From Phascolarctobacterium faecium DSM 14760 (GTDB lineage Bacteria; Bacillota; Negativicutes; Acidaminococcales; Acidaminococcaceae): DNA of 64,000 nucleotides. A program made the translations under genes and the position numbers. Below, one piece after another: positions 1-64,000 of this stretch (the stretch's first letter is position 1; each line of letters opens with the position of its first letter). Location of the stretch: contig NZ_QLTS01000008.1 of the NCBI RefSeq assembly GCF_003269275.1, forward strand, positions 1 through 64,000. The letters run 5' to 3'. The notes under the pieces are model-generated. The model was given only the letters and a program-made list of their open reading frames with translations, was not told the DNA's origin and ran no database searches.

Positions 1-117
1 ATACAGAGGGTTTTAAAGCGCAATCCAAATCTTAACAGCGCTGAAAGTTCTTTGCTGACTTTCTTTCAAGAAAGTCTAAAAAAGCTAAAAAAGCTAAAGA
101 AAAATAAAAAAGATTGA
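1..117 (+). CDS. Possible 3' end of a lysine-rich protein (partial)
   Basis: Frame 1 is open from the left edge to a TGA at 115-117, while the other two forward frames stop within the first 35 bases. The 38 visible residues end in a basic, lysine-rich tail (repeats of KKL). A strong hairpin at 150-185 follows. No family can be assigned from so short a tail, and low-complexity AT-rich DNA can stay open by chance. Confidence 0.35.
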   Translation: MQRVLKRNPNLNSAESSLLTFFQESLKKLKKLKKNKKD

Positions 118-149
118 AGAAAACATTAAAAGAAAACATCGTGTTCTTT

Positions 150-185
150 AAAAAGCAGCCCTTTTAAACAAGGGGGCTGCTTTTT
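150..185. terminator. Bidirectional intrinsic terminator
   Basis: The arms AAAAAGCAGCCC and GGGCTGCTTTTT form a 12-bp hairpin with T-runs on both strands. It lies between the rightward partial frame at the left edge and the leftward amidase gene, so it probably ends both transcripts. Confidence 0.8.
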
Positions 186-733
186 GCATACCACAGGGCC
201 TTGCCCCTGATGACCTGCCCGCCGGGCTTCATTGCTCCGTCGCCGGGTGAATCGCGCAGATACCATAAATCCCAGCGGGTTTCGGCGTCGCCGCTGTACG
301 GTCCGTAGCCGTCGATAAGCGCAGCTTCGCAGTGAGTAAGCACGTTCCCGCGGTCGATAGGGATATTGAGCCCCTGCGCCAGCTTGGCAACTAATTTACC
401 TGCGGCATCGATCTGGCGGGGAGTGGGCGGAAACTTGCCGAACTCAGTATCTCTGCCGTTATGGGGCAGCGCGCCGCAGGCGCAGCAGAGAGCGATACCG
501 ATAGCGCCGGTATTGCGCTGCCACGTATGGCTTTTAAGCTCGGTGAGCTGCGTGCAGGTATGGTAAATACTGCCGTCGGCGTCGATGTTGAAATGGTAGT
601 CGTCGTAAAGCTGGCCGTAATGTCCTGCGGTCCAGTGCAGATAGATCTGCGAGATGCGGTTGTGTCCCAGGGCGACAAGTTCGGCGAGTTTGGCTGCTGT
701 CAGCAGCGGTGCTGATGATATTTGCATTTGCAT
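164..733 (-). CDS. N-acetylmuramoyl-L-alanine amidase (Amidase_2 / endolysin-like)
   Basis: Predicted zinc amidase that cleaves the bond between N-acetylmuramic acid and L-alanine in peptidoglycan. The order of motifs fits the Amidase_2/PGRP fold: IYLHWTAG (first zinc His), DYHFNIDADG, NTGAIGIAL and VLTHCEAA (second His), followed by a C-terminal RWDLWYLRD segment. There is no signal peptide, which suits a phage endolysin that needs a holin, although no holin is visible. The ATG at 733 is preferred over the upstream start because GGAAAGGAG stands about 9 bases before it. The C-terminus runs into the terminator hairpin. The gene is read away from the regulator genes at 1191-2991 and is probably a prophage remnant whose other parts lie left of the window. 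Confidence 0.8.
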   Translation of the reverse strand: MQMQISSAPLLTAAKLAELVALGHNRISQIYLHWTAGHYGQLYDDYHFNIDADGSIYHTCTQLTELKSHTWQRNTGAIGIALCCACGALPHNGRDTEFGKFPPTPRQIDAAGKLVAKLAQGLNIPIDRGNVLTHCEAALIDGYGPYSGDAETRWDLWYLRDSPGDGAMKPGGQVIRGKALWYAKSSPLV

Positions 734-824
734 AGTAGAGATGCTCCTTTCCTGTGAGTTTGGAGAGCAGGCCATTATTTTAACGTACTCCGTTCAGCAT
801 TTTGATGTGCTGTGGCACCCTCTC

Positions 825-843
825 ACTCTTATATGGCTTTTTA
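825..843 (+). repeat. Left arm of a 19-bp perfect inverted repeat
   Basis: ACTCTTATATGGCTTTTTA is the exact reverse complement of 952-970. The 108 bases between the arms make this too wide for a simple hairpin terminator. Outside the arms the match resumes as CCCT on the left against AGGGG on the right, with a 3-base offset. It could be an invertible segment, a recombinase site pair or a large RNA stem. Confidence 0.75.
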
Positions 844-951
844 GGCCCTGTTTTTTAACCTGCCGGCAAGAAAAATTTAAAAAGTGTAAAATTTGCTCTT
901 CCAAGCAGCGGATAAAAAATATTTATGTAAAGGGGGTTAAAAATGACCTTG

Positions 952-970
952 TAAAAAGCCATATAAGAGT
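952..970 (-). repeat. Right arm of the 19-bp perfect inverted repeat
   Basis: TAAAAAGCCATATAAGAGT pairs base for base with 825-843. See the left arm. Confidence 0.75.
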
Positions 971-1190
971 AGGGGATATTATTACTGACGCAGTAAGCAT
1001 ACCGAATCTTTTAAATCTTAAAGACCTTTAGCATCTCTTAAAGCTTTTAAATCATTAAAATCTGTAAATCCTTCATACATACTTATGATTTTGACTTGGA
1101 AGTTTTAAGTGTTAATAATGGTTTTGTATTACTGATCTGCGTTAGTATTGATACTTACACCCTAAATTCAGCGAAAGCAGGTAAAAAAAC

Positions 1191-1517
1191 ATGAATGATT
1201 CTTTAGCTTCACAACAAAAATCTAAAAAGACGGGCGGCGATGTGCTGAGTGCCCGTCTTTTGTATTTGGCGCTGAAATGCCCCTTACTGCAGGGAAAACA
1301 CTGCCAGACAGAGACTGTACGGCCAGTTGAGCCGCAGTCTGCCAGAACGGTGAAACCGCCGAGAAAGGACGATGCTTTAGTAGAGCTGCGTATCGTTTTG
1401 CCTTATGGTCTGCGCAAGCAGGCACAGGACGAGCATATCAACTGCAGCGCTTTGTTCCGCAGGGCGCTTAAGCGCAGTTTAACGTCACGCCGCAGTTCAG
1501 GCGCAAGGTGTGACTAG
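1191..1517 (+). CDS. Small protein with ribbon-helix-helix-like C-terminus
   Basis: Protein of 108 residues. The last 45 residues (VELRIVLPYGLRKQAQDEHIN followed by a CSALFRRALKRSL segment) have the beta-strand, helix, helix pattern of CopG/CcdA-type ribbon-helix-helix DNA-binding domains. The first half is basic and poorly conserved in appearance, and it holds CPLLQGKHC, a possible metal site. The start is uncertain because only a weak AGCAGG precedes it. The stop overlaps the GTG start of the next gene (TAGTG), which implies translational coupling. No toxin gene follows, so I read it as a phage-type regulator, not as an antitoxin. Confidence 0.5.
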   Translation: MNDSLASQQKSKKTGGDVLSARLLYLALKCPLLQGKHCQTETVRPVEPQSARTVKPPRKDDALVELRIVLPYGLRKQAQDEHINCSALFRRALKRSLTSRRSSGARCD

Positions 1518-1735
1518 TGGATCATTTTACAGCGATCGAAAATGCGTGGCTGGAACCTCCGCAGAGCCTGGCGGAAGCCGTGTACAGCTGTGAATTGTGT
1601 AATGAGGCTGTTGGCGCCGGTGATTTGTATATCGAGCTGGATGGGCTCATTATTTGTATAGACTGTCTGGACAGCCTGACGGCGCGGGAGCTGGCAGTAG
1701 AGGTGTTGAATAATAAGATCACCGCAGCAGGGTGA
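1517..1735 (+). CDS. Small CxxC...CxxC protein (putative zinc finger)
   Basis: Protein of 72 residues with two cysteine pairs, CELC near residue 25 and CIDC near residue 48, spaced as in small zinc-ribbon proteins of phages. It starts at GTG 1517, overlapping the previous stop by one base, with AAGGTG about 8 bases upstream. It is encoded between a ribbon-helix-helix protein and a sigma-like factor. Zinc binding is inferred from cysteine spacing only, and the function is unknown. Confidence 0.5.
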   Translation: MDHFTAIENAWLEPPQSLAEAVYSCELCNEAVGAGDLYIELDGLIICIDCLDSLTARELAVEVLNNKITAAG

Positions 1736-1752
1736 AATAAGGGGATGTATTG

Positions 1753-2406
1753 ATGACAGTTACTTGCACAGAAACAGCGGAGTGTGATAAATGGGCCGAA
1801 ATAGTGGCTTTAGCGCAGCAGGGCAATAAAAAGATGCTGGGGGTGATTTTGCAGGCTTTTGATATCAAACTGCGTAAAATAGCACATACCAGCGCATACA
1901 AAGGTTTTGCCGAGGATGGCGAACAGATCGAAAGGATTGCCGTAGTAAAGGCGCTGGAAAAGTGGGGACAGCGGCAGGATTTCGAGAAGCTGCCGGCTTT
2001 TATCGTCAGTAAGTCGTATACGGCGATCAGTAGTGAATGGAAACGCCGGCATAAGGATGAAGAAATGACCTGCCCTTATGAAATAGAAAGCGGCTGTGAA
2101 TTTGCAGAGGAAGTGCTGACGGCAGATGCGGCGCAGACGACGCGTACTTATTTTGAACAGCAGCAACTGCAGCAGGATTTTGCGGAAGTGCGGGAACTGC
2201 TGGTACAGCTTTCGCCCAAACAGGAAGAATTGATCGAACTGCATTTTTTAGAAGGCTGGAGCAACGGCGAACTGGCACAGAGATTTGGCGTCAGTCCTGC
2301 GGCGATCAGCAAAACGATCAAAAAAGGGCTTACTAAGCTGCGGCAGCTGCTGCTTGCAGCGCATCAGGCCGAAAAACAGCGGGAAGCGGAAGAACTGATG
2401 ATGTAG
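1753..2406 (+). CDS. Sigma-70 family-like factor, phage type
   Basis: Protein of 217 residues. The C-terminal 70 residues form a sigma region 4 helix-turn-helix: LSPKQEELIELHFLEGWSNG, then ELAQRFGVSPAAISKTIKKG. The N-terminal part resembles a reduced region 2 (ALAQQGNKKMLGVILQAFD), as in small sigma-like regulators of prophages and toxin loci. The ATG at 1753 is chosen because AGGGG stands about 8 bases upstream. The TTG just before is less likely. It lies with the two preceding small genes as one transcription unit and probably controls late genes of the prophage that this block came from. Target promoters are not identifiable here. Confidence 0.65.
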   Translation: MTVTCTETAECDKWAEIVALAQQGNKKMLGVILQAFDIKLRKIAHTSAYKGFAEDGEQIERIAVVKALEKWGQRQDFEKLPAFIVSKSYTAISSEWKRRHKDEEMTCPYEIESGCEFAEEVLTADAAQTTRTYFEQQQLQQDFAEVRELLVQLSPKQEELIELHFLEGWSNGELAQRFGVSPAAISKTIKKGLTKLRQLLLAAHQAEKQREAEELMM

Positions 2407-2580
2407 ATAAGCTGGAATATGGATCATCAGGCGCAGGCCGGCAGGCTGTTATGGCACTGCCAGCCAGGGTGATCTGCCTGGGAAATGCGTTTGCTGCTGT
2501 CTGGACAGAGAAACCCGTAAGTGCGCCTGACCATATAAGCCAATCAAAGGCTGAAAATATTGCGAAGGATGTGCTGAAAA

Positions 2581-2991
2581 ATGGAGAGACCTTATGAACA
2601 GATACGGCGGATGATAAAACTGTTTGAATATAACAGACTAAAGCTGCGGTTTAGAAACGAAGATGAACGGGCCAGATTTATTGATGGCTGGGCAGAATGC
2701 TTCTGCGAGACGGACGATGCCGAATGGAATATTGCGGTGACTATTATGACTGCCCGCCGCCGCGAACCGAACTTCTATAATATGGAAAAAGCCCTGCGCG
2801 AAGCGCAGGGCATAAGGAGGGAGAGGATATTAGATAAAGAACGAAGAGAAAACGATCAAGCGAATACCACAAATGCACAAAAAAGAGCCTTGCAAAAGCA
2901 AGGCTCTTATAATTTGAAAGCTACACCGAAAACACCCGAAGAAATAGCGCAGGAAGCACTGCTGCGGTATGAGAGGAAGGGGAGAGGTTAA
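2581..2991 (+). CDS. Hypothetical phage-associated protein
   Basis: I do not recognise a family. The 136 residues are charged, with no membrane segment. The N-terminal half (YEQIRRMIKLFEYNRLKLRF) looks helical, and the C-terminal half is lysine- and glutamine-rich. AAGGA precedes the ATG by about 11 bases. Two perfect hairpins lie within the reading frame (2791-2811 and 2883-2908), and a strong AAGGAGGG at 2813-2820 has no ATG behind it. This suggests either that the frame is a fusion of fragments or that the DNA encodes an RNA element. Confidence 0.4.
   Translation: MERPYEQIRRMIKLFEYNRLKLRFRNEDERARFIDGWAECFCETDDAEWNIAVTIMTARRREPNFYNMEKALREAQGIRRERILDKERRENDQANTTNAQKRALQKQGSYNLKATPKTPEEIAQEALLRYERKGRG
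2791..2811. repeat. Perfect 9-bp hairpin inside an ORF
   Basis: GCCCTGCGC, loop GAA, GCGCAGGGC. It is followed directly by the ribosome-binding-like AAGGAGGG, so it could control translation, but no start codon is correctly spaced. Confidence 0.6.
2883..2908. repeat. Perfect 11-bp hairpin inside an ORF
   Basis: AAGAGCCTTGC, loop AAAA, GCAAGGCTCTT. It is the shape of an intrinsic terminator, but it is followed by ATAATTTG, not a T-run, and it falls within the 136-residue frame. Confidence 0.6.
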
Positions 2992-3428
2992 AATTGGATA
3001 TAGTTAATTAATTATTAAGGTACTTTTTATTAAATGTTCAATTACAAATCCTAACATGATAACTTGATTTAAAGTAGTCTATCATAGTATCGATATTTGA
3101 AGTGATAATATCTTCATATGTAAAGTTATTTCTTAATTTAATCAAAGAATTTAAATTCTCTGGTGGGGCGTTTTTGAGGTTAGTATAAAAAACATCCGTT
3201 AAAGTATTATCTAATGTTTTTAACATACAATAGCTCAGTTTTTGTTTCCCTTAAAATTCGTATATGATCATTATTTATAGTCAATTCCATAGAAGATTTT
3301 TGTGGGTGTATTTATATTTCTTTTAATATTTTATGTAATAGTGATGAATATTTAAGAGCTTTTATTTGTTTTGATACTATAAAACAAAATTAAATAATTC
3401 TATATAGAGAAAGAAATCAATCATTAAA
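2992..3428. other. AT-rich spacer at the left edge of the defence island
   Basis: Base composition drops sharply here and stays low to about 8540. The only frame is a 62-residue leftward one at 3038-3226 that lacks a ribosome-binding site and resembles nothing I know. It may be a gene relic. No hairpin or repeat stands out. The boundary near 3000 probably marks the junction between the prophage remnant and the island. Confidence 0.4.
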
Positions 3429-3458
3429 TTGTAAAATATAAAATATAAATGATATAAT
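3429..3458 (+). promoter_or_regulatory. Promoter of the RT-nitrilase gene
   Basis: TTGTAA at 3429-3434, an 18-base spacer, and TATAAT at 3453-3458. The start codon at 3491 lies about 33 bases beyond the -10, so the leader is very short. The -10 is inside the palindrome 3448-3472. Confidence 0.6.
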
Positions 3459-3472
3459 ATAATTATATCATT
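3448..3472. promoter_or_regulatory. 10-bp inverted repeat over the -10 of the RT gene
   Basis: AATGATATAA, spacer TATAA, TTATATCATT: a perfect inverted repeat that covers the -10 and ends just before the ribosome-binding site GGAAGGA. It could be an operator for a repressor or a small RNA stem that masks the start. The AT-rich setting makes chance palindromes more likely. Confidence 0.5.
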
Positions 3473-3490
3473 ATGGAAGGAAGAATGTTC

Positions 3491-6400
3491 ATGTGTAATA
3501 AGCTAGAGAGGGATATAAAAATAGCATATAAAAAATTGAAAGCTAATATATATTTTGATAAAACGCAGCTTCCTTTGAGAAATAAAATTGTCGATTTCGA
3601 ATTGAATGATTTTGAAAAAAATATAAAAGAAATGAATGATGCCTTATTGGGAAATGATAAAGTATGGAATAAGTACCAAGAAAAAATTTTAAAATCTATA
3701 GATGTATTATTATTGCCAAAGAAACTATCTAAAGAAGATTTGCCAGAAGTAATTTTTAATACTAATGAAAATGATATAGTTATTGATAAGCCGCAATTTT
3801 TTATAGATCTTGATGTTACCGGACATATATTGGGGGTATTGTGGATTTTATTCATTGGTCGCTTCTTAGATGATGATATGTATGAATATTCATATGGTAA
3901 TAGATTAAGAAGAACTTTAGTAAATAATGAACTAATGAATGAAGAAAATAATATAACTTTTTCTCCCTCTTTATTTCAACCGTATTTTTCACAATATGAA
4001 GATTGGCGAGATAAAGGTCTGAAATTAGCTAAAAATTGTTTAATTGAAAAGCAAGATGCATTAATATTGACTTTGGATTTTAAAAGTTTTTTTTATAATA
4101 TAGAAATTACAAGTGAAGAATTTGATGCTTTTTATGATGGTAATGAAGAATGGAAAAGAAGGGTAAATTTATTCGTATTTAAAGTTATAAAACAATATTC
4201 GAAGTTAGTGAACAAAATTACAGATATGTATGTAGTAGATGGAGCAGAGGCATCTATATTACCAATAGGATTTTTACCATCAAATATATTGTCTAACTGG
4301 AGATTAAATCAATTCGATAGGCAGATAATAGATCGGTGGAATCCTGTTTATTATGGACGATATGTTGATGATATTATTATTGTTGATAAAGTAGAAAAAA
4401 ATAGCTCCTTATTGAAAGAACAACTATCTAAAACAGATATAATAAAATATTATTTTTGCGGATGTAATGCGACGAAAAGTAGAGATAAAATTTGTCCAAA
4501 TGATAATGAACTTTTTATCTGTAAAGATGAAAAAAATGTGTATTCTGTCAATAGGAAGTTTTTAAACAATACAAAGTCACATATTTCTGTTCAAAATGAT
4601 AAGGTAAAAGTATTTTATTTTAAGCAAGGTGCAACAGAAGCTTTATTGACATGCTTTCAAACACAAATTGCACATAATGTTAGTGAATTTAGATTTTTAC
4701 CTGATATAGAGTCAGGTTTAATTGGTAATGACTATAGTGAAATTTTTGATTTAAATAATAGTGGAAGTATAAATAAATTAAGGGACGTAAATGAAATAAC
4801 TTTAAACAAATTTGAACTGTCAAAATTTTTAGGTAAATATCTACGTGTTGGTGCAGTAATAGAAGACAAAAAAGAAAGCAAATTTGACAAAGATTTGTTA
4901 AATATTTTTGATAAAAGAATGTTAATAGAAAATTATGCATCTTGGGAAAAACTGTTCGAGATATTGGTTGTGAATAATAGAGTCAAAGATATTAAAAATT
5001 TAGTGAAGAAAATTTCAGAAGCCATTGGCAATGTAAAATTAAAAGATGAAAATATAAAATTAAATGAATATAGAAAGGGATTATATACAATTCTATATTC
5101 TTCTTTAAGTAGAGCCCTGGCTCTTTGTTGGGGAACTCATATTAAAGAGTTATTGACTGATCTTGAGCTTAATAAAATAATAAATTATAAAGCGAAAGAA
5201 ATTACATGTTTAAGAAAATCTTATTGCTTAACTAGAATGGTAAATAAATATACTACGCCGTTACCAGTCGATTGTATCAAAGAAGAAGCATTTTGTGATT
5301 CTAGGAATGATAATTTTTATTTATATAAGCTTGATAGTATGATGAAAAATATTAAAGAGTCAAATTTTTGGGGAATTTTATCAGAAACTAATATTTTGAA
5401 TAATTATATTTATTACCCATATATAGTGGCTCCACAAGAAATATCTTTTTCTTTAATTTGCAAAAAAATTGCTAAAAATAATAATATAGACAAACATGAT
5501 GAATTATTGAAAAAAACAAATGATTTATATTTTTATTTAAATTATTTGCACCCAAAAGATTTAGATAGACCTATTATGACTAATGAAATTGAAGTTAAGA
5601 AAATAGAGAAGATAAAAAATGAAAGAGAAGACATTTTTGGAATTTTTGTAAATAGTACCAAAAGAAGTAAATTAAGAGCAGCTATTGGAAATGCCATTTT
5701 GAAAGAATCAGATGTAATATCGGCACTTTGTAATAAACCTAATCGTACATATGATAGATATAAAGAAGTCTCAAAATTGTTGAGTGACGCTATAAAAGAG
5801 GGGGCAGAATTACTAGTATTACCAGAGAATTATTTGCCATTTGAGTGGCTCCCGATACTTACAAGATTTTGTGCTCGAAATCAAATGTCGATAATTACTG
5901 GAATTGAGCATGTAGTTTCTTTAAATAATAACAATATTAATAGAGGTGTTGTTTATAATCTTACTGCAGTGATACTTCCTTATAGGCAAGAAGAATATAA
6001 GTATGCTCATGTTACATATCATCAAAAAGTTCATTTTTCTCCAAATGAATTAAGATTAATTAAGGGTTATAATTATAGGCCAATGGAAGGAAATGTTTAT
6101 TGCTTATTTAAATGGGGGGATATATGGTTTTCATTATATTGTTGTTTTGAATTATCATCAATTAAAGCCAGGTCATTATTCCAATCTTATGCTGATTTAT
6201 GTATCGTAGTTGAATGGAATCGGGATATAAATTATTATAGTAGTATAATGGAATCTTTTTGTAGAGACTTACATTGTTATTGCATTCAAGTTAATTCATC
6301 TGATTATGGTGATAGTAGAATTGTGCAACCTTCGAAAACTGAGATATTGAATATAATCAGAACAAAAGGAGGGAAAAATCGTTCAATATTAGTAGAAGAT

Positions 6401-6550
6401 ATAGATATAGATGTTATGAGAAATTTTCAAATTAAGGAATATGAATTGCAAAAAGACGATAGCATATTTAAGCCAACTCCACCTCAATTTGATAAAGAAA
6501 TTTTGAAAATGAAAATGGAAAGAACTTTAAAGGATTATTTATGGAAATAA
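3491..6550 (+). CDS. drt1: Defence-associated reverse transcriptase fused to nitrilase (UG1/DRT1 type)
   Basis: Large protein of 1019 residues joining a reverse transcriptase to a C-terminal nitrilase domain. This is the architecture of the unknown-group-1 RTs known as DRT type 1 anti-phage systems. RT motifs: LTLDFKSFFYNI (catalytic Asp about residue 196), LPIGFLPSNILSNWRLNQFD, and GRYVDDIIIV with YVDD at 291-294. After a helical middle region, the nitrilase domain (about 705-1000) keeps a full Glu-Lys-Cys triad: LPENYLP (E779), YHQKVHFSP (K846), LYCCFELSS (C885). The ATG at 3491 is preferred over those at 3473 and 3485 because GGAAGGA is 10 bases upstream. Composition is much more AT-rich than the backbone, which points to transfer. 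A 20-bp hairpin covers the stop. It is not a retron or group II intron RT: no msr/msd or maturase features are seen. Confidence 0.9.
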   Translation: MCNKLERDIKIAYKKLKANIYFDKTQLPLRNKIVDFELNDFEKNIKEMNDALLGNDKVWNKYQEKILKSIDVLLLPKKLSKEDLPEVIFNTNENDIVIDKPQFFIDLDVTGHILGVLWILFIGRFLDDDMYEYSYGNRLRRTLVNNELMNEENNITFSPSLFQPYFSQYEDWRDKGLKLAKNCLIEKQDALILTLDFKSFFYNIEITSEEFDAFYDGNEEWKRRVNLFVFKVIKQYSKLVNKITDMYVVDGAEASILPIGFLPSNILSNWRLNQFDRQIIDRWNPVYYGRYVDDIIIVDKVEKNSSLLKEQLSKTDIIKYYFCGCNATKSRDKICPNDNELFICKDEKNVYSVNRKFLNNTKSHISVQNDKVKVFYFKQGATEALLTCFQTQIAHNVSEFRFLPDIESGLIGNDYSEIFDLNNSGSINKLRDVNEITLNKFELSKFLGKYLRVGAVIEDKKESKFDKDLLNIFDKRMLIENYASWEKLFEILVVNNRVKDIKNLVKKISEAIGNVKLKDENIKLNEYRKGLYTILYSSLSRALALCWGTHIKELLTDLELNKIINYKAKEITCLRKSYCLTRMVNKYTTPLPVDCIKEEAFCDSRNDNFYLYKLDSMMKNIKESNFWGILSETNILNNYIYYPYIVAPQEISFSLICKKIAKNNNIDKHDELLKKTNDLYFYLNYLHPKDLDRPIMTNEIEVKKIEKIKNEREDIFGIFVNSTKRSKLRAAIGNAILKESDVISALCNKPNRTYDRYKEVSKLLSDAIKEGAELLVLPENYLPFEWLPILTRFCARNQMSIITGIEHVVSLNNNNINRGVVYNLTAVILPYRQEEYKYAHVTYHQKVHFSPNELRLIKGYNYRPMEGNVYCLFKWGDIWFSLYCCFELSSIKARSLFQSYADLCIVVEWNRDINYYSSIMESFCRDLHCYCIQVNSSDYGDSRIVQPSKTEILNIIRTKGGKNRSILVEDIDIDVMRNFQIKEYELQKDDSIFKPTPPQFDKEILKMKMERTLKDYLWK

Positions 6551-6564
6551 TCCTTTAAAGTTCT
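6521..6564. repeat. 20-bp perfect hairpin spanning the RT-nitrilase stop codon
   Basis: Arms 6521-6540 and 6545-6564 are exact reverse complements, with the 4-base loop ATGG. The left arm encodes the last codons (RTLKDYL) and the right arm contains the TAA at 6548-6550. No T-run follows (TTCTAACAC), so it is not a typical intrinsic terminator. It could stabilise the mRNA 3' end or present a structured RNA to the enzyme. Confidence 0.85.
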
Positions 6565-6569
6565 AACAC

Positions 6570-6586
6570 AAAAGCCGCTGAATATT
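6570..6586. repeat. 17-bp direct repeat of the tRNA-Ala terminator
   Basis: AAAAGCCGCTGAATATT is identical to 8543-8559, the left half of the terminator downstream of tRNA-Ala(CGC). It lies directly after the hairpin of the RT-nitrilase gene and is read as an old attachment-site remnant. Confidence 0.65.
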
Positions 6587-6800
6587 GAACCGCCCCAGAG
6601 TTAATAGACACAAAATATAAAAGCCAATCATAGAATATCATTGATTTACTCCGTCTGACTCCGTTTTTACCTTTTGTTTAAAAGTATCAATGTAATGTAT
6701 TGAAAGAATCTTGTTTTGACAGACATACAAAAGCTTTCAGTCGCAATTTATATTCTAAGATTGAAGACTTTTTATTTCAATGTCTATTTTTCAGACTTCT

Positions 6801-6863
6801 GCTCAATATTCAGAGCGGCTTTTCTAATTTTTAATATACGCTGGAGACAAAGAGGGCAGAACT
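6801..6863 (-). repeat. Degenerate copy of tRNA-Ala 3' end plus terminator (att-like)
   Basis: This stretch aligns with 8550-8609 (terminator, spacer and the last part of tRNA-Ala) at roughly 50 of 63 positions with short gaps. The tRNA-end part CTGGAGACAAAGAGG matches GGTGGAGACGAAGAGG. The orientation is the same as in the intact tRNA. Such a copy is expected at the far end of an element integrated into a tRNA 3' end. The divergence suggests an old event. Confidence 0.7.
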
Positions 6864-7034
6864 ATTAATATTATTTGTGTAAGTCTTATATTATAAATGA
6901 GGCCAGTCAGACAAAACGTATTGAATATATAATAGTTTAAATTATGTAATTGGAAGTGGAGTATTAATTTATAAAATAAACCTAGTATAATGGCGCTGGT
7001 ATGGTATTATATGATATATATTGATGTTGACTAG

Positions 7035-8477
7035 TTATTTTGGAAAAACTATTTGTTGATATTTTTCGTTAAGAATATTTTCTATAGCGGATGTTCCTTT
7101 AAGTGGAAATTCAGAAAGAGCCCTATTTAAATCAATATCAGTGATAGGGATAATTAATCCTCTACCATCATTTAAAGTATCTGAGCAACGTTTCATAAAA
7201 GAATTACTTTCATCTAATGCTCTACATGTGAGAATACCAACGCGACCACGCCTTGGACTAAAACGTCCAGATAGTTGATCTAGTTCTGGGTTTTTTACTT
7301 CTCCCACATAGTTTTTACATTCAATAAAAATAAAAGGACAGTTTAAAGAAGAATCTTTTGTTGGTAAGTTAAAGAAGAATCCATTTGAAGAAGAGTTATT
7401 AAAAGTAATATCAATTCTTTTTCTGCCTTCATGAATAGGCGTTTCTTTTTTTGGTGTTGATAAATTTGGATAGAACAATAACTCTAGAATTCCTATTATT
7501 AAATTATGATAATTAGATGCTTCTGATGAGCCAGGGGAAAGAGTGGATAATTTATCTGAAAGATATTTGCAAATAGAAGTAATATCTAATGGGTTAGTTA
7601 CATATCCGTCAATAGGCTGTAATTTGGTTGATGTTTGTTCTTTAAAATTTTTGAATATCTCTGGGTGCTGTTTGGTGAATTTAGCAAGATAATCTTTATC
7701 CATTGTTTCTTCGCTGTCTATGACACTTTTCTTTGTAACATATTTGGATTTATCTTTGCGTGTTCGCATTAATGCGGTTTGAAGGCGAAGATGTTCATTT
7801 TGAAGATAGTTTAAGACGAAGTGTTGTCGATATTCAGTAGGAGTATATTTATCAGAATATGAGACTATACGTTTAGGTACTAGTAATATTGGTTTATTAT
7901 TTAGGATGAGTCGTTCTGTGTAATTGTTGTCCCAGCTTTTTGTCTTTTGATTCCAATACATTCCTGAAGGAATATTTGGGGTTAGTGGAATATTATGTAA
8001 AAAACATTGTTCTTTTGTATATTCAAGTAAATGAATTTTAATAATATTAGCAGTCATGTCAGACACTTTATCTTTATCAACATTCGGAACGAATATACGA
8101 AAGTCTTCAATATCTTCCATTACTCCAGTTTTTATTGCATTACTTTGCAAAAGCTGTTGGAATATCAAACTTGTATCTTTCGGCCCCATACCATGACCAT
8201 TTGGTTTACCACGAGACATACCAAAACAAATATCATTATTTTCTCCTAAATATGAGAATAATTCTTCTGCTTCTTTCACGTCATTATTTCTTAAAAGTGC
8301 CAAAAGGAATTCAAAATATGATCTAATAGAGCTATCTGCTGTTATTGCAAAATCAAAATCGCATTTTGAAATATAGTATGGGTCTAAAAAGAGAGGTGTG
8401 TCTATTTCTGGATCTATATCAACAAAATCTAGCTCGTATTGAGTTTTATTCAATTTATAAATTTGGCTTATTTTCAT
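7035..8477 (-). CDS. Uncharacterised protein with C-terminal PD-(D/E)XK nuclease motif
   Basis: Protein of 480 residues, AT-rich like the RT-nitrilase gene and convergent with it. The C-terminal third carries the restriction-endonuclease-like core: a helix with Glu (IIGILELLFYP), KRIDITF (D356), then FIFIECKNY (E386, K388), followed by VGEVKNPELDQLSGRFSPRR, as in Mrr-type nuclease folds. The first 300 residues (starting KISQIYKLNKTQYELDFVDI) match no domain I can name and may sense or bind DNA. The ATG at 8477 is preferred over a TTG six bases upstream, with GAGAGG about 10 bases before it. Position in an insertion hot spot beside a DRT1-type gene suggests an anti-phage role, which is inference only. 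Nuclease activity is predicted from three residues. Confidence 0.65.
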   Translation of the reverse strand: MKISQIYKLNKTQYELDFVDIDPEIDTPLFLDPYYISKCDFDFAITADSSIRSYFEFLLALLRNNDVKEAEELFSYLGENNDICFGMSRGKPNGHGMGPKDTSLIFQQLLQSNAIKTGVMEDIEDFRIFVPNVDKDKVSDMTANIIKIHLLEYTKEQCFLHNIPLTPNIPSGMYWNQKTKSWDNNYTERLILNNKPILLVPKRIVSYSDKYTPTEYRQHFVLNYLQNEHLRLQTALMRTRKDKSKYVTKKSVIDSEETMDKDYLAKFTKQHPEIFKNFKEQTSTKLQPIDGYVTNPLDITSICKYLSDKLSTLSPGSSEASNYHNLIIGILELLFYPNLSTPKKETPIHEGRKRIDITFNNSSSNGFFFNLPTKDSSLNCPFIFIECKNYVGEVKNPELDQLSGRFSPRRGRVGILTCRALDESNSFMKRCSDTLNDGRGLIIPITDIDLNRALSEFPLKGTSAIENILNEKYQQIVFPK

Positions 8478-8539
8478 GACCAAGACACCTCTCTAATATA
8501 ATTATTTATTAAACATTATACCATGAAATATTTAAACAA

Positions 8540-8570
8540 ACAAAAAGCCGCTGAATATTCAGCGGCTTCT
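8540..8570 (-). terminator. Terminator of tRNA-Ala(CGC)
   Basis: GCCGCTGAATATTCAGCGGC is a perfect palindromic hairpin. Read leftward it is followed by TTTTTGTTTGTTT, so it ends the tRNA transcript. Half of it recurs at 6570 and a degenerate copy at 6801. Confidence 0.8.
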
Positions 8571-8585
8571 TTACTTTCAATATAA

Positions 8586-8661
8586 TGGTGGAGACGAAGA
8601 GGATCGAACTCTCGACCTTACGGATGCGAACCGTACGCTCTCCCAGCTGAGCTACGTCCCC
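8586..8661 (-). tRNA. tRNA-Ala, anticodon CGC
   Basis: The 76-nt cloverleaf has acceptor GGGGACG/CGTCTCC, D-arm GCTCAGCTGGGAGAGC, anticodon stem TACGG/CCGTA with loop TTCGCAT (anticodon CGC, codon GCG), T-loop TTCGATC, and encoded CCA. Its 3' end points toward the AT-rich island, the usual geometry for integration into a tRNA end. Confidence 0.95.
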
Positions 8662-8750
8662 ACTACATAAAATATCTTACTCCTGCCGGCGCAAAATTAC
8701 AAGTATATTTTTAGCTGCAGTGCTTGCCGCTATGTATACACGCGCGCTTA

Positions 8751-8779
8751 TTGACAACTTTTGCCGCTGGTGCTACACT
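8751..8779 (+). promoter_or_regulatory. Promoter of the T-box / ECF operon
   Basis: TTGACA at 8751-8756, a 17-base spacer, and TACACT at 8774-8779, about 35 bases before the first stem of the T-box leader. Confidence 0.75.
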
Positions 8780-8804
8780 TTAAAGTAATTTCATAAGTAT
8801 TTGA

Positions 8805-9073
8805 TCGATGATGAGGATTAGTAGCTTTGCCAAGCGGACCTCAGCGAGCCGGTGACAGTGCAAGTCCGGCGTTTGGCGGCAGGGTGAATGGACCTTTAAG
8901 ATACGGCTTGAGCCCGCAAGGGGGTAGACGCCGTCGGGATGCTTCGCCCGTTACCAGGGAAGGGGATATCGGCCATGGCCCGTATCTTAGCGAGCGGACC
9001 TTAATCGGTCAAGCAGGGTGGTACCGCGAAAGTTGCGTCTTTCGTCCCTACATAGGGATGAAGGGCTTTTTTT
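8805..9073 (+). promoter_or_regulatory. T-box leader, probable specifier TGG (Trp)
   Basis: The canonical T-box sequence AGGGTGGTACCGCG is at 9015-9028. It is followed by a 13-bp terminator stem (9037-9049 with 9054-9066) and seven T. Stem I is recognisable by AGTA at 8820-8823 and the distal GCGAGCCGGTGACAGTGCAAG region. Opposite AGTA, the sequence GAATGGACC places the codon TGG at 8889-8891, which would make the sensor tRNA-Trp. Uncharged tRNA would stabilise the antiterminator and switch on the ECF genes. The T-box is certain; the specifier reading is by eye. Confidence 0.88.
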
Positions 9074-9101
9074 ATTGCCCGATTTGAAGGAGGCTTATAT
9101 T

Positions 9102-9683
9102 ATGGATAAAGAAAAAAATACCAGGCTGCCGTTGGTGGACCTGATCGAAGTTAAACCAATGCAGGACGGCTACCGCTGGGTAGCGATCACGGCGATGCTG
9201 TTTGCTATCGGTATCATCCTGCATACGGTCAGCCCTAATGTGGGCGGCGTGACGCCGAACTGGACGATCGCCATGTATTCTATCGTTATCAATCTGACGA
9301 ATCCGACGCTGTCGCAGGCTGTGGGCATTGGTTTTATTGCGGGCATCACGCTGGTGCCGTCGTCGAAGTCGGCTTTTCCGCTGGGCAATATCGCCAGCGA
9401 GCTTTCGGGGGCGATCACCTGCTGCATCCTGGTCAAGGCGATGCTGCGCTGCGGTTTGGGCAAGTGGAAGCTGCGCCCCCTGGTGACGGGATTTTTGGCA
9501 ACTATGGCCAGCGGCGGTGTGTTTACTTTCATTTTAAAGATCGTTCTGGGCTTGCCGCTGCATGTCTGGCTGTATGCCATGCTGCCGGTGGTGGCGATTG
9601 TGGGCGCGCTGAACGGCATGATCACCTTTTTGCTGTTCGGGCCGGTGCGGAAGCTGTTTTTTGTGCAGGAGGACGATGAATGA
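9102..9683 (+). CDS. ECF transporter S component, TrpP-like (tryptophan?)
   Basis: Integral membrane substrate-binding subunit of an energy-coupling factor transporter, 193 residues and about 5-6 hydrophobic segments. The pattern ILHTVSPNVGGVTPNWTIAM and IGFIAGITLVPSSKSAFPLG resembles the TrpP family of predicted tryptophan S components (HxxxP...GGxxPD... GIxSA...FPxGQ). The T-box with apparent TGG specifier supports tryptophan. The ATG at 9102 has GAAGGAGG 9 bases upstream; longer frames run back into the T-box and are not real. The stop overlaps the next ATG by four bases, and the four ECF genes form one operon. Confidence 0.72.
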   Translation: MDKEKNTRLPLVDLIEVKPMQDGYRWVAITAMLFAIGIILHTVSPNVGGVTPNWTIAMYSIVINLTNPTLSQAVGIGFIAGITLVPSSKSAFPLGNIASELSGAITCCILVKAMLRCGLGKWKLRPLVTGFLATMASGGVFTFILKIVLGLPLHVWLYAMLPVVAIVGALNGMITFLLFGPVRKLFFVQEDDE

Positions 9684-10543
9684 TGGAGAGCGTTATCAGG
9701 CTGGAAAATTTTTATTTTGCTTATAATAAATCGGAGCTGGTGCTGCAGGATATCGACCTGGAGATCAAAAAGGGTTCGTTCACTGTGGTGGCCGGCCCCA
9801 GCGGCGCGGGCAAAACTACTTTGTGCAAGGCGATGACGGGCATCGTGCCTTTTTATATGGGCGGGCGTTACAGCGGCGATGTGCAGGTGTTGGGCGAATC
9901 GACTAAAGGCCGCCGGGTGTCGGATATCGCGATGCGCGTGGGGCTGATGCTGGAGGATTACGAAAGCCAGCTGGTTTCGCTGACCGCGGGCGAGGAAGTT
10001 GCTTTCAGTTTGCTGAATCACGGTTTTGCGCCGGAGGAGGTGGCGGAGCGTACCCGTAAGGCTTTGGAGGACGTGGGGCTGCCGGGGCGCGAAAGCTATC
10101 AGCTGGACGAGTTGTCGGGCGGGCAGCGCCAGCGTTTGCTGCTGGCGGCTACTTTGGCGGTGCATCCCGAGATCATTGTGCTGGATGAGCCGGTATCGGC
10201 GATGGACCCGGACGGGGCCCATTCGCTGTATGAGCTGTTATATGCGATCCATCAGCGTTACGGCACGACGATCATCGTAGTTGAGCATCGAGTGGACTAT
10301 CTGCTGCCTTATGTGACGGACATGGTAGTGCTGAAGGAGGGGCAGCTGGTAACGGCTGATACCTTTGCTGCTGCGGCGCGGACGATGTATGAGGACGAGG
10401 AGCTGCGTCCGCTGGTGCCTGCGCTATGGCAGGTGAAGCTGGGCGTCGAGCGCCGTTTCGGCATCACTTTGGGCGAGTGGCGGACTGAGGCAGAGGCGGC
10501 TGCGGAATTACAGCTGCTTGGTTTTGAAGGGGGGAACGCCTGA
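9680..10543 (+). CDS. ECF transporter ATPase (EcfA-type)
   Basis: Cytoplasmic ABC ATPase of 287 residues that powers the ECF complex. Walker A GPSGAGKTTL is near residue 40, signature LSGGQRQRLLLA near 150, and Walker B IIVLDEPVSAMDPDG follows, with the switch His in VEHRVDYLL. It overlaps the S-component stop (ATGA) with AGGAGG 7 bases upstream, and overlaps the next ATPase by one base. ECF modules normally use two different ATPases, and here both are present. Confidence 0.88.
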   Translation: MMESVIRLENFYFAYNKSELVLQDIDLEIKKGSFTVVAGPSGAGKTTLCKAMTGIVPFYMGGRYSGDVQVLGESTKGRRVSDIAMRVGLMLEDYESQLVSLTAGEEVAFSLLNHGFAPEEVAERTRKALEDVGLPGRESYQLDELSGGQRQRLLLAATLAVHPEIIVLDEPVSAMDPDGAHSLYELLYAIHQRYGTTIIVVEHRVDYLLPYVTDMVVLKEGQLVTADTFAAAARTMYEDEELRPLVPALWQVKLGVERRFGITLGEWRTEAEAAAELQLLGFEGGNA

Positions 10544-11349
10544 TGCTGGAGGCTAAAGAGGTCAATTTTGCTTACCGCAGGGGTCTGCCGGTACTGAACG
10601 ATATCGCCTGCACGATCGGTGACGGCGAGTTTGTGGCGCTTTTGGGCCATAACGGCAGCGGCAAGACGACGCTGAGCCGTTTGTTCATGGCGCTTCTGCA
10701 TCCCCGCAGCGGGCAGGTGCTGGTAGACGGCGAGGATATCGTCAATTATGAGCCGGCCGACCTGGCTGACAAGATCGGTTATGTATTCCAGAACCCGGAT
10801 CTGCAGATTTTGGAAGATACGGTTTTTGATGAGGTGGCGTATGGGCCGAGGGCTAAAAAGCTGACGGCAGAGACGATCAAAAAGCAGGTGGAGGCAGCTT
10901 TGGCGGCTACGGGGCTGGCCGAGCTGGCGGGCGCGTATCCGCGTCTGCTGTCCTTTGGGCAGAAGCGGCGTTTGGGTGTGGCGTCGGCGCTGGCGCTCAA
11001 TCCGCGTACTTTGATCTTAGACGAGATCACCAACGGTCAGGATGCGATCGAGAAAGAGCGGATGATGCAGTATTTGCAGACGCTGAACGAAGAAAAGGGG
11101 ATCACGATTGTATTGATCTCGCATGATATGGACGTGGTGCGCCGTTATGCGAAGCGGGCCATTGTCCTGAAGGACGGCGACCTGGTGTATGACGGTACGC
11201 CGACGGAGCTGTTCGGCGGTGCGTATGCTGTGGAGGAATGGGGCCTGCGCCGGCCGCCGGCGGCTGCTTTGGCGGGCAGTCTGGGTTTTACGGCGGCGAC
11301 ACCCGAGGAGTTCTGCCGCCTGTTGGTGCGGAAAGGAGCTGAGGACTGA
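10543..11349 (+). CDS. ECF transporter ATPase, second subunit
   Basis: ABC ATPase of 268 residues with Walker A GHNGSGKTTLS, Q-loop FQNPDLQILEDTVFDEVAYG (typical of EcfA proteins), signature LSFGQKRRLGVA and Walker B LILDEITNGQD. The signature has Phe for the usual first Gly of LSGGQ, and the Walker B is followed by Ile where most have Pro, so this copy may be the less active partner of the pair. Start and stop overlap both neighbours (TGATG), so translation is coupled. Confidence 0.87.
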   Translation: MLEAKEVNFAYRRGLPVLNDIACTIGDGEFVALLGHNGSGKTTLSRLFMALLHPRSGQVLVDGEDIVNYEPADLADKIGYVFQNPDLQILEDTVFDEVAYGPRAKKLTAETIKKQVEAALAATGLAELAGAYPRLLSFGQKRRLGVASALALNPRTLILDEITNGQDAIEKERMMQYLQTLNEEKGITIVLISHDMDVVRRYAKRAIVLKDGDLVYDGTPTELFGGAYAVEEWGLRRPPAAALAGSLGFTAATPEEFCRLLVRKGAED

Positions 11350-12008
11350 TGCGGATCAGTGCGTTTACTCAAATCATTGTCACTGTCGCTGTGACGGCGT
11401 GGGTCTTTATCCTGCCGGTCAAGGCGGTGGCGACGATCCTGGTTTTTGAGCTGGCTTTACTGCTGTCGATCAAGCGCGACCGCATGACGATGGCGGCGAT
11501 CGGCGGTTTGGCGGTGTTCACCGGGCTGATGATCCTGTTCCAGCTGCTGTTCGGTTCGCCGCTGGAGGTGGCGCTGACGGGCGGTCTGCGGATGCTGGTC
11601 ATGACGATGGCGTTTTTGTGTATGCTGGCGGCGACGCGTATCCAGGATATTGCCCAGACACTGGTGGACCGTTTCCACCTGCCCTGTGAATATGCTTTTA
11701 TGCTGACGACGGCGTTGCGTTTCGTGCCTAATTTTCTGGCTGACAGCGAGATCACGCTGGATGCTCAGTCCTGCCGCGGTTATTCCAACCGGGGCAACTG
11801 CGTGAAACGCCTGCTTTCGTATGTCGTGGTCATCAGACCGCTGGTCATGCGGGCGGTGGCCAAGTCCGAAACGCTGGCGCTGAGTATGGAGCTGAAGGGC
11901 TTCGGCAGCAATACTTATAAAAATATGCCGCGCGAGCCGCTGGGAGCCGCCGATTTTATCGTGCTGGGGCTGGTCGTGGTTCTGAGCACCTATCCGTTCT
12001 GGAAATGA
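11349..12008 (+). CDS. ECF transporter T component (EcfT)
   Basis: Membrane scaffold subunit of 219 residues with about five hydrophobic segments. The C-terminal coupling region has the family's paired helices with short Ala-Arg-containing motifs: AQSCRGYSNRGN and SMELKGFGSNTY, close to the ARG/ARS motifs that contact the ATPases. It links the TrpP-like S component to the two ATPases. It overlaps the upstream ATPase by one base, and a terminator follows at 12039. Confidence 0.85.
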   Translation: MRISAFTQIIVTVAVTAWVFILPVKAVATILVFELALLLSIKRDRMTMAAIGGLAVFTGLMILFQLLFGSPLEVALTGGLRMLVMTMAFLCMLAATRIQDIAQTLVDRFHLPCEYAFMLTTALRFVPNFLADSEITLDAQSCRGYSNRGNCVKRLLSYVVVIRPLVMRAVAKSETLALSMELKGFGSNTYKNMPREPLGAADFIVLGLVVVLSTYPFWK

Positions 12009-12038
12009 TGCCCGGCTGAAAATTTAAAATCATCCTGC

Positions 12039-12078
12039 AAGCAGCTGCTGCCTTAGAAAGGGAGCGGCTGCTTTTTTT
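12039..12078 (+). terminator. Terminator of the ECF operon
   Basis: AAGCAGCTGCTGCCTT and AAGGGAGCGGCTGCTT form an imperfect 16-bp hairpin followed by seven T. Confidence 0.85.
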
Positions 12079-12213
12079 GAGTAATATAATAATTTTATTG
12101 CCTAAAAGAATATAAATTACAGTTGATAAAAATAATAAATATGATAGAATAAAATCAGCAAAGTATATAATAATATCGAACTATTTTAAATGTATGGATA
12201 GAAGGTGGCTGTA

Positions 12214-13602
12214 ATGGTACAATCGGGTGATACTCTCGTTTTATCTCTAGCTGAATTACTGGGCGGCAAGCAGGTGGATACCGGAGTCATCGACAGGGCT
12301 CTGGCGGAGCTCTGTTCTGCTTTTGATTTTGACGGCGGGCTGATCTATGAATTGGACCAGTACAACCATCTGCATCTGAAAGAACGCTGTCTGCGTAAGG
12401 AACTGCCTTTGCGGGGCAGCTTTCCGATCGACGCGGTCGACGCTGCTTACCGCAGCTATCTGGCTCAGGAAACCTTTGTCTGGCTGGAGGGTGGACAAAA
12501 GAACAGTGCGGCTGAGAATGCTTTGCTGGAGCTGTTTGCGGCGCAGTCGCTGGTAGTGGCTTCAGTAGTCGATGAAACGCTGCAGATCTACGGGCTGCTG
12601 GTATTTGTACAGCAGTCGGCCCGGCCGGTGCCGCCGGCAGGCACGCAGCAGCTGCTGAAGACAGTGCTGTCGATGTTTGGCCGGTATATAGGGGTGCGGG
12701 TCTATCAGAACAAGCTGACTTTTGCCAAAAATTCGCTGGAAAGCATTTTGGATAATACGGGTATAGATATTTATGTCAACGATTTCCATACCCATGATAT
12801 TTTATATGCCAATCGTTCTATGGCGGCCCCGTACGGCGGTATTTCGCAGTTTTTGGGGCGCAAGTGCTGGGAGGTGCTGTTCCCTGGTCAAAACGGGCCT
12901 TGTGCTTTCTGCCCGCAGCAAAAGCTGATCGATGAGAACGGTGAACCGACTAAGATCTATTCCTGGGATTATCAGCGGCCTTTCGACGGTTCCTGGTTCA
13001 GGGTGTTCAGCGCGGCGTTCCGCTGGGTGGACGGCAGACTGGCCCATGTGGTGAGCAGTGCCGATATCACTGACAATAAGCGCAACGAAGCTTTGGTCGA
13101 GTATCTGGCCAATTATGATTCGCTGACGAACCTGCCGAACCGCCGGATGCTGGTGAAGGAGTGCGAGCGCCGGATCGACAAAACGCAGGAGGGCGGCGAA
13201 GGTTATCTGCTGTTTTTTGACATCGACGGTTTTAAAAAGATCAACGATACCTTTGGTCACGAAGCGGGGGACGAGTTCTTAGTGCAGCTGGGACAGTTCT
13301 TTTCCGGTATCCCGCTGCTGCATGACGCTATTTACCGCAACGGCGGCGATGAGTTCATCGCGATCATCGACGGGGATAAAACGGAAGCCAATATCCGGAA
13401 TCTGGCCAGCTTTATCCATCGGCGGTTTGCCCAGCCCTGGCGGCTGAAAAGGGGCGAGGTGTTCTGCAATGTCAGTATCGGCGTGGCGCGTTATCCCGAG
13501 GACGGGAGGACGGCGGAGGAGCTGCTTCTCAAAGCTGATCAGGCCATGTACAAGGTGAAAAAAGCCGGCGGTAAGGGTGTCCTGTTTGGGTACGAGCTGT
13601 AA
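12214..13602 (+). CDS. Soluble diguanylate cyclase with GAF-like and PAS domains
   Basis: Predicted to make cyclic di-GMP from two GTP. Residues about 1-165 look like a GAF sensor. Residues 170-290 are a PAS domain with the cysteine set of GRKCWEVLFPGQNGPCAFCP, common in this PAS type. The GGDEF domain fills the C-terminus, with GGDEF at 377-381. Nine residues before GGDEF the product-inhibition motif RxxD is replaced by LLHD, so feedback inhibition is probably lost. No membrane segment is seen. The ATG at 12214 follows GAAGG by 8 bases, which fits better than the GTG at 12205. It is monocistronic, between two terminators. Confidence 0.85.
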   Translation: MVQSGDTLVLSLAELLGGKQVDTGVIDRALAELCSAFDFDGGLIYELDQYNHLHLKERCLRKELPLRGSFPIDAVDAAYRSYLAQETFVWLEGGQKNSAAENALLELFAAQSLVVASVVDETLQIYGLLVFVQQSARPVPPAGTQQLLKTVLSMFGRYIGVRVYQNKLTFAKNSLESILDNTGIDIYVNDFHTHDILYANRSMAAPYGGISQFLGRKCWEVLFPGQNGPCAFCPQQKLIDENGEPTKIYSWDYQRPFDGSWFRVFSAAFRWVDGRLAHVVSSADITDNKRNEALVEYLANYDSLTNLPNRRMLVKECERRIDKTQEGGEGYLLFFDIDGFKKINDTFGHEAGDEFLVQLGQFFSGIPLLHDAIYRNGGDEFIAIIDGDKTEANIRNLASFIHRRFAQPWRLKRGEVFCNVSIGVARYPEDGRTAEELLLKADQAMYKVKKAGGKGVLFGYEL

Positions 13603-13613
13603 ATCGTAATAAT

Positions 13614-13647
13614 AAAAGCCTTTATGACTTTGTCATAAAGGCTTTTT
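13614..13647. terminator. Bidirectional terminator
   Basis: AAAAGCCTTTATGAC / GTCATAAAGGCTTTT with T-runs on both strands, between the convergent cyclase and LysR genes. Confidence 0.9.
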
Positions 13648-13666
13648 TATGCGCAGATCCTGATGA

Positions 13667-14563
13667 TCAGTGGCGGTCAGTCTTGGCTGCCGCCAGGTAA
13701 AAGTCCAAAAACAGCTGGGCGGTGGCGCTTAACCGGTCTTTTTTGGACCAGAACAGCGTCTGCTCAAAATACAGTTCATCATCAGCCAGCAGCTGCTGCT
13801 GTAACCCTTGGGGGAAGTCGTCCCTGCCGCCGGCGGAAACGATGGCGATGCCGCTGCCGTCCTGCACGAAAGCGAGTGCGGCAGTATTGGTGGTGGCGAT
13901 AAAGCGGATCTTGGGCATGAAGCCTTGCTTGAGGCAGGCTTTGCGCAGCAGGCTGTAGCAGCCGAAGTTACAGCAGACAGGGATATTCTGTAATTGTTTC
14001 GGCGTCAGCGGCTGCTGTGGATCAAGGCCGCAGTTTGCCTGCGGACTGTAAACGGCGAAAAAATATTCTTTCTGCGTTTTGTGGGCGGCAAACAGCTGCG
14101 GTGACGGCAGCGGCGCGTTGGCAAAGGCAAAATCACTGCTGTTTTCCGCAATATGTCTGGTCTGGGCGCTGACGGCTTCTTCCCGGAACTGGAAGCAGAT
14201 TTCGGGATAGGCGGCCGCAAAGGGACGCAGATAGGTGTTGATGAAAAAGGTGCTTTTGGCAGGCGAAACGCTGAAGCGCAGTGTGCCGGAAGCTTTTTTA
14301 TTGAAGCTCTGCATATCTAAAAGGATGGTTTCTTCGGTGCGGCAGATCTGGCGGGCCTTGCCCAGAAAGGCTTCCCCGGCTTCGGTCAGGGTCAGCTGGC
14401 GTTTGCCGCGCGCAGTCTGGATCAGCTTGGCGCCGTAATAGTGCTCCAGTGTTTTGATCTGGGCGCTGAGGGCCGGCTGGGCCAGGGCCAGTTTTTTGGA
14501 AGCTGTGGTCAGGTTGCCTGTTTCGGCGACGGTGATAAAATTACGGTAAAATTCAAAATCCAT
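13667..14563 (-). CDS. LysR-family regulator
   Basis: Transcription factor of 298 residues. The N-terminal winged helix (YRNFITVAETGNLTTASKKL, then ALAQPALSAQIKTLEHYYGA) is typical of LysR, followed by a periplasmic-binding-like effector domain. GAGGTG precedes the ATG. It is divergent from the DASS transporter gene at 14682 across 118 bases that hold a 7-1-7 palindrome, so it probably controls that transporter and its own expression. The effector, perhaps a dicarboxylate, is not known. Confidence 0.9.
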   Translation of the reverse strand: MDFEFYRNFITVAETGNLTTASKKLALAQPALSAQIKTLEHYYGAKLIQTARGKRQLTLTEAGEAFLGKARQICRTEETILLDMQSFNKKASGTLRFSVSPAKSTFFINTYLRPFAAAYPEICFQFREEAVSAQTRHIAENSSDFAFANAPLPSPQLFAAHKTQKEYFFAVYSPQANCGLDPQQPLTPKQLQNIPVCCNFGCYSLLRKACLKQGFMPKIRFIATTNTAALAFVQDGSGIAIVSAGGRDDFPQGLQQQLLADDELYFEQTLFWSKKDRLSATAQLFLDFYLAAAKTDRH

Positions 14564-14581
14564 AGCTCACCTCTAAAAAAT

Positions 14582-14596
14582 ATAAGAAATTCTTAT
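14582..14596. promoter_or_regulatory. LysR-type operator (T-N11-A palindrome)
   Basis: ATAAGAA-A-TTCTTAT is a perfect 15-bp palindrome containing TAAGAAATTCTTA, the T-N11-A form used by LysR proteins. It is 19 bases upstream of the LysR start and in the promoter region shared with the divergent transporter. Confidence 0.65.
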
Positions 14597-14681
14597 TATA
14601 ATAACAAAGAAATAGTATTTTACTTTTTTATACCACCATTCTACAATAAAAATAGTTTGAGAGCAAGAAGGGGATGGGGTT

Positions 14682-16112
14682 ATGTACGGAAGTAAACGCA
14701 AGCGCCGCCTGCACAGCGTAGCGGTATTGCTGGGGCCGCTCAGCTTCGGCTTGACGATACTGCTGCTGGAATGGTTCTTTGGCTTCAAAGCGGCTGCGGC
14801 GCTGGGGACGACGGTCTGGATGGCGCTGTGGTGGATATTGCGGCCGGTCAATATTTCGGTGACGGCGTTCGTGCCGATCGGTGTCAACGCATTGTTTGAC
14901 CTGATCCCGATGCAGCACGTTATCAGTCAGTATTTTTCTGAGATCATCGTGCTGCTGTTCGGCGCTGATCTGGTCTGCCTGACCTGGGCGACGACGGGGC
15001 TCGACAAGCGGCTGGCGATCAAGACCCTGTGCTGTATCGGCACGTCGCTGCGGCAGCAGATAGCAGTCTGGCTGCTGGTAGCGACGGTACTGTCCATCTT
15101 TCTGCCGAATGTGGTCGTCTGTACGATCCTGGTACCGGTAGCGGTATCCATGCTGCAGTTTATTGGCGAGGAAAACATCAAAAACAGTAAGCTGGCAGTG
15201 CCGATCCTGCTGGCGATCGTCTGGGGCGCGGGCATCGGCGGCTTCGGCTCGCCTTTGGGCGGGGCGGCGAACCTGGTGGCGATCAGCTATCTGGAAAAGC
15301 TGACAGGACAGGAATTTATGTATATCGACTGGGTGGTGCGTTTTCTGCCGCTTTTGGTACTGGTCCTGCTGCTGAATCTGTTTTTCCTGTTCCATTTGCC
15401 GGTGCCGGTAAAGCGCTTGGCTGGTACCAGCGAATATTTTAAGGAAATGTACGCGCAGCTGGGCACGATACGGCTGGGCGAAAAAATCAGCCTGGTGCTG
15501 TTTGTCGCGGCGACACTGCTGGCTTTTATCCGGCCGCTGTACGCCGGGTGGCTGCCGGCGCTGAAGCCTGCGTATGTCTTTCTGATCATGGGGCTGCTGG
15601 CCTTCACCTTCGAGGATGAGGACGGCAAGGCCCTGCTGACCTGGGAATTTGCGGAAAAGGGCGTTATGTGGGGCATGCTGTTTTTATTTGCCGGCGGCCT
15701 GGCTTTGGGCAGTCTGGTGACGGAAACCGGCGCGGCCCTGAAAATGGCTGAGGCGATCACGCTGCTGCCGCTGACTGGCGGTCTGGAAACGGTGTTTGCT
15801 TTTACGCTGTTTTCGACGGTGCTGACCGAGATTTCCAGCAATACGGCGGCCGCCGCCATTGCCGTGCCTGTAGTGCAGAGTATTGCGCAGGCGCTGGGGC
15901 TGAACCCGATCCCGTATTTGTTCGTGGCGATCGTCGCCTTCAACAGCGCCTATGTGCTGCCGGTATCGATCAGGGCTATCCCGGTCAGCTATGGGCTGGA
16001 CCCGGCCGAGCTGTTTAAAAACGGGCTGCTGCTGTCGCTGTGCAGCGTACTGCTGATCACAGTCGTTGGTTATTTGTTCATCAGGTACTGGCCGTTGTTC
16101 TCTACGGTCTGA
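14682..16112 (+). CDS. DASS/SLC13-family anion symporter
   Basis: Inner-membrane carrier of 476 residues with about 12 hydrophobic segments. The paired carrier motifs of the divalent anion:Na+ symporter family are present: GSPLGGAANLVA in the first half and LTEISSNTAAAAIAVPV (the SNT motif) in the second. Likely substrates are C4-dicarboxylates, tricarboxylates or sulfate; the sequence does not decide which. The first half has SPLGG where many members have TPPN. Transcription is divergent from a LysR regulator. A terminator follows at 16127. Confidence 0.85.
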   Translation: MYGSKRKRRLHSVAVLLGPLSFGLTILLLEWFFGFKAAAALGTTVWMALWWILRPVNISVTAFVPIGVNALFDLIPMQHVISQYFSEIIVLLFGADLVCLTWATTGLDKRLAIKTLCCIGTSLRQQIAVWLLVATVLSIFLPNVVVCTILVPVAVSMLQFIGEENIKNSKLAVPILLAIVWGAGIGGFGSPLGGAANLVAISYLEKLTGQEFMYIDWVVRFLPLLVLVLLLNLFFLFHLPVPVKRLAGTSEYFKEMYAQLGTIRLGEKISLVLFVAATLLAFIRPLYAGWLPALKPAYVFLIMGLLAFTFEDEDGKALLTWEFAEKGVMWGMLFLFAGGLALGSLVTETGAALKMAEAITLLPLTGGLETVFAFTLFSTVLTEISSNTAAAAIAVPVVQSIAQALGLNPIPYLFVAIVAFNSAYVLPVSIRAIPVSYGLDPAELFKNGLLLSLCSVLLITVVGYLFIRYWPLFSTV

Positions 16113-16126
16113 AAAGGGTCTGTCGC

Positions 16127-16157
16127 TCCCACTGCTGCATGGCGGTGGGATTTTTTT
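16127..16157 (+). terminator. Terminator of the DASS transporter gene
   Basis: TCCCACTGC / GCGGTGGGA hairpin followed by seven T. Confidence 0.85.
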
Positions 16158-16348
16158 GTGCGGGCGCTGGCGGCACAAGGTTTGGGAAAGTATGAGCCGT
16201 AAAAAGCGTTCACCAAAAACAAGTATTTATTTAATATTACAATTTAAAGATTGCCAGTAAAAATCTTTTAGAATATAATAAAAATAGTAACTTAATATAA
16301 TGATTGTATTTATTATAGATAATAACGGAAAATAGAAGGCAGCTGGCA

Positions 16349-18262
16349 ATGAAAAATAATATCTTATTAAAAACTAATTTACTCGTCAGTGTGATTTTGC
16401 TGGTTGGTTTCGCCCTGATCGCGACTTTGAGCTACCACGCTAATTATAATGCTTCACTGGTGAAGATCAAACAGGTCTCCTCGCTGGCCTCGGAAGGTAT
16501 TTATTACCGTTTGTCGACGATGCTGACCAAGCCGGTGAATATCTCGCAGACGATGGCGCATGACAGCCTGCTGATCAAGCTGCTGGAGGAAGAGGGCAGC
16601 CGTTATCAGGAGGCCGGTTACCAGGAAACGATCAGGAAGTATCTGGATACCTATAAAAATAAGTATGCCTATGATTCGGTGTTCCTGGTTTCGGCGTCCA
16701 CCAATAATTATTATAATTTCAACGGTCTGGACCGCAATCTTGCCCGGGGCGAGGATGAAAACGTCTGGTATTATAATTTTCTGCAAAGCGGCGAAGAATA
16801 CAGCCTTAATATCGATAATGATGAAGTTGCTGGTGCGGCCAATAAGATCACTCTGTTTGTAAACTGCAGGATCAGGGATGCGTTCGGCCGGGTGATCGGT
16901 GTAGTGGGCGTCGGCGTGAATGTCGATTATATCAAAGGCCTGCTGCAGGAATATGAAAAGGAATACGACGTTGCGACATATCTGATCAATGAAAAAGGCG
17001 AGATCGAAGTTTCCAGCCTTTATAACGGTCATCAGACGGCGGACTGGTTCAAGGTCAATGACAGCGAAGATATCCGCAGCGAGATCCTGGAATGGAAAAA
17101 CGGCAGGACCAACTGGGATATCTGGATGCCGGGCGATGTGCAGAATAACGAAAAAAGCTATCTGGTCGTCCGCTATATCCCCGATCTGTCGTGGTATCTG
17201 CTGGTAAAGCAGGATACCGGCGCCTTACTGGCCGAGCTGAATGAAAAGATGCTGGAAACGGTAGTTTTGATTTCTGTGGTGATCCTGCTGATCATTCTGA
17301 CTATCACTTCGGTGATCAGAAAGTTCAACGTGCGGATGACGAAGCTGCTGGAAGAACGGCAGGAGCTGTTCAAGGAAGCGACCGAGCAGATCTACGATAA
17401 TATTTATGAATTGAACATCACTAAAAACAGGGCAGCCAGCAAAAAGACCGAGCTGTATTTTGAGGCGATGGGAGCTAAAGACCTGCCCTATGAGGAATTT
17501 CTGCAGGCTGTGGCCGACAGGCAGCTGCTGGAAGAATACCGGGCCGGCTATGTGGCGACGTTCAGTATCGAAAACGTGATGCGGCACTTTAAGGCCGGCA
17601 ATAATTATCTGCAGTATGAATTTATGATCACAGAAAACGGCAGCGATTATTTCTGGATGCGGATCGACGCTTATATTTTTTATTCGGAAGCTGATAAGTC
17701 AGTGCATATGTTTACTTACCGTAAAAATATCGACGAGGAGAAACGCAAGGAGCTGGAAACACAAAGAAAGGCTTCCACAGATGAGATGACCGGCGTTTAT
17801 ACGAAAAAGGCGACGGAAAGGATCATCGACGGGGTTTTGTGCGGCAAGCTGCAGGGCAGCTACAGCTTTTTTATCATCGATATTGATAATTTTAAGCAGG
17901 CCAATGATCTGCACGGCCATATTTTCGGCGATTATTGTATCCGGGAGTTCGTGGAACGGCTGAAAAAATTCTGCCGTGAGGACGATATCATCGGCCGTAT
18001 CGGCGGTGACGAGTTCGTGGTTTTCGGGACGATATCGGATGAGGAAGGCGCCCGCCGCAAAGCGGCCCGCCTGTGCCAGAAGCTTGACACTATCTGTGAG
18101 GACAGCGGCAGCTGCTGGAAAATGTCTGTCAGCGTAGGGATAGCTTTAGCGCCGCAGCATGGCAGAAGCTTTGCCAAGCTGTATGCAAAAGCAGATAAGG
18201 CTTTGTATCAGACAAAGGACAAAGGCAAGAACGGCTATACGATCTATGAGGAAAAGGAATAA
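16349..18262 (+). CDS. Membrane diguanylate cyclase with dCache-like sensor
   Basis: Protein of 637 residues: a transmembrane helix near 10-30, a periplasmic Cache-type ligand-binding domain to about 300 (FLVSASTNNYYNFNGLD, FVNCRIRDAFGRVIGVVGVG), a second transmembrane helix (TVVLISVVILLIILTITSVI), a PAS-like segment, then GGDEF. GGDEF starts at about residue 552 and is preceded by REDD, an intact RxxD inhibition site with the normal 5-residue spacing, so product feedback should work, unlike the cyclase at 12214. It would turn an extracytoplasmic small-molecule signal into cyclic di-GMP. No effector is encoded beside it. Confidence 0.88.
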   Translation: MKNNILLKTNLLVSVILLVGFALIATLSYHANYNASLVKIKQVSSLASEGIYYRLSTMLTKPVNISQTMAHDSLLIKLLEEEGSRYQEAGYQETIRKYLDTYKNKYAYDSVFLVSASTNNYYNFNGLDRNLARGEDENVWYYNFLQSGEEYSLNIDNDEVAGAANKITLFVNCRIRDAFGRVIGVVGVGVNVDYIKGLLQEYEKEYDVATYLINEKGEIEVSSLYNGHQTADWFKVNDSEDIRSEILEWKNGRTNWDIWMPGDVQNNEKSYLVVRYIPDLSWYLLVKQDTGALLAELNEKMLETVVLISVVILLIILTITSVIRKFNVRMTKLLEERQELFKEATEQIYDNIYELNITKNRAASKKTELYFEAMGAKDLPYEEFLQAVADRQLLEEYRAGYVATFSIENVMRHFKAGNNYLQYEFMITENGSDYFWMRIDAYIFYSEADKSVHMFTYRKNIDEEKRKELETQRKASTDEMTGVYTKKATERIIDGVLCGKLQGSYSFFIIDIDNFKQANDLHGHIFGDYCIREFVERLKKFCREDDIIGRIGGDEFVVFGTISDEEGARRKAARLCQKLDTICEDSGSCWKMSVSVGIALAPQHGRSFAKLYAKADKALYQTKDKGKNGYTIYEEKE

Positions 18263-18275
18263 AGCGGAATATAGA

Positions 18276-18312
18276 TAAAAAGCCTGCGTTTCATTAGAAA
18301 CGCAGGCTTTTT
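18276..18312 (+). terminator. Terminator of the membrane cyclase gene
   Basis: AAAAAGCCTGCGTTTC / GAAACGCAGGCTTTTT hairpin ending in a T-run. It is symmetrical enough to act on both strands and also lies beyond the leftward gene at 18350. Confidence 0.9.
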
Positions 18313-18349
18313 GATGTGAGGAAAGAATTTTTACGTAAGTTTTTGATAT

Positions 18350-19000
18350 TTACCAGGGGCAGTTGGAATTAGGGCATTCAGTGCGGCCGTCGCCATAATA
18401 GCCGCCTCTGTGCTCGCCGCGGTATTCACCTTTATGGTGGCGGTATTTGCGGTGGCCTTCATAGTAATGGCCGCCTGCATGGTAATAGCTGCGGAAATGC
18501 TCGCGGGCAGCGTCTTTTTCGGCATCACTCATGCTGTCCCATTTGGCGCGTGCTTCTTCACGGGCTTTCTGGCGTTCTTCAGGAGTCATTTTACGCCATT
18601 CTTCACGCTGTTTTTCACGTTGTTCAAAGCGTTCTTTTTCTTCGGGCGTCATATTTTTCATGCGTTCTTCACGCCATTTGGAATATTTTTCTTCGTGTGC
18701 CTTCTGACGTTCTTCCGGGGTCATTTTTTCCCATTCAGCGCGTCTGGCTTCACGTTCCTTGACCTGCTCGTCAGTCAGCTGCGGGCCGGGGTGCATGGGG
18801 CCGCCCCAGTGACGGCCGCGTTCCATATGGTAGGGACGGCCGGGATAATTGTCGCCTTCGTCGTGGTGCAGGATCGTGCCGACACGCTCGCGCATGCTGG
18901 GTTTGGTATCGGCCTGCTCGGCCGCAAAAGCAGCGGAAGCACACAGGGCGGTGAGGACACCGGCGATAACAAGGGATTTTTTCCAGGAAGTTTTTATCAT
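18350..19000 (-). CDS. Secreted repeat protein, MTPEER-type, His/Gly/Tyr-rich tail
   Basis: Exported protein of 216 residues. The signal peptide (KKSLVIAGVLTALCASAAFA) ends with AFA-AE. Residues about 78-165 contain repeated units of the form W..MTPEERQKA.EE (MTPEERQKAHEE, MTPEEKERFEQR, MTPEERQKAREE, MSDAEKDAAREH), highly charged and helical. Repeats of this kind occur in DUF3106- and Spy/CpxP-like periplasmic proteins. The tail (HAGGHYYEGHRKYRHHKG and on) is rich in His, Gly and Tyr and ends with CPNSNCPW, so metal binding is plausible. AAAGGAG precedes the ATG. Envelope-stress or metal-handling roles are inference. It lies next to oxidative-stress genes. Confidence 0.6.
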   Translation of the reverse strand: MIKTSWKKSLVIAGVLTALCASAAFAAEQADTKPSMRERVGTILHHDEGDNYPGRPYHMERGRHWGGPMHPGPQLTDEQVKEREARRAEWEKMTPEERQKAHEEKYSKWREERMKNMTPEEKERFEQREKQREEWRKMTPEERQKAREEARAKWDSMSDAEKDAAREHFRSYYHAGGHYYEGHRKYRHHKGEYRGEHRGGYYGDGRTECPNSNCPW

Positions 19001-19264
19001 AACAACATCTCCTTTAAGATTGTGATTTGAGGTTCGTTTGACCTTGTATGCTTATTGTAGAGTAAACTTATGTCAAAATTATGACGATTTACAGACTTTT
19101 TTCTGACATTTTTATTTTAGCATGTTTGGCAGGAAGAAAGCAATTTAGCTCTTTTCAAGGAATGCTTAAAGATTTTTCCATGCATTTTTCCAGAAGCAGC
19201 TGCGCCTGGCAGCAGGCTTTACGGGTCAATGGAAAATATTTTTGAATTATGTAAATAAAGTAAT

Positions 19265-19279
19265 TGATAATTAAAATCA
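19265..19279. promoter_or_regulatory. Fur/PerR-like operator upstream of sod
   Basis: TGATAAT-T-AAAATCA is a 7-1-7 imperfect palindrome (inside ATTGAT-N7-ATCAAT, perfect) close to the Fur-family consensus TGATAATNATTATCA. It lies 8 bases upstream of the sod -35. Iron- or peroxide-dependent control of sod is inferred. Confidence 0.45.
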
Positions 19280-19287
19280 ATTTAGAC

Positions 19288-19316
19288 TTGTTTTTATAAA
19301 GAGAGTAGTGTATAAT
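19288..19316 (+). promoter_or_regulatory. Promoter of the sod-dps unit
   Basis: TTGTTT at 19288-19293, a 17-base spacer, and a perfect TATAAT at 19311-19316. Confidence 0.7.
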
Positions 19317-19396
19317 CAAATTAAAGGTTAGCCAGAGCTAACTAAAACGAAAATAAACTGCGATGAGCCAAAGCTTTTGGCCAAAGGAGGATCTAT

Positions 19397-20017
19397 ATGT
19401 ATAAACAATATCAGCTGCCTTATGATTATGAGGCATTAGAACCGCATATCGATGCATTGACGATGGAAACACATTATTCCAAGCATCATGCGGCGTATAC
19501 TAAAAACCTGAATGACGCAGCCGAAAAAGCCGGCGTGGCAGGACGGGACATCACCGAGCTGCTGGCAAACCTGGACAGTATCGCTGACAGCGGTCTGCGT
19601 AAAGCTATCAGAAACAACGGCGGCGGTTATTATAACCACAACCTGTATTTTTCGACTATCAGCCCTGACGGCGGCGGTGAACCGGAAGGCGCGCTGGCGC
19701 AGGCACTGACCAGAGAATTCGGCGGCTTTGCCGCTTTTAAGGAACAGCTCAGCGCGCTGGCGTTAGGGCAGTTCGGTTCAGGCTGGGCCTGGCTGTCTGC
19801 GGCTGCCGGCGGCAAACTGCTGCTGTCTGCCAGCCCGAACCAGGACAACCCGATCATCGAAGGCAGCAGTTTCATGCCGATCCTGGGCATCGATGTCTGG
19901 GAACACGCTTACTACCTGAAATATAAAAATCTGCGCGCCGATTATGTGCAGGCTTTCTACAATGTTATCGACTGGAAAGCGGTAGCGGCTAATTACGAGC
20001 AGGTCCAAAACGGCTGA
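19397..20017 (+). CDS. Fe/Mn superoxide dismutase
   Basis: Converts superoxide to hydrogen peroxide and oxygen in the cytoplasm. 206 residues, the normal length. All four metal ligands are in place: H26 (METHYSKHH), H81 (YYNHNLYF), D166 and H170 (GIDVWEHAYYLKYKN). Whether iron or manganese is used cannot be told safely by eye. AAAGGAGG stands 8 bases before the ATG. The Dps-family gene follows 56 bases downstream, so the pair probably works together: the dismutase makes peroxide and Dps uses it while storing iron. Confidence 0.95.
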   Translation: MYKQYQLPYDYEALEPHIDALTMETHYSKHHAAYTKNLNDAAEKAGVAGRDITELLANLDSIADSGLRKAIRNNGGGYYNHNLYFSTISPDGGGEPEGALAQALTREFGGFAAFKEQLSALALGQFGSGWAWLSAAAGGKLLLSASPNQDNPIIEGSSFMPILGIDVWEHAYYLKYKNLRADYVQAFYNVIDWKAVAANYEQVQNG

Positions 20018-20073
20018 TTATCCGGCCGATACTGAAAATAACAGAATTTATAAATCTTGAGGAGGAATCTATC

Positions 20074-20514
20074 ATGTCTAAAAAATTATATGAAAAAATG
20101 AATCTTTATCTTGCCAATCAGGAAGTCGCTTATATCAAGCTCCATAATCTGCACTGGTATGTGAAGGGGCGCAGCTTCTTCACTCTGCATGCAAAGCTGG
20201 AGGAGCTGTATGACCGGACTGCCGAGATCATCGACGCGGTAGCTGAACGGCTGCTGGCAGTTGGTCAGGCGCCGGTCGCCAATATGAAAGAGGCTTTGGC
20301 GCTGGCGACGATCAAGGAACTGGCAGATAAGCCGATTTCTTCGGAAGAAACTGTGCAGGGGCTGATCGCCGATGTGGAATACTGGATCAGGGATACCAAA
20401 GAGATCGTGGAGCTGGCAGATGCTGCCGGCGATGGTGTGACTGCGGACCAGTTCAATGATTATTTAGGGGAATATCAAAAACTGCTGTGGATGCTCAAAT
20501 CCTACATTGTCTGA
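20074..20514 (+). CDS. dps: Dps-family ferritin-like protein
   Basis: Protein of 146 residues forming, by family, a dodecameric shell that oxidises and stores iron and may shield DNA. The inter-subunit ferroxidase signature is present: LHNLHWYVKGRSFFTLHAKL, then EELYDRTAEIIDAVAERLLA (His, His, Asp, Glu ligands). AGGAGG precedes the ATG. There is no long basic N-terminal tail, so direct DNA binding is doubtful. It lies downstream of sod in the same direction, with a terminator after it. Confidence 0.9.
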   Translation: MSKKLYEKMNLYLANQEVAYIKLHNLHWYVKGRSFFTLHAKLEELYDRTAEIIDAVAERLLAVGQAPVANMKEALALATIKELADKPISSEETVQGLIADVEYWIRDTKEIVELADAAGDGVTADQFNDYLGEYQKLLWMLKSYIV

Positions 20515-20533
20515 AACTGAACGGATAAACTGC

Positions 20534-20566
20534 AACCCTCGCTGCCATAAGGCGGCGAGGGTTTTT
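20534..20566 (+). terminator. Terminator of the sod-dps unit
   Basis: AACCCTCGCTGCC / GGCGGCGAGGGTT hairpin followed by TTTTTC. Confidence 0.88.
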
Positions 20567-20748
20567 CTATGCCCGCAGATAAATTTTGCGGATAAACATT
20601 TTTTTGACACATCTTTGTGTTATATTGATTGCAGACAAGTGCGGACCTTATAATATACTTACAGGGAGCTGAGCTGTGCGGAGAATAATTTATCCCCGTA
20701 CGCCAAAATAAGTATATAATGGTAATAATACATTTACGAGGTGCAGCG

Positions 20749-21450
20749 ATGAATAAAATTTTGATTGCTGACGATAATCAGCAGATAACTTCTATTTTAG
20801 CAAATTATGCCCGCAAAGAGGGTTTCGAGCCGTTGGTGGCTCTGGATGGACAGCAGGCGCTGGAGCTGTTTGAGCAGCATGAAAAAAATATCGACGTGGT
20901 ACTGCTGGACGTGATGATGCCGAAGCTGGACGGTTTCGAAGTCTGCCGTGAGCTGCGCCGCCGGTCGATGGTGCCGATCATTATGGTCACGGCCCGCGGT
21001 GAAGATTTTGAACGGATTATGGGGCTGGATATCGGCGCTGATGATTATATCCTGAAACCTTTTTCAGCAGGCGAGGTCATGGCGCGTGTCCGCGCTATCC
21101 TGCGCCGGGTCCAGCCGCGCGAAGCCGAGCAGCAGAATCTGTACAGCGTCGGCAATCTTGTGATCGATCTGGACAAATATCTGGTCACGATCGGCGGCGC
21201 GGACGTGACGCTGACGAAAAAGGAAGTAGAGCTGCTGTGGACTTTGGCTAAAAACAGCAGTAAGGTGTTTTCGCGTGAGAACCTGCTGGACAGTATCTGG
21301 GGTTACGATTATTTCGGCGACAGCCGGACTGTGGATTCACATATCAAGCGCCTGCGGGCCAAAGTGGATAAGTTTGAACACGAGGAGTGGGAGATCAAGA
21401 CCATTTGGGGCGTAGGCTACCGTTTCGAGGAGAAAGAGCATGCGCAATAA
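20749..21450 (+). CDS. OmpR/PhoB-type response regulator
   Basis: Two-component response regulator of 233 residues. The receiver domain has the acidic pair DD near residues 7-8, phosphoacceptor D54 (VVLLDVMMPKLDG), and Lys in DYILKPF. The winged-helix output domain ends with DSHIKRLRAKVDKFEHEEWE and IKTIWGVGYRF. The ATG at 20749 follows CGAGGTG; an upstream in-frame start lacks a site. It overlaps the sensor kinase gene by 11 bases, so the two are coupled. Targets are not known and may include its own operon. Confidence 0.93.
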   Translation: MNKILIADDNQQITSILANYARKEGFEPLVALDGQQALELFEQHEKNIDVVLLDVMMPKLDGFEVCRELRRRSMVPIIMVTARGEDFERIMGLDIGADDYILKPFSAGEVMARVRAILRRVQPREAEQQNLYSVGNLVIDLDKYLVTIGGADVTLTKKEVELLWTLAKNSSKVFSRENLLDSIWGYDYFGDSRTVDSHIKRLRAKVDKFEHEEWEIKTIWGVGYRFEEKEHAQ

Positions 21451-22975
21451 AATCGCCTGGAAGCTGACGCTGTATTTTGCAGCGGTACTGCTGATTTTTG
21501 CTTTGGTCGTGGGCGGCACCTTTATGCATTTTTTCGGCAAGCATACGCTGGATCTGAAAAAGAAAGAGATGCAGGTGCGGGCAACGAAGATCGCCGAGGT
21601 ACTGCAGGATAATATGTCGCGGCTGCAGAACCGTTACGGCGGCATCGGCAGCAGCCGTTTCATCCGTTATATCGACAATATCACGATGGAAAACGTGTGG
21701 GTAGTCGATGAGAATAAAAATGTCAAAATGCACCGTGAGGACGTCGGCGCGCTGCCCGAACAGCACGGTATGATGCACGGACATAAGCGGATGCTGATGC
21801 GTCAGCAGGAGGATATAGCCGAACCTGCCAGTGATTTTGACTATAACGCTCTGTCGCCGGAAATCAAAAGAGCGGTGGAACAGGGCTTTACCGGACAGAA
21901 CTTTGTCATGGAGGAGATCAATCCCGTACTGGGCGAGCTGGTGGTCACGGTAGGCGTGCCTGTCAGCGATGCCGGCGGCAAAGTCAGAGCTGTGGTGCTG
22001 CTGCATTCGCCGGTACAGGGCATGCGCGAAGCTGCCTGGGAGGGGATCAGGATCCTGATTTTATCGTGCGTCGTGGCGATGGTCCTGGTGTTTGTCCTGA
22101 GTATGCTTTTTTCGTGGAAGTTTACCAAACCGCTCAATAAGATGCGGCTGGTCGCTGAAAAGATGTCGGAGCATGATTATACGGAGCGCTGCAATATCGA
22201 CCAGAAGGATGAGATCGGGCAGCTGGCCCAAACGCTGGACGGACTGGGCGAAAGACTGCTGGAAGCAGATCAGGCCAGTAAAAAGCTGGAGCAGCTGCGC
22301 CGTGATTTTATCGCGAATATTTCCCATGAACTGCGGACGCCGGTGACGGTCATCCGCGGTTCGCTGGAAGCGCTGTGTGACAGGATAGTCACCGAGCCGC
22401 AGGAGGTCGAGGATTACCACCGGCAGATGCTGGCGGAAACTTTGTTCCTGCAGCGGCTGATCAACGATCTGCTGGATCTGTCACGGCTGCAGAATACGGA
22501 TTTTCCGATCGAAAAAGAACCTGTGAATTTATGCGATGTGGTGCAGGACGTAGTGCGCAGCAGTCAGCGGCTGGGACAGCAGAAAAATATTACTATCCAA
22601 CTGTCCTTGGACACGCCTGTATATATCATTGAAGGCGATTATGGACGGCTGCGGCAGATGCTGCTGATCTTTTTGGACAACAGCATCAAATTTTCACCGG
22701 AACAGAGTAAAATCGAAGTTACTCTGCTCGGCAGCAGGCTGACGGTAACTGACCACGGCTGCGGCGTGAAGCAGGAAGAGCTGTCCCATGTGTTCGACCG
22801 TTTTTATAAAACGCGGGGTGAAACGAATAAGAGCGGCAGCGGTCTGGGGCTGGCGATCTCGAAGCAGATCAGCGAACGTCACGGTATCGGACTGACAATG
22901 ACAAGTATACCCGGCGAGGCGACCAGCGTAGTGCTGCAGCTGCCGCCGGCTCTGAAGAAAGGAAGTACAGATTAA
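21440..22975 (+). CDS. Sensor histidine kinase with His/Met-rich sensor loop
   Basis: Membrane kinase of 511 residues: transmembrane helix near 8-30, periplasmic domain to about 195, second transmembrane helix (GIRILILSCVVAMVLVFVLS), HAMP, HisKA with phosphoacceptor H296 (ANISHELRTPVTV), and an ATPase domain (N box FLDNSIKFSP, G boxes DHGCGV and SGSGLGLAI). The periplasmic domain holds HGMMHGHKRMLMRQ, a His/Met cluster that looks suited to copper or another soft metal, although ligand binding is not shown. It partners the preceding regulator, and the last base of its stop is the first base of the SDR gene. Confidence 0.92.
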   Translation: MRNKIAWKLTLYFAAVLLIFALVVGGTFMHFFGKHTLDLKKKEMQVRATKIAEVLQDNMSRLQNRYGGIGSSRFIRYIDNITMENVWVVDENKNVKMHREDVGALPEQHGMMHGHKRMLMRQQEDIAEPASDFDYNALSPEIKRAVEQGFTGQNFVMEEINPVLGELVVTVGVPVSDAGGKVRAVVLLHSPVQGMREAAWEGIRILILSCVVAMVLVFVLSMLFSWKFTKPLNKMRLVAEKMSEHDYTERCNIDQKDEIGQLAQTLDGLGERLLEADQASKKLEQLRRDFIANISHELRTPVTVIRGSLEALCDRIVTEPQEVEDYHRQMLAETLFLQRLINDLLDLSRLQNTDFPIEKEPVNLCDVVQDVVRSSQRLGQQKNITIQLSLDTPVYIIEGDYGRLRQMLLIFLDNSIKFSPEQSKIEVTLLGSRLTVTDHGCGVKQEELSHVFDRFYKTRGETNKSGSGLGLAISKQISERHGIGLTMTSIPGEATSVVLQLPPALKKGSTD

Positions 22976-23730
22976 TGAACTATGGTTGTGAAGGCAAGGT
23001 CGCCTTTATCAGCGGCGGTACGTCGGGCATCGGCAAGGCTGTGGCCGAGCTGCTGCTGAAAGACGGCGCCGAGGTGTGGCTGCTGGGACGTGATGCCGAA
23101 AAGGGTACGGAAGCGGCGGTCACACTGAGCGCTTATGGCAAAGTGCATTATGTGCAGGGCGATGTTAAAGATCTGGAAGCCTGCCGCAGTGCGGCGCAGA
23201 ACGTGCGCGAGCAGCGTGAAAATATTGATCTGATCGTCAATGCGGCGGGGATCTATCAGGAACGCCGTTTGGAGAAGGTGACCGAATATGATTTTTTTTC
23301 GATCATGGACACTAATGTCAAAGGAACGATTTTTTTGACGCAGACCTTGCTGCCTCTGCTGGCGTCAGAGGGGGCGAGCATCGTGAACATTGCTTCCGAC
23401 GCTGGGATCAATGGCAATTATGGCTGTCCGCTGTACTGCGCGTCCAAGGGCGCTGTCGTAGCGTTTACGAAAGCACTGGCCTTGGATCTGGCGCCGCGGG
23501 TACGGGTCAACTGTATCTGCCCGGGCGATGTGGCGACGCCGATGCTGGGCAAACAGCTGCAGCAGGCGGACGGCAGTTATACGCTGGAGGATGTGGAGCA
23601 GGCCTATCCGCTGGAACGGGTCGGGGAGCCGCTGGAGATCGCGCATGTGATCTGCTCGGTGCTGTCGCCGTTCAACAGTTTTATGACGGGCAGTATCATT
23701 CCCGTGGACGGCGGCCTGACAGCGAAGTAA
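22975..23730 (+). CDS. Short-chain dehydrogenase/reductase
   Basis: NAD(P)-dependent oxidoreductase of 251 residues, classical SDR: cofactor motif GGTSGIGKAVA at 14-24, NAAGIYQ, catalytic Ser in VNIASDAG and catalytic YCASK, then CPGDVATPM and a C-terminal DGGLT. The substrate cannot be inferred. The start overlaps the kinase stop (TAATG), an unusual partner for a two-component system. It may make or remove the signal, or simply share the promoter. Confidence 0.88.
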   Translation: MNYGCEGKVAFISGGTSGIGKAVAELLLKDGAEVWLLGRDAEKGTEAAVTLSAYGKVHYVQGDVKDLEACRSAAQNVREQRENIDLIVNAAGIYQERRLEKVTEYDFFSIMDTNVKGTIFLTQTLLPLLASEGASIVNIASDAGINGNYGCPLYCASKGAVVAFTKALALDLAPRVRVNCICPGDVATPMLGKQLQQADGSYTLEDVEQAYPLERVGEPLEIAHVICSVLSPFNSFMTGSIIPVDGGLTAK

Positions 23731-23753
23731 TTAATTGCAAATGCAGATGAAAA

Positions 23754-23787
23754 ACAGGGACAATAACCTTTTGGTTATTGTCCCTGT
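23754..23787. terminator. Hairpin between convergent SDR and RDD genes
   Basis: ACAGGGACAATAACC / GGTTATTGTCCCTGT is a perfect 15-bp stem with a 4-base loop. It overlaps the last codons of the RDD gene. T-runs are poor, so termination is likely but not typical. Confidence 0.65.
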
Positions 23788-24308
23788 GCTATTTGCTGCA
23801 GGAAGACTTCATAATTGCCGATCGCGGCAAAGAGCATAAAAAAGACGATGGCGAACAGTATGTAGCGCAGCCGTCCGACCGGTGCTGCTTCGATATGGGT
23901 GCCGCAGGCCTGATCCCAGATCGTCGAGCCGCTGTCACGCAGCACCTGCCGCGCAAACCAGGCGGGGACGAACATCATGATCGGGATGCCCAGCCACAGC
24001 CCTTTGACATAGGCCCAGAAGGTACGTTTCCAGGCTAAATTGAAATCCAGCGGCGCAGACGGTGAAACTACACGCAGTCCCAGGAAGCTTTTGCCGGCGG
24101 TAGTGCCTGAGCGGGCCAGCATAAAGGCTTCAGCGCTGATGACGACGATCAGCTGCAGCGCCGAGTAAAGAAAGATATTGTTGAGTGCGAAGATAGAATT
24201 ACGGCTCAGAAGCAAAAATAAAAAACCGATCAGGAAATAATCGAACATCCGCGCCCAAAAGCGGCGCCAGCTATGATAATTGACAGGAGAGACGGTCAAA
24301 TGCAGCAC
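23775..24308 (-). CDS. RDD-family membrane protein
   Basis: Small integral membrane protein of about 177 residues. The namesake Arg and two Asp pattern appears as RRFWARMFDYFLIGFLFLL at the N-terminus, and a second conserved region GTTAGKSFLGLRVV follows, then hydrophobic segments near the C-terminus. RDD proteins are mostly of unknown function; some are linked to cation transport. The start is uncertain: GTG at 24308 is only two bases from AAAAGGA, and a TTG at 24299 has better spacing. Confidence 0.75.
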   Translation of the reverse strand: MLHLTVSPVNYHSWRRFWARMFDYFLIGFLFLLLSRNSIFALNNIFLYSALQLIVVISAEAFMLARSGTTAGKSFLGLRVVSPSAPLDFNLAWKRTFWAYVKGLWLGIPIMMFVPAWFARQVLRDSGSTIWDQACGTHIEAAPVGRLRYILFAIVFFMLFAAIGNYEVFLQQIAQGQ

Positions 24309-24464
24309 ATCCTTTTCAGTGTGATTTGATTAGCTTGTTGCCCTCTTATTGTAACACAGAATTATTTGCAGATATAGTGTGCTATTTTATGAAAAAAAGC
24401 ATATAATATAAATAAAGCTCAGTGAAATTTTATGCGTGGAAACAACGGGGTTGGAGGGATAATT

Positions 24465-25259
24465 ATGCAGAAAAATGCACCTATCGGAGTTTTGGATTCA
24501 GGCGTCGGCGGTTTGTCGGTCTTAAAATGTCTGCAGGCGGCGCTGCCGCAGGAGGATTTTATTTATGTGGGCGATACGGCGCGTACGCCGTACGGACCCC
24601 GCAGTGAAGCCGAAGTACGCCGGTTTGTAGGTGAGATCATTGATTATCTTGACGGCCGCGGGGTGAAGCTGGTAGTTATTGCCTGCAACACGCTGACTGT
24701 TCTGGGTGTGGACACACTTAAAGGCAGCCATGCTTTTGAGATCGTGGGGATGTCGAAAGGCGCGCAGCTGGTGCTTGCCGCCAGCAGCAGGAAAAAGATC
24801 GGTGTGTTTGCCACTGAATTTACGATCAACAGCGGTGCGCATAAGGCCGCGATCCTGGCAGCTGATGACGGTGCGGATGTCTATCCTCAGGCCTGCCCGA
24901 AGTTTGTGCCGCTGATCGAAGGCGAGCAGTTTGACAGCGCCGAGGTCAGGGCTGCTGTTGCCGAATATGCGGCGCCGCTGAAGGCGGCCGGCATCGATAC
25001 GCTGATTTTGTCCTGTACGCATTATCCTTTTATTCAAAAAGAGATCGAAAGCGAGTTTGGCAGTGAGGTGACTGTGATCGACCCGGCGGACGCTACCGCG
25101 CAGGATACGAAGACGGTTCTGGCTGCAGAGGGGCTTCTGCGCTCTGAAGGAGCAGGTACTTTGGAGGTCTGCTTTACCGCCGATGTGGAACGCGGCGCGC
25201 GGATCGCCGGCAGAGTGCTGCCGCAGGGGAAATGCCTTTTTAAAGAAATAAAATTATAA
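24465..25259 (+). CDS. murI: Glutamate racemase
   Basis: Interconverts L- and D-glutamate to supply D-glutamate for peptidoglycan. 264 residues with the two catalytic cysteine motifs VIACNTLTV and LSCTHYPF, and the N-terminal GVLDSGVGGLSVL and YVGDTARTPYGPRS signatures. Cofactor-independent by family. The ATG at 24465 has GGAGGG about 8 bases upstream; the longer frame from 24432 lacks a site. It is a single gene with its own terminator. Confidence 0.93.
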   Translation: MQKNAPIGVLDSGVGGLSVLKCLQAALPQEDFIYVGDTARTPYGPRSEAEVRRFVGEIIDYLDGRGVKLVVIACNTLTVLGVDTLKGSHAFEIVGMSKGAQLVLAASSRKKIGVFATEFTINSGAHKAAILAADDGADVYPQACPKFVPLIEGEQFDSAEVRAAVAEYAAPLKAAGIDTLILSCTHYPFIQKEIESEFGSEVTVIDPADATAQDTKTVLAAEGLLRSEGAGTLEVCFTADVERGARIAGRVLPQGKCLFKEIKL

Positions 25260-25265
25260 GCGATT

Positions 25266-25336
25266 CGTCGCAATTAGAAAAAATTCCTGCTATTTGAGCA
25301 AATTTGCTGAAAAATAGCAGGAATTCTGCGATTTTT
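25266..25336 (+). terminator. Terminator of murI
   Basis: AATTCCTGCTATTT (25282-25295) pairs with AAATAGCAGGAATT (25312-25325). An outer TCGCA/TGCGA extends the stem, and TTTTTG follows. Confidence 0.8.
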
Positions 25337-25373
25337 GTCTAATATAAAATAAAAATAAAAACATAGAATAAGG

Positions 25374-25600
25374 GCAAGATTTTGCTTTTGCCAGGGATGC
25401 TGTAAAACTAATTAGCAGACCAGTGTCTCAGGAGGTTCTGTTTCCGATGCTTTGCAACCTAATCAGCCGTACGAAGGGCTGAGGACGAAGCAAAAAACGA
25501 CATCGGGACATTTCGACCCGTCTTGAAACTGTCGCTATCTATGCAGAATTGTATAGAGACTTTGCCTACCGGTTTCACAAAGACGTGGAAGCGGTATTTG
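25374..25600 (+). ncRNA. Structured leader of the Mrp operon (candidate riboswitch)
   Basis: About 230 bases before the first mrp gene carry nested helices: GGCAA/TTGCC (near 25373-25392), CAGA-CC/GG-TTCTG (25416-25440), CCGATG/CATCGG (25444-25449 with 25501-25506) enclosing TTTGC/GCAAA and a CAGCC/GGCTG hairpin (25464-25481). CGGG at 25504-25507 can instead pair with CCCG at 25517-25520, which would break the closing helix. A further 12-bp hairpin at 25567-25596 precedes the start codon. Position and layout suggest a cation-responsive riboswitch. I could not match it to a known class with confidence. Confidence 0.5.
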
Positions 25601-25643
25601 TATTGCTTGAAATAAGTTTGCTGTGAAAAGAAGGGTGGTTGCT

Positions 25644-26216
25644 GTGGAGAAAGAGAGTATTTTAAAAGATCGGACGATAGTGGGGTCTCCGCTGACGCAT
25701 TTATTTTCCCTGGGGATACTGATGTTTGTTTTCTGGCTGGCGCTGTCAGGAGATTTTGCAGTTAAATTTGTCGTGTACGGACTTATCACCAGCGCGGTGG
25801 TTGCCTGGATCTGTTATCCGCTGCTGCTTTTGCCCAATGCCGACGGCACCAAAAAATATTTTGCACTTGGTGTTTCGCCGATTGCATTTTTATGCTACAG
25901 TATGTGGCTTTTGAAAGAGCTGGTGCTGGCGAATATCGATGTTGTCAAAGCGACGGTACGGCCGGAGCTCAGGATCGACCCGAAGGTGATCCGTTTCGTG
26001 TTCAGGTCGGATAACCCGATGGCGAAGGTGCTGCTGGCAAATTCCATTACGCTGACGCCAGGAACAGTAACGATGAATGTCACATCTGAGGGGATCTATG
26101 AAGTACATGCTTTGACGGAAGGCGCGGCGGAAGGACTGTTGGCCGGAGCTATGCCGCGGAAAGTAGCAGAGCTTTTCGGAGAAGAATTTGATTTTACGGT
26201 ACTGAAGGGAGAGTAA
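25644..26216 (+). CDS. mrpE: Mrp antiporter subunit E
   Basis: First gene of the Mrp-type Na+(K+)/H+ antiporter operon, about 190 residues. Two or three N-terminal membrane segments are followed by a cytoplasmic part with the MrpE pattern: KATVRPELRIDPKVIRF, LLANSITLTPGTVTMNV. The GTG at 25644 is chosen because AGAAGG lies 9 bases upstream; earlier in-frame GTGs are worse placed. The following genes are tightly packed with 4-20 base overlaps, so the operon is one unit to 33125. Confidence 0.9.
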   Translation: MEKESILKDRTIVGSPLTHLFSLGILMFVFWLALSGDFAVKFVVYGLITSAVVAWICYPLLLLPNADGTKKYFALGVSPIAFLCYSMWLLKELVLANIDVVKATVRPELRIDPKVIRFVFRSDNPMAKVLLANSITLTPGTVTMNVTSEGIYEVHALTEGAAEGLLAGAMPRKVAELFGEEFDFTVLKGE

Positions 26217-26219
26217 CGC

Positions 26220-26483
26220 ATGCATATAATTATTGTTGCAATCATGGTTGCAGTCGTTTGTGTCATTGGTATGATGCTGCAGCGTATTTATCAGGGCCCG
26301 ACAGTATATGACCGTATGAATGGCCTGGGCGTTACCGGTGCCGATACAATCCTGTTGATCATTCTGTTCGGTTATCTGGACGGACGTCCGGAAATGTATG
26401 TGGATATTGCAATGTCTTACGCACTGATCGGTTTTGTCGGTTCAGTGATCATAGCGAAATATCTGGGAGGTAAGGACGTATGA
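26220..26483 (+). CDS. mrpF: Mrp antiporter subunit F
   Basis: Membrane protein of 87 residues with three hydrophobic segments and the MrpF motif RIYQGPTVYDRMNGLG. Small subunit needed for assembly of the Mrp complex. It starts 3 bases after mrpE and overlaps mrpG by 4 bases. Confidence 0.9.
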   Translation: MHIIIVAIMVAVVCVIGMMLQRIYQGPTVYDRMNGLGVTGADTILLIILFGYLDGRPEMYVDIAMSYALIGFVGSVIIAKYLGGKDV

Positions 26484-26836
26484 TAGCGGATATCACTTTG
26501 CGTGAATTTATTGCCGGACTTTTTTTAGCCGGCGGAGCATTTTTTCTGCTGGCTTCTGCTATTGGTATGCTGCGCCTGCCCGATTTTTACTGCCGGCTGC
26601 ATGCTTCCGGCAACAGCGAGACGCTGGGGGTCATGCTGTCGTTCATGGGTCTGGTCATTTATGAGGGGCTCACGCTCACTTCATTGAAAATGATCATGAT
26701 TTTCCTGTTGATTTTTCTGGGCAATCCGATCGGTACCCACATCCTCAGTAAAGCAGCTTATAAATCGGGGCATCATGTCTGGACCCTGGAAGAGGATGCA
26801 AAGGAGGAGAAGAATCATGCAGATCTACCTCATTGA
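26480..26836 (+). CDS. mrpG: Mrp antiporter subunit G
   Basis: Membrane protein of 118 residues with three hydrophobic segments. MrpG signature: GAFFLLASAIGMLRLPDFYC, then RLHASGNSETLG. The last 20 bases overlap the next gene, an unusually long overlap for this operon. Confidence 0.9.
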   Translation: MIADITLREFIAGLFLAGGAFFLLASAIGMLRLPDFYCRLHASGNSETLGVMLSFMGLVIYEGLTLTSLKMIMIFLLIFLGNPIGTHILSKAAYKSGHHVWTLEEDAKEEKNHADLPH

Positions 26837-27059
26837 AGCGATATTATTGGTGTTTCTTATTGTAACGACGATCAGCGTCATTTTCTGTAAAGATATTTTG
26901 TGTGCGGCAGTTATTTACAGCGCTTTCAGTTTCTGTGCCGTACTGCTGTATCTGATGATGGGCGCGCCTGACGTAGCCTTTACAGAGGCCGTTATCGGCA
27001 CGATCTCAACGATCTATTTCGTAGCCTCGCTGAAGAAAATAGACAGGTGGTGTAAATAA
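26817..27059 (+). CDS. MrpA C-terminal-like subunit (MbhD type)
   Basis: Membrane protein of 80 residues, three hydrophobic segments. LLYLMMGAPDVAFTEAVIGT is the hallmark of the MbhD/DUF4040 domain, which is part of the C-terminus of MrpA in standard operons and separate in hydrogenase-linked Mbh clusters. The ATG at 26817 has AGGAGGAG upstream. Its presence as a free subunit shows a split MrpA. Confidence 0.85.
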   Translation: MQIYLIEAILLVFLIVTTISVIFCKDILCAAVIYSAFSFCAVLLYLMMGAPDVAFTEAVIGTISTIYFVASLKKIDRWCK

Positions 27060-27364
27060 TGCGCGGTTTAGTAACGGTTTTACTGGCAGTAATTACGGGG
27101 ATGTTCTGTTCCTTTGTGACATATCTGCCGTTTATCGGTGATGTCAATTCAGCGCCGAACCAGCATGTTACGCCTGTTTACATCGAGCGCAGCGTGCAGG
27201 ATACCGGGTCGCCCAATATCGTTACCGGGCTTCTGGCCGACTATAGAGGCTTTGATACGATGTGGGAAACTACGGTGATGTTTCTGGCCGGCCTGACAGT
27301 AGTAATGCTGCTGAGCAGCAGCACGATGGGCCGCAGACCGGAAAAGGAGGATGAAGACGCATGA
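27059..27364 (+). CDS. MbhE-like / MrpA C-terminal subunit
   Basis: Protein of 101 residues with two hydrophobic segments flanking an external loop. LLADYRGFDTMWETTVMFLAG is the conserved motif of the MbhE region found at the end of MrpA. The start overlaps the preceding stop (TAATG), and the stop overlaps mrpB. Confidence 0.8.
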   Translation: MRGLVTVLLAVITGMFCSFVTYLPFIGDVNSAPNQHVTPVYIERSVQDTGSPNIVTGLLADYRGFDTMWETTVMFLAGLTVVMLLSSSTMGRRPEKEDEDA

Positions 27365-27810
27365 AAAAACCTTTCGGCGGCATAGTCCTTGATACGGCGT
27401 TCCGGATTATCGTACCTTTTACTTTGATCTACGGCGTCTATGTTTTAATTTTCGGCGAGGCCGGACCCGGCGGCGGCTTCCAGGCGGGAGCATTGCTGTC
27501 GATCGGCGTGGTTTTATCCAGGCTGATCATGGGCGATCACGCTTCGTTCAATATCTCGGTAAAAAATTCGCTGGTCCTGGCCGGCGTCGGGACCTTCATC
27601 TATGCGGCTACCGGCTGGCTGGCAATGCTTAACGGCGGCAATTTCCTGGATTACAGTTATCTGCCGTTTAAAGCAGAACATACCAACGAATTACATGCTT
27701 TGGGGATTTTGTTTATTGAGATCGGGGTAACGATCTGCGTTATGATGACGATCATCAATATTCTGGATGCTGTTGTGGAAAGGGGGGACGAAAATGGGAG
27801 CGCTAAATGA
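27361..27810 (+). CDS. mrpB: Mrp antiporter subunit B
   Basis: Membrane protein of 149 residues with four hydrophobic segments. GEAGPGGGFQAGALLSIGVV is the MrpB signature. It overlaps both neighbours. Confidence 0.9.
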   Translation: MKKPFGGIVLDTAFRIIVPFTLIYGVYVLIFGEAGPGGGFQAGALLSIGVVLSRLIMGDHASFNISVKNSLVLAGVGTFIYAATGWLAMLNGGNFLDYSYLPFKAEHTNELHALGILFIEIGVTICVMMTIINILDAVVERGDENGSAK

Positions 27811-28168
27811 GTTTTTGCAGACCAAGGGGATCTATACACTGGTCATGATCTTATTCTTTCTGGGTGTATATGGTATGGTTCTGAGTAAAAATTATATGAA
27901 AAAGCTGATGGCAATGAATGTCATGCAGGTGGCTGTAATTTTCTTTTATCTGTGCCTGGCGCAGAAAGAAGGCGGTATGATTCCTATTTTTGACCCAAAT
28001 GTACCGGATGCCGCTTCCTATATCAATCCGCTGCCCCACTGTCTGATGCTGACGGCGATCGTCGTCAGTCTGGGTACAACGGGTGTGGCCATTGCTTTGC
28101 TGATGCGGATCAAAGAAGTTTACGGCTCCGTTGAAGAAGTAGAGGTTATAAGGAGGGCCAGCAAATGA
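27794..28168 (+). CDS. mrpC: Mrp antiporter subunit C (NuoK-like)
   Basis: Protein of 124 residues with three hydrophobic segments, homologous to NuoK of complex I. Conserved features include KLMAMNVMQVAVIFFYL and NPLPHCLMLTAIVVSLGTTG. The ATG at 27794 follows GGGGG; an earlier in-frame start lies deep in mrpB. It overlaps mrpB by 17 bases and the next gene by 4. Confidence 0.9.
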   Translation: MGALNEFLQTKGIYTLVMILFFLGVYGMVLSKNYMKKLMAMNVMQVAVIFFYLCLAQKEGGMIPIFDPNVPDAASYINPLPHCLMLTAIVVSLGTTGVAIALLMRIKEVYGSVEEVEVIRRASK

Positions 28169-29655
28169 TCCAGCATTGTCCTGTACTGATCGTGCTGCTG
28201 CCTCTGACGGCGGCTCTGCTCTGCCTCTTATTCAGCAAGTTCAATAAGAATCTCGGTTCCTGGCTGGTCATCGGCTCGATCGCCGGTTCGCTGGCCTGCT
28301 CGCTGCAGGTACTGCATCAAACTCTGACCAGCGGCGAAGCGATCCACTACTGGATGGGCAACTGGGAACCGCCTTTGGGCATTGAGTTTGTGATCGATCC
28401 GCTGAGCGCGGTGATGGCGGTTTTGATAACCTTCATTTCGCTGATGGTTGCTGTGTACAGCAAGCCCTTTATGCGCAAGGAAGACTGGCTGCATATCGGC
28501 GGTTATTATACTTTGTACGGACTTTTGACGGTGGGCCTGTGCGGTATGGTCATCACCGGTGATATGTTCAATCTGTACGTTTATTTAGAGGTCATGTCCC
28601 TGTCCGGTTACGGGCTCATCGCCATGGGCGGTAAAAAATCCATGCTGGCAGCTTTTCGTTATATGCTGATCGGTACGATCGGCGCTTCCCTGTATCTGAT
28701 TTCTGTTGCTTATCTGTATGCGATGACCGGTACTTTGAATATGGCAGATCTGGGCGAAAGGATCATGCCTTATCTCAGTTCGCCGCCGTTCGCTTTAGCG
28801 GTTGCATGTCTGTTTATCGGTTTCGGTATTAAAATGGCACTGTTCCCGCTGCACGGCTGGCAGCCGGACGCTTACAACTTTGCCCATCCCGGTTCGGCGG
28901 CCTTTATTGCCGGCGTGATGAGCAAGGTTCCTGCCTACGCAATCATTCGTTTCTTCTTTTATATTTTCGGTGTCAATAATCCGATCATCAGCACTGCCTT
29001 AACAGTTTTAGGCATTCTTGGCATCGGCGGCGTGCTGATCGGTTCGATCATGGCGCTGGCCCAGTACGACTTCCGCCGGATGCTGGCTTATTCCAGTGTG
29101 GCGCAGATCGGTTACATTGCTATCGGTCTGGCGATCGGCAATATGTATGGTTTTATCGGCGCCGTACTGCATATCATCAACCACGCTTTTATGAAAAGCG
29201 CGTTGTTTCTTGTTATCGGCGGTATCCAGTACCGTTTCGGCGAAATCAATCTGTACCGTTTAGGCGGTCTGAATAAAAAAATGACTTTAAGCACGATCAC
29301 CGTTACGTTAGCGGCTTTGTCGATGGTCGGTATCCCGCCGACGGCAGGCTTTTTCAGTAAATGGTATCTGATGCTGGGAGCTTATCAGGGCGGGCAGTAT
29401 TTCTATATCGTTATTCTTGTTATCAGCAGCTTGCTGAACGCCGTTTATTTCTTCCGTATTCTTGAGCAGATGTTTGTTCAGCACGAGGCATCGCTGACAG
29501 AAATCAACAGGCATGAAGGCAAGCTGGGCCTGCCGCCTGAGATGGCGATCCCGATTTTGTGTGCCGGTATCGGGATTTTAGTCCTGGGCTTCTACAGCGT
29601 GGATATTGTTGACGATATTCTCAAATCTGGACTGCCGGAGGTGTTTCTGAGATGA
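28165..29655 (+). CDS. mrpD: Mrp antiporter subunit D
   Basis: Proton-translocating subunit of 496 residues and about 14 membrane segments, related to NuoL/M/N. Family features: FNLYVYLEVMSLSGYGLIA (conserved Glu in segment 5), KMALFPLHGWQPDAYNFAHP (Lys and broken helix), IINHAFMKSALFLVIGGI. It is the closest of the three antiporter-like proteins here to standard MrpD. Confidence 0.92.
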   Translation: MIQHCPVLIVLLPLTAALLCLLFSKFNKNLGSWLVIGSIAGSLACSLQVLHQTLTSGEAIHYWMGNWEPPLGIEFVIDPLSAVMAVLITFISLMVAVYSKPFMRKEDWLHIGGYYTLYGLLTVGLCGMVITGDMFNLYVYLEVMSLSGYGLIAMGGKKSMLAAFRYMLIGTIGASLYLISVAYLYAMTGTLNMADLGERIMPYLSSPPFALAVACLFIGFGIKMALFPLHGWQPDAYNFAHPGSAAFIAGVMSKVPAYAIIRFFFYIFGVNNPIISTALTVLGILGIGGVLIGSIMALAQYDFRRMLAYSSVAQIGYIAIGLAIGNMYGFIGAVLHIINHAFMKSALFLVIGGIQYRFGEINLYRLGGLNKKMTLSTITVTLAALSMVGIPPTAGFFSKWYLMLGAYQGGQYFYIVILVISSLLNAVYFFRILEQMFVQHEASLTEINRHEGKLGLPPEMAIPILCAGIGILVLGFYSVDIVDDILKSGLPEVFLR

Positions 29656-31157
29656 CGATAATGGATTGCAGACCCTTCCTGGCAGTAGGCGTTTCCTTCC
29701 TCGCGGCGGTGCTGATCTCTTTCAGCCGCAGATATCCTAATGTCCGCGAAAGCTGGAGCGTTATTGCTTCATTTATTAAATTCGGCTTGATCATATCTAT
29801 GGTACCGGGCGTTCTGGCGGGTGTGACCTATGAATGGACCCTGTTCCAGATCACTGATACGATCGGCTTTACCCTGCGTGCCGACAGCGCCGGTATTCTC
29901 TTTGCCTGTCTGGCTGCGCTTTTATGGATACCGATCAACTTCTATTCCATTGGTTATATGCGCTGTAACAATGAACATGAGCAAACAGGCTATTTTGCCG
30001 CTTTTGCTATCTGTATGAGCTCGGTTATGGGCATTGCTATGGCTTCTAATCTGCTGACCTTCTTCTTCTTTTACGAGCTGCTGACGATCGCCAGTTATCC
30101 GCTGGTCTTGCATAAGCGCAACGAAGAAGCTCTGCTGGCCAGCCGTAAATATCTGATCTACACTTTGATTTCCGGGCAGCTGTTTTTGGCCGGACTGGTG
30201 GCAGTTTACTGCATTTCCGGTACGATGGATTTCAAGGCAGGCGGCTTTTTGACAACGGATATGGCGCCTACCTGGCAGCTGCAGCTCATCTTCCTGATCA
30301 TGATCCTGGCTGGGTCGGTAAAAGCAGCTGTCATGCCGCTGCATGGCTGGCTGCCGGCAGCGATGATCGCCCCGACGCCTGTCAGCGCTCTGCTGCATGC
30401 GGTGGCAGTTGTTAAGACCGGTGTTTTCGCTGTCCTGCGTATCATCGGCTTCGTTTTCGGGCCTAAGCTTTTGGCGGATATTGGGACTGCTGATATCCTG
30501 GCCTGGTTTGCGGCCGGCAGTATCATCATTTCCTCGCTGATCGCTATTCAGCAGGATAATCTGAAACGGCGGCTGGCCTTTTCGACGATCGGGCAGCTTT
30601 CTTATATCGTTTTAGGCGCGGCGCTGCTGTCGCCGCTCAGTATCAAAGGCGCGTATCTGCATCTGGTGGCCCATGCGGTCATGAAGATCACGCTCTTTAT
30701 GTGTGCCGGTGTTATTATTGTCAGGACGCACCGCAGTAATATCAGTGAGATGTACGGTATCGGCAAAAAGATGCCGATCACGATGTGCTGCTTTACGATC
30801 GCCTCGCTGGGTATTGCCGGTATGCCGTTTCTGGTCGGCTTTATCAGTAAGTGGAACCTGGCGCTGGGCGCTTTGCAGTCCGGCAAGCCCTTATATGTTG
30901 CAGTACTGATCGCAAGCGCGATGCTGGCGCTTACTTATTTGATGCCGGTCTGTCAAATGGCGTATTTTAAAAGGGACCCGCAGGAACAATTCCGTACTTA
31001 TGGTGAGATCAGCTACAGAATGCTGCTGCCGATCTGTTTCACAACGATTCTGGCGCTTGTTTTAGGCGTGATGCCGGAAATATCCCCGAATTTCTACGCA
31101 ATGGCTTCGCAGGCAGCAGATAGTATCTGCCAGGGCTGGACTGGAGGTGGCTGGTGA
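29652..31157 (+). CDS. Second MrpD/NuoN-like antiporter subunit
   Basis: Membrane protein of 501 residues with the proton-pumping antiporter pattern: FFFFYELLTIASYPLVLHKR, KAAVMPLHGWLPAAMIAPTP, LLHAVAVVKTGVFAVLR, LVAHAVMKITLFMCAG. It contains the conserved Glu and Lys residues of the proton path. The stop overlaps the start of the next small gene. Standard Mrp operons have only MrpA and MrpD; this is an extra or replacement subunit. Confidence 0.88.
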   Translation: MTIMDCRPFLAVGVSFLAAVLISFSRRYPNVRESWSVIASFIKFGLIISMVPGVLAGVTYEWTLFQITDTIGFTLRADSAGILFACLAALLWIPINFYSIGYMRCNNEHEQTGYFAAFAICMSSVMGIAMASNLLTFFFFYELLTIASYPLVLHKRNEEALLASRKYLIYTLISGQLFLAGLVAVYCISGTMDFKAGGFLTTDMAPTWQLQLIFLIMILAGSVKAAVMPLHGWLPAAMIAPTPVSALLHAVAVVKTGVFAVLRIIGFVFGPKLLADIGTADILAWFAAGSIIISSLIAIQQDNLKRRLAFSTIGQLSYIVLGAALLSPLSIKGAYLHLVAHAVMKITLFMCAGVIIVRTHRSNISEMYGIGKKMPITMCCFTIASLGIAGMPFLVGFISKWNLALGALQSGKPLYVAVLIASAMLALTYLMPVCQMAYFKRDPQEQFRTYGEISYRMLLPICFTTILALVLGVMPEISPNFYAMASQAADSICQGWTGGGW

Positions 31158-31402
31158 TGAAGCTGACAAAAACTGCTTTGTATAAGCTGGTTCTTATAGT
31201 AGCGGTGCTTGCCGCTGTCCTGGAGTTTTTCTTCGCTCATCCTCATTATCACGAATGGTGGAACACTACCCCGGGTTTTAATCTGCTGTTTGGTTTTGCA
31301 GGCTGCTGGCTGTTGATTTTTGTAGCTAAAATAGTTATGACGCCGCTGCTGCAGCGTCCGGAAGATTATTATGATGACGGAGGTGACGATGACGATGAGT
31401 AA
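31157..31402 (+). CDS. Small membrane protein in Mrp operon
   Basis: Protein of 81 residues with two hydrophobic segments (LVLIVAVLAAVLEFFFAH and FNLLFGFAGCWLLIFVAKI) and a strongly acidic tail DDGGDDDDE. I do not recognise a named family. Similar small proteins sit beside the third antiporter subunit in extended Mrp-like clusters. ATG 31157 has GGAGGT 8 bases upstream. Its 3' end overlaps the next start. Confidence 0.7.
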   Translation: MKLTKTALYKLVLIVAVLAAVLEFFFAHPHYHEWWNTTPGFNLLFGFAGCWLLIFVAKIVMTPLLQRPEDYYDDGGDDDDE

Positions 31403-33125
31403 TCTGCACCCCGGTTTTATCCTGATCGCTGTCGGATTGATAGCATTGTTTGTTCCTAAAAGTCTGCGCCGGCCGGTGCTTGCGGCAGGTCCGCTTTTGG
31501 GATTAGGCGCGGTGCTGACGCTGGCGCCGGGCACGAATGCGACGCTGCCCTTTATCAACGGGATCACGCTGCATTATCTCCATGTAGACGCGCTCAGCTG
31601 GATCTTCGCCCTGATTTTCTGTATGATGGCGGCTATCGGCGGTATCTATGCCTGCCATAACAGTAACAGGATGGAAGCCTTCTGTTCGATGACTTATGCC
31701 GGCAGCGCGCTGGGCGTAACTTTAGCCCAGGACTGGCTGACTCTGATCTTCTTTTCGGAGCTGATGGCGGCTACTTCGCTGTTTCTTATCTGGTGTAAAA
31801 AAACTCCTGCTTCGCGGCAGGCTGGTTATCGGTATTTATTAGTGCATATGTTCGGCGGCAATCTGCTGCTGGCCGGTATTTTCTTAAAGGTCAGCGCCGG
31901 AGATTATTTAGTTATGCCGCTGGCACAGGGACCATGGGATACTGCCTTCTGGCTGATCTGTCTCGGAATTTCCATCAATGCGGCCGTAGTGCCGCTGCAC
32001 GCCTGGCTGGTTGACGCTTACCCCGAAGGTACGGTCACCGGCAGCGTTTTTCTGAGTTCGTTCACTACTAAAGTCGCTGTTTATTGTCTGATCCGTATTT
32101 TTGCAGGCACTGACTTCCTGATCTGGTTCGGTGTGCTGATGGCTTTATACGGAGCCTGCTATGCGATCATGGAAAATGATATGCGGCGTCTGCTTTCTTA
32201 CCACATCGTCAGCCAGGTCGGCTTTATGGTCGCCGGCGTAGGATTGGGAACGGCTATGGCGCTGAACGGCGCAACAGCGCATGCTTTCAGCCATATCCTT
32301 TATAAATCACTGCTCTTTATGTGTGCCGGCGCGATCATTTATGCGACTGGTATCCGCAAAATCAACCAGCTGGGCGGTCTTGCTAAAAAGATGCCGTTTA
32401 CGTTCTGGTGCTTTGTGATCGCTGCCCTTTCGATTTCCGGTGTGCCGCTGTTCAACGGCTTCATCAGTAAATCCATCACGATCAGCGCCGCCGCTGCTGC
32501 CCATTACGGTTCTGTTGAGCTGCTGCTGCAGCTGGCTGGTGTCGGTACGTTTTTATCCATCGCCCTCAAGATGATCTACTTCATCTTCCTGGCGCCTGAC
32601 AACGGCGTGGTCATCAAACGTGAAGTTCCGAAGAATATGTATGTAGCCATGGGTATCGGCGCGACTCTGTGCGTGTTATACGGCGTTTATCCCGAACTTT
32701 TGTACAGGTATCTGCCCTTTACGATGGAACCATACCATCCCTTTACGGTCGACCATATTACCCAGTCTATAGAAATGCTGGGAATGGCGATGCTGCCGTT
32801 TATGATGTATCTGCCAAAAATGGCGCCGCATACAGCTTTATCACTGGATACGGACTGGTTTTACCGGAAGCCTTTTGCGGGCATCGTGACCGGGCTGTCT
32901 TATCTGTGCTGTGCAGTAAGCCGGGCGCTTGGCAATACCTGGGAGGTATTATATGAAAAATCCATGGAGCTGAGTCATAACCCAATGGAATTTTTGGATG
33001 CCAAGCCTTTGCGCAACAGTCCCAAATATAATCCGGAAAATTACCGCACTTCGATCGCCGATCCGATCATGATAACATTAACAATATTATTCTGTTCTCT
33101 GTGTTATTTTATGGCGATCATTTAA
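31389..33125 (+). CDS. Third MrpD/NuoL-like antiporter subunit
   Basis: Membrane protein of about 578 residues. Antiporter motifs: LIFFSELMAATSLFLIWCKK, NAAVVPLHAWLVDAYPEGTV, AFSHILYKSLLFMCAGAIIY. The C-terminus has extra hydrophobic segments, as in longer NuoL/MrpA relatives. GGAGGT lies before two candidate ATGs (31389 and 31395), and the exact start is open. It is the last gene of the operon, with a terminator at 33138. Together with the two preceding paralogues it gives three proton channels. Confidence 0.88.
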   Translation: MTMSNLHPGFILIAVGLIALFVPKSLRRPVLAAGPLLGLGAVLTLAPGTNATLPFINGITLHYLHVDALSWIFALIFCMMAAIGGIYACHNSNRMEAFCSMTYAGSALGVTLAQDWLTLIFFSELMAATSLFLIWCKKTPASRQAGYRYLLVHMFGGNLLLAGIFLKVSAGDYLVMPLAQGPWDTAFWLICLGISINAAVVPLHAWLVDAYPEGTVTGSVFLSSFTTKVAVYCLIRIFAGTDFLIWFGVLMALYGACYAIMENDMRRLLSYHIVSQVGFMVAGVGLGTAMALNGATAHAFSHILYKSLLFMCAGAIIYATGIRKINQLGGLAKKMPFTFWCFVIAALSISGVPLFNGFISKSITISAAAAAHYGSVELLLQLAGVGTFLSIALKMIYFIFLAPDNGVVIKREVPKNMYVAMGIGATLCVLYGVYPELLYRYLPFTMEPYHPFTVDHITQSIEMLGMAMLPFMMYLPKMAPHTALSLDTDWFYRKPFAGIVTGLSYLCCAVSRALGNTWEVLYEKSMELSHNPMEFLDAKPLRNSPKYNPENYRTSIADPIMITLTILFCSLCYFMAII

Positions 33126-33137
33126 TAAAAAATAACG

Positions 33138-33172
33138 AACCGTACCAGTATTTAAAGCCGGTACGGTTTTTT
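33138..33172 (+). terminator. Terminator of the Mrp operon
   Basis: AACCGTACC / GGTACGGTT hairpin followed by a T-run. Confidence 0.87.
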
Positions 33173-33234
33173 ATTGACTAAATCCCGCTGCTGGCGTACA
33201 ATGAAAGCTATTGATATTTAAAGGAGTGCAGTTT

Positions 33235-34122
33235 ATGCAGCTTTCATTTCGCCTGGGCGTGATATTCATTCTGCTGGCAGCAGCAGCCTGGGGGCTGGGC
33301 GGCGTTGCCGGCCAGTTTTTATTTCAATTTTATGATGTAGGCGCTCCCTGGCTCATCGCGGTAAGACAGATCATTGCCGGCGTGGTCTTTTTAGGCTATC
33401 TGCTGTGCCGCGGCGAGAATATCTGGGCAGTGCTGCAGGATAAAGAAGATCGTAAAGATCTGCTGGCATTTTCTTTTCTGGGATTGTTAGGGGCACAGTT
33501 TGGTTTTTATTACACGATCTCACTGTGCAATGCGGCTACTGCTACAGTACTGCAATATACGGCGCCGATCTTTGTCATGCTGTGGATGTCCTGGAAAAAC
33601 CGCTGCCTGCCGGAAGGGCGTGAGTTCGTCGGTATTTTTTTTGCTCTGGCCGGAGTTTTTCTGATCGCTACTCACGGCAGCCTGGATTCGGTGGTATTGT
33701 CGCCGGCGGCGCTGACCATTGGGATAATTTCTGCTATTTCCCTGGCGTTTTATACAGTTATGCCGTTTCGGCTGCTGCAAAAATATTCGACGACTTTGAT
33801 CATTGGCTGGGGACAATTTTTATCAGGCGGATTTCTCTGTATCTTCATCAATCCTTTTGAGCCCAGCGGCCATTGGGATGGTGCGGCAGTCGCTGCTATG
33901 GTCTATCTGATCCTGGGGGCTACGGTACTGAGCTACAGTGTTTTTTTAGTGGGCTTAAAAGTAGTAGGCGCTACTAAAGCCAGTCTTATTTCCTGTGCCG
34001 AACCTTTAGCTTCGATCATTGCCGTAGTACTGTGGCTGAAAACGCCTCTGACGCTGGAGGATCTGGTCGGGATGACCTGCATTATTTTAACCGTGGTTTT
34101 ATTGTCACTGCCTAAAAAATAA
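33235..34122 (+). CDS. EamA/DMT-family permease
   Basis: Inner-membrane transporter of 295 residues with ten hydrophobic segments in two repeats (drug/metabolite transporter superfamily). Typical motifs: AAAAWGLGGVAGQFLF at the start and SLISCAEPLASIIAVVLWLK near the end of the second repeat. Members export amino acids, metabolites or drugs; the substrate is unknown. The ATG at 33235 has AAAGGAG upstream. A terminator follows at 34138. Confidence 0.88.
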   Translation: MQLSFRLGVIFILLAAAAWGLGGVAGQFLFQFYDVGAPWLIAVRQIIAGVVFLGYLLCRGENIWAVLQDKEDRKDLLAFSFLGLLGAQFGFYYTISLCNAATATVLQYTAPIFVMLWMSWKNRCLPEGREFVGIFFALAGVFLIATHGSLDSVVLSPAALTIGIISAISLAFYTVMPFRLLQKYSTTLIIGWGQFLSGGFLCIFINPFEPSGHWDGAAVAAMVYLILGATVLSYSVFLVGLKVVGATKASLISCAEPLASIIAVVLWLKTPLTLEDLVGMTCIILTVVLLSLPKK

Positions 34123-34137
34123 ATTAAAAAAATACAT

Positions 34138-34160
34138 GGACGGAGCTTTCCGTCCTTTTT
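34138..34160 (+). terminator. Terminator of the EamA gene
   Basis: GGACGGA-GCTT-TCCGTCC followed by a T-run. Confidence 0.88.
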
Positions 34161-34215
34161 TATTTGTCATAGTCTATGGTACAATAGAGTTAACAAAAAT
34201 AAAGGAGTTGATTGT

Positions 34216-35493
34216 ATGAGCATAAGTCATTATTCCTATAAATATGGTCATGGCAGTAAAGAGTTTTCTCTGGAGTCCGACCGTGTTATCAAAGAGGTCA
34301 CAGTGGCCAAAATGCCATTGCTGGAGGATGTCAAAGCGGCGATTTTAGATGCCGTCTATCATCCTATCGGCAGTGCGCCAATCAACGAACTGGTCAAACC
34401 GGGACAGAAGATTGCCTTTATCTGCAATGATCCGACACGTGTGGCCAACAGTTTTGTCTTTATGCCCATTCTGGTCAACGAAATGAATAAGCTGGGTATC
34501 AAGGACGAGGATATGCATATCGTTTTTGCCTTAGGCACGCATCGTAATATGACTCATGAAGAAATGGTCGAAGCCGTCGGTGCAGAGGTGGCAGGGCGTT
34601 TAAAAATGTATAACAGTGATGCCAAGGTCAGTGAGGATTTTGAGTATTTCGGTGATACCTCCCGCGGTACGCCGGTCTGGCTCAATAAGCATATCTGTCA
34701 TGTAGATCACGTTATTATGACTGGAACGATCGTACATCATTATTTCAGTGGTTACGGCGGCGGACGGAAAGCCATTCTGCCGGGTGTTGCAGCTATGGAA
34801 ACCGTACGTGTCAACCACAGCTTTATGCTGGATCCTAATGCAGGTCTGGGTAAAACTGTCGGCAATCCTGTTTATGAAGACCAAATGGAAGGTGTGGCCA
34901 TGTTTGCCAAAAACCATTCCGTATTTCTTTTTAATGCGATCCTGAATGCTCAGCATGAATTTTTAAAGATTTTTGCCGGTGATTATGTAAAAGCACATCA
35001 GGAAGCCTGCAAATTCGTCGATCAGGTCTACGGTGTCGAGATCCCGCAGGCGGCAGATCTGGTTATCGCCAGCTGCGGCGGTTATCCCAAGGATATCAAT
35101 GTATATCAGCTGCAGAAAACAATGGATAATGCCTGGTGTGCTGTGCGCGAAGGCGGGGTAGTGATCATTATCGGCGAATGTGAAGAAGGCAGCGGTTCGA
35201 AGGTGCTGGAAGAAACCTGCAAACGTTTGGGAACGGCAGACGCTATCAAAGCCGACTTGGAAAAACATTTTGAGATCGGTGCCAATAAAGCTTTCGCGGT
35301 AACACGTCTTACCAAAAAAGCAAAGTTTATTTTAGTTTCGTCACTGGACAAAGAGCTGGCGCATGATATGCTGTTCGAAGCAGTGCCTACCGTGGAAGAA
35401 GCTCTGGCTGAAGCCGAAAAAGTAATTGGCAATGACTATAATATTATTCTGATGCCTGAAGGCAGCTTAACGGTACCACTTCTTCCAGCTTAA
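34216..35493 (+). CDS. larA: LarA-like nickel-pincer racemase
   Basis: Homologue of lactate racemase LarA (DUF2088), 425 residues. Residues matching the nickel-pincer active site of Lactiplantibacillus LarA are in place: H109 (LGTHRNMTHEE), H175 (HHYFSGYGGGRKAILPG), K185 that anchors the cofactor, and H201 (VNHSFML). The larB, larC and larE cofactor genes are not in the window and would have to be elsewhere. LarA relatives also act on other 2-hydroxy acids, so lactate is only the first guess. AAAGGAG precedes the ATG. Confidence 0.87.
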   Translation: MSISHYSYKYGHGSKEFSLESDRVIKEVTVAKMPLLEDVKAAILDAVYHPIGSAPINELVKPGQKIAFICNDPTRVANSFVFMPILVNEMNKLGIKDEDMHIVFALGTHRNMTHEEMVEAVGAEVAGRLKMYNSDAKVSEDFEYFGDTSRGTPVWLNKHICHVDHVIMTGTIVHHYFSGYGGGRKAILPGVAAMETVRVNHSFMLDPNAGLGKTVGNPVYEDQMEGVAMFAKNHSVFLFNAILNAQHEFLKIFAGDYVKAHQEACKFVDQVYGVEIPQAADLVIASCGGYPKDINVYQLQKTMDNAWCAVREGGVVIIIGECEEGSGSKVLEETCKRLGTADAIKADLEKHFEIGANKAFAVTRLTKKAKFILVSSLDKELAHDMLFEAVPTVEEALAEAEKVIGNDYNIILMPEGSLTVPLLPA

Positions 35494-35710
35494 AGACAAT
35501 AGTTTAAATATCAATTTAATTTGTGTTTTTATAACTTATGCCTATATTTAAAAACGATTACAAATATTTTTATGCAAGAAAGTATTGCTTTAGCCTGAGG
35601 TTTAAGTTATAATAAATTCTGCGAATGTATTCTTAGATATTAAAAAAACTATTGCCTGCTGTATCTGCAATTTCGTAAATGCAGATTAAATTAAAAGGAG
35701 TTGTGAAGAA

Positions 35711-36085
35711 ATGAACATTGATTACAAAGCTATTGGGGTCAGAATCAAAGCTGCCCGTGCGCGTAAAGGCGTTACCCAAGGCTATATCGCAGAAGTGACC
35801 GGTCTGTCTACACCGCATATCAGTAATATTGAAACAGGAAATACTAAATTAGGCCTGCCTACGATTATTCATCTGGCTAATGTTCTGGATGTTTCCGTAG
35901 ACGAGCTCCTCTGTGATAATATTCACCGCAGCGAGAAGATTTTCCAAAATGAGCTGGCAGAATTATTGCAGGGCTGCGACGCCCATGAGCTGCATCTGAT
36001 TACTGAACTGGCCAAGGTTGTTAAGAAAAACAGTTTGGACGGAGTGAAAAAAACCAGAGGCCGCAAACCGAAAAATAAAATCTGA
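35711..36085 (+). CDS. XRE-family transcriptional regulator
   Basis: Protein of 124 residues. An N-terminal Cro/CI helix-turn-helix (IGVRIKAARARKGVTQGYIA, EVTGLSTPHISNIETGNTKL) is followed by a short helical part and a basic tail (KKTRGRKPKNKI). AAAAGGAG precedes the ATG. It is a stand-alone gene without an adjacent target. Confidence 0.88.
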   Translation: MNIDYKAIGVRIKAARARKGVTQGYIAEVTGLSTPHISNIETGNTKLGLPTIIHLANVLDVSVDELLCDNIHRSEKIFQNELAELLQGCDAHELHLITELAKVVKKNSLDGVKKTRGRKPKNKI

Positions 36086-36173
36086 GCAAAGCTTTTTAAA
36101 CCTGCATTTCCAAAACCTTTATGTTATAATATAAATATCAGTAAAAGCTGTAGTGAAAAGGTGGACGGAAGTT

Positions 36174-36527
36174 ATGGATAAATTTGTTCAAACAGAATTA
36201 GAAGGTGCCGGCGTTAATGTCGAAGAAACTTTAAGACGTTTTATGAATAATGAAATGCTGATGATAAAGTTTCTGAGAAAATTTGTTGACGACGAAAATA
36301 TGAATAAACTGCGTACACTCATCGCTGATAAACATTATAATGAGGTACTGCCTGTAGCGCATACGCTGAAAGGCGTCAGTGGAAATCTTGGTCTTATTAA
36401 ACTATATGAGATTTTTTCCAGAATGTGTCAGGACTGCCGTAATGATCAGTATGAAGATTTGGACGGGCTGTTCGCTCAGGCTGAAGCAAATTATTCTAAA
36501 GTCGTAGAGGCGATTAAAAAAATTTAA
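36174..36527 (+). CDS. Hpt-domain phosphotransfer protein
   Basis: Single-domain protein of 117 residues. VAHTLKGVSGNLGLIKLY carries the phosphorylatable His of histidine phosphotransfer domains in its usual helix. It would shuttle phosphate between a hybrid kinase and a response regulator, but no hybrid kinase lies nearby. The ATG at 36174 (MDKFVQ) is preferred on spacing over the upstream one. A terminator follows at 36533. Confidence 0.85.
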   Translation: MDKFVQTELEGAGVNVEETLRRFMNNEMLMIKFLRKFVDDENMNKLRTLIADKHYNEVLPVAHTLKGVSGNLGLIKLYEIFSRMCQDCRNDQYEDLDGLFAQAEANYSKVVEAIKKI

Positions 36528-36532
36528 ATGCC

Positions 36533-36562
36533 AGACCCGGAATTTATTCCGGGTCTTTTTTT
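36533..36562 (+). terminator. Terminator of the Hpt gene
   Basis: AGACCCGGAAT / ATTCCGGGTCT hairpin and T-run. Confidence 0.9.
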
Positions 36563-36703
36563 ATGTTTTAAGGATTTTTAATTAAAGCTATTGCCAAGTA
36601 ACATTTGATAAAGTATAATAAAGCAACAAGAGTATTGAAAAATAGGAAACCGCTAAAAATAATTGTTATTGATAATTTAAAGGGGCATTTGCGGAGGGAA
36701 AGT

Positions 36704-37111
36704 ATGCAGCTGAACGTTACTACTGACTATGCCATAAGAATAGTTTTGTATTTGGCAATCAAAAAAGAGATCACTACATCAAAAGAAATCGGAGCCGCGA
36801 TGGGGATTCCGAAAAATTATGTACTGAAAATAACTCATAAGCTGGTAGAGGCTGGAATCATTGAAAGACTGGTAGGAGCGCAGGGCGGCTTTTCGCTGGC
36901 ACAGAAAATAGATGATATCACTTTATTGGATATCCTCAATATCATGGAACCGACAATGAGGGTTAACCGTTGTCTGGAAGAGGATAAATTCTGCAGCCGT
37001 TATGCTACTGAAAATTGTCCGGTCCGCGGGTTTTACTGCAAGCTGCAGGAAGAACTGGAAAAAAGTTTAAAGAAAATGACGATTAAAAGGTTGCTGGCAG
37101 ACGCAAATTGA
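36704..37111 (+). CDS. Rrf2-family regulator with Cys cluster
   Basis: Winged-helix regulator of 135 residues: TTDYAIRIVLYLAIKKE, then IPKNYVLKITHKLVEAGIIE and RLVGAQGGFSLA are typical of Rrf2/IscR/NsrR. Three cysteines (CLEEDKFC...ENC), plus one more downstream, could hold an iron-sulfur cluster and sense oxidative or nitrosative stress. The ATG at 36704 has GGAGGGA upstream; the longer frame from 36605 lacks a site and covers the promoter. The target is unknown; the gene 430 bases downstream is the autotransporter. Confidence 0.88.
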   Translation: MQLNVTTDYAIRIVLYLAIKKEITTSKEIGAAMGIPKNYVLKITHKLVEAGIIERLVGAQGGFSLAQKIDDITLLDILNIMEPTMRVNRCLEEDKFCSRYATENCPVRGFYCKLQEELEKSLKKMTIKRLLADAN

Positions 37112-37192
37112 AATTTGTTGTTAAAGAAACTTATAACTGAATATGGATATTTAGGCGGAGTATAAAATATTCCGTTTGAATAACTCCCCGGT

Positions 37193-37233
37193 TACCCGTT
37201 TTGTTTTTTTAAGCAAAACGGGTAGCTTTTTTT
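37193..37233 (+). terminator. First of two tandem terminators
   Basis: TACCCGTTTTG / CAAAACGGGTA hairpin followed by seven T. Confidence 0.87.
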
Positions 37234-37235
37234 AT

Positions 37236-37264
37236 GCGCCGTTGAAAAACGGCGCTTTATTTTT
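37236..37264 (+). terminator. Second tandem terminator
   Basis: GCGCCGTT-GAAA-AACGGCGC followed by TTTATTTTT. Two terminators in series insulate the autotransporter gene from upstream transcription. Confidence 0.85.
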
Positions 37265-37493
37265 GAGCTTGGTTAAAGTCAGATTGGTACCAGTTGCAAG
37301 ACTTTCAGACAAGCGTATGCAATTACAACAAAAATGTCTTGCGGGGGGGACAAATATGATAGTATAATGTAAATTAAAGAATAAGAATAAAAATAGCAAT
37401 ACAATATATTAATAAAATATTAAGGAAAAATATTAACAAACAGATAAACAATATAGCGGATAAGTGAAAGGAAGCGATAAACTGGCCAAAACA

Positions 37494-37516
37494 TAAACTT
37501 ATCACTATAAGTTTAT
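37494..37516. promoter_or_regulatory. Inverted repeat before the autotransporter gene
   Basis: ATAAACTTA and TAAGTTTAT form a perfect 9-bp inverted repeat with a 6-base spacer, about 25 bases upstream of the ATG. It could be an operator or a 5' stem in the mRNA. Confidence 0.45.
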
Positions 37517-37541
37517 ATAAAAAATCAAAGGGGAGATAAAA

Positions 37542-40253
37542 ATGGATAACAAGAAAGCTTTAAGAATGGCGGTCACACTGGCGATAATAAATATGCCGCT
37601 TTTAGCGCAGGCCGCAGATGTAAGTCCCGTAAGGATTACAGACGGCAGTACCTACACGATGACAGCTGATTCTGTAATAAATACCGGTTCTAATACAACA
37701 GGTATTTTTGTCGGGTATAAAGATGGCGGTACGATTGTTGGCGATAATGTCACCGTTACCAGCGACGGCTATGGTATCCAAATCCAGACTTATGCTACAG
37801 GGGGCGTTGCAGGCAGCGGCGATTGTAGTATTAAGCTTGGTAAAACGATCGTTGAGGCTAAATCTTCTGCGGTACGTGTAGACTCAAGCAGCTATGGTCA
37901 AAAGGCGACAGTTATTTTAGGTGCCGGCAGTATTTTAAATTCATCAGCTAATTCTGCTGTGTACGTTACGGGTAAAGATTCTCTGCTCCAAATAGGCGAT
38001 GGCAGTACAGTTACCGGCAACAGTTATGGTGCTACAGGGGCAGCGCTTGCTTCCTCCAGCGGCGGTAAGATTGAAATCGGCAACGGTGTTACGATAGGGC
38101 ACGATAATATCAGAGGCTATGATGTCAACAGCATTGCGGTATTATCGATGGATGGCAATGCGAGCCAAGGCCAAAGTAATATTACAATCGGCGACGACAG
38201 TACGATTTATGCCAAAGGGAAAGGTTATGGCGCAAATGCCGTTCAGGCGGGCTATTTATCATATACTGGTTTTAACGGTGTTGGTACTAAACAGGGGAGC
38301 TCCGGACAGATAAGTGTAGGCGATAAGGCAACTATCTGGACGGAAGGGGACGAGTCCTTTGCTGTCTATGGTATCCATGCCGATTCCACGCTTTATGTTG
38401 GCAAAGATGCCGAGATCAGTACTCAGGGCGATAAGGCTTCGGCTGTCCGCGGCGGCAATATTACTAAAGTATATGATTTTACTGCTGCCGGCGGCAAAAT
38501 CACTATTGATGAAGGGGCAGAAATCAAAACTCTGGGGGATCAGTCACATGGTGTAGACGCCCGTTATGACGGCACTCTGATCGAATTAAAAAAAGACGCG
38601 GTCATAACGACAGTTGGCAGTGAGTCTCATGGCGTAACGGCGCTTGCCGGCGGCACGGTAATTTTACAGGACGCTGCTGTTACTGTGGATTCAACAAAAG
38701 ATGCTTATGCTTTCAGTGCGGAAGGTAAAGATAGTGATACAGCTGCCGTCAGTACTATTACCGGCAGTGGTGTTTATAATATTGTCGGCGATATCAGGGC
38801 TGCGGACGGCGGCATTCTTACATTAGATCTGGCAGAAGGTTCGCGGTTTGAGGGAAAGGCTGTGCTCGACAGCGGCAATGATTCACAGAGCACCTTAACT
38901 ATGGCTAAAAACTCGCTGTGGACTTTGACTGGCAATTCACAGCTCAACAGTTTGCAGAATGAACAGTCTGTGATCGATATGACTGGCGATAATAAGGCTT
39001 TCAGTACGCTGTCTGTGGAAACGCTGACAGGTAACGGTGGGACGATCATTATGGATATTGATGGTTCCCAGGTTGATGCCAGTGATAAAATTTATGTCAC
39101 AGGTGATTTCAGCGGAAGCCAGACACTGTCACTGAAGGAGATAAATGGACTCGACAGTGATCCGGGAATAGGCCAGGCGGCAGAAAATACTGTTTTAGCC
39201 AGTGTCAACGGCAGCGGTACTTTTACGGCTGATGATCAGGAAGGCACTTTGTACTGGCAGCGTTATGAGCTGGGACAAAAAGACAGTGCTGCTTCCGGTT
39301 ATACGACAGACTGGTATTTGAAAGGCATTACAAATCTTAACCTGCCGACAACCAGTGTAGAGGCTATCGCTGCTTCGGGAGCACTGGCTTATCATACCTG
39401 GCGCGACCATGATCAGCTGCTGCAGCGGCTGGGAGATCTGCGCCAGCATGGTAGAGAGGAAGAGGGCGTCTGGGTAAGGGTCAAAGGCGGTAAGCTGAGC
39501 CGCAGTGACCAGTTTGAATTTGAGAATAAATACACACAGTATGAGCTTGGCTATGACCAAAAATTGAAGTCAACGCCGGCGTATACGCGTTATGCTGGTA
39601 TTTCCTTCAGCTATTTGGATGGCGACAGCAGTTACAGCAGCGGTAGCGGCGAGAATAAAGTTAAAGCTTTAAATATTTACGGCACGCAGATCGGTGCTAA
39701 GGGCCATTACCTTGATTTAGTGTTGAAATACAGTCAGCTCGATAATGATTTTAAGGTTTTTGATACCTCCGGCAATAAGATCACCGGCGACTATGACCAA
39801 AATGGATTATCGATAAGCGCGGAATATGGGCGCAAAAACAATCTGAAAAATAATTGGTATATCGAACCGCAGGCCCAGCTCACTTTTGGCAGGCTGCGCG
39901 GAACTGACTACACCACAAGCAATGGCATCAGGGTAGATCAGGATGGAATCGACAGTTTTGTGGGACGTATTGGTTTCAATATTGGTAAAGATATCAATGA
40001 AAAAACTAATATATACTTGAAAGCTAATCTGATGCATGAATTTGGCAGCGGCTATAATGCCTCAATGGTTGATGCCAGCGGTACAAAAGCAAGACTGGAT
40101 CGTAATTTTGATGATACCTGGTTTGAATATGGCTTAGGCGCAGCAGTGCAGACTGGTAAAAACAATTACTTCTATGTTGATGTCGAGCGCAGTGCCGGCA
40201 GTGATTATAAAAAAGACTGGCAGTGGAATGTCGGCGCCAGATGGAGTTTCTAA
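37542..40253 (+). CDS. Autotransporter (type V secretion), beta-helix passenger
   Basis: Outer-membrane protein of 903 residues. The signal peptide (MAVTLAIINMPLLAQA-AD) is cut near residue 25. The passenger (about 26-590) has many short Gly/Asp/Thr repeats such as GDNVTVTSDGYGIQIQ, GDGSTVTGNSYGATG and GDDSTIYAKGKGYGANA, as in pertactin-like beta-helices. The C-terminal 280 residues form the autotransporter barrel, beginning near WVRVKGGKLSR and ending in VGARWSF with the terminal Phe needed for barrel insertion. It probably mediates adhesion or surface interaction. No protease triad is obvious. It shows that the organism has an outer membrane. Confidence 0.92.
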   Translation: MDNKKALRMAVTLAIINMPLLAQAADVSPVRITDGSTYTMTADSVINTGSNTTGIFVGYKDGGTIVGDNVTVTSDGYGIQIQTYATGGVAGSGDCSIKLGKTIVEAKSSAVRVDSSSYGQKATVILGAGSILNSSANSAVYVTGKDSLLQIGDGSTVTGNSYGATGAALASSSGGKIEIGNGVTIGHDNIRGYDVNSIAVLSMDGNASQGQSNITIGDDSTIYAKGKGYGANAVQAGYLSYTGFNGVGTKQGSSGQISVGDKATIWTEGDESFAVYGIHADSTLYVGKDAEISTQGDKASAVRGGNITKVYDFTAAGGKITIDEGAEIKTLGDQSHGVDARYDGTLIELKKDAVITTVGSESHGVTALAGGTVILQDAAVTVDSTKDAYAFSAEGKDSDTAAVSTITGSGVYNIVGDIRAADGGILTLDLAEGSRFEGKAVLDSGNDSQSTLTMAKNSLWTLTGNSQLNSLQNEQSVIDMTGDNKAFSTLSVETLTGNGGTIIMDIDGSQVDASDKIYVTGDFSGSQTLSLKEINGLDSDPGIGQAAENTVLASVNGSGTFTADDQEGTLYWQRYELGQKDSAASGYTTDWYLKGITNLNLPTTSVEAIAASGALAYHTWRDHDQLLQRLGDLRQHGREEEGVWVRVKGGKLSRSDQFEFENKYTQYELGYDQKLKSTPAYTRYAGISFSYLDGDSSYSSGSGENKVKALNIYGTQIGAKGHYLDLVLKYSQLDNDFKVFDTSGNKITGDYDQNGLSISAEYGRKNNLKNNWYIEPQAQLTFGRLRGTDYTTSNGIRVDQDGIDSFVGRIGFNIGKDINEKTNIYLKANLMHEFGSGYNASMVDASGTKARLDRNFDDTWFEYGLGAAVQTGKNNYFYVDVERSAGSDYKKDWQWNVGARWSF

Positions 40254-40315
40254 ATAGTTGCTTTGATTTTCGGCAAGGTGTTGCAACCCTCCAGCTTGCT
40301 TGAGAATATCCCCAG

Positions 40316-40350
40316 CCTCCGTTCCATTTTTATGGAACGGAGGTTTGTTT
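40316..40350 (+). terminator. Terminator of the autotransporter gene
   Basis: CCTCCGTTCCA / TGGAACGGAGG hairpin followed by TTTGTTT. Confidence 0.82.
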
Positions 40351-40408
40351 ATCGACGGGCAGTAATTAAAATCCTGCTGAGAAAATGAGCTGTTGCAAAC
40401 AGGGTATA

Positions 40409-40438
40409 TTGACAGCACTTGCCGGGTTGCGTTATACT
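40409..40438 (+). promoter_or_regulatory. Promoter of tRNA-Thr
   Basis: TTGACA at 40409-40414, an 18-base spacer, and TATACT at 40433-40438. Confidence 0.75.
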
Positions 40439-40467
40439 ATATGGCAGAGCTTATTATGCTCTGAACC

Positions 40468-40543
40468 GCTACTGTAGCTCAGCTGGTAGAGCATCTCATT
40501 CGTAATGAGAGGGTCGCAGGTTCAAATCCTGTCAGTAGCTCCA
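40468..40543 (+). tRNA. tRNA-Thr, anticodon CGT
   Basis: The 76-nt cloverleaf has acceptor GCTACTG/CAGTAGC, anticodon stem TCTCA/TGAGA with loop TTCGTAA (anticodon CGT, codon ACG), T-loop TTCAAAT, and encoded CCA. Confidence 0.95.
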
Positions 40544-40553
40544 AAAAAAGATA

Positions 40554-40599
40554 GCTCAAGATTTTTCAAAACTATGAAAAATCTTGAGCTTATTTTTTT
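40554..40599 (+). terminator. Terminator of tRNA-Thr
   Basis: GCTCAAGATTTTTCA / TGAAAAATCTTGAGC 15-bp stem followed by TATTTTTTT. Confidence 0.9.
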
Positions 40600-40620
40600 A
40601 TAATATATTTTCTGGTGCAA

Positions 40621-41169
40621 TCATAGAGGCTGCAGCGATTTGATTATTGTTGTGAGTTGCTGCAGATGTGTTTCTTCCGTATCCCAGGAATCCATCATAA
40701 ATAAATATATTTTTTTCTTAAAAACAATGAAGGCATTTGATTTTACAAAAGGAAGCTGCTTATCTTTTTTGTATATTTCCATAGGCAAAGAGGCGTTCAC
40801 AAGAAGTACATAATGAGGGCCTATATTTTTACAGTCGGCGAAAGTGATATTATATTTACTTGATGCCTGTTTGGTCATCCCGATAAATGCGTCAAAATAT
40901 TCATTTAATAATTCTTTAGGCATATTTCTCAAAGTTGCGTTTTCCTTTTCGTCTATAACCGGAGAAACGCCTACCCTTACAGTGCTTTTTTTATCGTCTG
41001 AAGCCGTAAATATCAGCACCATACCGCCTTCCTGGGTGCTCTTGTCTGAAAGGTTCCAGTTATCGCCGATATCGATCAGAAAATCATTTTCGATATTTTT
41101 ATAGATCGCGGCATTACAAATATTGTTCGTCAGTAAAAGTATCATAAGAACAAGGAACATTTTTGGCAT
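40621..41169 (-). CDS. Secreted hypothetical protein
   Basis: Protein of 182 residues with a signal peptide (MFLVLMILLLTNNICNA-AI). The mature part resembles small periplasmic or surface proteins of the PsbP/DUF1795 kind (DFLIDIGDNWNLSDKS near the start, IIKSLQPL at the end), but I cannot name a family with confidence. GGGAGG precedes the ATG. It is a single gene convergent with tRNA-Thr. Confidence 0.7.
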   Translation of the reverse strand: MPKMFLVLMILLLTNNICNAAIYKNIENDFLIDIGDNWNLSDKSTQEGGMVLIFTASDDKKSTVRVGVSPVIDEKENATLRNMPKELLNEYFDAFIGMTKQASSKYNITFADCKNIGPHYVLLVNASLPMEIYKKDKQLPFVKSNAFIVFKKKIYLFMMDSWDTEETHLQQLTTIIKSLQPL

Positions 41170-41443
41170 AAATTACCTCCCTTTTGTAGTAATGTTTTAG
41201 GTTCTTTCAAGTGAATGGAGTACGTTCAGTAATCTGTTCAAAAATCAATACCGCTATTATTATATACTTACGCAATGAAATAAACAATATAAAAGAAAAT
41301 GCTTGACAGGAATATTTGCTCGTGCGTGTTGCGATCGAGGTGGTTCTGATAATTATTTTAATAAAAGCATGTCCGAAAATGGCGGGAATTATAGAAATGT
41401 TATGATATAATTAAAGCGATTTCAAGTAAGGAGGCAAACGGTG

Positions 41444-42904
41444 ATGCAGGAAAATATCAAGGGATTGTACGCGGCTTTTAAAGCCAAAGATGCCCGTTTT
41501 GACGGACGTTTTTTCGTTGGCATATCGTCTACGGGAATCTATTGCCGTCCGGTTTGCAAAGCCAGACAGCCCAAAGCGGAAAACTGCACTTTTTTCAGGA
41601 CGGCCGCCGCTGCGGAACAGGCCGGCTACAGGCCCTGCCTTTTGTGCAGGCCGGAACTTGCTCCCGGGACCTCTGTTACTGATGCTACGGCTGATTTAGT
41701 TTACCGGGCTGCGCGAATGTTGGAAAGGAATTGCGGCAGCGGCCAGAGCCTGCGGGAAATAGCAGAACGGCTTGGTTGTACGGACAGACATTTGCGGCGC
41801 GTATTTACTGCGGAATACCACGTTTCCCCTGTCCAATATTTACAGACCTGCCGCTTGCTGCTTGCCAAAAATCTGCTTACCGACACCGATCTTTCAGTGC
41901 TGGAAGTTGCAATGGCGGCAGGATTTGGCAGTCTGCGCCGTTTTAACGATTTATTTAAAAAACATTATCAGCTTGTGCCCACAGCTTTGCGGAAAAGACA
42001 GGCAGAAGCAAAAAGCCATAACGGTGAGATCACCTTGGCTCTTGGTTACCGCCCTCCTTATGCCTGGGATAAAATATTAAAGTTTTTGGCAGGACGGGCA
42101 ATAACAGGAATAGAAGTTGTAAATAATGATGAATATCTGCGTACGGTAAAGCTGCAAAATGCGGAAGGCCAGCAGTTCTGCGGCTGGGTGCGGGTCGGGC
42201 ACAGACCGGCTGAAAATACTTTGAGCGTTACGGTCAGCGAAAGTCTTCTGCCGGTGCTTCCTGAGGTATTGGCCCGCATCAAGAATTTATTTGATTTATA
42301 TTGTGAGCCTAAGGCAGTATATGAAACGCTGCAGGTGATGAATACTCTGCAGCCCGGTTTGTGTGTTTTAGGAACCAGACTGCCCGGCTGCTTCAATGTT
42401 TTTGAAATGTCGGTGCGGGCTGTACTGGGTCAGCAGATCACTGTAAAAGCTGCAAGTACTTTAGCGGCAAGGCTCGTCGCTGTGTATGGAACTCAGGTCC
42501 AGACAGGTATTGAAGGTCTTACGCACAGCTTTCCTGCGCCTGCGGCGATACTTGCACTGGGAGAAAATATTAGTGAGCATTTGGGAAAATTAGGTATTAT
42601 CTCTGCGCGTGCGAATACGATTTATCAACTGGCACGGGTATTGGCAGACGAAAAAAATGATTTTGGATTTTGCGGCAATCCGGAGGAAGAAATGCAAAAG
42701 CTGCAGGCTATTCGCGGTATCGGCAGTTGGACGGCGCAGTATATAGCCATGCGGGCAATGGGCTGGCCCGATGCTTTTCTGCCAACGGATGCAGGAATAA
42801 AAAAGGCGCTGCCGGATCATACGCCTAAAGAACTGCAGGTACTGTCGGAAGCCTGGCGTCCCTGGCGCAGTTATGCTACGGTTAATTTATGGAATACATT
42901 ATAG
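41444..42904 (+). CDS. alkA: Ada-type regulator fused to AlkA glycosylase
   Basis: Protein of 486 residues that combines sensing and repair of alkylated DNA. Residues 1-80: Ada metal-binding domain with C34, C38, C65 and C68 (IYCRPVCKARQ, RPCLLCRP), where C34 would accept a methyl group from phosphotriesters. Residues 85-185: AraC-type DNA-binding domain. Residues 195-300: AlkA N-terminal domain. Residues 300-480: HhH-GPD glycosylase with AIRGIGSWTAQYIAMRAMG, then DAFLPTDAGIKKAL with the catalytic Asp. It probably activates its own operon when methylated. AAGGAGG precedes the ATG at 41444. The next gene, an alkyltransferase, starts 12 bases on. Confidence 0.92.
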   Translation: MQENIKGLYAAFKAKDARFDGRFFVGISSTGIYCRPVCKARQPKAENCTFFRTAAAAEQAGYRPCLLCRPELAPGTSVTDATADLVYRAARMLERNCGSGQSLREIAERLGCTDRHLRRVFTAEYHVSPVQYLQTCRLLLAKNLLTDTDLSVLEVAMAAGFGSLRRFNDLFKKHYQLVPTALRKRQAEAKSHNGEITLALGYRPPYAWDKILKFLAGRAITGIEVVNNDEYLRTVKLQNAEGQQFCGWVRVGHRPAENTLSVTVSESLLPVLPEVLARIKNLFDLYCEPKAVYETLQVMNTLQPGLCVLGTRLPGCFNVFEMSVRAVLGQQITVKAASTLAARLVAVYGTQVQTGIEGLTHSFPAPAAILALGENISEHLGKLGIISARANTIYQLARVLADEKNDFGFCGNPEEEMQKLQAIRGIGSWTAQYIAMRAMGWPDAFLPTDAGIKKALPDHTPKELQVLSEAWRPWRSYATVNLWNTL

Positions 42905-42916
42905 AGGAGGCCCTAT

Positions 42917-43462
42917 ATGTACTACTCTACGACTTATTTATCGCCCCTGGGAAAAATTACGCTTGCGTGTGACGCTTGCGGTAAAAATCTTGTCGGCTTA
43001 TGGCTGGAAGGGCAAAAGTATTATCAGGGTACGCTGAAGGAAGCTTTGATTGAAAAGGATGCTGTGCCGCTTTTCGATATTGCAAAAAAGTGGCTGGACA
43101 GATATTTTTCCGGGCAGAAGCCTGATGTGGCAGAGCTGCCGCTGGCACCACAAGGCAATGCGTTTCGTCAGGGCGTTTGGGAAATTTTATGTACGATCCC
43201 TTATGGAGAGGTAATAACTTACGGCAGTATTGCTAAAAAAATGGCAGTGAAGCTGCAGAAGGAACGGATGTCAAGCCAGGCTGTCGGCGGTGCTGTTGGA
43301 CATAATCCCATTTCTATTATTATTCCCTGCCACCGGGTCGTTGGTGCAAACGGCAGTCTTACTGGGTATGCTGGCGGTATTGAAAAAAAAATAAAACTGC
43401 TGGAGCTGGAAGGCGTAGATATGTCTGGATTTTTTATCCCCCAAAAAGGTACGGCATTGTAA
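42917..43462 (+). CDS. ogt: O6-alkylguanine-DNA alkyltransferase
   Basis: Suicide repair enzyme of 181 residues that removes methyl groups from O6 of guanine. The active site IIPCHRVVGANG has the acceptor C138, and the helix-turn-helix region has IPYGEVITYGSIAKKMA. GAGGAGG is upstream, and the gene is in one operon with the Ada-AlkA fusion. Confidence 0.93.
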   Translation: MYYSTTYLSPLGKITLACDACGKNLVGLWLEGQKYYQGTLKEALIEKDAVPLFDIAKKWLDRYFSGQKPDVAELPLAPQGNAFRQGVWEILCTIPYGEVITYGSIAKKMAVKLQKERMSSQAVGGAVGHNPISIIIPCHRVVGANGSLTGYAGGIEKKIKLLELEGVDMSGFFIPQKGTAL

Positions 43463-43488
43463 TATACTAATAAAATCGGAGGGAAATT

Positions 43489-43857
43489 ATGATTACGTAT
43501 AACGGCGAAAGGATAGTGGATGCGGCATTTGCTGAGCAGGTGTATGAGGCAGTCGCCCGGATACCTCGCGGTAAAGTGGCTACCTACGGACAGATAGCGG
43601 CGCAGGTCGGTGATACGCTGGCTGGGCGTGAGGTAGGGCACATCATGAGCTGCGCTCCTTCTGGACGGAATTTGCCCTGTCACAGGGTCGTGAACCGTAC
43701 CGGGGCTCTGGCACCTGACTATGCTTTCGGCGGGCAGGAAAAACAACGTGCTTTGCTGGAAGCGGAGGGCGTAACCTTCCTTGCCGACGGGCGAATAGAT
43801 ATGACGCTGCATTTATGGGGCAAATATGAACAATTTAATATTTTTGATATGAGCTGA
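43489..43857 (+). CDS. MGMT-family protein (short)
   Basis: Protein of 122 residues with only the C-terminal alkyltransferase domain. IPRGKVATYGQIAAQVGD and NLPCHRVVNRTGAL are conserved, with acceptor C64 intact, so it is not the Trp-containing Atl type (PWHR). Short members of this family may repair or only bind alkylated guanine. GGAGGG precedes the ATG. It is the third gene of the alkylation-repair cluster. Confidence 0.88.
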   Translation: MITYNGERIVDAAFAEQVYEAVARIPRGKVATYGQIAAQVGDTLAGREVGHIMSCAPSGRNLPCHRVVNRTGALAPDYAFGGQEKQRALLEAEGVTFLADGRIDMTLHLWGKYEQFNIFDMS

Positions 43858-43897
43858 CAGGCCGGTCGATATTTCAAAATGCTCTGCAGTGAAAATG

Positions 43898-43926
43898 TTG
43901 ACAAATATTTAAACAGATGCTAAAAT
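43898..43926 (+). promoter_or_regulatory. Promoter of the Bcr/CflA exporter
   Basis: TTGACA at 43898-43903, a 17-base spacer and TAAAAT at 43921-43926. Transcription would begin near 43933, well before the terminator-like hairpin in the leader. Confidence 0.8.
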
Positions 43927-43932
43927 AACCTT

Positions 43933-44000
43933 GTTTTTACGGAAACACCTCGGAGGGCAGTACTGCCGGATAAGAGATATTCTCTTATCCGGTTTTTTTA
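43933..44000 (+). promoter_or_regulatory. Leader with intrinsic attenuator before the exporter
   Basis: Between promoter and gene lies a full intrinsic terminator: CCGGATAAGAGA (43966-43977), loop TAT, TCTCTTATCCGG (43981-43992), then TTTTTTTA. Just upstream are the palindrome GGCAGTACTGCC and the ribosome-binding-like CGGAGG without an ATG. Transcription must pass this hairpin to reach the exporter, so conditional read-through is likely. Confidence 0.7.
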
Positions 44001-44022
44001 TTAGATTAAAGGAGGAAAAATA

Positions 44023-45240
44023 ATGCTTACGGAAAACGCTTCAAAAATCCAGCAGAAATATTTAGGCGCAAAGGGTTTGATCGTACTGATCGCTGTGATG
44101 AATATGTTTGTACCGTTGTCGATAGATTTATATCTGCCGGCACTGCCGACGATAGGTACAGAATTTGCTGCGACACCTTTGATGGTCAATTTGACGCTGG
44201 TCAGTTTTTTCTTCTTTTTCGCAGTGGGGATTCTGCTGTTTGGGCCGGTAAGTGATAAATACGGACGCCGGAAGATTTTACTGCTGGGAATAGTTCTGTA
44301 TACGCTGGCAAGTGGTCTGTGCGCCTTTGCCGGCAGTATTTACAGTCTGATAGCGTACAGAATCGTGCAGGCTTTGGGTGCAGGCGGCATGGTTGCTGTG
44401 TCGATGGCGGTTGTTAAAGATGCTTTTTATGGCACCACTAAAAATCGTGTTTTGGCGCTGGTGCAGGCTATGGCCGTTATTGCGCCGATGGTCGCCCCTG
44501 TTATCGGCGCATTTCTGCTGCAGTTTGTCAGCTGGCGCGGTACCTTCGGGGTCCTGATCGCCACCGGTGCTGTTAATCTGGCCGCCAGCTTCTTTTTTGA
44601 AGAAACGCTGTCGGAAAGCGAACGTTATAAGGGCAGCTTTTGGAGTACCTTCGGCAGATTGGCAGTTGTCGGTAAAAATGTTGGTTTTACTGGTGTACTG
44701 ACTGTATTTTCACTGCTGGCAGCACCTTATATGGCTTACGTGGCAGTATCTTCCTATGTTTATGTACAGTATTTTGGGCTTAGTGAGCAGGTCTACAGTT
44801 ATTTTTTTGCTGCTAACTCATTTTTTGCCGTTGTCGGTCCGTTTTTATATATGAAGTTGATCGGGATCGTATCGCCGCGTCAATTTACCTATGGCTGTTT
44901 TATTTTTACTGTAGTAGCAGCGGCAGCGCTGCTGACAGTAGGGAGTATTTCACCGTGGTGGTTTTTAATAGCCTTTTTACCGGTCACGATCATGGAAAGC
45001 GCTGCCAGGCCTTTCAGTACGGCCATATTATTGGATCAGCAGAAGACGGATATCGGCTCTGCCTCGTCGCTGATCAATGCGGTGAATACTGTTTTTGGCA
45101 GCTTGGGTATGATGCTGGGTGCATTGAACTGGAGCAATTTTATTGAAGGGCTGGGGATCATTACCGCTGTTTGCGTCACCTTGGCAATTGCGGGCTGGCT
45201 GGCTCTGCTGCATTTTAAAATCAGGGTAGAAGGTTTATAA
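44023..45240 (+). CDS. Bcr/CflA-family drug efflux MFS transporter
   Basis: Proton-driven exporter of 405 residues with 12 hydrophobic segments. Family motifs: VPLSIDLYLPALPTIG in the first segment, GPVSDKYGRRKILL between segments 2 and 3, and YRIVQALGAGGMVAVSMAVV. Relatives export bicyclomycin, chloramphenicol or sulfonamides. AAAGGAGG precedes the ATG. Expression appears gated by the attenuator at 43966. Confidence 0.9.
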   Translation: MLTENASKIQQKYLGAKGLIVLIAVMNMFVPLSIDLYLPALPTIGTEFAATPLMVNLTLVSFFFFFAVGILLFGPVSDKYGRRKILLLGIVLYTLASGLCAFAGSIYSLIAYRIVQALGAGGMVAVSMAVVKDAFYGTTKNRVLALVQAMAVIAPMVAPVIGAFLLQFVSWRGTFGVLIATGAVNLAASFFFEETLSESERYKGSFWSTFGRLAVVGKNVGFTGVLTVFSLLAAPYMAYVAVSSYVYVQYFGLSEQVYSYFFAANSFFAVVGPFLYMKLIGIVSPRQFTYGCFIFTVVAAAALLTVGSISPWWFLIAFLPVTIMESAARPFSTAILLDQQKTDIGSASSLINAVNTVFGSLGMMLGALNWSNFIEGLGIITAVCVTLAIAGWLALLHFKIRVEGL

Positions 45241-45256
45241 AAATCAGTCAAAATAA

Positions 45257-45290
45257 AAAATACCTGCCGTTAATCAACGGCAGGTATTTT
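45257..45290. terminator. Bidirectional terminator
   Basis: AAAATACCTGCCGTT / AACGGCAGGTATTTT between the exporter and the leftward UspA gene. Confidence 0.88.
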
Positions 45291-45347
45291 GCTTTGCAGC
45301 GAAAATTTCAGTCGCTGCCTATAGGGGAAAGATGCCCAAGCAATCCA

Positions 45348-45785
45348 CTATTTAACGATCAAGACCGGTATTTCCGCATACATGGCAACTTTGGAGCTGA
45401 CGCTGCCGAGGATAAATTCTGCAACAGCGTTCATGCCGCGGCTGCCGATGAGGATCATGCTAGCTTCGGATTTTTTGGCGGCGGTCAGGATTTGCTGCGC
45501 GGCGTTGCCAACTAAAGTTTCATAATGAACGGGAACTTTGGCGGCAGCTGTCTGTTTTTTTGCTGCTTCCATTAATTCCTGACCGGCCAGTTCATATAAT
45601 TCATTGGTTTGTTTGACCATAGCGGGGTTTAACTGGTTCAAAATGGTCGATCGTTTGCTGTAAGGTTCGATTACGTGGACTACTTTTACTTCTGCGTCAA
45701 GCTTACCGGCCAGATTGATACCATAAGCAAGCACTTTACTGGACGAATCAGAACTGTCGATAGCGATTAAAATTTTCTCTTTCAT
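45348..45785 (-). CDS. UspA-family universal stress protein
   Basis: Cytoplasmic stress protein of 145 residues, single Usp domain. The nucleotide-binding signature GSRGMNAVAEFILGSVSSKV is present, so it is probably an ATP-binding type. GGGAGGG precedes the ATG. It lies between an efflux gene and a LysR gene on the opposite strand. Confidence 0.9.
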   Translation of the reverse strand: MKEKILIAIDSSDSSSKVLAYGINLAGKLDAEVKVVHVIEPYSKRSTILNQLNPAMVKQTNELYELAGQELMEAAKKQTAAAKVPVHYETLVGNAAQQILTAAKKSEASMILIGSRGMNAVAEFILGSVSSKVAMYAEIPVLIVK

Positions 45786-45821
45786 ATAAATCCCTCCCTG
45801 AATTTTGCATCCTGCTCTTTA

Positions 45822-45852
45822 CTTGACTGTTCTTTACTTGACTGTTCTTCTT
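45822..45852. repeat. Short tandem repeat upstream of uspA
   Basis: Two adjacent copies of TCTTTACTTGACTGT lie in the divergent spacer between the UspA and LysR genes. They may be a duplicated regulatory site or a slippage product. Confidence 0.5.
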
Positions 45853-45945
45853 TTCTTTAATATTATTATAACAACAATAAAATCATACTTAAAATACTTA
45901 TTTTTGAAATTATAATACCTAAAAAGTATGAATGGAGGAATACTT

Positions 45946-46842
45946 ATGAATTTGCAGCAAATGCGGTATTTCGTAATGGTAGCGAGGCTGGGCAATGTTA
46001 CAGAGGCTGCCAAAGCGCTGCATATCGCGCAGCCGCCTTTAAGCAGACAAATCAAACAGCTTGAGCAGGAACTGGGCGTGGTGCTGTTCGACAGATCAGG
46101 CCGGCGTCTGCATCTGACAGAAACCGGTCATATGCTGCTGCATCGGGCAGAAGAAATCTTAAATCTAACGGATCGGACTGTATGTGAATTATCCAGCAGT
46201 GAGCTGGGACAGGAGGGTATTTTATCACTGGGAGTTGTCCCTTCGATGAGCCTGATGGTATTACCGCAGATGATTGCCGCTTTTAAAGAGTTGTATCCCA
46301 AAATAACCTATCGGTTGTTGATCGGCGAAAGTTTACGGGTGATCGAACTGCTGGAAAAGGGGGTCATTGAAACTGCTATCGTTCATTTGCCTGTGGACGA
46401 GGATTATTTTGCAAGCTATAAGCTGCCAACTGAACGCTTGGCATTAGTCTATGATGCGGCGTTTTTTCCGCAGCTGGAGGGGACTTTTGAACTGCCTGTA
46501 AGCAGGCTGCAGGGGCTGCCGCTTTTATGCCACCGCCGTTATAAGGAACTGTTGGAACAGTCTGCTGCTAAAAATGGCATCCAGGCATATTTTTTCTGTC
46601 TCAGCGATGACAGTAATTATCTGATTGCCTGGGCGAAAGCCGGGTTAGGACTGGCCGTTATCCCAGAATCAGCAGAAGCAATCGCCAGGCATGAAGGGCT
46701 GGCCTGTGTCCGTATGGACGACCCGGAACTGACGACTACGGCGGCAGTGGTATGGGGGCGCAAGTATTATCACTCGCCGACAACACGTAATTTTATCAGC
46801 TTTATACCGCAGTATTTTGAACAGTGCAAAAAGTTCTGCTGA
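45946..46842 (+). CDS. LysR-family regulator
   Basis: Regulator of 298 residues with N-terminal helix-turn-helix (MRYFVMVARLGNVTEAAKAL, HIAQPPLSRQIKQLEQELGV) and an effector-binding domain. GGAGG lies 8 bases before the ATG at 45946. The spacer holds CATACTT / AAGTATG arms near 45886-45927, a possible operator. The neighbouring gene is uspA, divergent. Target and effector are unknown. Confidence 0.9.
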   Translation: MNLQQMRYFVMVARLGNVTEAAKALHIAQPPLSRQIKQLEQELGVVLFDRSGRRLHLTETGHMLLHRAEEILNLTDRTVCELSSSELGQEGILSLGVVPSMSLMVLPQMIAAFKELYPKITYRLLIGESLRVIELLEKGVIETAIVHLPVDEDYFASYKLPTERLALVYDAAFFPQLEGTFELPVSRLQGLPLLCHRRYKELLEQSAAKNGIQAYFFCLSDDSNYLIAWAKAGLGLAVIPESAEAIARHEGLACVRMDDPELTTTAAVVWGRKYYHSPTTRNFISFIPQYFEQCKKFC

Positions 46843-46880
46843 GTGCTGTTGACTGTAGATCAGAGAAAATATAAATAAAA

Positions 46881-46919
46881 AGCCCCCGGAATTTTTAAGA
46901 TTCCGGGGGCTTAGTTTTT
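46881..46919. terminator. Bidirectional terminator
   Basis: AGCCCCCGGAAT / ATTCCGGGGGCT between the LysR gene and the leftward metQ. Confidence 0.88.
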
Positions 46920-46921
46920 AA

Positions 46922-47755
46922 TTATTTCCAGGCCGGTAAAATGGTGCCCTGGAAGTGTTCCATAATGAATTTTTCATTATCAGCTGATTGGTAAATTTCT
47001 TTCAGTTTAGCGATCCGGGGATCGTTTTCATTGGTTTTCTTGGTTACGAAGATGTTGACAAACGGATTGTCAGCAGATTCCAGAATGATGGAATCTTTGG
47101 TAGGGTTCAGGCCTGCTGGAATAGCGTAGTTGGCATTGATTACAGCAAAGGTAACGTCGGGCAGGCTGCGGGGAATGGTAGCTGCATCCAGTTCCAGGAA
47201 TTTGAAGTTATGTGGATTTTCGGTGATATCGGCAACGGTGGTAGTAACGTTTTTGATATCTTTGACTTTGATCAGCCCGGCATTGGCAAGAACTAAAATC
47301 GCACGGCCGCCGTTGGATGGATCGTTAGGAATACCGATTGTGGCGCCGTCAGGAATGGCGTCGCCTTTTTTCAAAGTTTTGGAGTAAGCGGCCATCGGGA
47401 AGTTAACGGTTTTGAAAACTTCTACCAGGTCAAATTTAGGCTCTTTTTGCAGAGTGGCATCTAAATAAGGGCGGTGCTGCATGCTGTTGGCAAAAACCTC
47501 GCCTTGGAACAGTGCTACATTAGGAGTTACATAGTCGTTGAATTCAACTACTTCGATTTTCAGACCTTGTTTTTCAGCAAGTTTTTTGACATTGTCCATA
47601 ATTTCAGCATGAGGGCCTGCAGTAACTGCGATTTTGATAGGCGCATCGCCGGCAGGAGCTTTTGCTGCTTCTTTTTTATCGTCGCCGCAGCCGAAGGTGG
47701 TCAGGGCAGCTACGCATAAAGCTGCCGCGGTCAGTATTTTAGCTAATTTTTTCAT
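46922..47755 (-). CDS. metQ: Methionine ABC transporter lipoprotein
   Basis: Substrate-binding lipoprotein of 277 residues (NlpA family). The lipobox LTTFGC puts the lipidated Cys at 23. KIAVTAGPHAEIMDNVKKLA and GATIGIPNDPSNGGRAILVL are typical of MetQ. It captures methionine for MetNI. It is last in the order metN-metI-metQ, read leftward, controlled by a SAM-I riboswitch. Confidence 0.93.
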   Translation of the reverse strand: MKKLAKILTAAALCVAALTTFGCGDDKKEAAKAPAGDAPIKIAVTAGPHAEIMDNVKKLAEKQGLKIEVVEFNDYVTPNVALFQGEVFANSMQHRPYLDATLQKEPKFDLVEVFKTVNFPMAAYSKTLKKGDAIPDGATIGIPNDPSNGGRAILVLANAGLIKVKDIKNVTTTVADITENPHNFKFLELDAATIPRSLPDVTFAVINANYAIPAGLNPTKDSIILESADNPFVNIFVTKKTNENDPRIAKLKEIYQSADNEKFIMEHFQGTILPAWK

Positions 47756-47781
47756 GATAATTTCCCCTTTATAAGATGATT

Positions 47782-48441
47782 TTATAGTTTGTTTTTATTA
47801 AGCTTTTTGGAAAAGTAGTCGCCGAGTGACTGGATAGATTGGACCATAACGATAAGTACGACGACAGTGATCAGCATAACGTCCATTTGGAAACGCTGAT
47901 AGCCGTAACGGATCGCCAGATCGCCTAAGCCGCCGCCGCCTAATGTACCAGCCATGGCGGAATAACCGATCAAAGCGATAACAGCGAGGGTGATACCTAA
48001 AACGATGGAATGCAGTGCTTCCGGCAAAAGGACCTTGCGGATAATCTGCATGGGGCTGGCGCCCATGGCCTGAGCCGCTTCGATAACGCCGTGGTCGATT
48101 TCCAGCAGCGAAGATTCGATGATGCGGGCAATAAAGGGTGCGGCTGAAATAGTCAAAGGTACGATGGAAGCGGTAGTACCTATCGAAGAGCCTACTAAAA
48201 GGCGGGTCAGAGGAATGATCGCTACCATTAATATAATGAAGGGAGTTGAGCGGGTAGCGTTGACAATAGCGCCTAAAACGCTGTTTACAGGAGCGTTGGG
48301 CAGGATATGGTTTTTACGGGTGACGGTTAAGATCACGCCGAGCGGTACGCCGATAAGTGTGGCGAGTATTGTGGAAGCCAGCACCATATAGCAGGTTTCC
48401 CAAAAGGATTTAAGTAAAAGAGCTAACATTTCAGGAGACAT
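47782..48441 (-). CDS. metI: Methionine ABC transporter permease
   Basis: Membrane permease of 219 residues with about five segments and the EAA coupling motif IEAAQAMGASPMQIIRKVLLPEA. It overlaps the metN stop by 11 bases. Confidence 0.93.
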   Translation of the reverse strand: MSPEMLALLLKSFWETCYMVLASTILATLIGVPLGVILTVTRKNHILPNAPVNSVLGAIVNATRSTPFIILMVAIIPLTRLLVGSSIGTTASIVPLTISAAPFIARIIESSLLEIDHGVIEAAQAMGASPMQIIRKVLLPEALHSIVLGITLAVIALIGYSAMAGTLGGGGLGDLAIRYGYQRFQMDVMLITVVVLIVMVQSIQSLGDYFSKKLNKNKL

Positions 48442-49468
48442 AACCGATCACCTCAACTTTCAGCTGCTGTTCATGCAGATATTGCAGAGCATTTTTGATA
48501 CCTGCGGCGCTTCCTGAAATCTCAATGACCAGGGTGCCGAAGGGTATATCCTTAAGCGAATCGATATTACCGTAGATGATATTGATATCGACATCGAATT
48601 TTTTGACCATACCGGAAACGATCGGATCGCCGGCTGAGTTACCGATGAAGGATAATCGCACGATCAGTTTGCTGCCTTCGGTGTAGACTGCGCTGATTGA
48701 AGAAGATTGCAGCAGTGCAGGCAGTTCGATATTGTTGATGCTTTTGACGAAATCTTTGGTAGTGGGCTTCTGCGGATCGGTGAAAACATCGATCATGGAA
48801 CCTTCTTCAATGATCTCGCCGTTTTCGATAACAGCTACTCTGTCACAGACTTCTTTGACTACTTCCATCTGATGTGTGATCATGACAATAGTCAGATTCA
48901 GGCGTTTATTGATATCTTTGAGCAGGTCGAGAATAGATTTTGTTGTCTGCGGGTCCAATGCCGAGGTTGCTTCATCACACAGCAGTACTTTAGGATCGCT
49001 GGCCAGAGCACGGGCAATACCGACACGTTGTTTCTGACCGCCTGACAGCTGGCTGGGATAATAATCGCCGCGGTCCTGTAATTGTACCAGCTCCAGCAGC
49101 GGCTGCACCCGCTTTTTGATTTCAGACTGCGAAATACCCTGTATTTCCAGCGGAAAAGCGATATTATCGTAAACTGTGCGGGAGGCCAGCAGATTAAAGT
49201 GCTGGAAGATCATCCCGATATTTTGGCGTGCTTTGCGCAGTTCCTGATTGTTCATTGCAGTCAGTTCCTGTCCATCCACAAAGACCTGACCGCCGGTAGG
49301 TACTTCCAGCATATTGATGCAGCGGATCAGGGTTGATTTACCGGCACCGCTGAGGCCGATGATACCGAATATTTCTCCGGCGTTGATATGCAGATTTGTT
49401 TTCTTTAAAGCGTGGATATCACCTGCATTGCTGTAATAGGTTTTTTCCACATTGCGTAAATCGATCAT
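48431..49468 (-). CDS. metN: Methionine ABC transporter ATPase
   Basis: ATPase of 345 residues. Walker A GLSGAGKSTLIR, signature LSGGQKQRVGIA, Walker B LLCDEATSALDP. The C-terminal 90 residues are the NIL domain that binds methionine and inhibits the transporter. The ATG at 49468 (MIDLRNV) follows AGAGGA; the longer frame upstream runs into the riboswitch terminator. Confidence 0.94.
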   Translation of the reverse strand: MIDLRNVEKTYYSNAGDIHALKKTNLHINAGEIFGIIGLSGAGKSTLIRCINMLEVPTGGQVFVDGQELTAMNNQELRKARQNIGMIFQHFNLLASRTVYDNIAFPLEIQGISQSEIKKRVQPLLELVQLQDRGDYYPSQLSGGQKQRVGIARALASDPKVLLCDEATSALDPQTTKSILDLLKDINKRLNLTIVMITHQMEVVKEVCDRVAVIENGEIIEEGSMIDVFTDPQKPTTKDFVKSINNIELPALLQSSSISAVYTEGSKLIVRLSFIGNSAGDPIVSGMVKKFDVDINIIYGNIDSLKDIPFGTLVIEISGSAAGIKNALQYLHEQQLKVEVIGYVS

Positions 49469-49496
49469 ACAGCGTTCCTCTTTCTTTTCTAAAATC

Positions 49497-49650
49497 GTAA
49501 AAAAACCCTTCACACAGGTGAAGGGTAACGAAAGCGTTTCGTACTGCTTCATCTGTCGGATTTACATCCGTTGGATTTGGCACCGTTCACGTCGTGATGG
49601 TTGCCGTAGCTTCATAGGGCCAGTCCCTCGGCTACTCTTGATGAAATACC
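49497..49650 (-). promoter_or_regulatory. SAM-I riboswitch controlling metNIQ
   Basis: Read leftward: ATCAAGAGTAGCCGAGGGAC, then TGGCCCTATGAAGCTACGGC, AACC, GGTGCCAAATCC and a closing P1 strand, the hallmark S-box core. An intrinsic terminator (ACCCTTCAC / GTGAAGGGT plus T-run, 49497-49526) follows. High S-adenosylmethionine should favour termination and shut off methionine uptake. Confidence 0.95.
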
Positions 49651-49670
49651 GTTTGAAGTTGTTAAACAAA

Positions 49671-49699
49671 ATAATACACTTACAATCGGCACTTGTCAA
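49671..49699 (-). promoter_or_regulatory. Promoter of metNIQ
   Basis: Leftward TTGACA (49694-49699), a 17-base spacer and TATTAT (49671-49676), just upstream of the SAM-I aptamer. Confidence 0.8.
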
Positions 49700-49770
49700 T
49701 AAAAATTTTAAAATTTTTGTAAAAAACCTTGCCTTTCACAAGATAAAGTGATAAAGTATAAAAGAAAAAA

Positions 49771-49782
49771 GGTGCTAGCACC
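49771..49782. promoter_or_regulatory. Palindromic operator before the his operon
   Basis: GGTGCTAGCACC is a perfect 12-bp palindrome 22 bases before the regulator start, downstream of a likely promoter (TTGCCT 49729, TAAAGT 49752). It is a good candidate binding site for the YerC/HisR-type repressor encoded next to it. Confidence 0.6.
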
Positions 49783-49804
49783 AGCTAAATTTAAGGAGGC
49801 AATC

Positions 49805-50113
49805 ATGGCTGCAAAAACCAGAGACCATTTGACCGATCAATTATTTAAAGCGATTCTTAGCTTAAAAAGTGAAGAGCAGTGTTCCAACTTTTTTGAGGAT
49901 ATTTGCACGATCAGCGAACTGAAATCCATGGCGCAGCGTTTGGAGGTTGCCAGAATGCTTGATGCAGGCTGTATTTATGAAGAGATAGTAGAAAAAACAG
50001 GCGCCAGTACGGCGACGATCTCACGGGTTAAACGCTGTTTGGTTTATGGCGCTGACGGCTATAATTCGATAATGCCATTATTAAAAAAGGAAGACAAGCA
50101 CAATGCTGAATAA
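49805..50113 (+). CDS. YerC/YecD family TrpR-like regulator (HisR-type)
   Basis: DNA-binding protein of 102 residues of the YerC/YecD family, with the TrpR-like helix-turn-helix LDAGCIYEEIVEKTGASTATIS and RVKRCL. In Firmicutes, relatives placed ahead of his genes are predicted histidine-operon repressors. AAGGAGG precedes the ATG at 49805. The end overlaps hisZ by 11 bases, so the repressor is co-expressed with its targets. Confidence 0.87.
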   Translation: MAAKTRDHLTDQLFKAILSLKSEEQCSNFFEDICTISELKSMAQRLEVARMLDAGCIYEEIVEKTGASTATISRVKRCLVYGADGYNSIMPLLKKEDKHNAE

Positions 50114-51281
50114 TAAAGCTTTGCAGGTGCCGTATGGAACTAGGGACGTACTTCCGGGTGAAGCCGGCGCCAGAAGGATAATTGAAAATAAGCTTGCCTC
50201 TACCTTTAAAGCCTGGGGCTATGACGAAGTGGTCACGCCGACTTTTGAATATCTGGATACTTTTGCCGCAGCAGGTCAGCTGTCAGACAGCAGTTTTAAA
50301 TTTTTTGACCGTCGTAATAATATTTTATTGCTGCGGTCGGACATGACGACTCCTTTGGCGCGTTTGGTAGCTACTCGGCTCAATGAGGGACCGGCGGTAA
50401 AACGGCTTTTTTATCTGGCGAATCTATTTCGCTATGAGGAAACACAGGCCGGACGCCAGTGTGAGTTTAATCAGGCCGGTGTTGAAATGATGGGTGCGGC
50501 CGGACCTTCGGCAGATGCCGAGATGCTGGCTTTAGCAGTAGCTTCGCTGCAGGCAGCAGGGTTAAATGATTTTGTGATCAGTGTTGGCCAGATCGATTTT
50601 ATAAATGGCCTGATTGAAGCGGCTGAGGTCACTGAACTGCAGGCGCAGGAGCTGAAACGCTGCCTGATCGAGCATGATGTGGTACGGTTGGAAGCGTTGG
50701 CAGATGGCAGCAGGATGTCACCGGAACAAAAAGATTTGTTTAAAGAGCTGCCGTTTCTGCATGGCGGGCTTGAACTTTTAGATAAGGTTGAAGCCTGTGG
50801 TTTGAACAATAAAAGCTCCAAGGCTGTGCAGGATCTGCGCGAAATCTATGCTTTGGCCGAGGTCTATGGTGCGGCTGGTTATCTGCGTTTTGATCTGGGG
50901 CTTTTGCGCGACCTTGATTATTATACTGGAATGTTATTTGAAGGCTACGCTGAGGATATGGGTTTCCCGATCATCGGCGGCGGCCGTTATGATACAATGA
51001 TGGAAAATTTTGGCAGATCCTGCCCGGCAACAGGATTTGCTATAGGGATAGACAGGATCATGTTGATTCTGAGTCGGCGCCGGCAGCTGGACAATATCAG
51101 TAGCTGGGATGTTCTGGTGGCCTGGCAGGCAGGCTGTCTGCCACAGGCGATCGCGCAGTGTATGCGTCTGCGCAGGAGCGGCAAAACAGTGAAGCTGGCT
51201 GCCGAGCCTTTTAACCAGAGCGAAGCAGTGGACGCGCAGCGTGCTAACGCCTGCGATACGCTGCTGTATATCGAAGATTGA
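50103..51281 (+). CDS. hisZ: ATP phosphoribosyltransferase regulatory subunit
   Basis: HisRS paralogue of 392 residues without tRNA-charging function, which activates short HisG. Class II synthetase-like motifs: YGTRDVLPGEA, LLRSDMTTPLARLVA, FRYEETQAGRQCEFNQAGVE, GGGRYD. Found where HisG is of the short form, as here. Confidence 0.93.
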   Translation: MLNNKALQVPYGTRDVLPGEAGARRIIENKLASTFKAWGYDEVVTPTFEYLDTFAAAGQLSDSSFKFFDRRNNILLLRSDMTTPLARLVATRLNEGPAVKRLFYLANLFRYEETQAGRQCEFNQAGVEMMGAAGPSADAEMLALAVASLQAAGLNDFVISVGQIDFINGLIEAAEVTELQAQELKRCLIEHDVVRLEALADGSRMSPEQKDLFKELPFLHGGLELLDKVEACGLNNKSSKAVQDLREIYALAEVYGAAGYLRFDLGLLRDLDYYTGMLFEGYAEDMGFPIIGGGRYDTMMENFGRSCPATGFAIGIDRIMLILSRRRQLDNISSWDVLVAWQAGCLPQAIAQCMRLRRSGKTVKLAAEPFNQSEAVDAQRANACDTLLYIED

Positions 51282-51297
51282 TAAAGGAAGTGCCGTA

Positions 51298-51954
51298 ATG
51301 GATTATATTACCGTAGCGTTGCCGAAGGGCAAGCTGTTTCAAAGATCAGTAGAGCTGCTGTATAAAGTAGGCTATAGTGCTGATAACGTAACTGAAGATT
51401 CGCGCAAACTTGTTATCAGTAACGAGGATAGCAAGGTGCGCTTTATAATTACTAAAACTGTCGATTTGCCGACCTATGTAGAATACGGTGCTGCCGATAT
51501 CGGGATCATTGGTAAAGATGTGCTGCTGGAAGAACGCAAGGACGTATATGAGCTGCTGGATCTGAAATATGGACGCTGTCGTTTGATGCTGGCAGTTCCT
51601 GAGCAGATGCAGCGGCCCAGACTGACTGATTATGCGCATCTGCGGGTAGCAACTAAATATCCGAACTGTGCCCAGGAGTATTTTCGCAGTCTTGGGATTC
51701 AGACCGAGATCATCAAGCTTAACGGCTCGATTGAACTGGGGCCGATGGTTGGATTGTCGGAGCTGATCGTTGATATTGTGGAAACAGGCCGTACCCTGAA
51801 AGAGAATAAATTGGTGGAGGTAGATTCCATCTATACGGCGACAGCAAGACTGATTGCCAACAGGGTGAGCTTTAAATTGAAATTTGACCGTCTGGATAAA
51901 CTGGTCCGAGATTTGCGTAAGGTACTGGATGAGGAGGAAGAGCAATGCAAGTAA
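51298..51954 (+). CDS. hisG: ATP phosphoribosyltransferase, short form
   Basis: First enzyme of histidine synthesis, joining ATP and PRPP. 218 residues, the short form that lacks the regulatory domain and depends on HisZ. Motifs: ALPKGKLFQRSVELL, EYGAADIGIIGKDVLLEE and the PRPP loop region IVDIVETGRTLKENKL. The ATG at 51298 has AAAGGAAG upstream. It overlaps hisD by 10 bases. Confidence 0.94.
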   Translation: MDYITVALPKGKLFQRSVELLYKVGYSADNVTEDSRKLVISNEDSKVRFIITKTVDLPTYVEYGAADIGIIGKDVLLEERKDVYELLDLKYGRCRLMLAVPEQMQRPRLTDYAHLRVATKYPNCAQEYFRSLGIQTEIIKLNGSIELGPMVGLSELIVDIVETGRTLKENKLVEVDSIYTATARLIANRVSFKLKFDRLDKLVRDLRKVLDEEEEQCK

Positions 51955-53291
51955 CAGATGCCAGAGGAATGAGTGCTGTTGAAATAGCAGCTTTGATGCA
52001 GAAAAAAGCTTTTGATGAATGTGAGCTGTCCCCCGGAGTACAGGCAGGTGTTACCGCTATGTTTGGTGCGCCGCTGACAGCAGCCCAGGTCGTCGAAAGA
52101 ATTGTGACTGACGTAAGGGCCGGCGGTGATGGAAAGCTGCTTTATTATACTAATCTGATAGATAAAGCAGGCTTGAGTGTCCAAAATATCCGGGTCAGCA
52201 AGGCTGAATTTGCAGAAGCCCGACAATCAGCTGATGCCGAAGTGGTAGAAGCCATAGAACGTGCTATTGCAAATGTGCGTCGCTTTCACGAAGAACAGCT
52301 GCCAAAAACCTGGCTGACTAACCGTGAATGCGGTGCTATGCTGGGACAGAAGGTAACTCCTGTTGACTCTGTGGGTATCTACGTCCCCGGTGGAACTGCG
52401 GCTTATCCTTCTTCGGTGATTATGAATGCTGTACCGGCTACAGTAGCAGGAGTACCACGGATCGTGATGGCAGTACCGCCCGGACGTGATGGCAAAGTCA
52501 ATCCTTATGTGCTGGTTACGGCTGAATTAATAGGTATCAGGGAAATTTATAAAATGGGCGGTGCACAGGCCATTGCTGCGTTAGCTTTTGGTACGGAAAC
52601 TGTACCAAAGGTTGAAAAAATTACCGGCCCGGGCAATATTTTTGTGACGCTGGCTAAAAAAGCTGTTTACGGACACTGCGACATTGATATGCTGGCAGGT
52701 CCCAGCGAAATATTGATTATAGCCGATGATGGCGCTGATCCTAAATATCTGGCAGCTGACCTTTTGAGCCAGGCGGAACATGATCCTCTGGCCAGCGCTA
52801 TTTTAGTTACGGACAGTGAGCTGTTGGGCAATGCTGTTGCAGCAGAGCTTGAGATGCAGCTTGCTGCTTTGCCGCGGCAGGAGATCGCTGCATTGTCTTT
52901 AGCAAATCATGGCAAGATCATTATTGCGTCTGATATGGAAACAGTAATTGAGATGGCGAATATATCAGCACCGGAGCATTTGGAGGTTATGACGAAAGAG
53001 CCTTTTGCTCTGCTGCCTTATCTGCGTAATGCCGGTGCGATCTTTTTGGGCGCTTATTCACCGGAGCCTTTGGGCGATTATTACGCAGGACCGAACCACA
53101 TTCTGCCTACCGGCGGCACTGCCCGTTTCTACTCAGTTCTGAATGTGGAGACGTTTATGAAGAAAACAAGTATCATTGCTTATACGCAGGGCGCCTTGAC
53201 TGCTGTGGGCAGTGACGTTATTAAAATGGCTGAAGCTGAAGGGCTTCAGGCGCATGCTAACGCTATCCGCGTGCGTATGGAAAAGAGGTGA
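51945..53291 (+). CDS. hisD: Histidinol dehydrogenase
   Basis: Zinc enzyme of 448 residues that oxidises histidinol to histidine in the last steps. Motifs: GIYVPGGTAAYPSSVIMNAV, GGAQAIAALAFGTETVPKV, LAGPSEILIIAD, QAEHDPLASA, and DYYAGPNHILPTGGTARF. It sits here mid-operon after hisG. Confidence 0.94.
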   Translation: MQVTDARGMSAVEIAALMQKKAFDECELSPGVQAGVTAMFGAPLTAAQVVERIVTDVRAGGDGKLLYYTNLIDKAGLSVQNIRVSKAEFAEARQSADAEVVEAIERAIANVRRFHEEQLPKTWLTNRECGAMLGQKVTPVDSVGIYVPGGTAAYPSSVIMNAVPATVAGVPRIVMAVPPGRDGKVNPYVLVTAELIGIREIYKMGGAQAIAALAFGTETVPKVEKITGPGNIFVTLAKKAVYGHCDIDMLAGPSEILIIADDGADPKYLAADLLSQAEHDPLASAILVTDSELLGNAVAAELEMQLAALPRQEIAALSLANHGKIIIASDMETVIEMANISAPEHLEVMTKEPFALLPYLRNAGAIFLGAYSPEPLGDYYAGPNHILPTGGTARFYSVLNVETFMKKTSIIAYTQGALTAVGSDVIKMAEAEGLQAHANAIRVRMEKR

Positions 53292-53295
53292 GGAG

Positions 53296-54498
53296 ATGGC
53301 TGGATTTAATGCCAGGACCGGCTTGGAAGAATTGGAAGAATATGCTGTAGAACATGTGGCTGCCGATATTATCGTCAATGCCAACGAAAGTAATTATAAT
53401 CTGCCGCGGCCGATTGAGCAGGCTGTAGCGGCGAAGCTGGCCGGGTTTCCTTTTAACCGTTATCCGCCGATGCAGGCTGAAACGCTGCGCGGGCTGATTG
53501 CTGAAGATCTGGCGCTGGATGCAGACAATATCAGAATCGGCAACGGTTCCAGTGAACTTTTGCAAATGGCCTGTTATGCTTTTGGCGGCAATGGACGTAA
53601 AATCGCTTTTCCGTATCCGTCCTTTTCTATGTATGGCGTTTATACCAAGCTGGCCGACAGTATAGCCGCACCGTATCCGCTGACGCTGACGGGATATGTC
53701 GATCCAGATAAGGTCATCGAATTTTGCAGGGCAGAGCAGCCGGCGCTGTTGATTGTCTGCAATCCAAACAATCCGACGGGAAATTATAATCCGCTTGAAG
53801 TAATGGAGAAGATTTTAGCAAATGTCAGCTGCCCGGTAGTAATGGATGAAGCCTATATGGAGTTTGCTAAAGGCAGCGGCGTTGATCCGCAGGATCTGCG
53901 CCCGCTGAATAAATTAAAGCTGGTAGCAGGTTCGACTTTGGCTCTGACAGGTAAATACAGTAATTTTATGTGCTTACGTACTTTTTCTAAAGCTTACGGA
54001 CTGGCTGGACTGCGTGTAGGTTATGCTGTCGGCAGTGCCGGTATCATGCGTGTTTTGGGAAAAACACTGCTGCCTTATCATGTTAATGCCTGGTCTTTAG
54101 CTGTAGCGGAAGAGGTTTACCGCCAAAAAGACTTATATAAAGAACAACTGGAAACTATTATCGAGCAGCGTGATCTGATGCGGGAACAACTGGAGCAAAT
54201 GGGCTTGAAAATCTGGCCGTCCGCAACGAATTTTCTGACCTGTTGCCCGCAGGGCGAACTGACTGCCCGTTTAGCGGCTGCCTGCGAGCAGCAATATGGC
54301 AGCCAGGGTGAAAAAACACAGCAGATGCTGGCAGGAATGTACTTATACCGCAAACTGCTGGAGAAGAAAATTTTGGTGCGCGATTATACCAGTCATCCTG
54401 TATTGCAGGGATGCCTGCGGATCACGGTAGGCCTGCCGCTGGAAAATGCTGAAATCATCAGCCGGCTGCAGCGCTTATGCGGAGAGGAGGCAATATGA
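53296..54498 (+). CDS. hisC: Histidinol-phosphate aminotransferase
   Basis: PLP-dependent transaminase of 400 residues. NPNNPTGNY, MDEAYMEF and the Lys region RTFSKAYGLAGLRVGYAVG are present. Longer than typical HisC by some 40 residues near the C-terminus (a Gln-rich insertion near 340-355). The ATG at 53296 has GAGGTGAGG upstream. The stop overlaps hisB. Confidence 0.92.
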   Translation: MAGFNARTGLEELEEYAVEHVAADIIVNANESNYNLPRPIEQAVAAKLAGFPFNRYPPMQAETLRGLIAEDLALDADNIRIGNGSSELLQMACYAFGGNGRKIAFPYPSFSMYGVYTKLADSIAAPYPLTLTGYVDPDKVIEFCRAEQPALLIVCNPNNPTGNYNPLEVMEKILANVSCPVVMDEAYMEFAKGSGVDPQDLRPLNKLKLVAGSTLALTGKYSNFMCLRTFSKAYGLAGLRVGYAVGSAGIMRVLGKTLLPYHVNAWSLAVAEEVYRQKDLYKEQLETIIEQRDLMREQLEQMGLKIWPSATNFLTCCPQGELTARLAAACEQQYGSQGEKTQQMLAGMYLYRKLLEKKILVRDYTSHPVLQGCLRITVGLPLENAEIISRLQRLCGEEAI

Positions 54499-55082
54499 TG
54501 CGGCAGGCAGTTAAAGAACGAAAAACTTTAGAAACTGCGGTCAGTGTCAGTATTGGGCTTGATGGCAGCGGGAAAGCGGATATCGCTACAGGCGTCGGTT
54601 TTTTTGATCATATGCTGACACTGCTGGCCAAGCATGGTTTTCTTGATTTGCAGGTGAAAGCACAGGGAGATCTGCAGGTTGACTGTCACCATACGGTTGA
54701 GGACTGCGGCATCGTTTTAGGAGAAGCTCTTAAAGCGGCTGTTGGCGATAAAAGCGGTATTCACCGCTATGGCAGTTGTTTTATTCCAATGGATGAGGCT
54801 TTGGCACAGGTAGTACTGGATTTTTCCGGGCGGCCGTACCTGGTTTTTGAAGCCGAAATTCCTAAAATAACTTTGGGTAACTACGATACAGAAATGACTG
54901 AGGAATTTTTCCGCGCCGTAGCCGTGGCCAGCGGCATGACTCTGCATATTCGCGTCTTGTATGGTAAAAATGTACATCATATTATTGAGGCGGTTTTTAA
55001 AGCTTTTGCCCGTGCGCTGGCAGAGGCAGTAGCTGCAGATCCGCGCGTTCAGGGCGTGATGAGCAGCAAGGGGGCTTTATGA
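54495..55082 (+). CDS. hisB: Imidazoleglycerol-phosphate dehydratase
   Basis: Monofunctional dehydratase of 195 residues without the phosphatase domain. Manganese-binding motifs FFDHMLTLLAKHG, DCHHTVEDCGIVLG and the C-terminal HHIIEAVFKAFARAL. The histidinol-phosphatase partner is not in this operon. GAGGAGG precedes the ATG. Confidence 0.94.
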   Translation: MMRQAVKERKTLETAVSVSIGLDGSGKADIATGVGFFDHMLTLLAKHGFLDLQVKAQGDLQVDCHHTVEDCGIVLGEALKAAVGDKSGIHRYGSCFIPMDEALAQVVLDFSGRPYLVFEAEIPKITLGNYDTEMTEEFFRAVAVASGMTLHIRVLYGKNVHHIIEAVFKAFARALAEAVAADPRVQGVMSSKGAL

Positions 55083-55690
55083 GTTCGAAGATAGTCATTG
55101 TTGATTATGGGATGGGAAACCTGCACAGTGTTAATAAAGCGATCGCTGTTGTTGGCGGCGACCCGGTTATTTCCAGTGATGCCGCAGTTATTGCACAGGC
55201 TGATAAACTGATTTTACCGGGAGTAGGGGCTTTTGGCGATTGCATGGCTAATCTGCAGCGCAGCGGTCTGGTACCGATACTGCAGAAATATTTGCACAGC
55301 GGCAGACCGTTTTTAGGTATCTGCCTGGGAATGCAGGTTTTGTTTGAAGGCAGTGATGAAGCTCCCGGAGTGAAAGGTCTGGGCTATTTTCAAGGGCAGG
55401 TGCGCAGACTGGATACCGCTTTGAAAATACCGCATATGGGCTGGAACAAGCTGAGTTTACGCAGCAGTTCGCCGCTGCTGCAGGAAGCAGGAGATGAATA
55501 TGTGTACTTTGTGCACAGCTTTCATGTTGAGCCGCAGCAGCAAGAGCTCATTACTGCCGTATGTGATTATGGTATGGAAGTAACGGCTGCCGTCGGCAGC
55601 GGCAGTGTACAGGCTTTTCAGTTCCATCCAGAAAAATCAAGCCGGGCAGGCCTTGGCCTGCTGCGCGCTTTTAAGGAGTGGCAGCCATGA
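55079..55690 (+). CDS. hisH: Imidazole glycerol phosphate synthase, glutaminase subunit
   Basis: Class I glutamine amidotransferase of 203 residues; supplies ammonia to HisF. Nucleophile Cys in PFLGICLGMQVLF, His and Glu in VQAFQFHPEKSS. It overlaps both neighbours. Confidence 0.94.
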   Translation: MSSKIVIVDYGMGNLHSVNKAIAVVGGDPVISSDAAVIAQADKLILPGVGAFGDCMANLQRSGLVPILQKYLHSGRPFLGICLGMQVLFEGSDEAPGVKGLGYFQGQVRRLDTALKIPHMGWNKLSLRSSSPLLQEAGDEYVYFVHSFHVEPQQQELITAVCDYGMEVTAAVGSGSVQAFQFHPEKSSRAGLGLLRAFKEWQP

Positions 55691-56415
55691 TAATTTTTCC
55701 TGCTATAGATATCCGCGGCGGCCGCTGCGTCAGATTGACGGAAGGTCGTTTTGACCAGGAAACTGTTTTTGCTGATGATCCTTCGGAAATGGCTGCCCGC
55801 TGGTCGGCAGTCGGAGCCGAATATTTACATGTCGTCGATTTAGACGGTGCTTTGGCCGGTGCAGGACGTAATCTGCCGGTAATCCAAAAAATCCTGGAGC
55901 ACGCTTCTATGCCAGTGCAGGTAGGAGGCGGAATCAGAAATATGGCAGCTGTAGCAGAATTACTGGAACTGGGGGTCAGCCGTGTGATTCTTGGATCAGC
56001 AGCAGTGCGGGAACCGCAGCTGGTTGCTGAAGCCTGTCGGGAATTTCCTGGTCAGGTTGTTGTAGGTATCGATGCTAAAGACGGGAAAGCCGCTATCGAA
56101 GGCTGGGGTGTCAGCGGTGGTATTGATGCTGTAGAGTTGGCTCTAAAAATGGCTGCTATCGGGGTCGAGCATATTATTTTTACTGATATCAGCCGTGACG
56201 GTAAGCTGAGTGGGGTGAATGTAGAAGCCACTGCCGCTTTGGCAAAAGCCTGCGGTGTTAAAGTCATTGCCAGCGGCGGTGTGGCATCGTTGGAAGATAT
56301 ACGCCGGCTGCAGCAGCGGTCCTCCTCTGGGATCGAGGGCTGCATCATAGGGAAGGCCATTTATACCGGAGCTGTTGACCTGCTGGAGGCTCTGCGGGTC
56401 GCAAAGGAGGTATGA
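55687..56415 (+). CDS. hisA: ProFAR isomerase
   Basis: TIM-barrel isomerase of 242 residues. [18 protein letters not shown] at the start, VQVGGGIRN and the phosphate loop [13 protein letters not shown]. The start at 55687 overlaps the hisH stop by 4 bases, with GGAG upstream. Confidence 0.94.
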
Positions 56416-56416
56416 G

Positions 56417-57175
56417 ATGCATACCAAAAGAATTATTCCCTGTCTGGATGTAAAAGAAGGGCATGTAGTCAAAGGCACTAATTTTGTGGAACTGCGTGAT
56501 GCCGGTGATCCTGTTGAACTGGCGGCCTTATATGACACTGAAGCTGCCGATGAGCTGGTTTTTCTTGATATCACTGCGTCTGTCGAGCAGCGTAAGTCTA
56601 TGCTGGATGTCATAAACCGTACGGCGGGACAGGTTTTTATGCCGCTGACAGTTGGCGGTGGGATCAGCACGGTGCAGGATATTCGTAATGCTCTGAATGC
56701 AGGTGCTGATAAAATTTCTGTAAATACGGCGGCAGTAAAAAATCCGCAGCTGATTGCTGATGGTGCAAAGCTGTTTGGCAGCCAGTGCATCGTTTTAGCT
56801 GTAGATGCAAAACGCTGCGGTACAGATAAATGGGAAGTTTATGTACATGGCGGACGTACCCCTACGGGAATTGATGTACTGGACTGGGTCAGAACGGCGG
56901 CAGAATTGGGCGCCGGCGAGATTTTACTGACCAGTATGGATGCTGACGGTACAAAAAACGGCTATGATATACCACTGACCCGGACGGTTGCCGAAGCGGT
57001 GAAGGTACCTGTGATAGCCAGCGGCGGCGCAGGTAAGCTGGAACACTTCTATGATGTTTTGACGGAAGGTAAAGCCGATGCCGTTTTGGCGGCATCAGTC
57101 TTTCATTATAAAGAGTTTACTATCAGGCAGGTCAAAGAATACCTGCGGTCTAAAGGTTTAGAGGTGAGATTATAA
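56417..57175 (+). CDS. hisF: Imidazole glycerol phosphate synthase, cyclase subunit
   Basis: Cyclase of 252 residues that acts with His[21 protein letters not shown] with the catalytic Asp near residue 11, [31 protein letters not shown] with the second Asp. AAAGGAGG is upstream of the ATG at 56417. Confidence 0.95.
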
Positions 57176-57843
57176 TGCAAGTAGATTTTTCTAAAATAAA
57201 ATTTGATGAAAAAGGCTTGATTCCGGCCATTATTCAGGATGCAGCAACCAATGCCGTGCTGATGCTGGCCTATATGAACGGCGAATCACTGGCGAAGACT
57301 GTGGAAACCGGTTATACCTGGTTTTGGAGTCGCAGCCGTCAGGAGCTGTGGAACAAAGGCGCTAGCAGCGGCCATGTGCAGAAGGTCGTCAGTATTGATT
57401 ATGATTGTGATGGTGACAGTCTGCTGGTAAAGGTTGAACAAAAAGGTGCAGCCTGCCATACAGGAAATTATTCCTGTTTCAGTTATCCATTATGGAACAG
57501 CGGTGCGGGCAGAAATCTGCCGGTACCTGAACCGGATGGTATTCACGGTATTTTGGCTGAATTGTACCGCGTCATTCAGGACAAACGCGTTCATGGCGGC
57601 GAAAAATCTTATACCCGTTACCTGTTTATGTCAGGCCAGGATAAGATTTTGAAAAAGGTCGGCGAAGAAGCTGCAGAAACTATCATTGCTTCCAAGAATA
57701 ATAACGGCAAAGAGGTTTTGTATGAGATGTCCGACTTGTGGTATCATTGTTTAGTGCTTCTGGCATATCATAATATCAATCCGGCAGAACTGCTGAACGA
57801 ATTGGGTGGTCGCCGCAGTAAAGAAAATAACAGTAAATATTAA
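57175..57843 (+). CDS. hisI: Bifunctional PR-AMP cyclohydrolase / PR-ATP pyrophosphatase
   Basis: Fusion of 222 residues: HisI domain (about 1-115; [11 protein letters not shown], metal Cys and His) followed by HisE domain ([24 protein letters not shown]). Carries out steps 2 and 3 of the pathway. Last gene of the his operon. Confidence 0.94.
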
Positions 57844-57845
57844 AA

Positions 57846-57880
57846 AAAGAAACCTTCTGCAGTCTGCGGGAGGTTTCTTT
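57846..57880 (+). terminator. Terminator of the his operon
   Basis: AAAGAAACCTTCTGC / GCGGGAGGTTTCTTT hairpin. Confidence 0.82.
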
Positions 57881-57957
57881 GCTTAAAATTTACTGCTGAC
57901 AGTTTTATTTTGTGCTACAATGACAAGTAAGAAATACGGGGATAAGAAGGTGGAAGC

Positions 57958-59595
57958 ATGGAAAAAACGGTTTTAGTTATCGGTCACCGTAATCCAGACA
58001 CGGATTCGGTCTGTTCTGCCATCGCCTATGCTTATTTAAAGCAGCAGCTGGGTTTGAACGCAGTTCCGGCACGTGCAGGCAAGATCAATCCGGAAACACA
58101 GTTTGTGCTGGAACATTTTGGCGTACCGGTACCGAAATTAGTAGATGATCTGTATCCGCGGTTAAGTGATATACGCCTGGCGCAGCCGCCGACAGTGGGG
58201 CCAGATGCGTCACTGCGTGATGTGGGCAGGCTTTTTGTAGAGCACGAAGGTTTAAAATCCGTACCGGTATTGGATCAGGAAAATAATATCGTCGGCATCA
58301 TTACTGTCGGCGACCTGGCGAAACGTTATTATAATGAGCTGTCAATTCAAGATCTGGACGACGGCGAAACAGATTACAGAAGTATTGTCCATACTTTAGA
58401 TGGTCAGCTGATCTGCGGTGATCTGACACATACCTTTAATGGTAAGATCAAAATTGGGGCTTCGGAGCCTGAAACACTTAGCACGGCAATTAAAAATGGA
58501 GATTTGGTTATCATCGGTGACAGAGTTGAGGCGCAGCTGGCAGTACTGGAGGCCGGCGCCGCAGGTTTGATTCTGACGCGGGATACGGAAATAACGCCAA
58601 TCGTACTGCAGACGGCCCTGCGTTATAAGGCTGTTGTCATCAGCACGCCTTATGACACTTATACTACGGCCCGGCTGATCAATCAGAGCATTCAGGTCAG
58701 GCTGGTGATGACGAAAAACCTTGTGACTCTGAAAACGACAGACTTACTTTCTGATGTCAGAGAAAAGATGCTGGCGGCAAAATTTGTCAGTTACCCGGTG
58801 TTGGAGCGTGGTAAATATGTAGGGATGATGGATCGTGGTATGATGCTGGTTCCCGATCGTCAGGAGGTTATTTTAGTCGACCATAATGAACGCAGTCAGG
58901 CGGTGGAAGGCATTGAAGAAGCGCATTTGCTGGAAATCATTGACCACCATCGGCTGGGCGGGCTGACGACAGGCGCGCCGATCTTTATCAGACAGGAGCC
59001 TGTAGGTTCAACTGCTACTATCGTTGCCAACCTTACCTGGCACAGAGGTATCGAACTGCCGCCGGCTTTGGCAGGTATTTTATTTGCGGCTATAGTTTCT
59101 GATACTTTGTATTTCCGTTCTCCTACTGCGACTCTTTTTGACCAGGATACTGCTAAACGTTTGGCAGAGCAGGCCGGCATCGAGGATGCGGAAGCTTTTG
59201 CGATGGAAGTACTGCGTCATGGTTCTGCTATTGGTACGATGCCGGTGCAGGATATTGTGCGTAATGATATTAAGGAATTCGATTTTGGCGAACACCGGAT
59301 TACGGTCAGTCAGATCAATATTATGGATCGGCAGCAGGCTTTAGAACGGTTAGGAGAACTGCAGAAAGCTCTTAATGAATTTCGTAAGCAGGAAGGTTAT
59401 GACCTGTCGCTGCTGATGGTTACTGATATTTTGGGTGAAGCGACAGATCTTTTAGCTGCAGGAAGTCCTCAGACACAGCTTGTTCACGCTTTTGGCGAAG
59501 CTGCTGCGGAAGGATGCTATCACCTGCCAGGCGTTTTGAGCCGTAAAAAACAAATCATTCCGCCCTTGACAGAAGCCTTTAGAAAACAGGACTGA
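57958..59595 (+). CDS. ppaC: Family II inorganic pyrophosphatase with CBS/DRTGG regulation
   Basis: Hydrolyses pyrophosphate and, in this subfamily, is controlled by adenine nucleotides. 545 residues. The DHH-type catalytic part has GHRNPDTDSVC (H10, D14, D16) and IIDHHRLGG. Between the catalytic halves lie two CBS motifs (about 70-125 and 255-300) split by a DRTGG domain. GAAGGTGG precedes the ATG. Likely removes the pyrophosphate made by biosynthetic steps, including those of the upstream his operon. Confidence 0.93.
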   Translation: MEKTVLVIGHRNPDTDSVCSAIAYAYLKQQLGLNAVPARAGKINPETQFVLEHFGVPVPKLVDDLYPRLSDIRLAQPPTVGPDASLRDVGRLFVEHEGLKSVPVLDQENNIVGIITVGDLAKRYYNELSIQDLDDGETDYRSIVHTLDGQLICGDLTHTFNGKIKIGASEPETLSTAIKNGDLVIIGDRVEAQLAVLEAGAAGLILTRDTEITPIVLQTALRYKAVVISTPYDTYTTARLINQSIQVRLVMTKNLVTLKTTDLLSDVREKMLAAKFVSYPVLERGKYVGMMDRGMMLVPDRQEVILVDHNERSQAVEGIEEAHLLEIIDHHRLGGLTTGAPIFIRQEPVGSTATIVANLTWHRGIELPPALAGILFAAIVSDTLYFRSPTATLFDQDTAKRLAEQAGIEDAEAFAMEVLRHGSAIGTMPVQDIVRNDIKEFDFGEHRITVSQINIMDRQQALERLGELQKALNEFRKQEGYDLSLLMVTDILGEATDLLAAGSPQTQLVHAFGEAAAEGCYHLPGVLSRKKQIIPPLTEAFRKQD

Positions 59596-59602
59596 ATTAT
59601 AG

Positions 59603-59638
59603 AAAAAAGACTGCTTCTTAAAGAAGCAGTCTTTTTTT
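59603..59638. terminator. Bidirectional terminator
   Basis: AAAAAAGACTGCTTCTT / AAGAAGCAGTCTTTTTT between ppaC and the leftward transporter gene. Confidence 0.9.
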
Positions 59639-59642
59639 ACTG

Positions 59643-60917
59643 TTAATTAGCAGGGAAGAAAGGCCAAACAACTGGGATTACAACCAGGGATACGATAAAG
59701 GCTACGATAACGAGGCCGGTACCGCATTTTACGTAGTCCATGAATTTGTAGCCGCCGGGGCCAAGTACCAAAGTATTCGGAGGAGTGCCTACCGGAGTTG
59801 CAAAAGCACAAGAAGCAGCAACTGCGATCGCCATCAATACTGCTTTCGGATCAGCGCCAAGCTGTTTAGCAATAGCAATACCGATCGGACACAGCAAAGC
59901 TGCTGAAGCAGTGTTGGACATAAATTGGGTCAGACCGCAGGACAGAATGAACAGAATAGCGGTCACTACTAAAGGAGACGGACTTCCGCCCATCAGGCCG
60001 ACGGTCCAGTCAGCTATCAAAGCGCCGGCGCCGGTAGTATCCATAGCTGCTGAAACAGGCATCATACCTGCGAACAGGAAGATGGTTACCCAGTCGATAG
60101 AAGCATAAGCTTGTTTTTCGGTCAGGCAGCCGGTCAGTACGCAAACAAGCGCGCCGGTGATAGCAGCGATTTCCAAAGATACGCCAGGGATACCAACAGC
60201 CATGGTGATGATAACCAAAGCAAGGATGACTCCGGAGATGATTTGTTTGGTAGAAGAAGTGGAAGCGGCTTCGATTTCCTGTTCAATTTCCTGGTCAGCA
60301 GAAAGATCTACTTTCGGAAGCAGGTATTTGCCTACGAACATCATGTACAGCATACCAGCAATAGAAACCGGAATACCGATCCAGGCAAATTCAAAGAAGC
60401 CAAAAGGTTCAAGACCGGCAGAGGTCATAGCGCCGACTGCAATAATATTAGGCGGCGTGCCTACCATAGTAATGATACCGCCCCAACCGCAGGCAAATGC
60501 CAGAGGCATCAGTTGACGGGAAGCTGGGATCTTAGCTGCGGCACAAATACCGAGCGCAACTGGCAGCAGGCAGGCTGCAGTACCAGTATTGGACAGGCAG
60601 GAAGATAAAACCGTACCGACCATCATTAAGCCAAACATCAAGCTGTTCTCGCCTGTACCACACATTTTTACTACTACACCGCCGATTTTTTGAGCAAGAC
60701 CGGTGTAGAACATGGAAGCACCTACGACGAACATACCTGCAAACAAGACTACCGTAGAGTCGGATAAACCCGAGAATACCTGTTTTGCAGGAATAAAACC
60801 TAACAGGCCGCAGGAAATCGCGCCTGCCGTTGCAGTAATTGCCAAGGGAATAAGTTCAGTTACGAATAAGAGAGCAACTACTGCCAACAAAATTAAACAT
60901 TTTACTGCTTGGGACAT
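59643..60917 (-). CDS. DASS/SLC13-family symporter
   Basis: Membrane carrier of 424 residues with about 11-12 segments and both SNT motifs of the divalent-anion symporter family: SCLSNTGTAACLLPV and FMSNTASAALLCPI, each followed by TPPN (VGTPPNIIAVG, VGTPPNTLVLG). It differs from the DASS protein at 14682, which has a degenerate first TPPN. C4-dicarboxylate uptake is plausible. GGAGGA precedes the ATG. It is monocistronic. Confidence 0.88.
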   Translation of the reverse strand: MSQAVKCLILLAVVALLFVTELIPLAITATAGAISCGLLGFIPAKQVFSGLSDSTVVLFAGMFVVGASMFYTGLAQKIGGVVVKMCGTGENSLMFGLMMVGTVLSSCLSNTGTAACLLPVALGICAAAKIPASRQLMPLAFACGWGGIITMVGTPPNIIAVGAMTSAGLEPFGFFEFAWIGIPVSIAGMLYMMFVGKYLLPKVDLSADQEIEQEIEAASTSSTKQIISGVILALVIITMAVGIPGVSLEIAAITGALVCVLTGCLTEKQAYASIDWVTIFLFAGMMPVSAAMDTTGAGALIADWTVGLMGGSPSPLVVTAILFILSCGLTQFMSNTASAALLCPIGIAIAKQLGADPKAVLMAIAVAASCAFATPVGTPPNTLVLGPGGYKFMDYVKCGTGLVIVAFIVSLVVIPVVWPFFPAN

Positions 60918-61225
60918 ATTATTCCTCCTTTTAAAATTTTAAAATGCGTTAACAGAATAGCAAATTTTGAAAATCTCCTCTGTTGCGACGGCAACATTTT
61001 TAAGTAAAATTTATTATAATTATTCATTTTTACAAAAAGTTTTACCTGAATTTTACTTATTTCTTAGATGAATGATACGAAATATCAACATTGTATAACT
61101 TATTTAAAAGAAATAAATAATTGGTGATTTGAAAATAAATAAATAATTTTTAATAATTAACCGATTTATATTTTTATTATTAAAAATAATTGATAAGATT
61201 AAAACTATATAGATTAATTTAAAAG
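60918..61225. other. AT-rich spacer upstream of the DASS gene
   Basis: Over 300 bases without a gene, strongly AT-rich. It should contain the promoter of the leftward transporter. A palindrome TTTAAAATTTTAAA near 60930 is visible, but no repeat unit or structured RNA stands out. Confidence 0.5.
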
Positions 61226-61261
61226 TAAAAAGAACGCAGATAAAATATCTGCGTTCTTTTT
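61226..61261 (-). terminator. Terminator of the MATE gene
   Basis: AAAAAGAACGCAGATA / TATCTGCGTTCTTTTT with T-runs in both directions. Confidence 0.9.
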
Positions 61262-61265
61262 GCTT

Positions 61266-62609
61266 TTAAATAAGATTTTTGTGACGCCAGACTCCACTGT
61301 GCCAGCGATAAATAAATATCAGTGCCCTTAAACATTCATCCATCATCATAGCGATCCAGATACCTATCAAGCCAAAATCGAGGACGATACCAAAAAAGTA
61401 GGCACCTGATACGGAAACCAGCCACATGGAAAGCAAGCCTATTGTTACAGGACCTTTGATGTCACCGGCAGCCTGCAGTGACATGACCATAACCATGTTG
61501 ACGGCACGGCCGATTTCCAGAAAAATTTCAATGAGAAAGATGTGGCGTCCCAACTCCAGCACTTCGGGGTTATCAGTAAAGATACCATAGATATGGTCGC
61601 TGTTGAAATATAAGAGCGTTGTCAGGGTACCGCTGATCAGCACCGCTAACCGCACAGTTTGCCAGACTCTTTGGCTGACTGCTTTCTGGTCGCCGCGGCC
61701 TAGAAGAAAACCAACGATGATTTGTGTCGCCATTGCCAGAGCCTGCGAATAAATGTATGAGAACATAGCAATGATATAGGCATATATTTTGGTCGTTATG
61801 ACTACTAAACCCATCAGATTGACAAATTTCATAATCACCATCTGCGACAGCTGATACGAAAGCGACTCACCGCCTGAAGGCAGACCCAGATAGAGGATAT
61901 TGTGCAAAGTTTTTTTGGGAAAAGGACGAAGATATTTAAAAGACAAGGGCAGATTGATAAAACGACGGAAAAAATATAGAATCAGCAGCAGACCCAGTAC
62001 TTTACTGCTGTTGGTTGAAATAGTCACTCCCAATACTCCCAAGGGGGGGATGGGCCCGAAGCCATGAATAAGGAAAACATTACAGATAATATTGATAACA
62101 TTCATGATGATAGAAGTCATCATCGTTACTTTTAGCAGTGAATAACCGCGGAAAAAAGAAATAAAAGAGATGTATACTGCCTGGACCACTATAAACAAGC
62201 CGATATAGCGTAGAAATAAGCCGGCTTCAGACCGGATGTCATCAGGTACGGCCAGCAGATCAAGAAAGAAGTTGTCGAAACAAAACAGAATTGAACTGAT
62301 GATAAGTCCGAAAATGAAGTTTGTTAAAAGAGCTACGGTACAAACTTCCGTGACTTTTTCCTTATTACCGGCACCACGGTATTGGGCAATCAGGATTGTT
62401 GCGGCCATACTTATTACGCTGAGGGCAATAATAACGATGTTGATGATTTGATTGGCGTTACCAACGGCAGCAACGGATTTTTGAGAATAATGACTGAGCA
62501 TGAATTGATCTACATTGCCGACCATCATCTGCAGCAAAATTTCAATGAAAATCGGCCAGGTCATTTTGAAAACAGAAAGCTTGGCCGCGGTAGTTTCGAT
62601 AGAACGCAT
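61266..62609 (-). CDS. MATE-family multidrug/metabolite exporter
   Basis: Cation-coupled exporter of 447 residues with 12 hydrophobic segments. N-terminal PIFIEILLQMMVGNVDQFML and the mid-protein LGLPSGGESLSYQLSQMVI are typical of MATE. The ATG at 62609 has CAGGAG 9 bases upstream. The mRNA leader carries a terminator and an alternative antiterminator, so expression is likely inducible. Confidence 0.9.
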   Translation of the reverse strand: MRSIETTAAKLSVFKMTWPIFIEILLQMMVGNVDQFMLSHYSQKSVAAVGNANQIINIVIIALSVISMAATILIAQYRGAGNKEKVTEVCTVALLTNFIFGLIISSILFCFDNFFLDLLAVPDDIRSEAGLFLRYIGLFIVVQAVYISFISFFRGYSLLKVTMMTSIIMNVINIICNVFLIHGFGPIPPLGVLGVTISTNSSKVLGLLLILYFFRRFINLPLSFKYLRPFPKKTLHNILYLGLPSGGESLSYQLSQMVIMKFVNLMGLVVITTKIYAYIIAMFSYIYSQALAMATQIIVGFLLGRGDQKAVSQRVWQTVRLAVLISGTLTTLLYFNSDHIYGIFTDNPEVLELGRHIFLIEIFLEIGRAVNMVMVMSLQAAGDIKGPVTIGLLSMWLVSVSGAYFFGIVLDFGLIGIWIAMMMDECLRALIFIYRWHSGVWRHKNLI

Positions 62610-62622
62610 TGTCAAACACTCC

Positions 62623-62672
62623 TGAAAAAATAAATCTGCCTTCCTGAAGGCAGATTTGACCCAGGAAGGCAG
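62623..62672 (-). promoter_or_regulatory. Attenuator with mutually exclusive hairpins before MATE
   Basis: Read leftward, CTGCCTTCCTG (62672-62662) can pair perfectly with CAGGAAGGCAG (62646-62636). Alternatively AAATCTGCCTT (62657-62647) pairs perfectly with AAGGCAGATTT (62642-62632) to form an intrinsic terminator followed by TATTTTTT. The two 11-bp stems share the bases 62636-62642, so only one can form. This is a textbook antiterminator/terminator layout. Confidence 0.8.
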
Positions 62673-62693
62673 GCGTCTTTGCTTGCGTCATAC

Positions 62694-62722
62694 ATTATAG
62701 CACGGTGCTTAACCTACTGCAA
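62694..62722 (-). promoter_or_regulatory. Promoter of the MATE gene
   Basis: Leftward TTGCAG (62717-62722), a 17-base spacer and TATAAT (62694-62699), giving a leader of about 80 bases that holds the attenuator. Confidence 0.78.
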
Positions 62723-62750
62723 TATTTTTGAGTTATATTTTACAATTATA

Positions 62751-62780
62751 TTGACAAGTAAGGCTGTTTTCTATTATAAT
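62751..62780 (+). promoter_or_regulatory. Promoter of tRNA-Ala(GGC)
   Basis: TTGACA at 62751-62756, an 18-base spacer and TATAAT at 62775-62780. Confidence 0.8.
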
Positions 62781-62792
62781 CTTAATTGTCTT

Positions 62793-62868
<76 letters not shown>

Positions 62869-62881
62869 ATTGAAAATGTAG

Positions 62882-62918
62882 AATCCATGCAGACTTTACG
62901 GTTTGCATGGATTTTTTG
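62882..62918 (+). terminator. Terminator of tRNA-Ala(GGC)
   Basis: AATCCATGCA / TGCATGGATT stem followed by a T-run. Confidence 0.85.
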
Positions 62919-62969
62919 TTTTGAAAATAAATGGGTTGGCATTGAAAGTTGAATGGCAAAAATATAAAA

Positions 62970-63392
62970 TTATCGTAATAAAGGCAGGCTTCCAGTAAGT
63001 TTAGCAACCTTCTTTTTTGAGCCGCAGATTGCAAGACCAAAATATTTTAAAGCGCTTTCCGGTACTTGAGTCATTTTTTGAGTAAAATCATCATAAGTTT
63101 TACAGCTCTGCGCTAAATCAGAAAAATCAACAACGAGCAGGTCATGAAAATCGTCTTGATAGAGTTGTTCCCTGATATATTTAAGTTTTTCTGCAGAGCT
63201 TTTCAAGACAGGAACAGGGAATTTGATAATGCCGAGATGACTCTTTTCTGTCTGATCGATTACATCAGGACCGACTGCTTCAGGCATGGTTTTGCCTAGG
63301 GTTATCCCTAAGATCACAGCAGTATTGGCAATAATTCCTAACGGCAGCTCTTCGTCAACGACGATGACACATTTTTCATTTTGCAGATTCAT
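62970..63392 (-). CDS. DUF2000-family protein
   Basis: Cytoplasmic protein of about 140 residues. KCVIVVDEELPLGIIANTAV and ILGITLGKTMPEAVGPDVID match my memory of DUF2000 (a Pth2-like fold of unknown function). AGAGG lies before the ATG at 63392, which is preferred over the longer frame. It is upstream-neighboured by a leftward carbonic anhydrase gene; the spacing of some 180 bases suggests separate units. Confidence 0.7.
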   Translation of the reverse strand: MNLQNEKCVIVVDEELPLGIIANTAVILGITLGKTMPEAVGPDVIDQTEKSHLGIIKFPVPVLKSSAEKLKYIREQLYQDDFHDLLVVDFSDLAQSCKTYDDFTQKMTQVPESALKYFGLAICGSKKKVAKLTGSLPLLR

Positions 63393-63576
63393 AATAAGCC
63401 TCTTTTCTATACAATGTTTTATAAGCTCCAAGCATTACAAAACTATTGTAACGATAAAGTAAAGAGGTGTCTTGTAGAATATTGGCAATGACCAAAATAT
63501 TACGTTGATATATTAGAATAGTGATTATAAAAACTAAAAATTTGACGACGCTAAAAAACAGGGAGCACGATTTGTC

Positions 63577-64000
63577 TTAAATCTCTTTATAGCCATCTGC
63601 CAAAAGATCAAGTTTACCCGTATGGGGGTCAATGATAAGTCCGTGGATAGGTATATCATTGGGAATAAAAGGATTTGCCTTAAGTTTTTTAATGACTGTA
63701 AGTACATTTTTGGTGGGGTCGGTGTAAGGATCAAGCCAAACTTGAAAATCTTTTTCAATCAGTTTTAATTGCTGTTCTGAGACGCCTCTGCTTCTCATAT
63801 TATGTAATATGTCTTTTGATGATGTCAGAGCGACACCGCAATCATAATGTCCGACTATGAAAATTTCTTTGATATCAAAAACATAGATGGTTAGCAAAAG
63901 ACTTTTTACGGTTTCTCCCATTTCTCCGATTAAAGAGGTTCCGGCATTTTGAATTATTTTTGCATCGCCTCGGTGGATGCCCAGTGCTTTGTTGATCAGT
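63577..64000 (-). CDS. Beta-carbonic anhydrase-like protein (5' end beyond window)
   Basis: The frame stays open from the stop at 63577 to the right edge, giving 141 visible residues; the N-terminus lies outside. Visible motifs of beta-carbonic anhydrases: HRGDAKIIQNAGTSL, then IFIVGHYDCGV with the zinc His and Cys. The first zinc motif (CMDSR-like) must lie beyond 64000. It would interconvert carbon dioxide and bicarbonate. The C-terminus (HGLIIDPHTGKLDLL) is that of the shorter bacterial type. Confidence 0.85.
   Translation of the reverse strand, partial: LINKALGIHRGDAKIIQNAGTSLIGEMGETVKSLLLTIYVFDIKEIFIVGHYDCGVALTSSKDILHNMRSRGVSEQQLKLIEKDFQVWLDPYTDPTKNVLTVIKKLKANPFIPNDIPIHGLIIDPHTGKLDLLADGYKEI

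What the first reader, a model, noticed from the sequence alone, without database searches (positions are those of the whole stretch)
3491..6550. DRT1-type reverse transcriptase-nitrilase fusion with intact active sites
The gene joins an RT (LTLDFKSFF, YVDD at 291-294) to a nitrilase domain whose Glu-Lys-Cys triad (E779, K846, C885) is complete. RT-nitrilase fusions of the UG1 group are known anti-phage systems (DRT type 1). I know of no described member from a Negativicutes-like host, and the nitrilase substrate and RT product of this type remain unclear.
Basis: partly seen in the sequence, partly recalled or inferred. Interest (0 to 1): 0.85.

Follow-up and report, generated by a model that had tools for sequence, protein, structure and literature searches.

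The report
UG5-type reverse transcriptase-nitrilase defence gene
This bacterial gene, in an AT-rich stretch of foreign-looking DNA beside a tRNA gene, fuses a DNA-making enzyme (a reverse transcriptase) to a nitrilase; it is an intact new member of a known anti-virus family called UG5-nitrilase, a cousin of the DRT1 system rather than DRT1 itself.

Summary
The best profile is RT_UG5-nitrilase (790.6 bits); Drt1a scores only 71.4. A tree places it inside UG5, with three DRT1 proteins outside. It is therefore UG5-large, a class 3 UG/Abi reverse transcriptase, not UG1/DRT1. Both are known defence families: an E. [quoted passage not shown]

New here: two DRT1 working parts recur in UG5. A serine (S398), conserved in 74 of 75 UG5 proteins, starts a low-confidence loop three columns from DRT1's priming Ser402. 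The C-terminal motif KxxP[PA]xF matches DRT1's lid around Lys1219. A DRT1-like mechanism is thus plausible, with a testable priming site.

The gene is AT-rich (26% GC, flanks 47-59%) and lies near a tRNA-Ala and a degenerate copy of that tRNA's 3' end. It is rare in its class (2 of 380 genomes). No obvious partner gene adjoins it, unlike in several relatives. No activity was tested.

The parts
3491..6550 (+). UG5-large reverse transcriptase-nitrilase gene (1019 aa; ATG at 3473 would add 6 aa)
   Evidence: intact ORF; PADLOC RT_UG5-nitrilase 790.6 bits over residues 12-1016 of the 1025-aa form
3475..3483 (+). ribosome-binding site-like GGAAGGAAG, 7-8 nt before ATG 3491
   Evidence: read directly from the sequence
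3926..4414 (+). RT core (Pfam RVT_1 stretch)
   Evidence: Pfam PF00078 32.7 bits, above cut-off; RT fold in the model of the N-terminal half
4361..4372 (+). YVDD catalytic box (residues 291-294)
   Evidence: both Asp 75/75 in UG5 homologues
4682..4684 (+). Ser398 (404 in the 1025-aa form), proposed DNA-priming residue
   Evidence: 74/75 conserved; 3 columns from DRT1 S402 in the profile alignment; start of a stretch with pLDDT < 50 in the RT-half model
5657..6499 (+). nitrilase (CN-hydrolase) domain
   Evidence: VIA-align Z 20.8-23.4 to CN-hydrolases over model residues 729-1010
5825..5827 (+). Glu779, catalytic
   Evidence: 75/75
6026..6028 (+). Lys846, catalytic
   Evidence: 75/75
6047..6049 (+).
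   Evidence: 75/75
6143..6145 (+). Cys885, nucleophile
   Evidence: 74/75
6470..6490 (+). C-terminal KPTPPQF motif (K994-F1000), matching the DRT1 lid KTQPAGF
6521..6564 (.). perfect 20-bp inverted repeat across the stop codon, no T-run after it
6800..6863 (+). degenerate second copy of the tRNA-Ala 3' end and its terminator (att-like relic)
   Evidence: local alignment to 8549-8610
7035..8483 (-). neighbouring defence candidate (PDC-M36A), a separate gene
   Evidence: PADLOC 141.3 bits; phrog_27295 283.9 bits
8586..8661 (-). tRNA-Ala (CGC); the island lies on its 3' side

Best explanation
It is a chromosomally carried, probably horizontally acquired, single-gene UG5-large anti-phage system that works like DRT1. 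Proposed mechanism: the RT domain adds short, untemplated DNA to its own chain, most likely at Ser398. The DNA adducts drive assembly of the nitrilase into tetramers and higher assemblies in which the C-terminal KPTPPQF segment caps a neighbour's active site. Phage replication disturbs this state, the nitrilase becomes active, and the infected cell stops or dies before phage release. Shown here: family, intact active sites, both folds (models), the conserved serine and lid motif, and the mobile-looking setting. Shown elsewhere: protein-primed DNA synthesis by purified class 3 enzymes, and phage defence by DRT1 and by one distant UG5 system. Inferred: all activity of this protein, Ser398 as primer, the lid role, and the effect of the nitrilase. 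My confidence is about 0.95 for the UG5 class and about 0.6 for the DRT1-like mechanism.
For: PADLOC scores. Tree of 78 proteins, query with L032 and L033 at SH-aLRT 100 and DRT1 outside. The strongest profile match among solved structures is DRT1, 9yfd, 109.3 bits, in two stretches covering RT and nitrilase; the next is a retron RT at 41.9 bits. Ser398 in 74/75 UG5 proteins, three columns from DRT1 S402, and 27 residues after an invariant Lys (about 29 in DRT1, counted on the printed alignment). The loop after it is predicted with low confidence, and the matching DRT1 loop 382-478 is unresolved in the cryo-EM map. KxxP[PAED]x[FYW] in the last 90 residues of 66/75 UG5 proteins, against about 0.012 expected per sequence from the rest of the proteins, and Lys994 72/75; 9yfd and three DRT1 homologues share KxxPAG there. 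DRT1 K1219A abolishes defence. A UG5 RT-nitrilase + 1TM system blocks phage in E. coli. Relatives sit beside restriction enzymes, Kiwa, GajA and DRT1b genes.
Against: No assay of any kind. PMC13275509 says the DRT1 priming serine is not conserved in other class 3 DRTs; an offset serine is my reading of a low-similarity alignment, and a second alignment places it differently. Strict conservation of Ser398 could be structural. No coordinates were available, so the distance from Ser398 to the RT site was not measured. The tested E. coli UG5 system has a transmembrane partner; here none is adjacent. The paper does not spell out in the text read that DRT5S/L are UG5 small and large; this is inferred from the names and the class.
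Confidence: 0.65

Rival explanations
1. It is a true UG1/DRT1 protein.
For: Same domain order; Drt1a profile matches weakly (71.4 bits); DRT1 is the best solved relative.
Against: The UG5 profile scores about eleven times more bits; DRT1 lies outside the UG5 clade in the tree; the protein is about 200 residues shorter than DRT1 (1019 vs 1229).
Confidence: 0.03
2. A UG5 defence protein whose RT primes DNA at other residues and whose nitrilase is switched by a different route, perhaps through a membrane or other partner encoded elsewhere.
For: Relatives carry different neighbours: DRT1b-type TM protein (L091), Cap15-like 2TM protein (L094), Csx27-like TM protein (L051, similar 226-aa TM protein in L081), DpdF-like helicases (L033, L045, L050). 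The validated E. coli system has a TM partner.
Against: No obvious partner next to the gene: nearest upstream ORF of 136 aa is 482 bp away and the nearest downstream gene is on the other strand, 485 bp away; lid motif and tetrad point to the same nitrilase control as DRT1.
Confidence: 0.25
3. Not a defence gene: an RT-nitrilase serving the mobile element or host metabolism.
For: No assay; only one other genome of the class has it.
Against: Neighbours in relatives are often defence genes; two related systems block phage (PMC9122126, PMC13275509).
Confidence: 0.07

Closest known systems
UG5 RT-nitrilase + 1TM, E. coli P4-like satellites (PMC9122126)
   Same: UG5 reverse transcriptase with C-terminal nitrilase domain; shown to protect against phage
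   Different: Paired with a transmembrane protein, absent next to this gene; a fused UG5 of an E. coli plasmid (L026) is only 23% identical and lies in a distant clade; whether L026 is close to the tested system was not checked
DRT1 / UG1 (PDB 9YFD; PMC13275509)
   Same: Class 3 UG/Abi RT; RT-helical-nitrilase order; catalytic tetrad; Lys and Ser of the priming region nearly in register; C-terminal KxxPAxF lid
   Different: Separate clade; 1229 vs 1019 aa; priming serine offset by three columns; Drt1a profile only 71 bits
UG5-small + separate nitrilase gene (probably DRT5S of PMC13275509)
   Same: Same UG5 clade, same serine, same nitrilase C-terminal motif on the partner
   Different: RT and nitrilase encoded by two adjacent genes; the tree shows split forms in more than one place
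Uncultured Syntrophomonas and Oscillospiraceae UG5 proteins (L032, L033)
   Same: Nearest relatives, 50% and 48% identical
   Different: Different neighbours (GmrSD-like; DpdF-like helicase); untested as far as the papers held here show

Membership tests
UG5 RT-nitrilase (class 3 UG/Abi RT) | Best match to UG5-nitrilase profile over the full length | tested here: met
   PDLC03780 790.6 bits, residues 12-1016, profile 23-896/907
UG5 RT-nitrilase (class 3 UG/Abi RT) | Groups with UG5 proteins in a tree | tested here: met
   inside UG5, SH-aLRT 100 with L032/L033, DRT1 outside
UG5 RT-nitrilase (class 3 UG/Abi RT) | Intact RT catalytic Asp and nitrilase E-K-E-C | tested here: met
UG5 RT-nitrilase (class 3 UG/Abi RT) | RT and CN-hydrolase folds | tested here: met
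   predicted models
[quoted passage not shown]
   reported for DRT5S and DRT5L in PMC13275509
UG1 / DRT1 | Best profile Drt1a / UG1 | tested here: not met
   71.4 bits against 790.6 for UG5
UG1 / DRT1 | Clusters with DRT1 in a tree | tested here: not met
   three DRT1 proteins form a separate clade
UG1 / DRT1 | Priming serine equivalent to S402 | tested here: inconclusive
   invariant Ser398 three columns away in one alignment, aligned otherwise in another
UG1 / DRT1 | C-terminal lid KxxPAxF | tested here: met
   KPTPPQF aligned with the DRT1 C-terminus in MAFFT; same spacing as KTQPAGF of 9yfd; frequencies
Retron, DGR or group II intron RT | Best profile match to one of these | tested here: not met
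   NCBIfam retron_St85 43.9 (cut-off 235), group II 20.4 (cut-off 300) bits; PADLOC retron model 20.7 bits

The most novel reading that the evidence does not exclude
Class 3 RT-nitrilases share one autoregulatory design older than the UG1/UG5 split (a single priming serine in a loop after the RT domain plus a C-terminal KxxP[PA]xF lid), and the Clostridia-methanogen UG5 clade to which this gene belongs can use it as a stand-alone, one-gene defence system without a membrane partner.
Probability: 0.35. Interest if true: 0.5.

Novelty: new member of a known kind. Interest (0 to 1): 0.35.

Why it matters
The gene corrects a group assignment and shows, by sequence, that the two residues on which the DRT1 model rests (primer serine and C-terminal lysine) have likely counterparts across UG5. 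One alanine mutant (S398A) would test whether a single design covers all RT-nitrilase defence proteins.

Tried and rejected
DRT1/UG1 membership: rejected on profile and tree. Retron, DGR and group II intron: rejected. Upstream non-coding RNA: no Rfam match between 2992 and 3490 and no unusual folding (z -0.27). Copies in phage records: none, and no DNA match of 1-7000 to phages. Single-protein scans of genome contigs and viral contigs found no relatives; an alignment query did. Foldseek and VIA-align did not list the DRT1 structure 9YFD among the rows shown; that library ends in April 2026. First scans of neighbours failed on wrong coordinates. No integrase is evident among the ORFs read near the island; the contig begins at window base 1, so the far end of the element is missing.

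Full report
Observation. The gene is real and intact: one frame to 6550, start best placed at 3491. A second nitrilase glutamate, E853, completes the tetrad. All are nearly invariant in 75 UG5 proteins. AlphaFold2 gives a confident model whose C-terminal part is a CN-hydrolase and whose N-terminal half, modelled alone, is an RT.

Identity. PADLOC gives RT_UG5-nitrilase 790.6 bits, against 71.4 for Drt1a. Pfam and NCBIfam give only general RT matches and a sub-threshold CN_hydrolase match. A tree of 78 proteins places the gene with a Syntrophomonas and an Oscillospiraceae protein (50 and 48% identical), inside UG5 and apart from DRT1. The tree is a quick one; the three DRT1 rows sit on long branches, but they fall outside UG5, which agrees with the profile scores.

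Distribution. Of 380 genomes of the same class, two have a match at E <= 1e-25: this one and G141, whose copy is 45% identical over 551 aa and ends at a stop codon close to a contig end. In the host's own family the other matches are weak and confined to parts of the profile. Fused UG5 genes occur on E. coli and Sinorhizobium plasmids at 22-23% identity.

What is known. PMC9122126 reports an E. coli UG5 RT-nitrilase with a transmembrane partner that protects against phage. PMC13275509 reports that DRT1, DRT5S and DRT5L make DNA without a supplied template, attached to protein. In DRT1 the primer is Ser402, the DNA drives filaments, a C-terminal lid closes the nitrilase, and both active sites are needed for defence. 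The nitrilase substrate is unknown there.

Carry-over to UG5. (a) In the profile alignment to 9yfd, UG5 Ser404 of the 1025-aa form (Ser398 here) lies three columns before DRT1 S402. It is 27 residues after an invariant Lys, compared with about 29 in DRT1, and is present in 74 of 75 UG5 proteins; the exception has a serine nearby. It is one of two serine columns above 90% in UG5; the other, S270, is in the RT core. The residues after it have low model confidence, and the DRT1 loop is unresolved in the cryo-EM map. The MAFFT alignment with three DRT1 homologues places the serine differently, and the paper states that S402 itself is not conserved outside DRT1, so this is a lead, not proof. (b) A KxxP[PAED]x[FYW] motif occurs in the last 90 residues of 66 of 75 UG5 proteins, against about 0.012 expected per sequence, including separate nitrilase partners of UG5-small. 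It has the spacing of KTQPAGF at the DRT1 C-terminus, where K1219A abolishes defence.

Setting. GC is 26-30% over the gene and its downstream neighbour, against 47-59% in the flanks. To the left are an amidase-type endolysin and a sigma factor matching phage families. To the right, after a PDC-M36A gene on the other strand, is tRNA-Ala(CGC), whose 3' end faces the island. A degenerate copy of that 3' end lies at 6800-6863, as expected of integrations at a tRNA gene; the junction was not tested against an empty site, and the tRNA sits in other contexts in relatives. No obvious partner gene adjoins. Relatives have varied defence neighbours.

Host. The window encodes an autotransporter barrel, which fits a diderm member of the Bacillota such as Negativicutes; the class name itself was not confirmed.

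Verdict. A new member of a known kind, with a corrected group and two testable sequence predictions. Interest is moderate.

Noticed in passing
window 7035-8483 (-): PDC-M36A candidate defence gene between the UG5 gene and tRNA-Ala; it carries 'FIFIECKNY', reminiscent of PD-(D/E)xK nucleases. PADLOC 141.3 bits, phrog_27295 283.9 bits.
   Followed up: partly
window 6570-6593, 6800-6863 and 8543-8610: Partial copies of the tRNA-Ala terminator and 3' end, suggesting more than one insertion next to this tRNA.
   Followed up: partly
window 6521-6564: Perfect 20-bp inverted repeat spanning the end of the gene and its stop codon, without a T-run.
   Followed up: no
window 8799-9052 (+): T-box leader-like match, 84.4 bits against a gathering score of 93, upstream of ECF transporter genes.
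   Followed up: no
L094 6439-7062: Cap15-like 2TM cyclic-nucleotide receptor protein directly downstream of a UG5 gene in Acinetobacter rudis; the three other neighbours scanned gave no PADLOC match, so no cyclase was seen beside it.
   Followed up: partly
L091 9964-10440: DRT1b/RTasTM-type transmembrane partner next to a UG5 gene in Grimontia indica, the partner family known from DRT1.
   Followed up: no
L033 5137-7026, L045 5102-6925, L050 9263-11392: DpdF-like helicase genes directly beside UG5 genes in three close relatives; DRT1 escape mutants map to a phage helicase, so a link is conceivable.
   Followed up: no
L023 / L064 (Carboxydocella): UG5 gene that looks broken: the match falls in two overlapping pieces with stops in the matched stretch.
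   Followed up: no
window 37542-40253 (+): Autotransporter with outer-membrane barrel domain, 903 aa, near tRNA-Thr.
   Followed up: no
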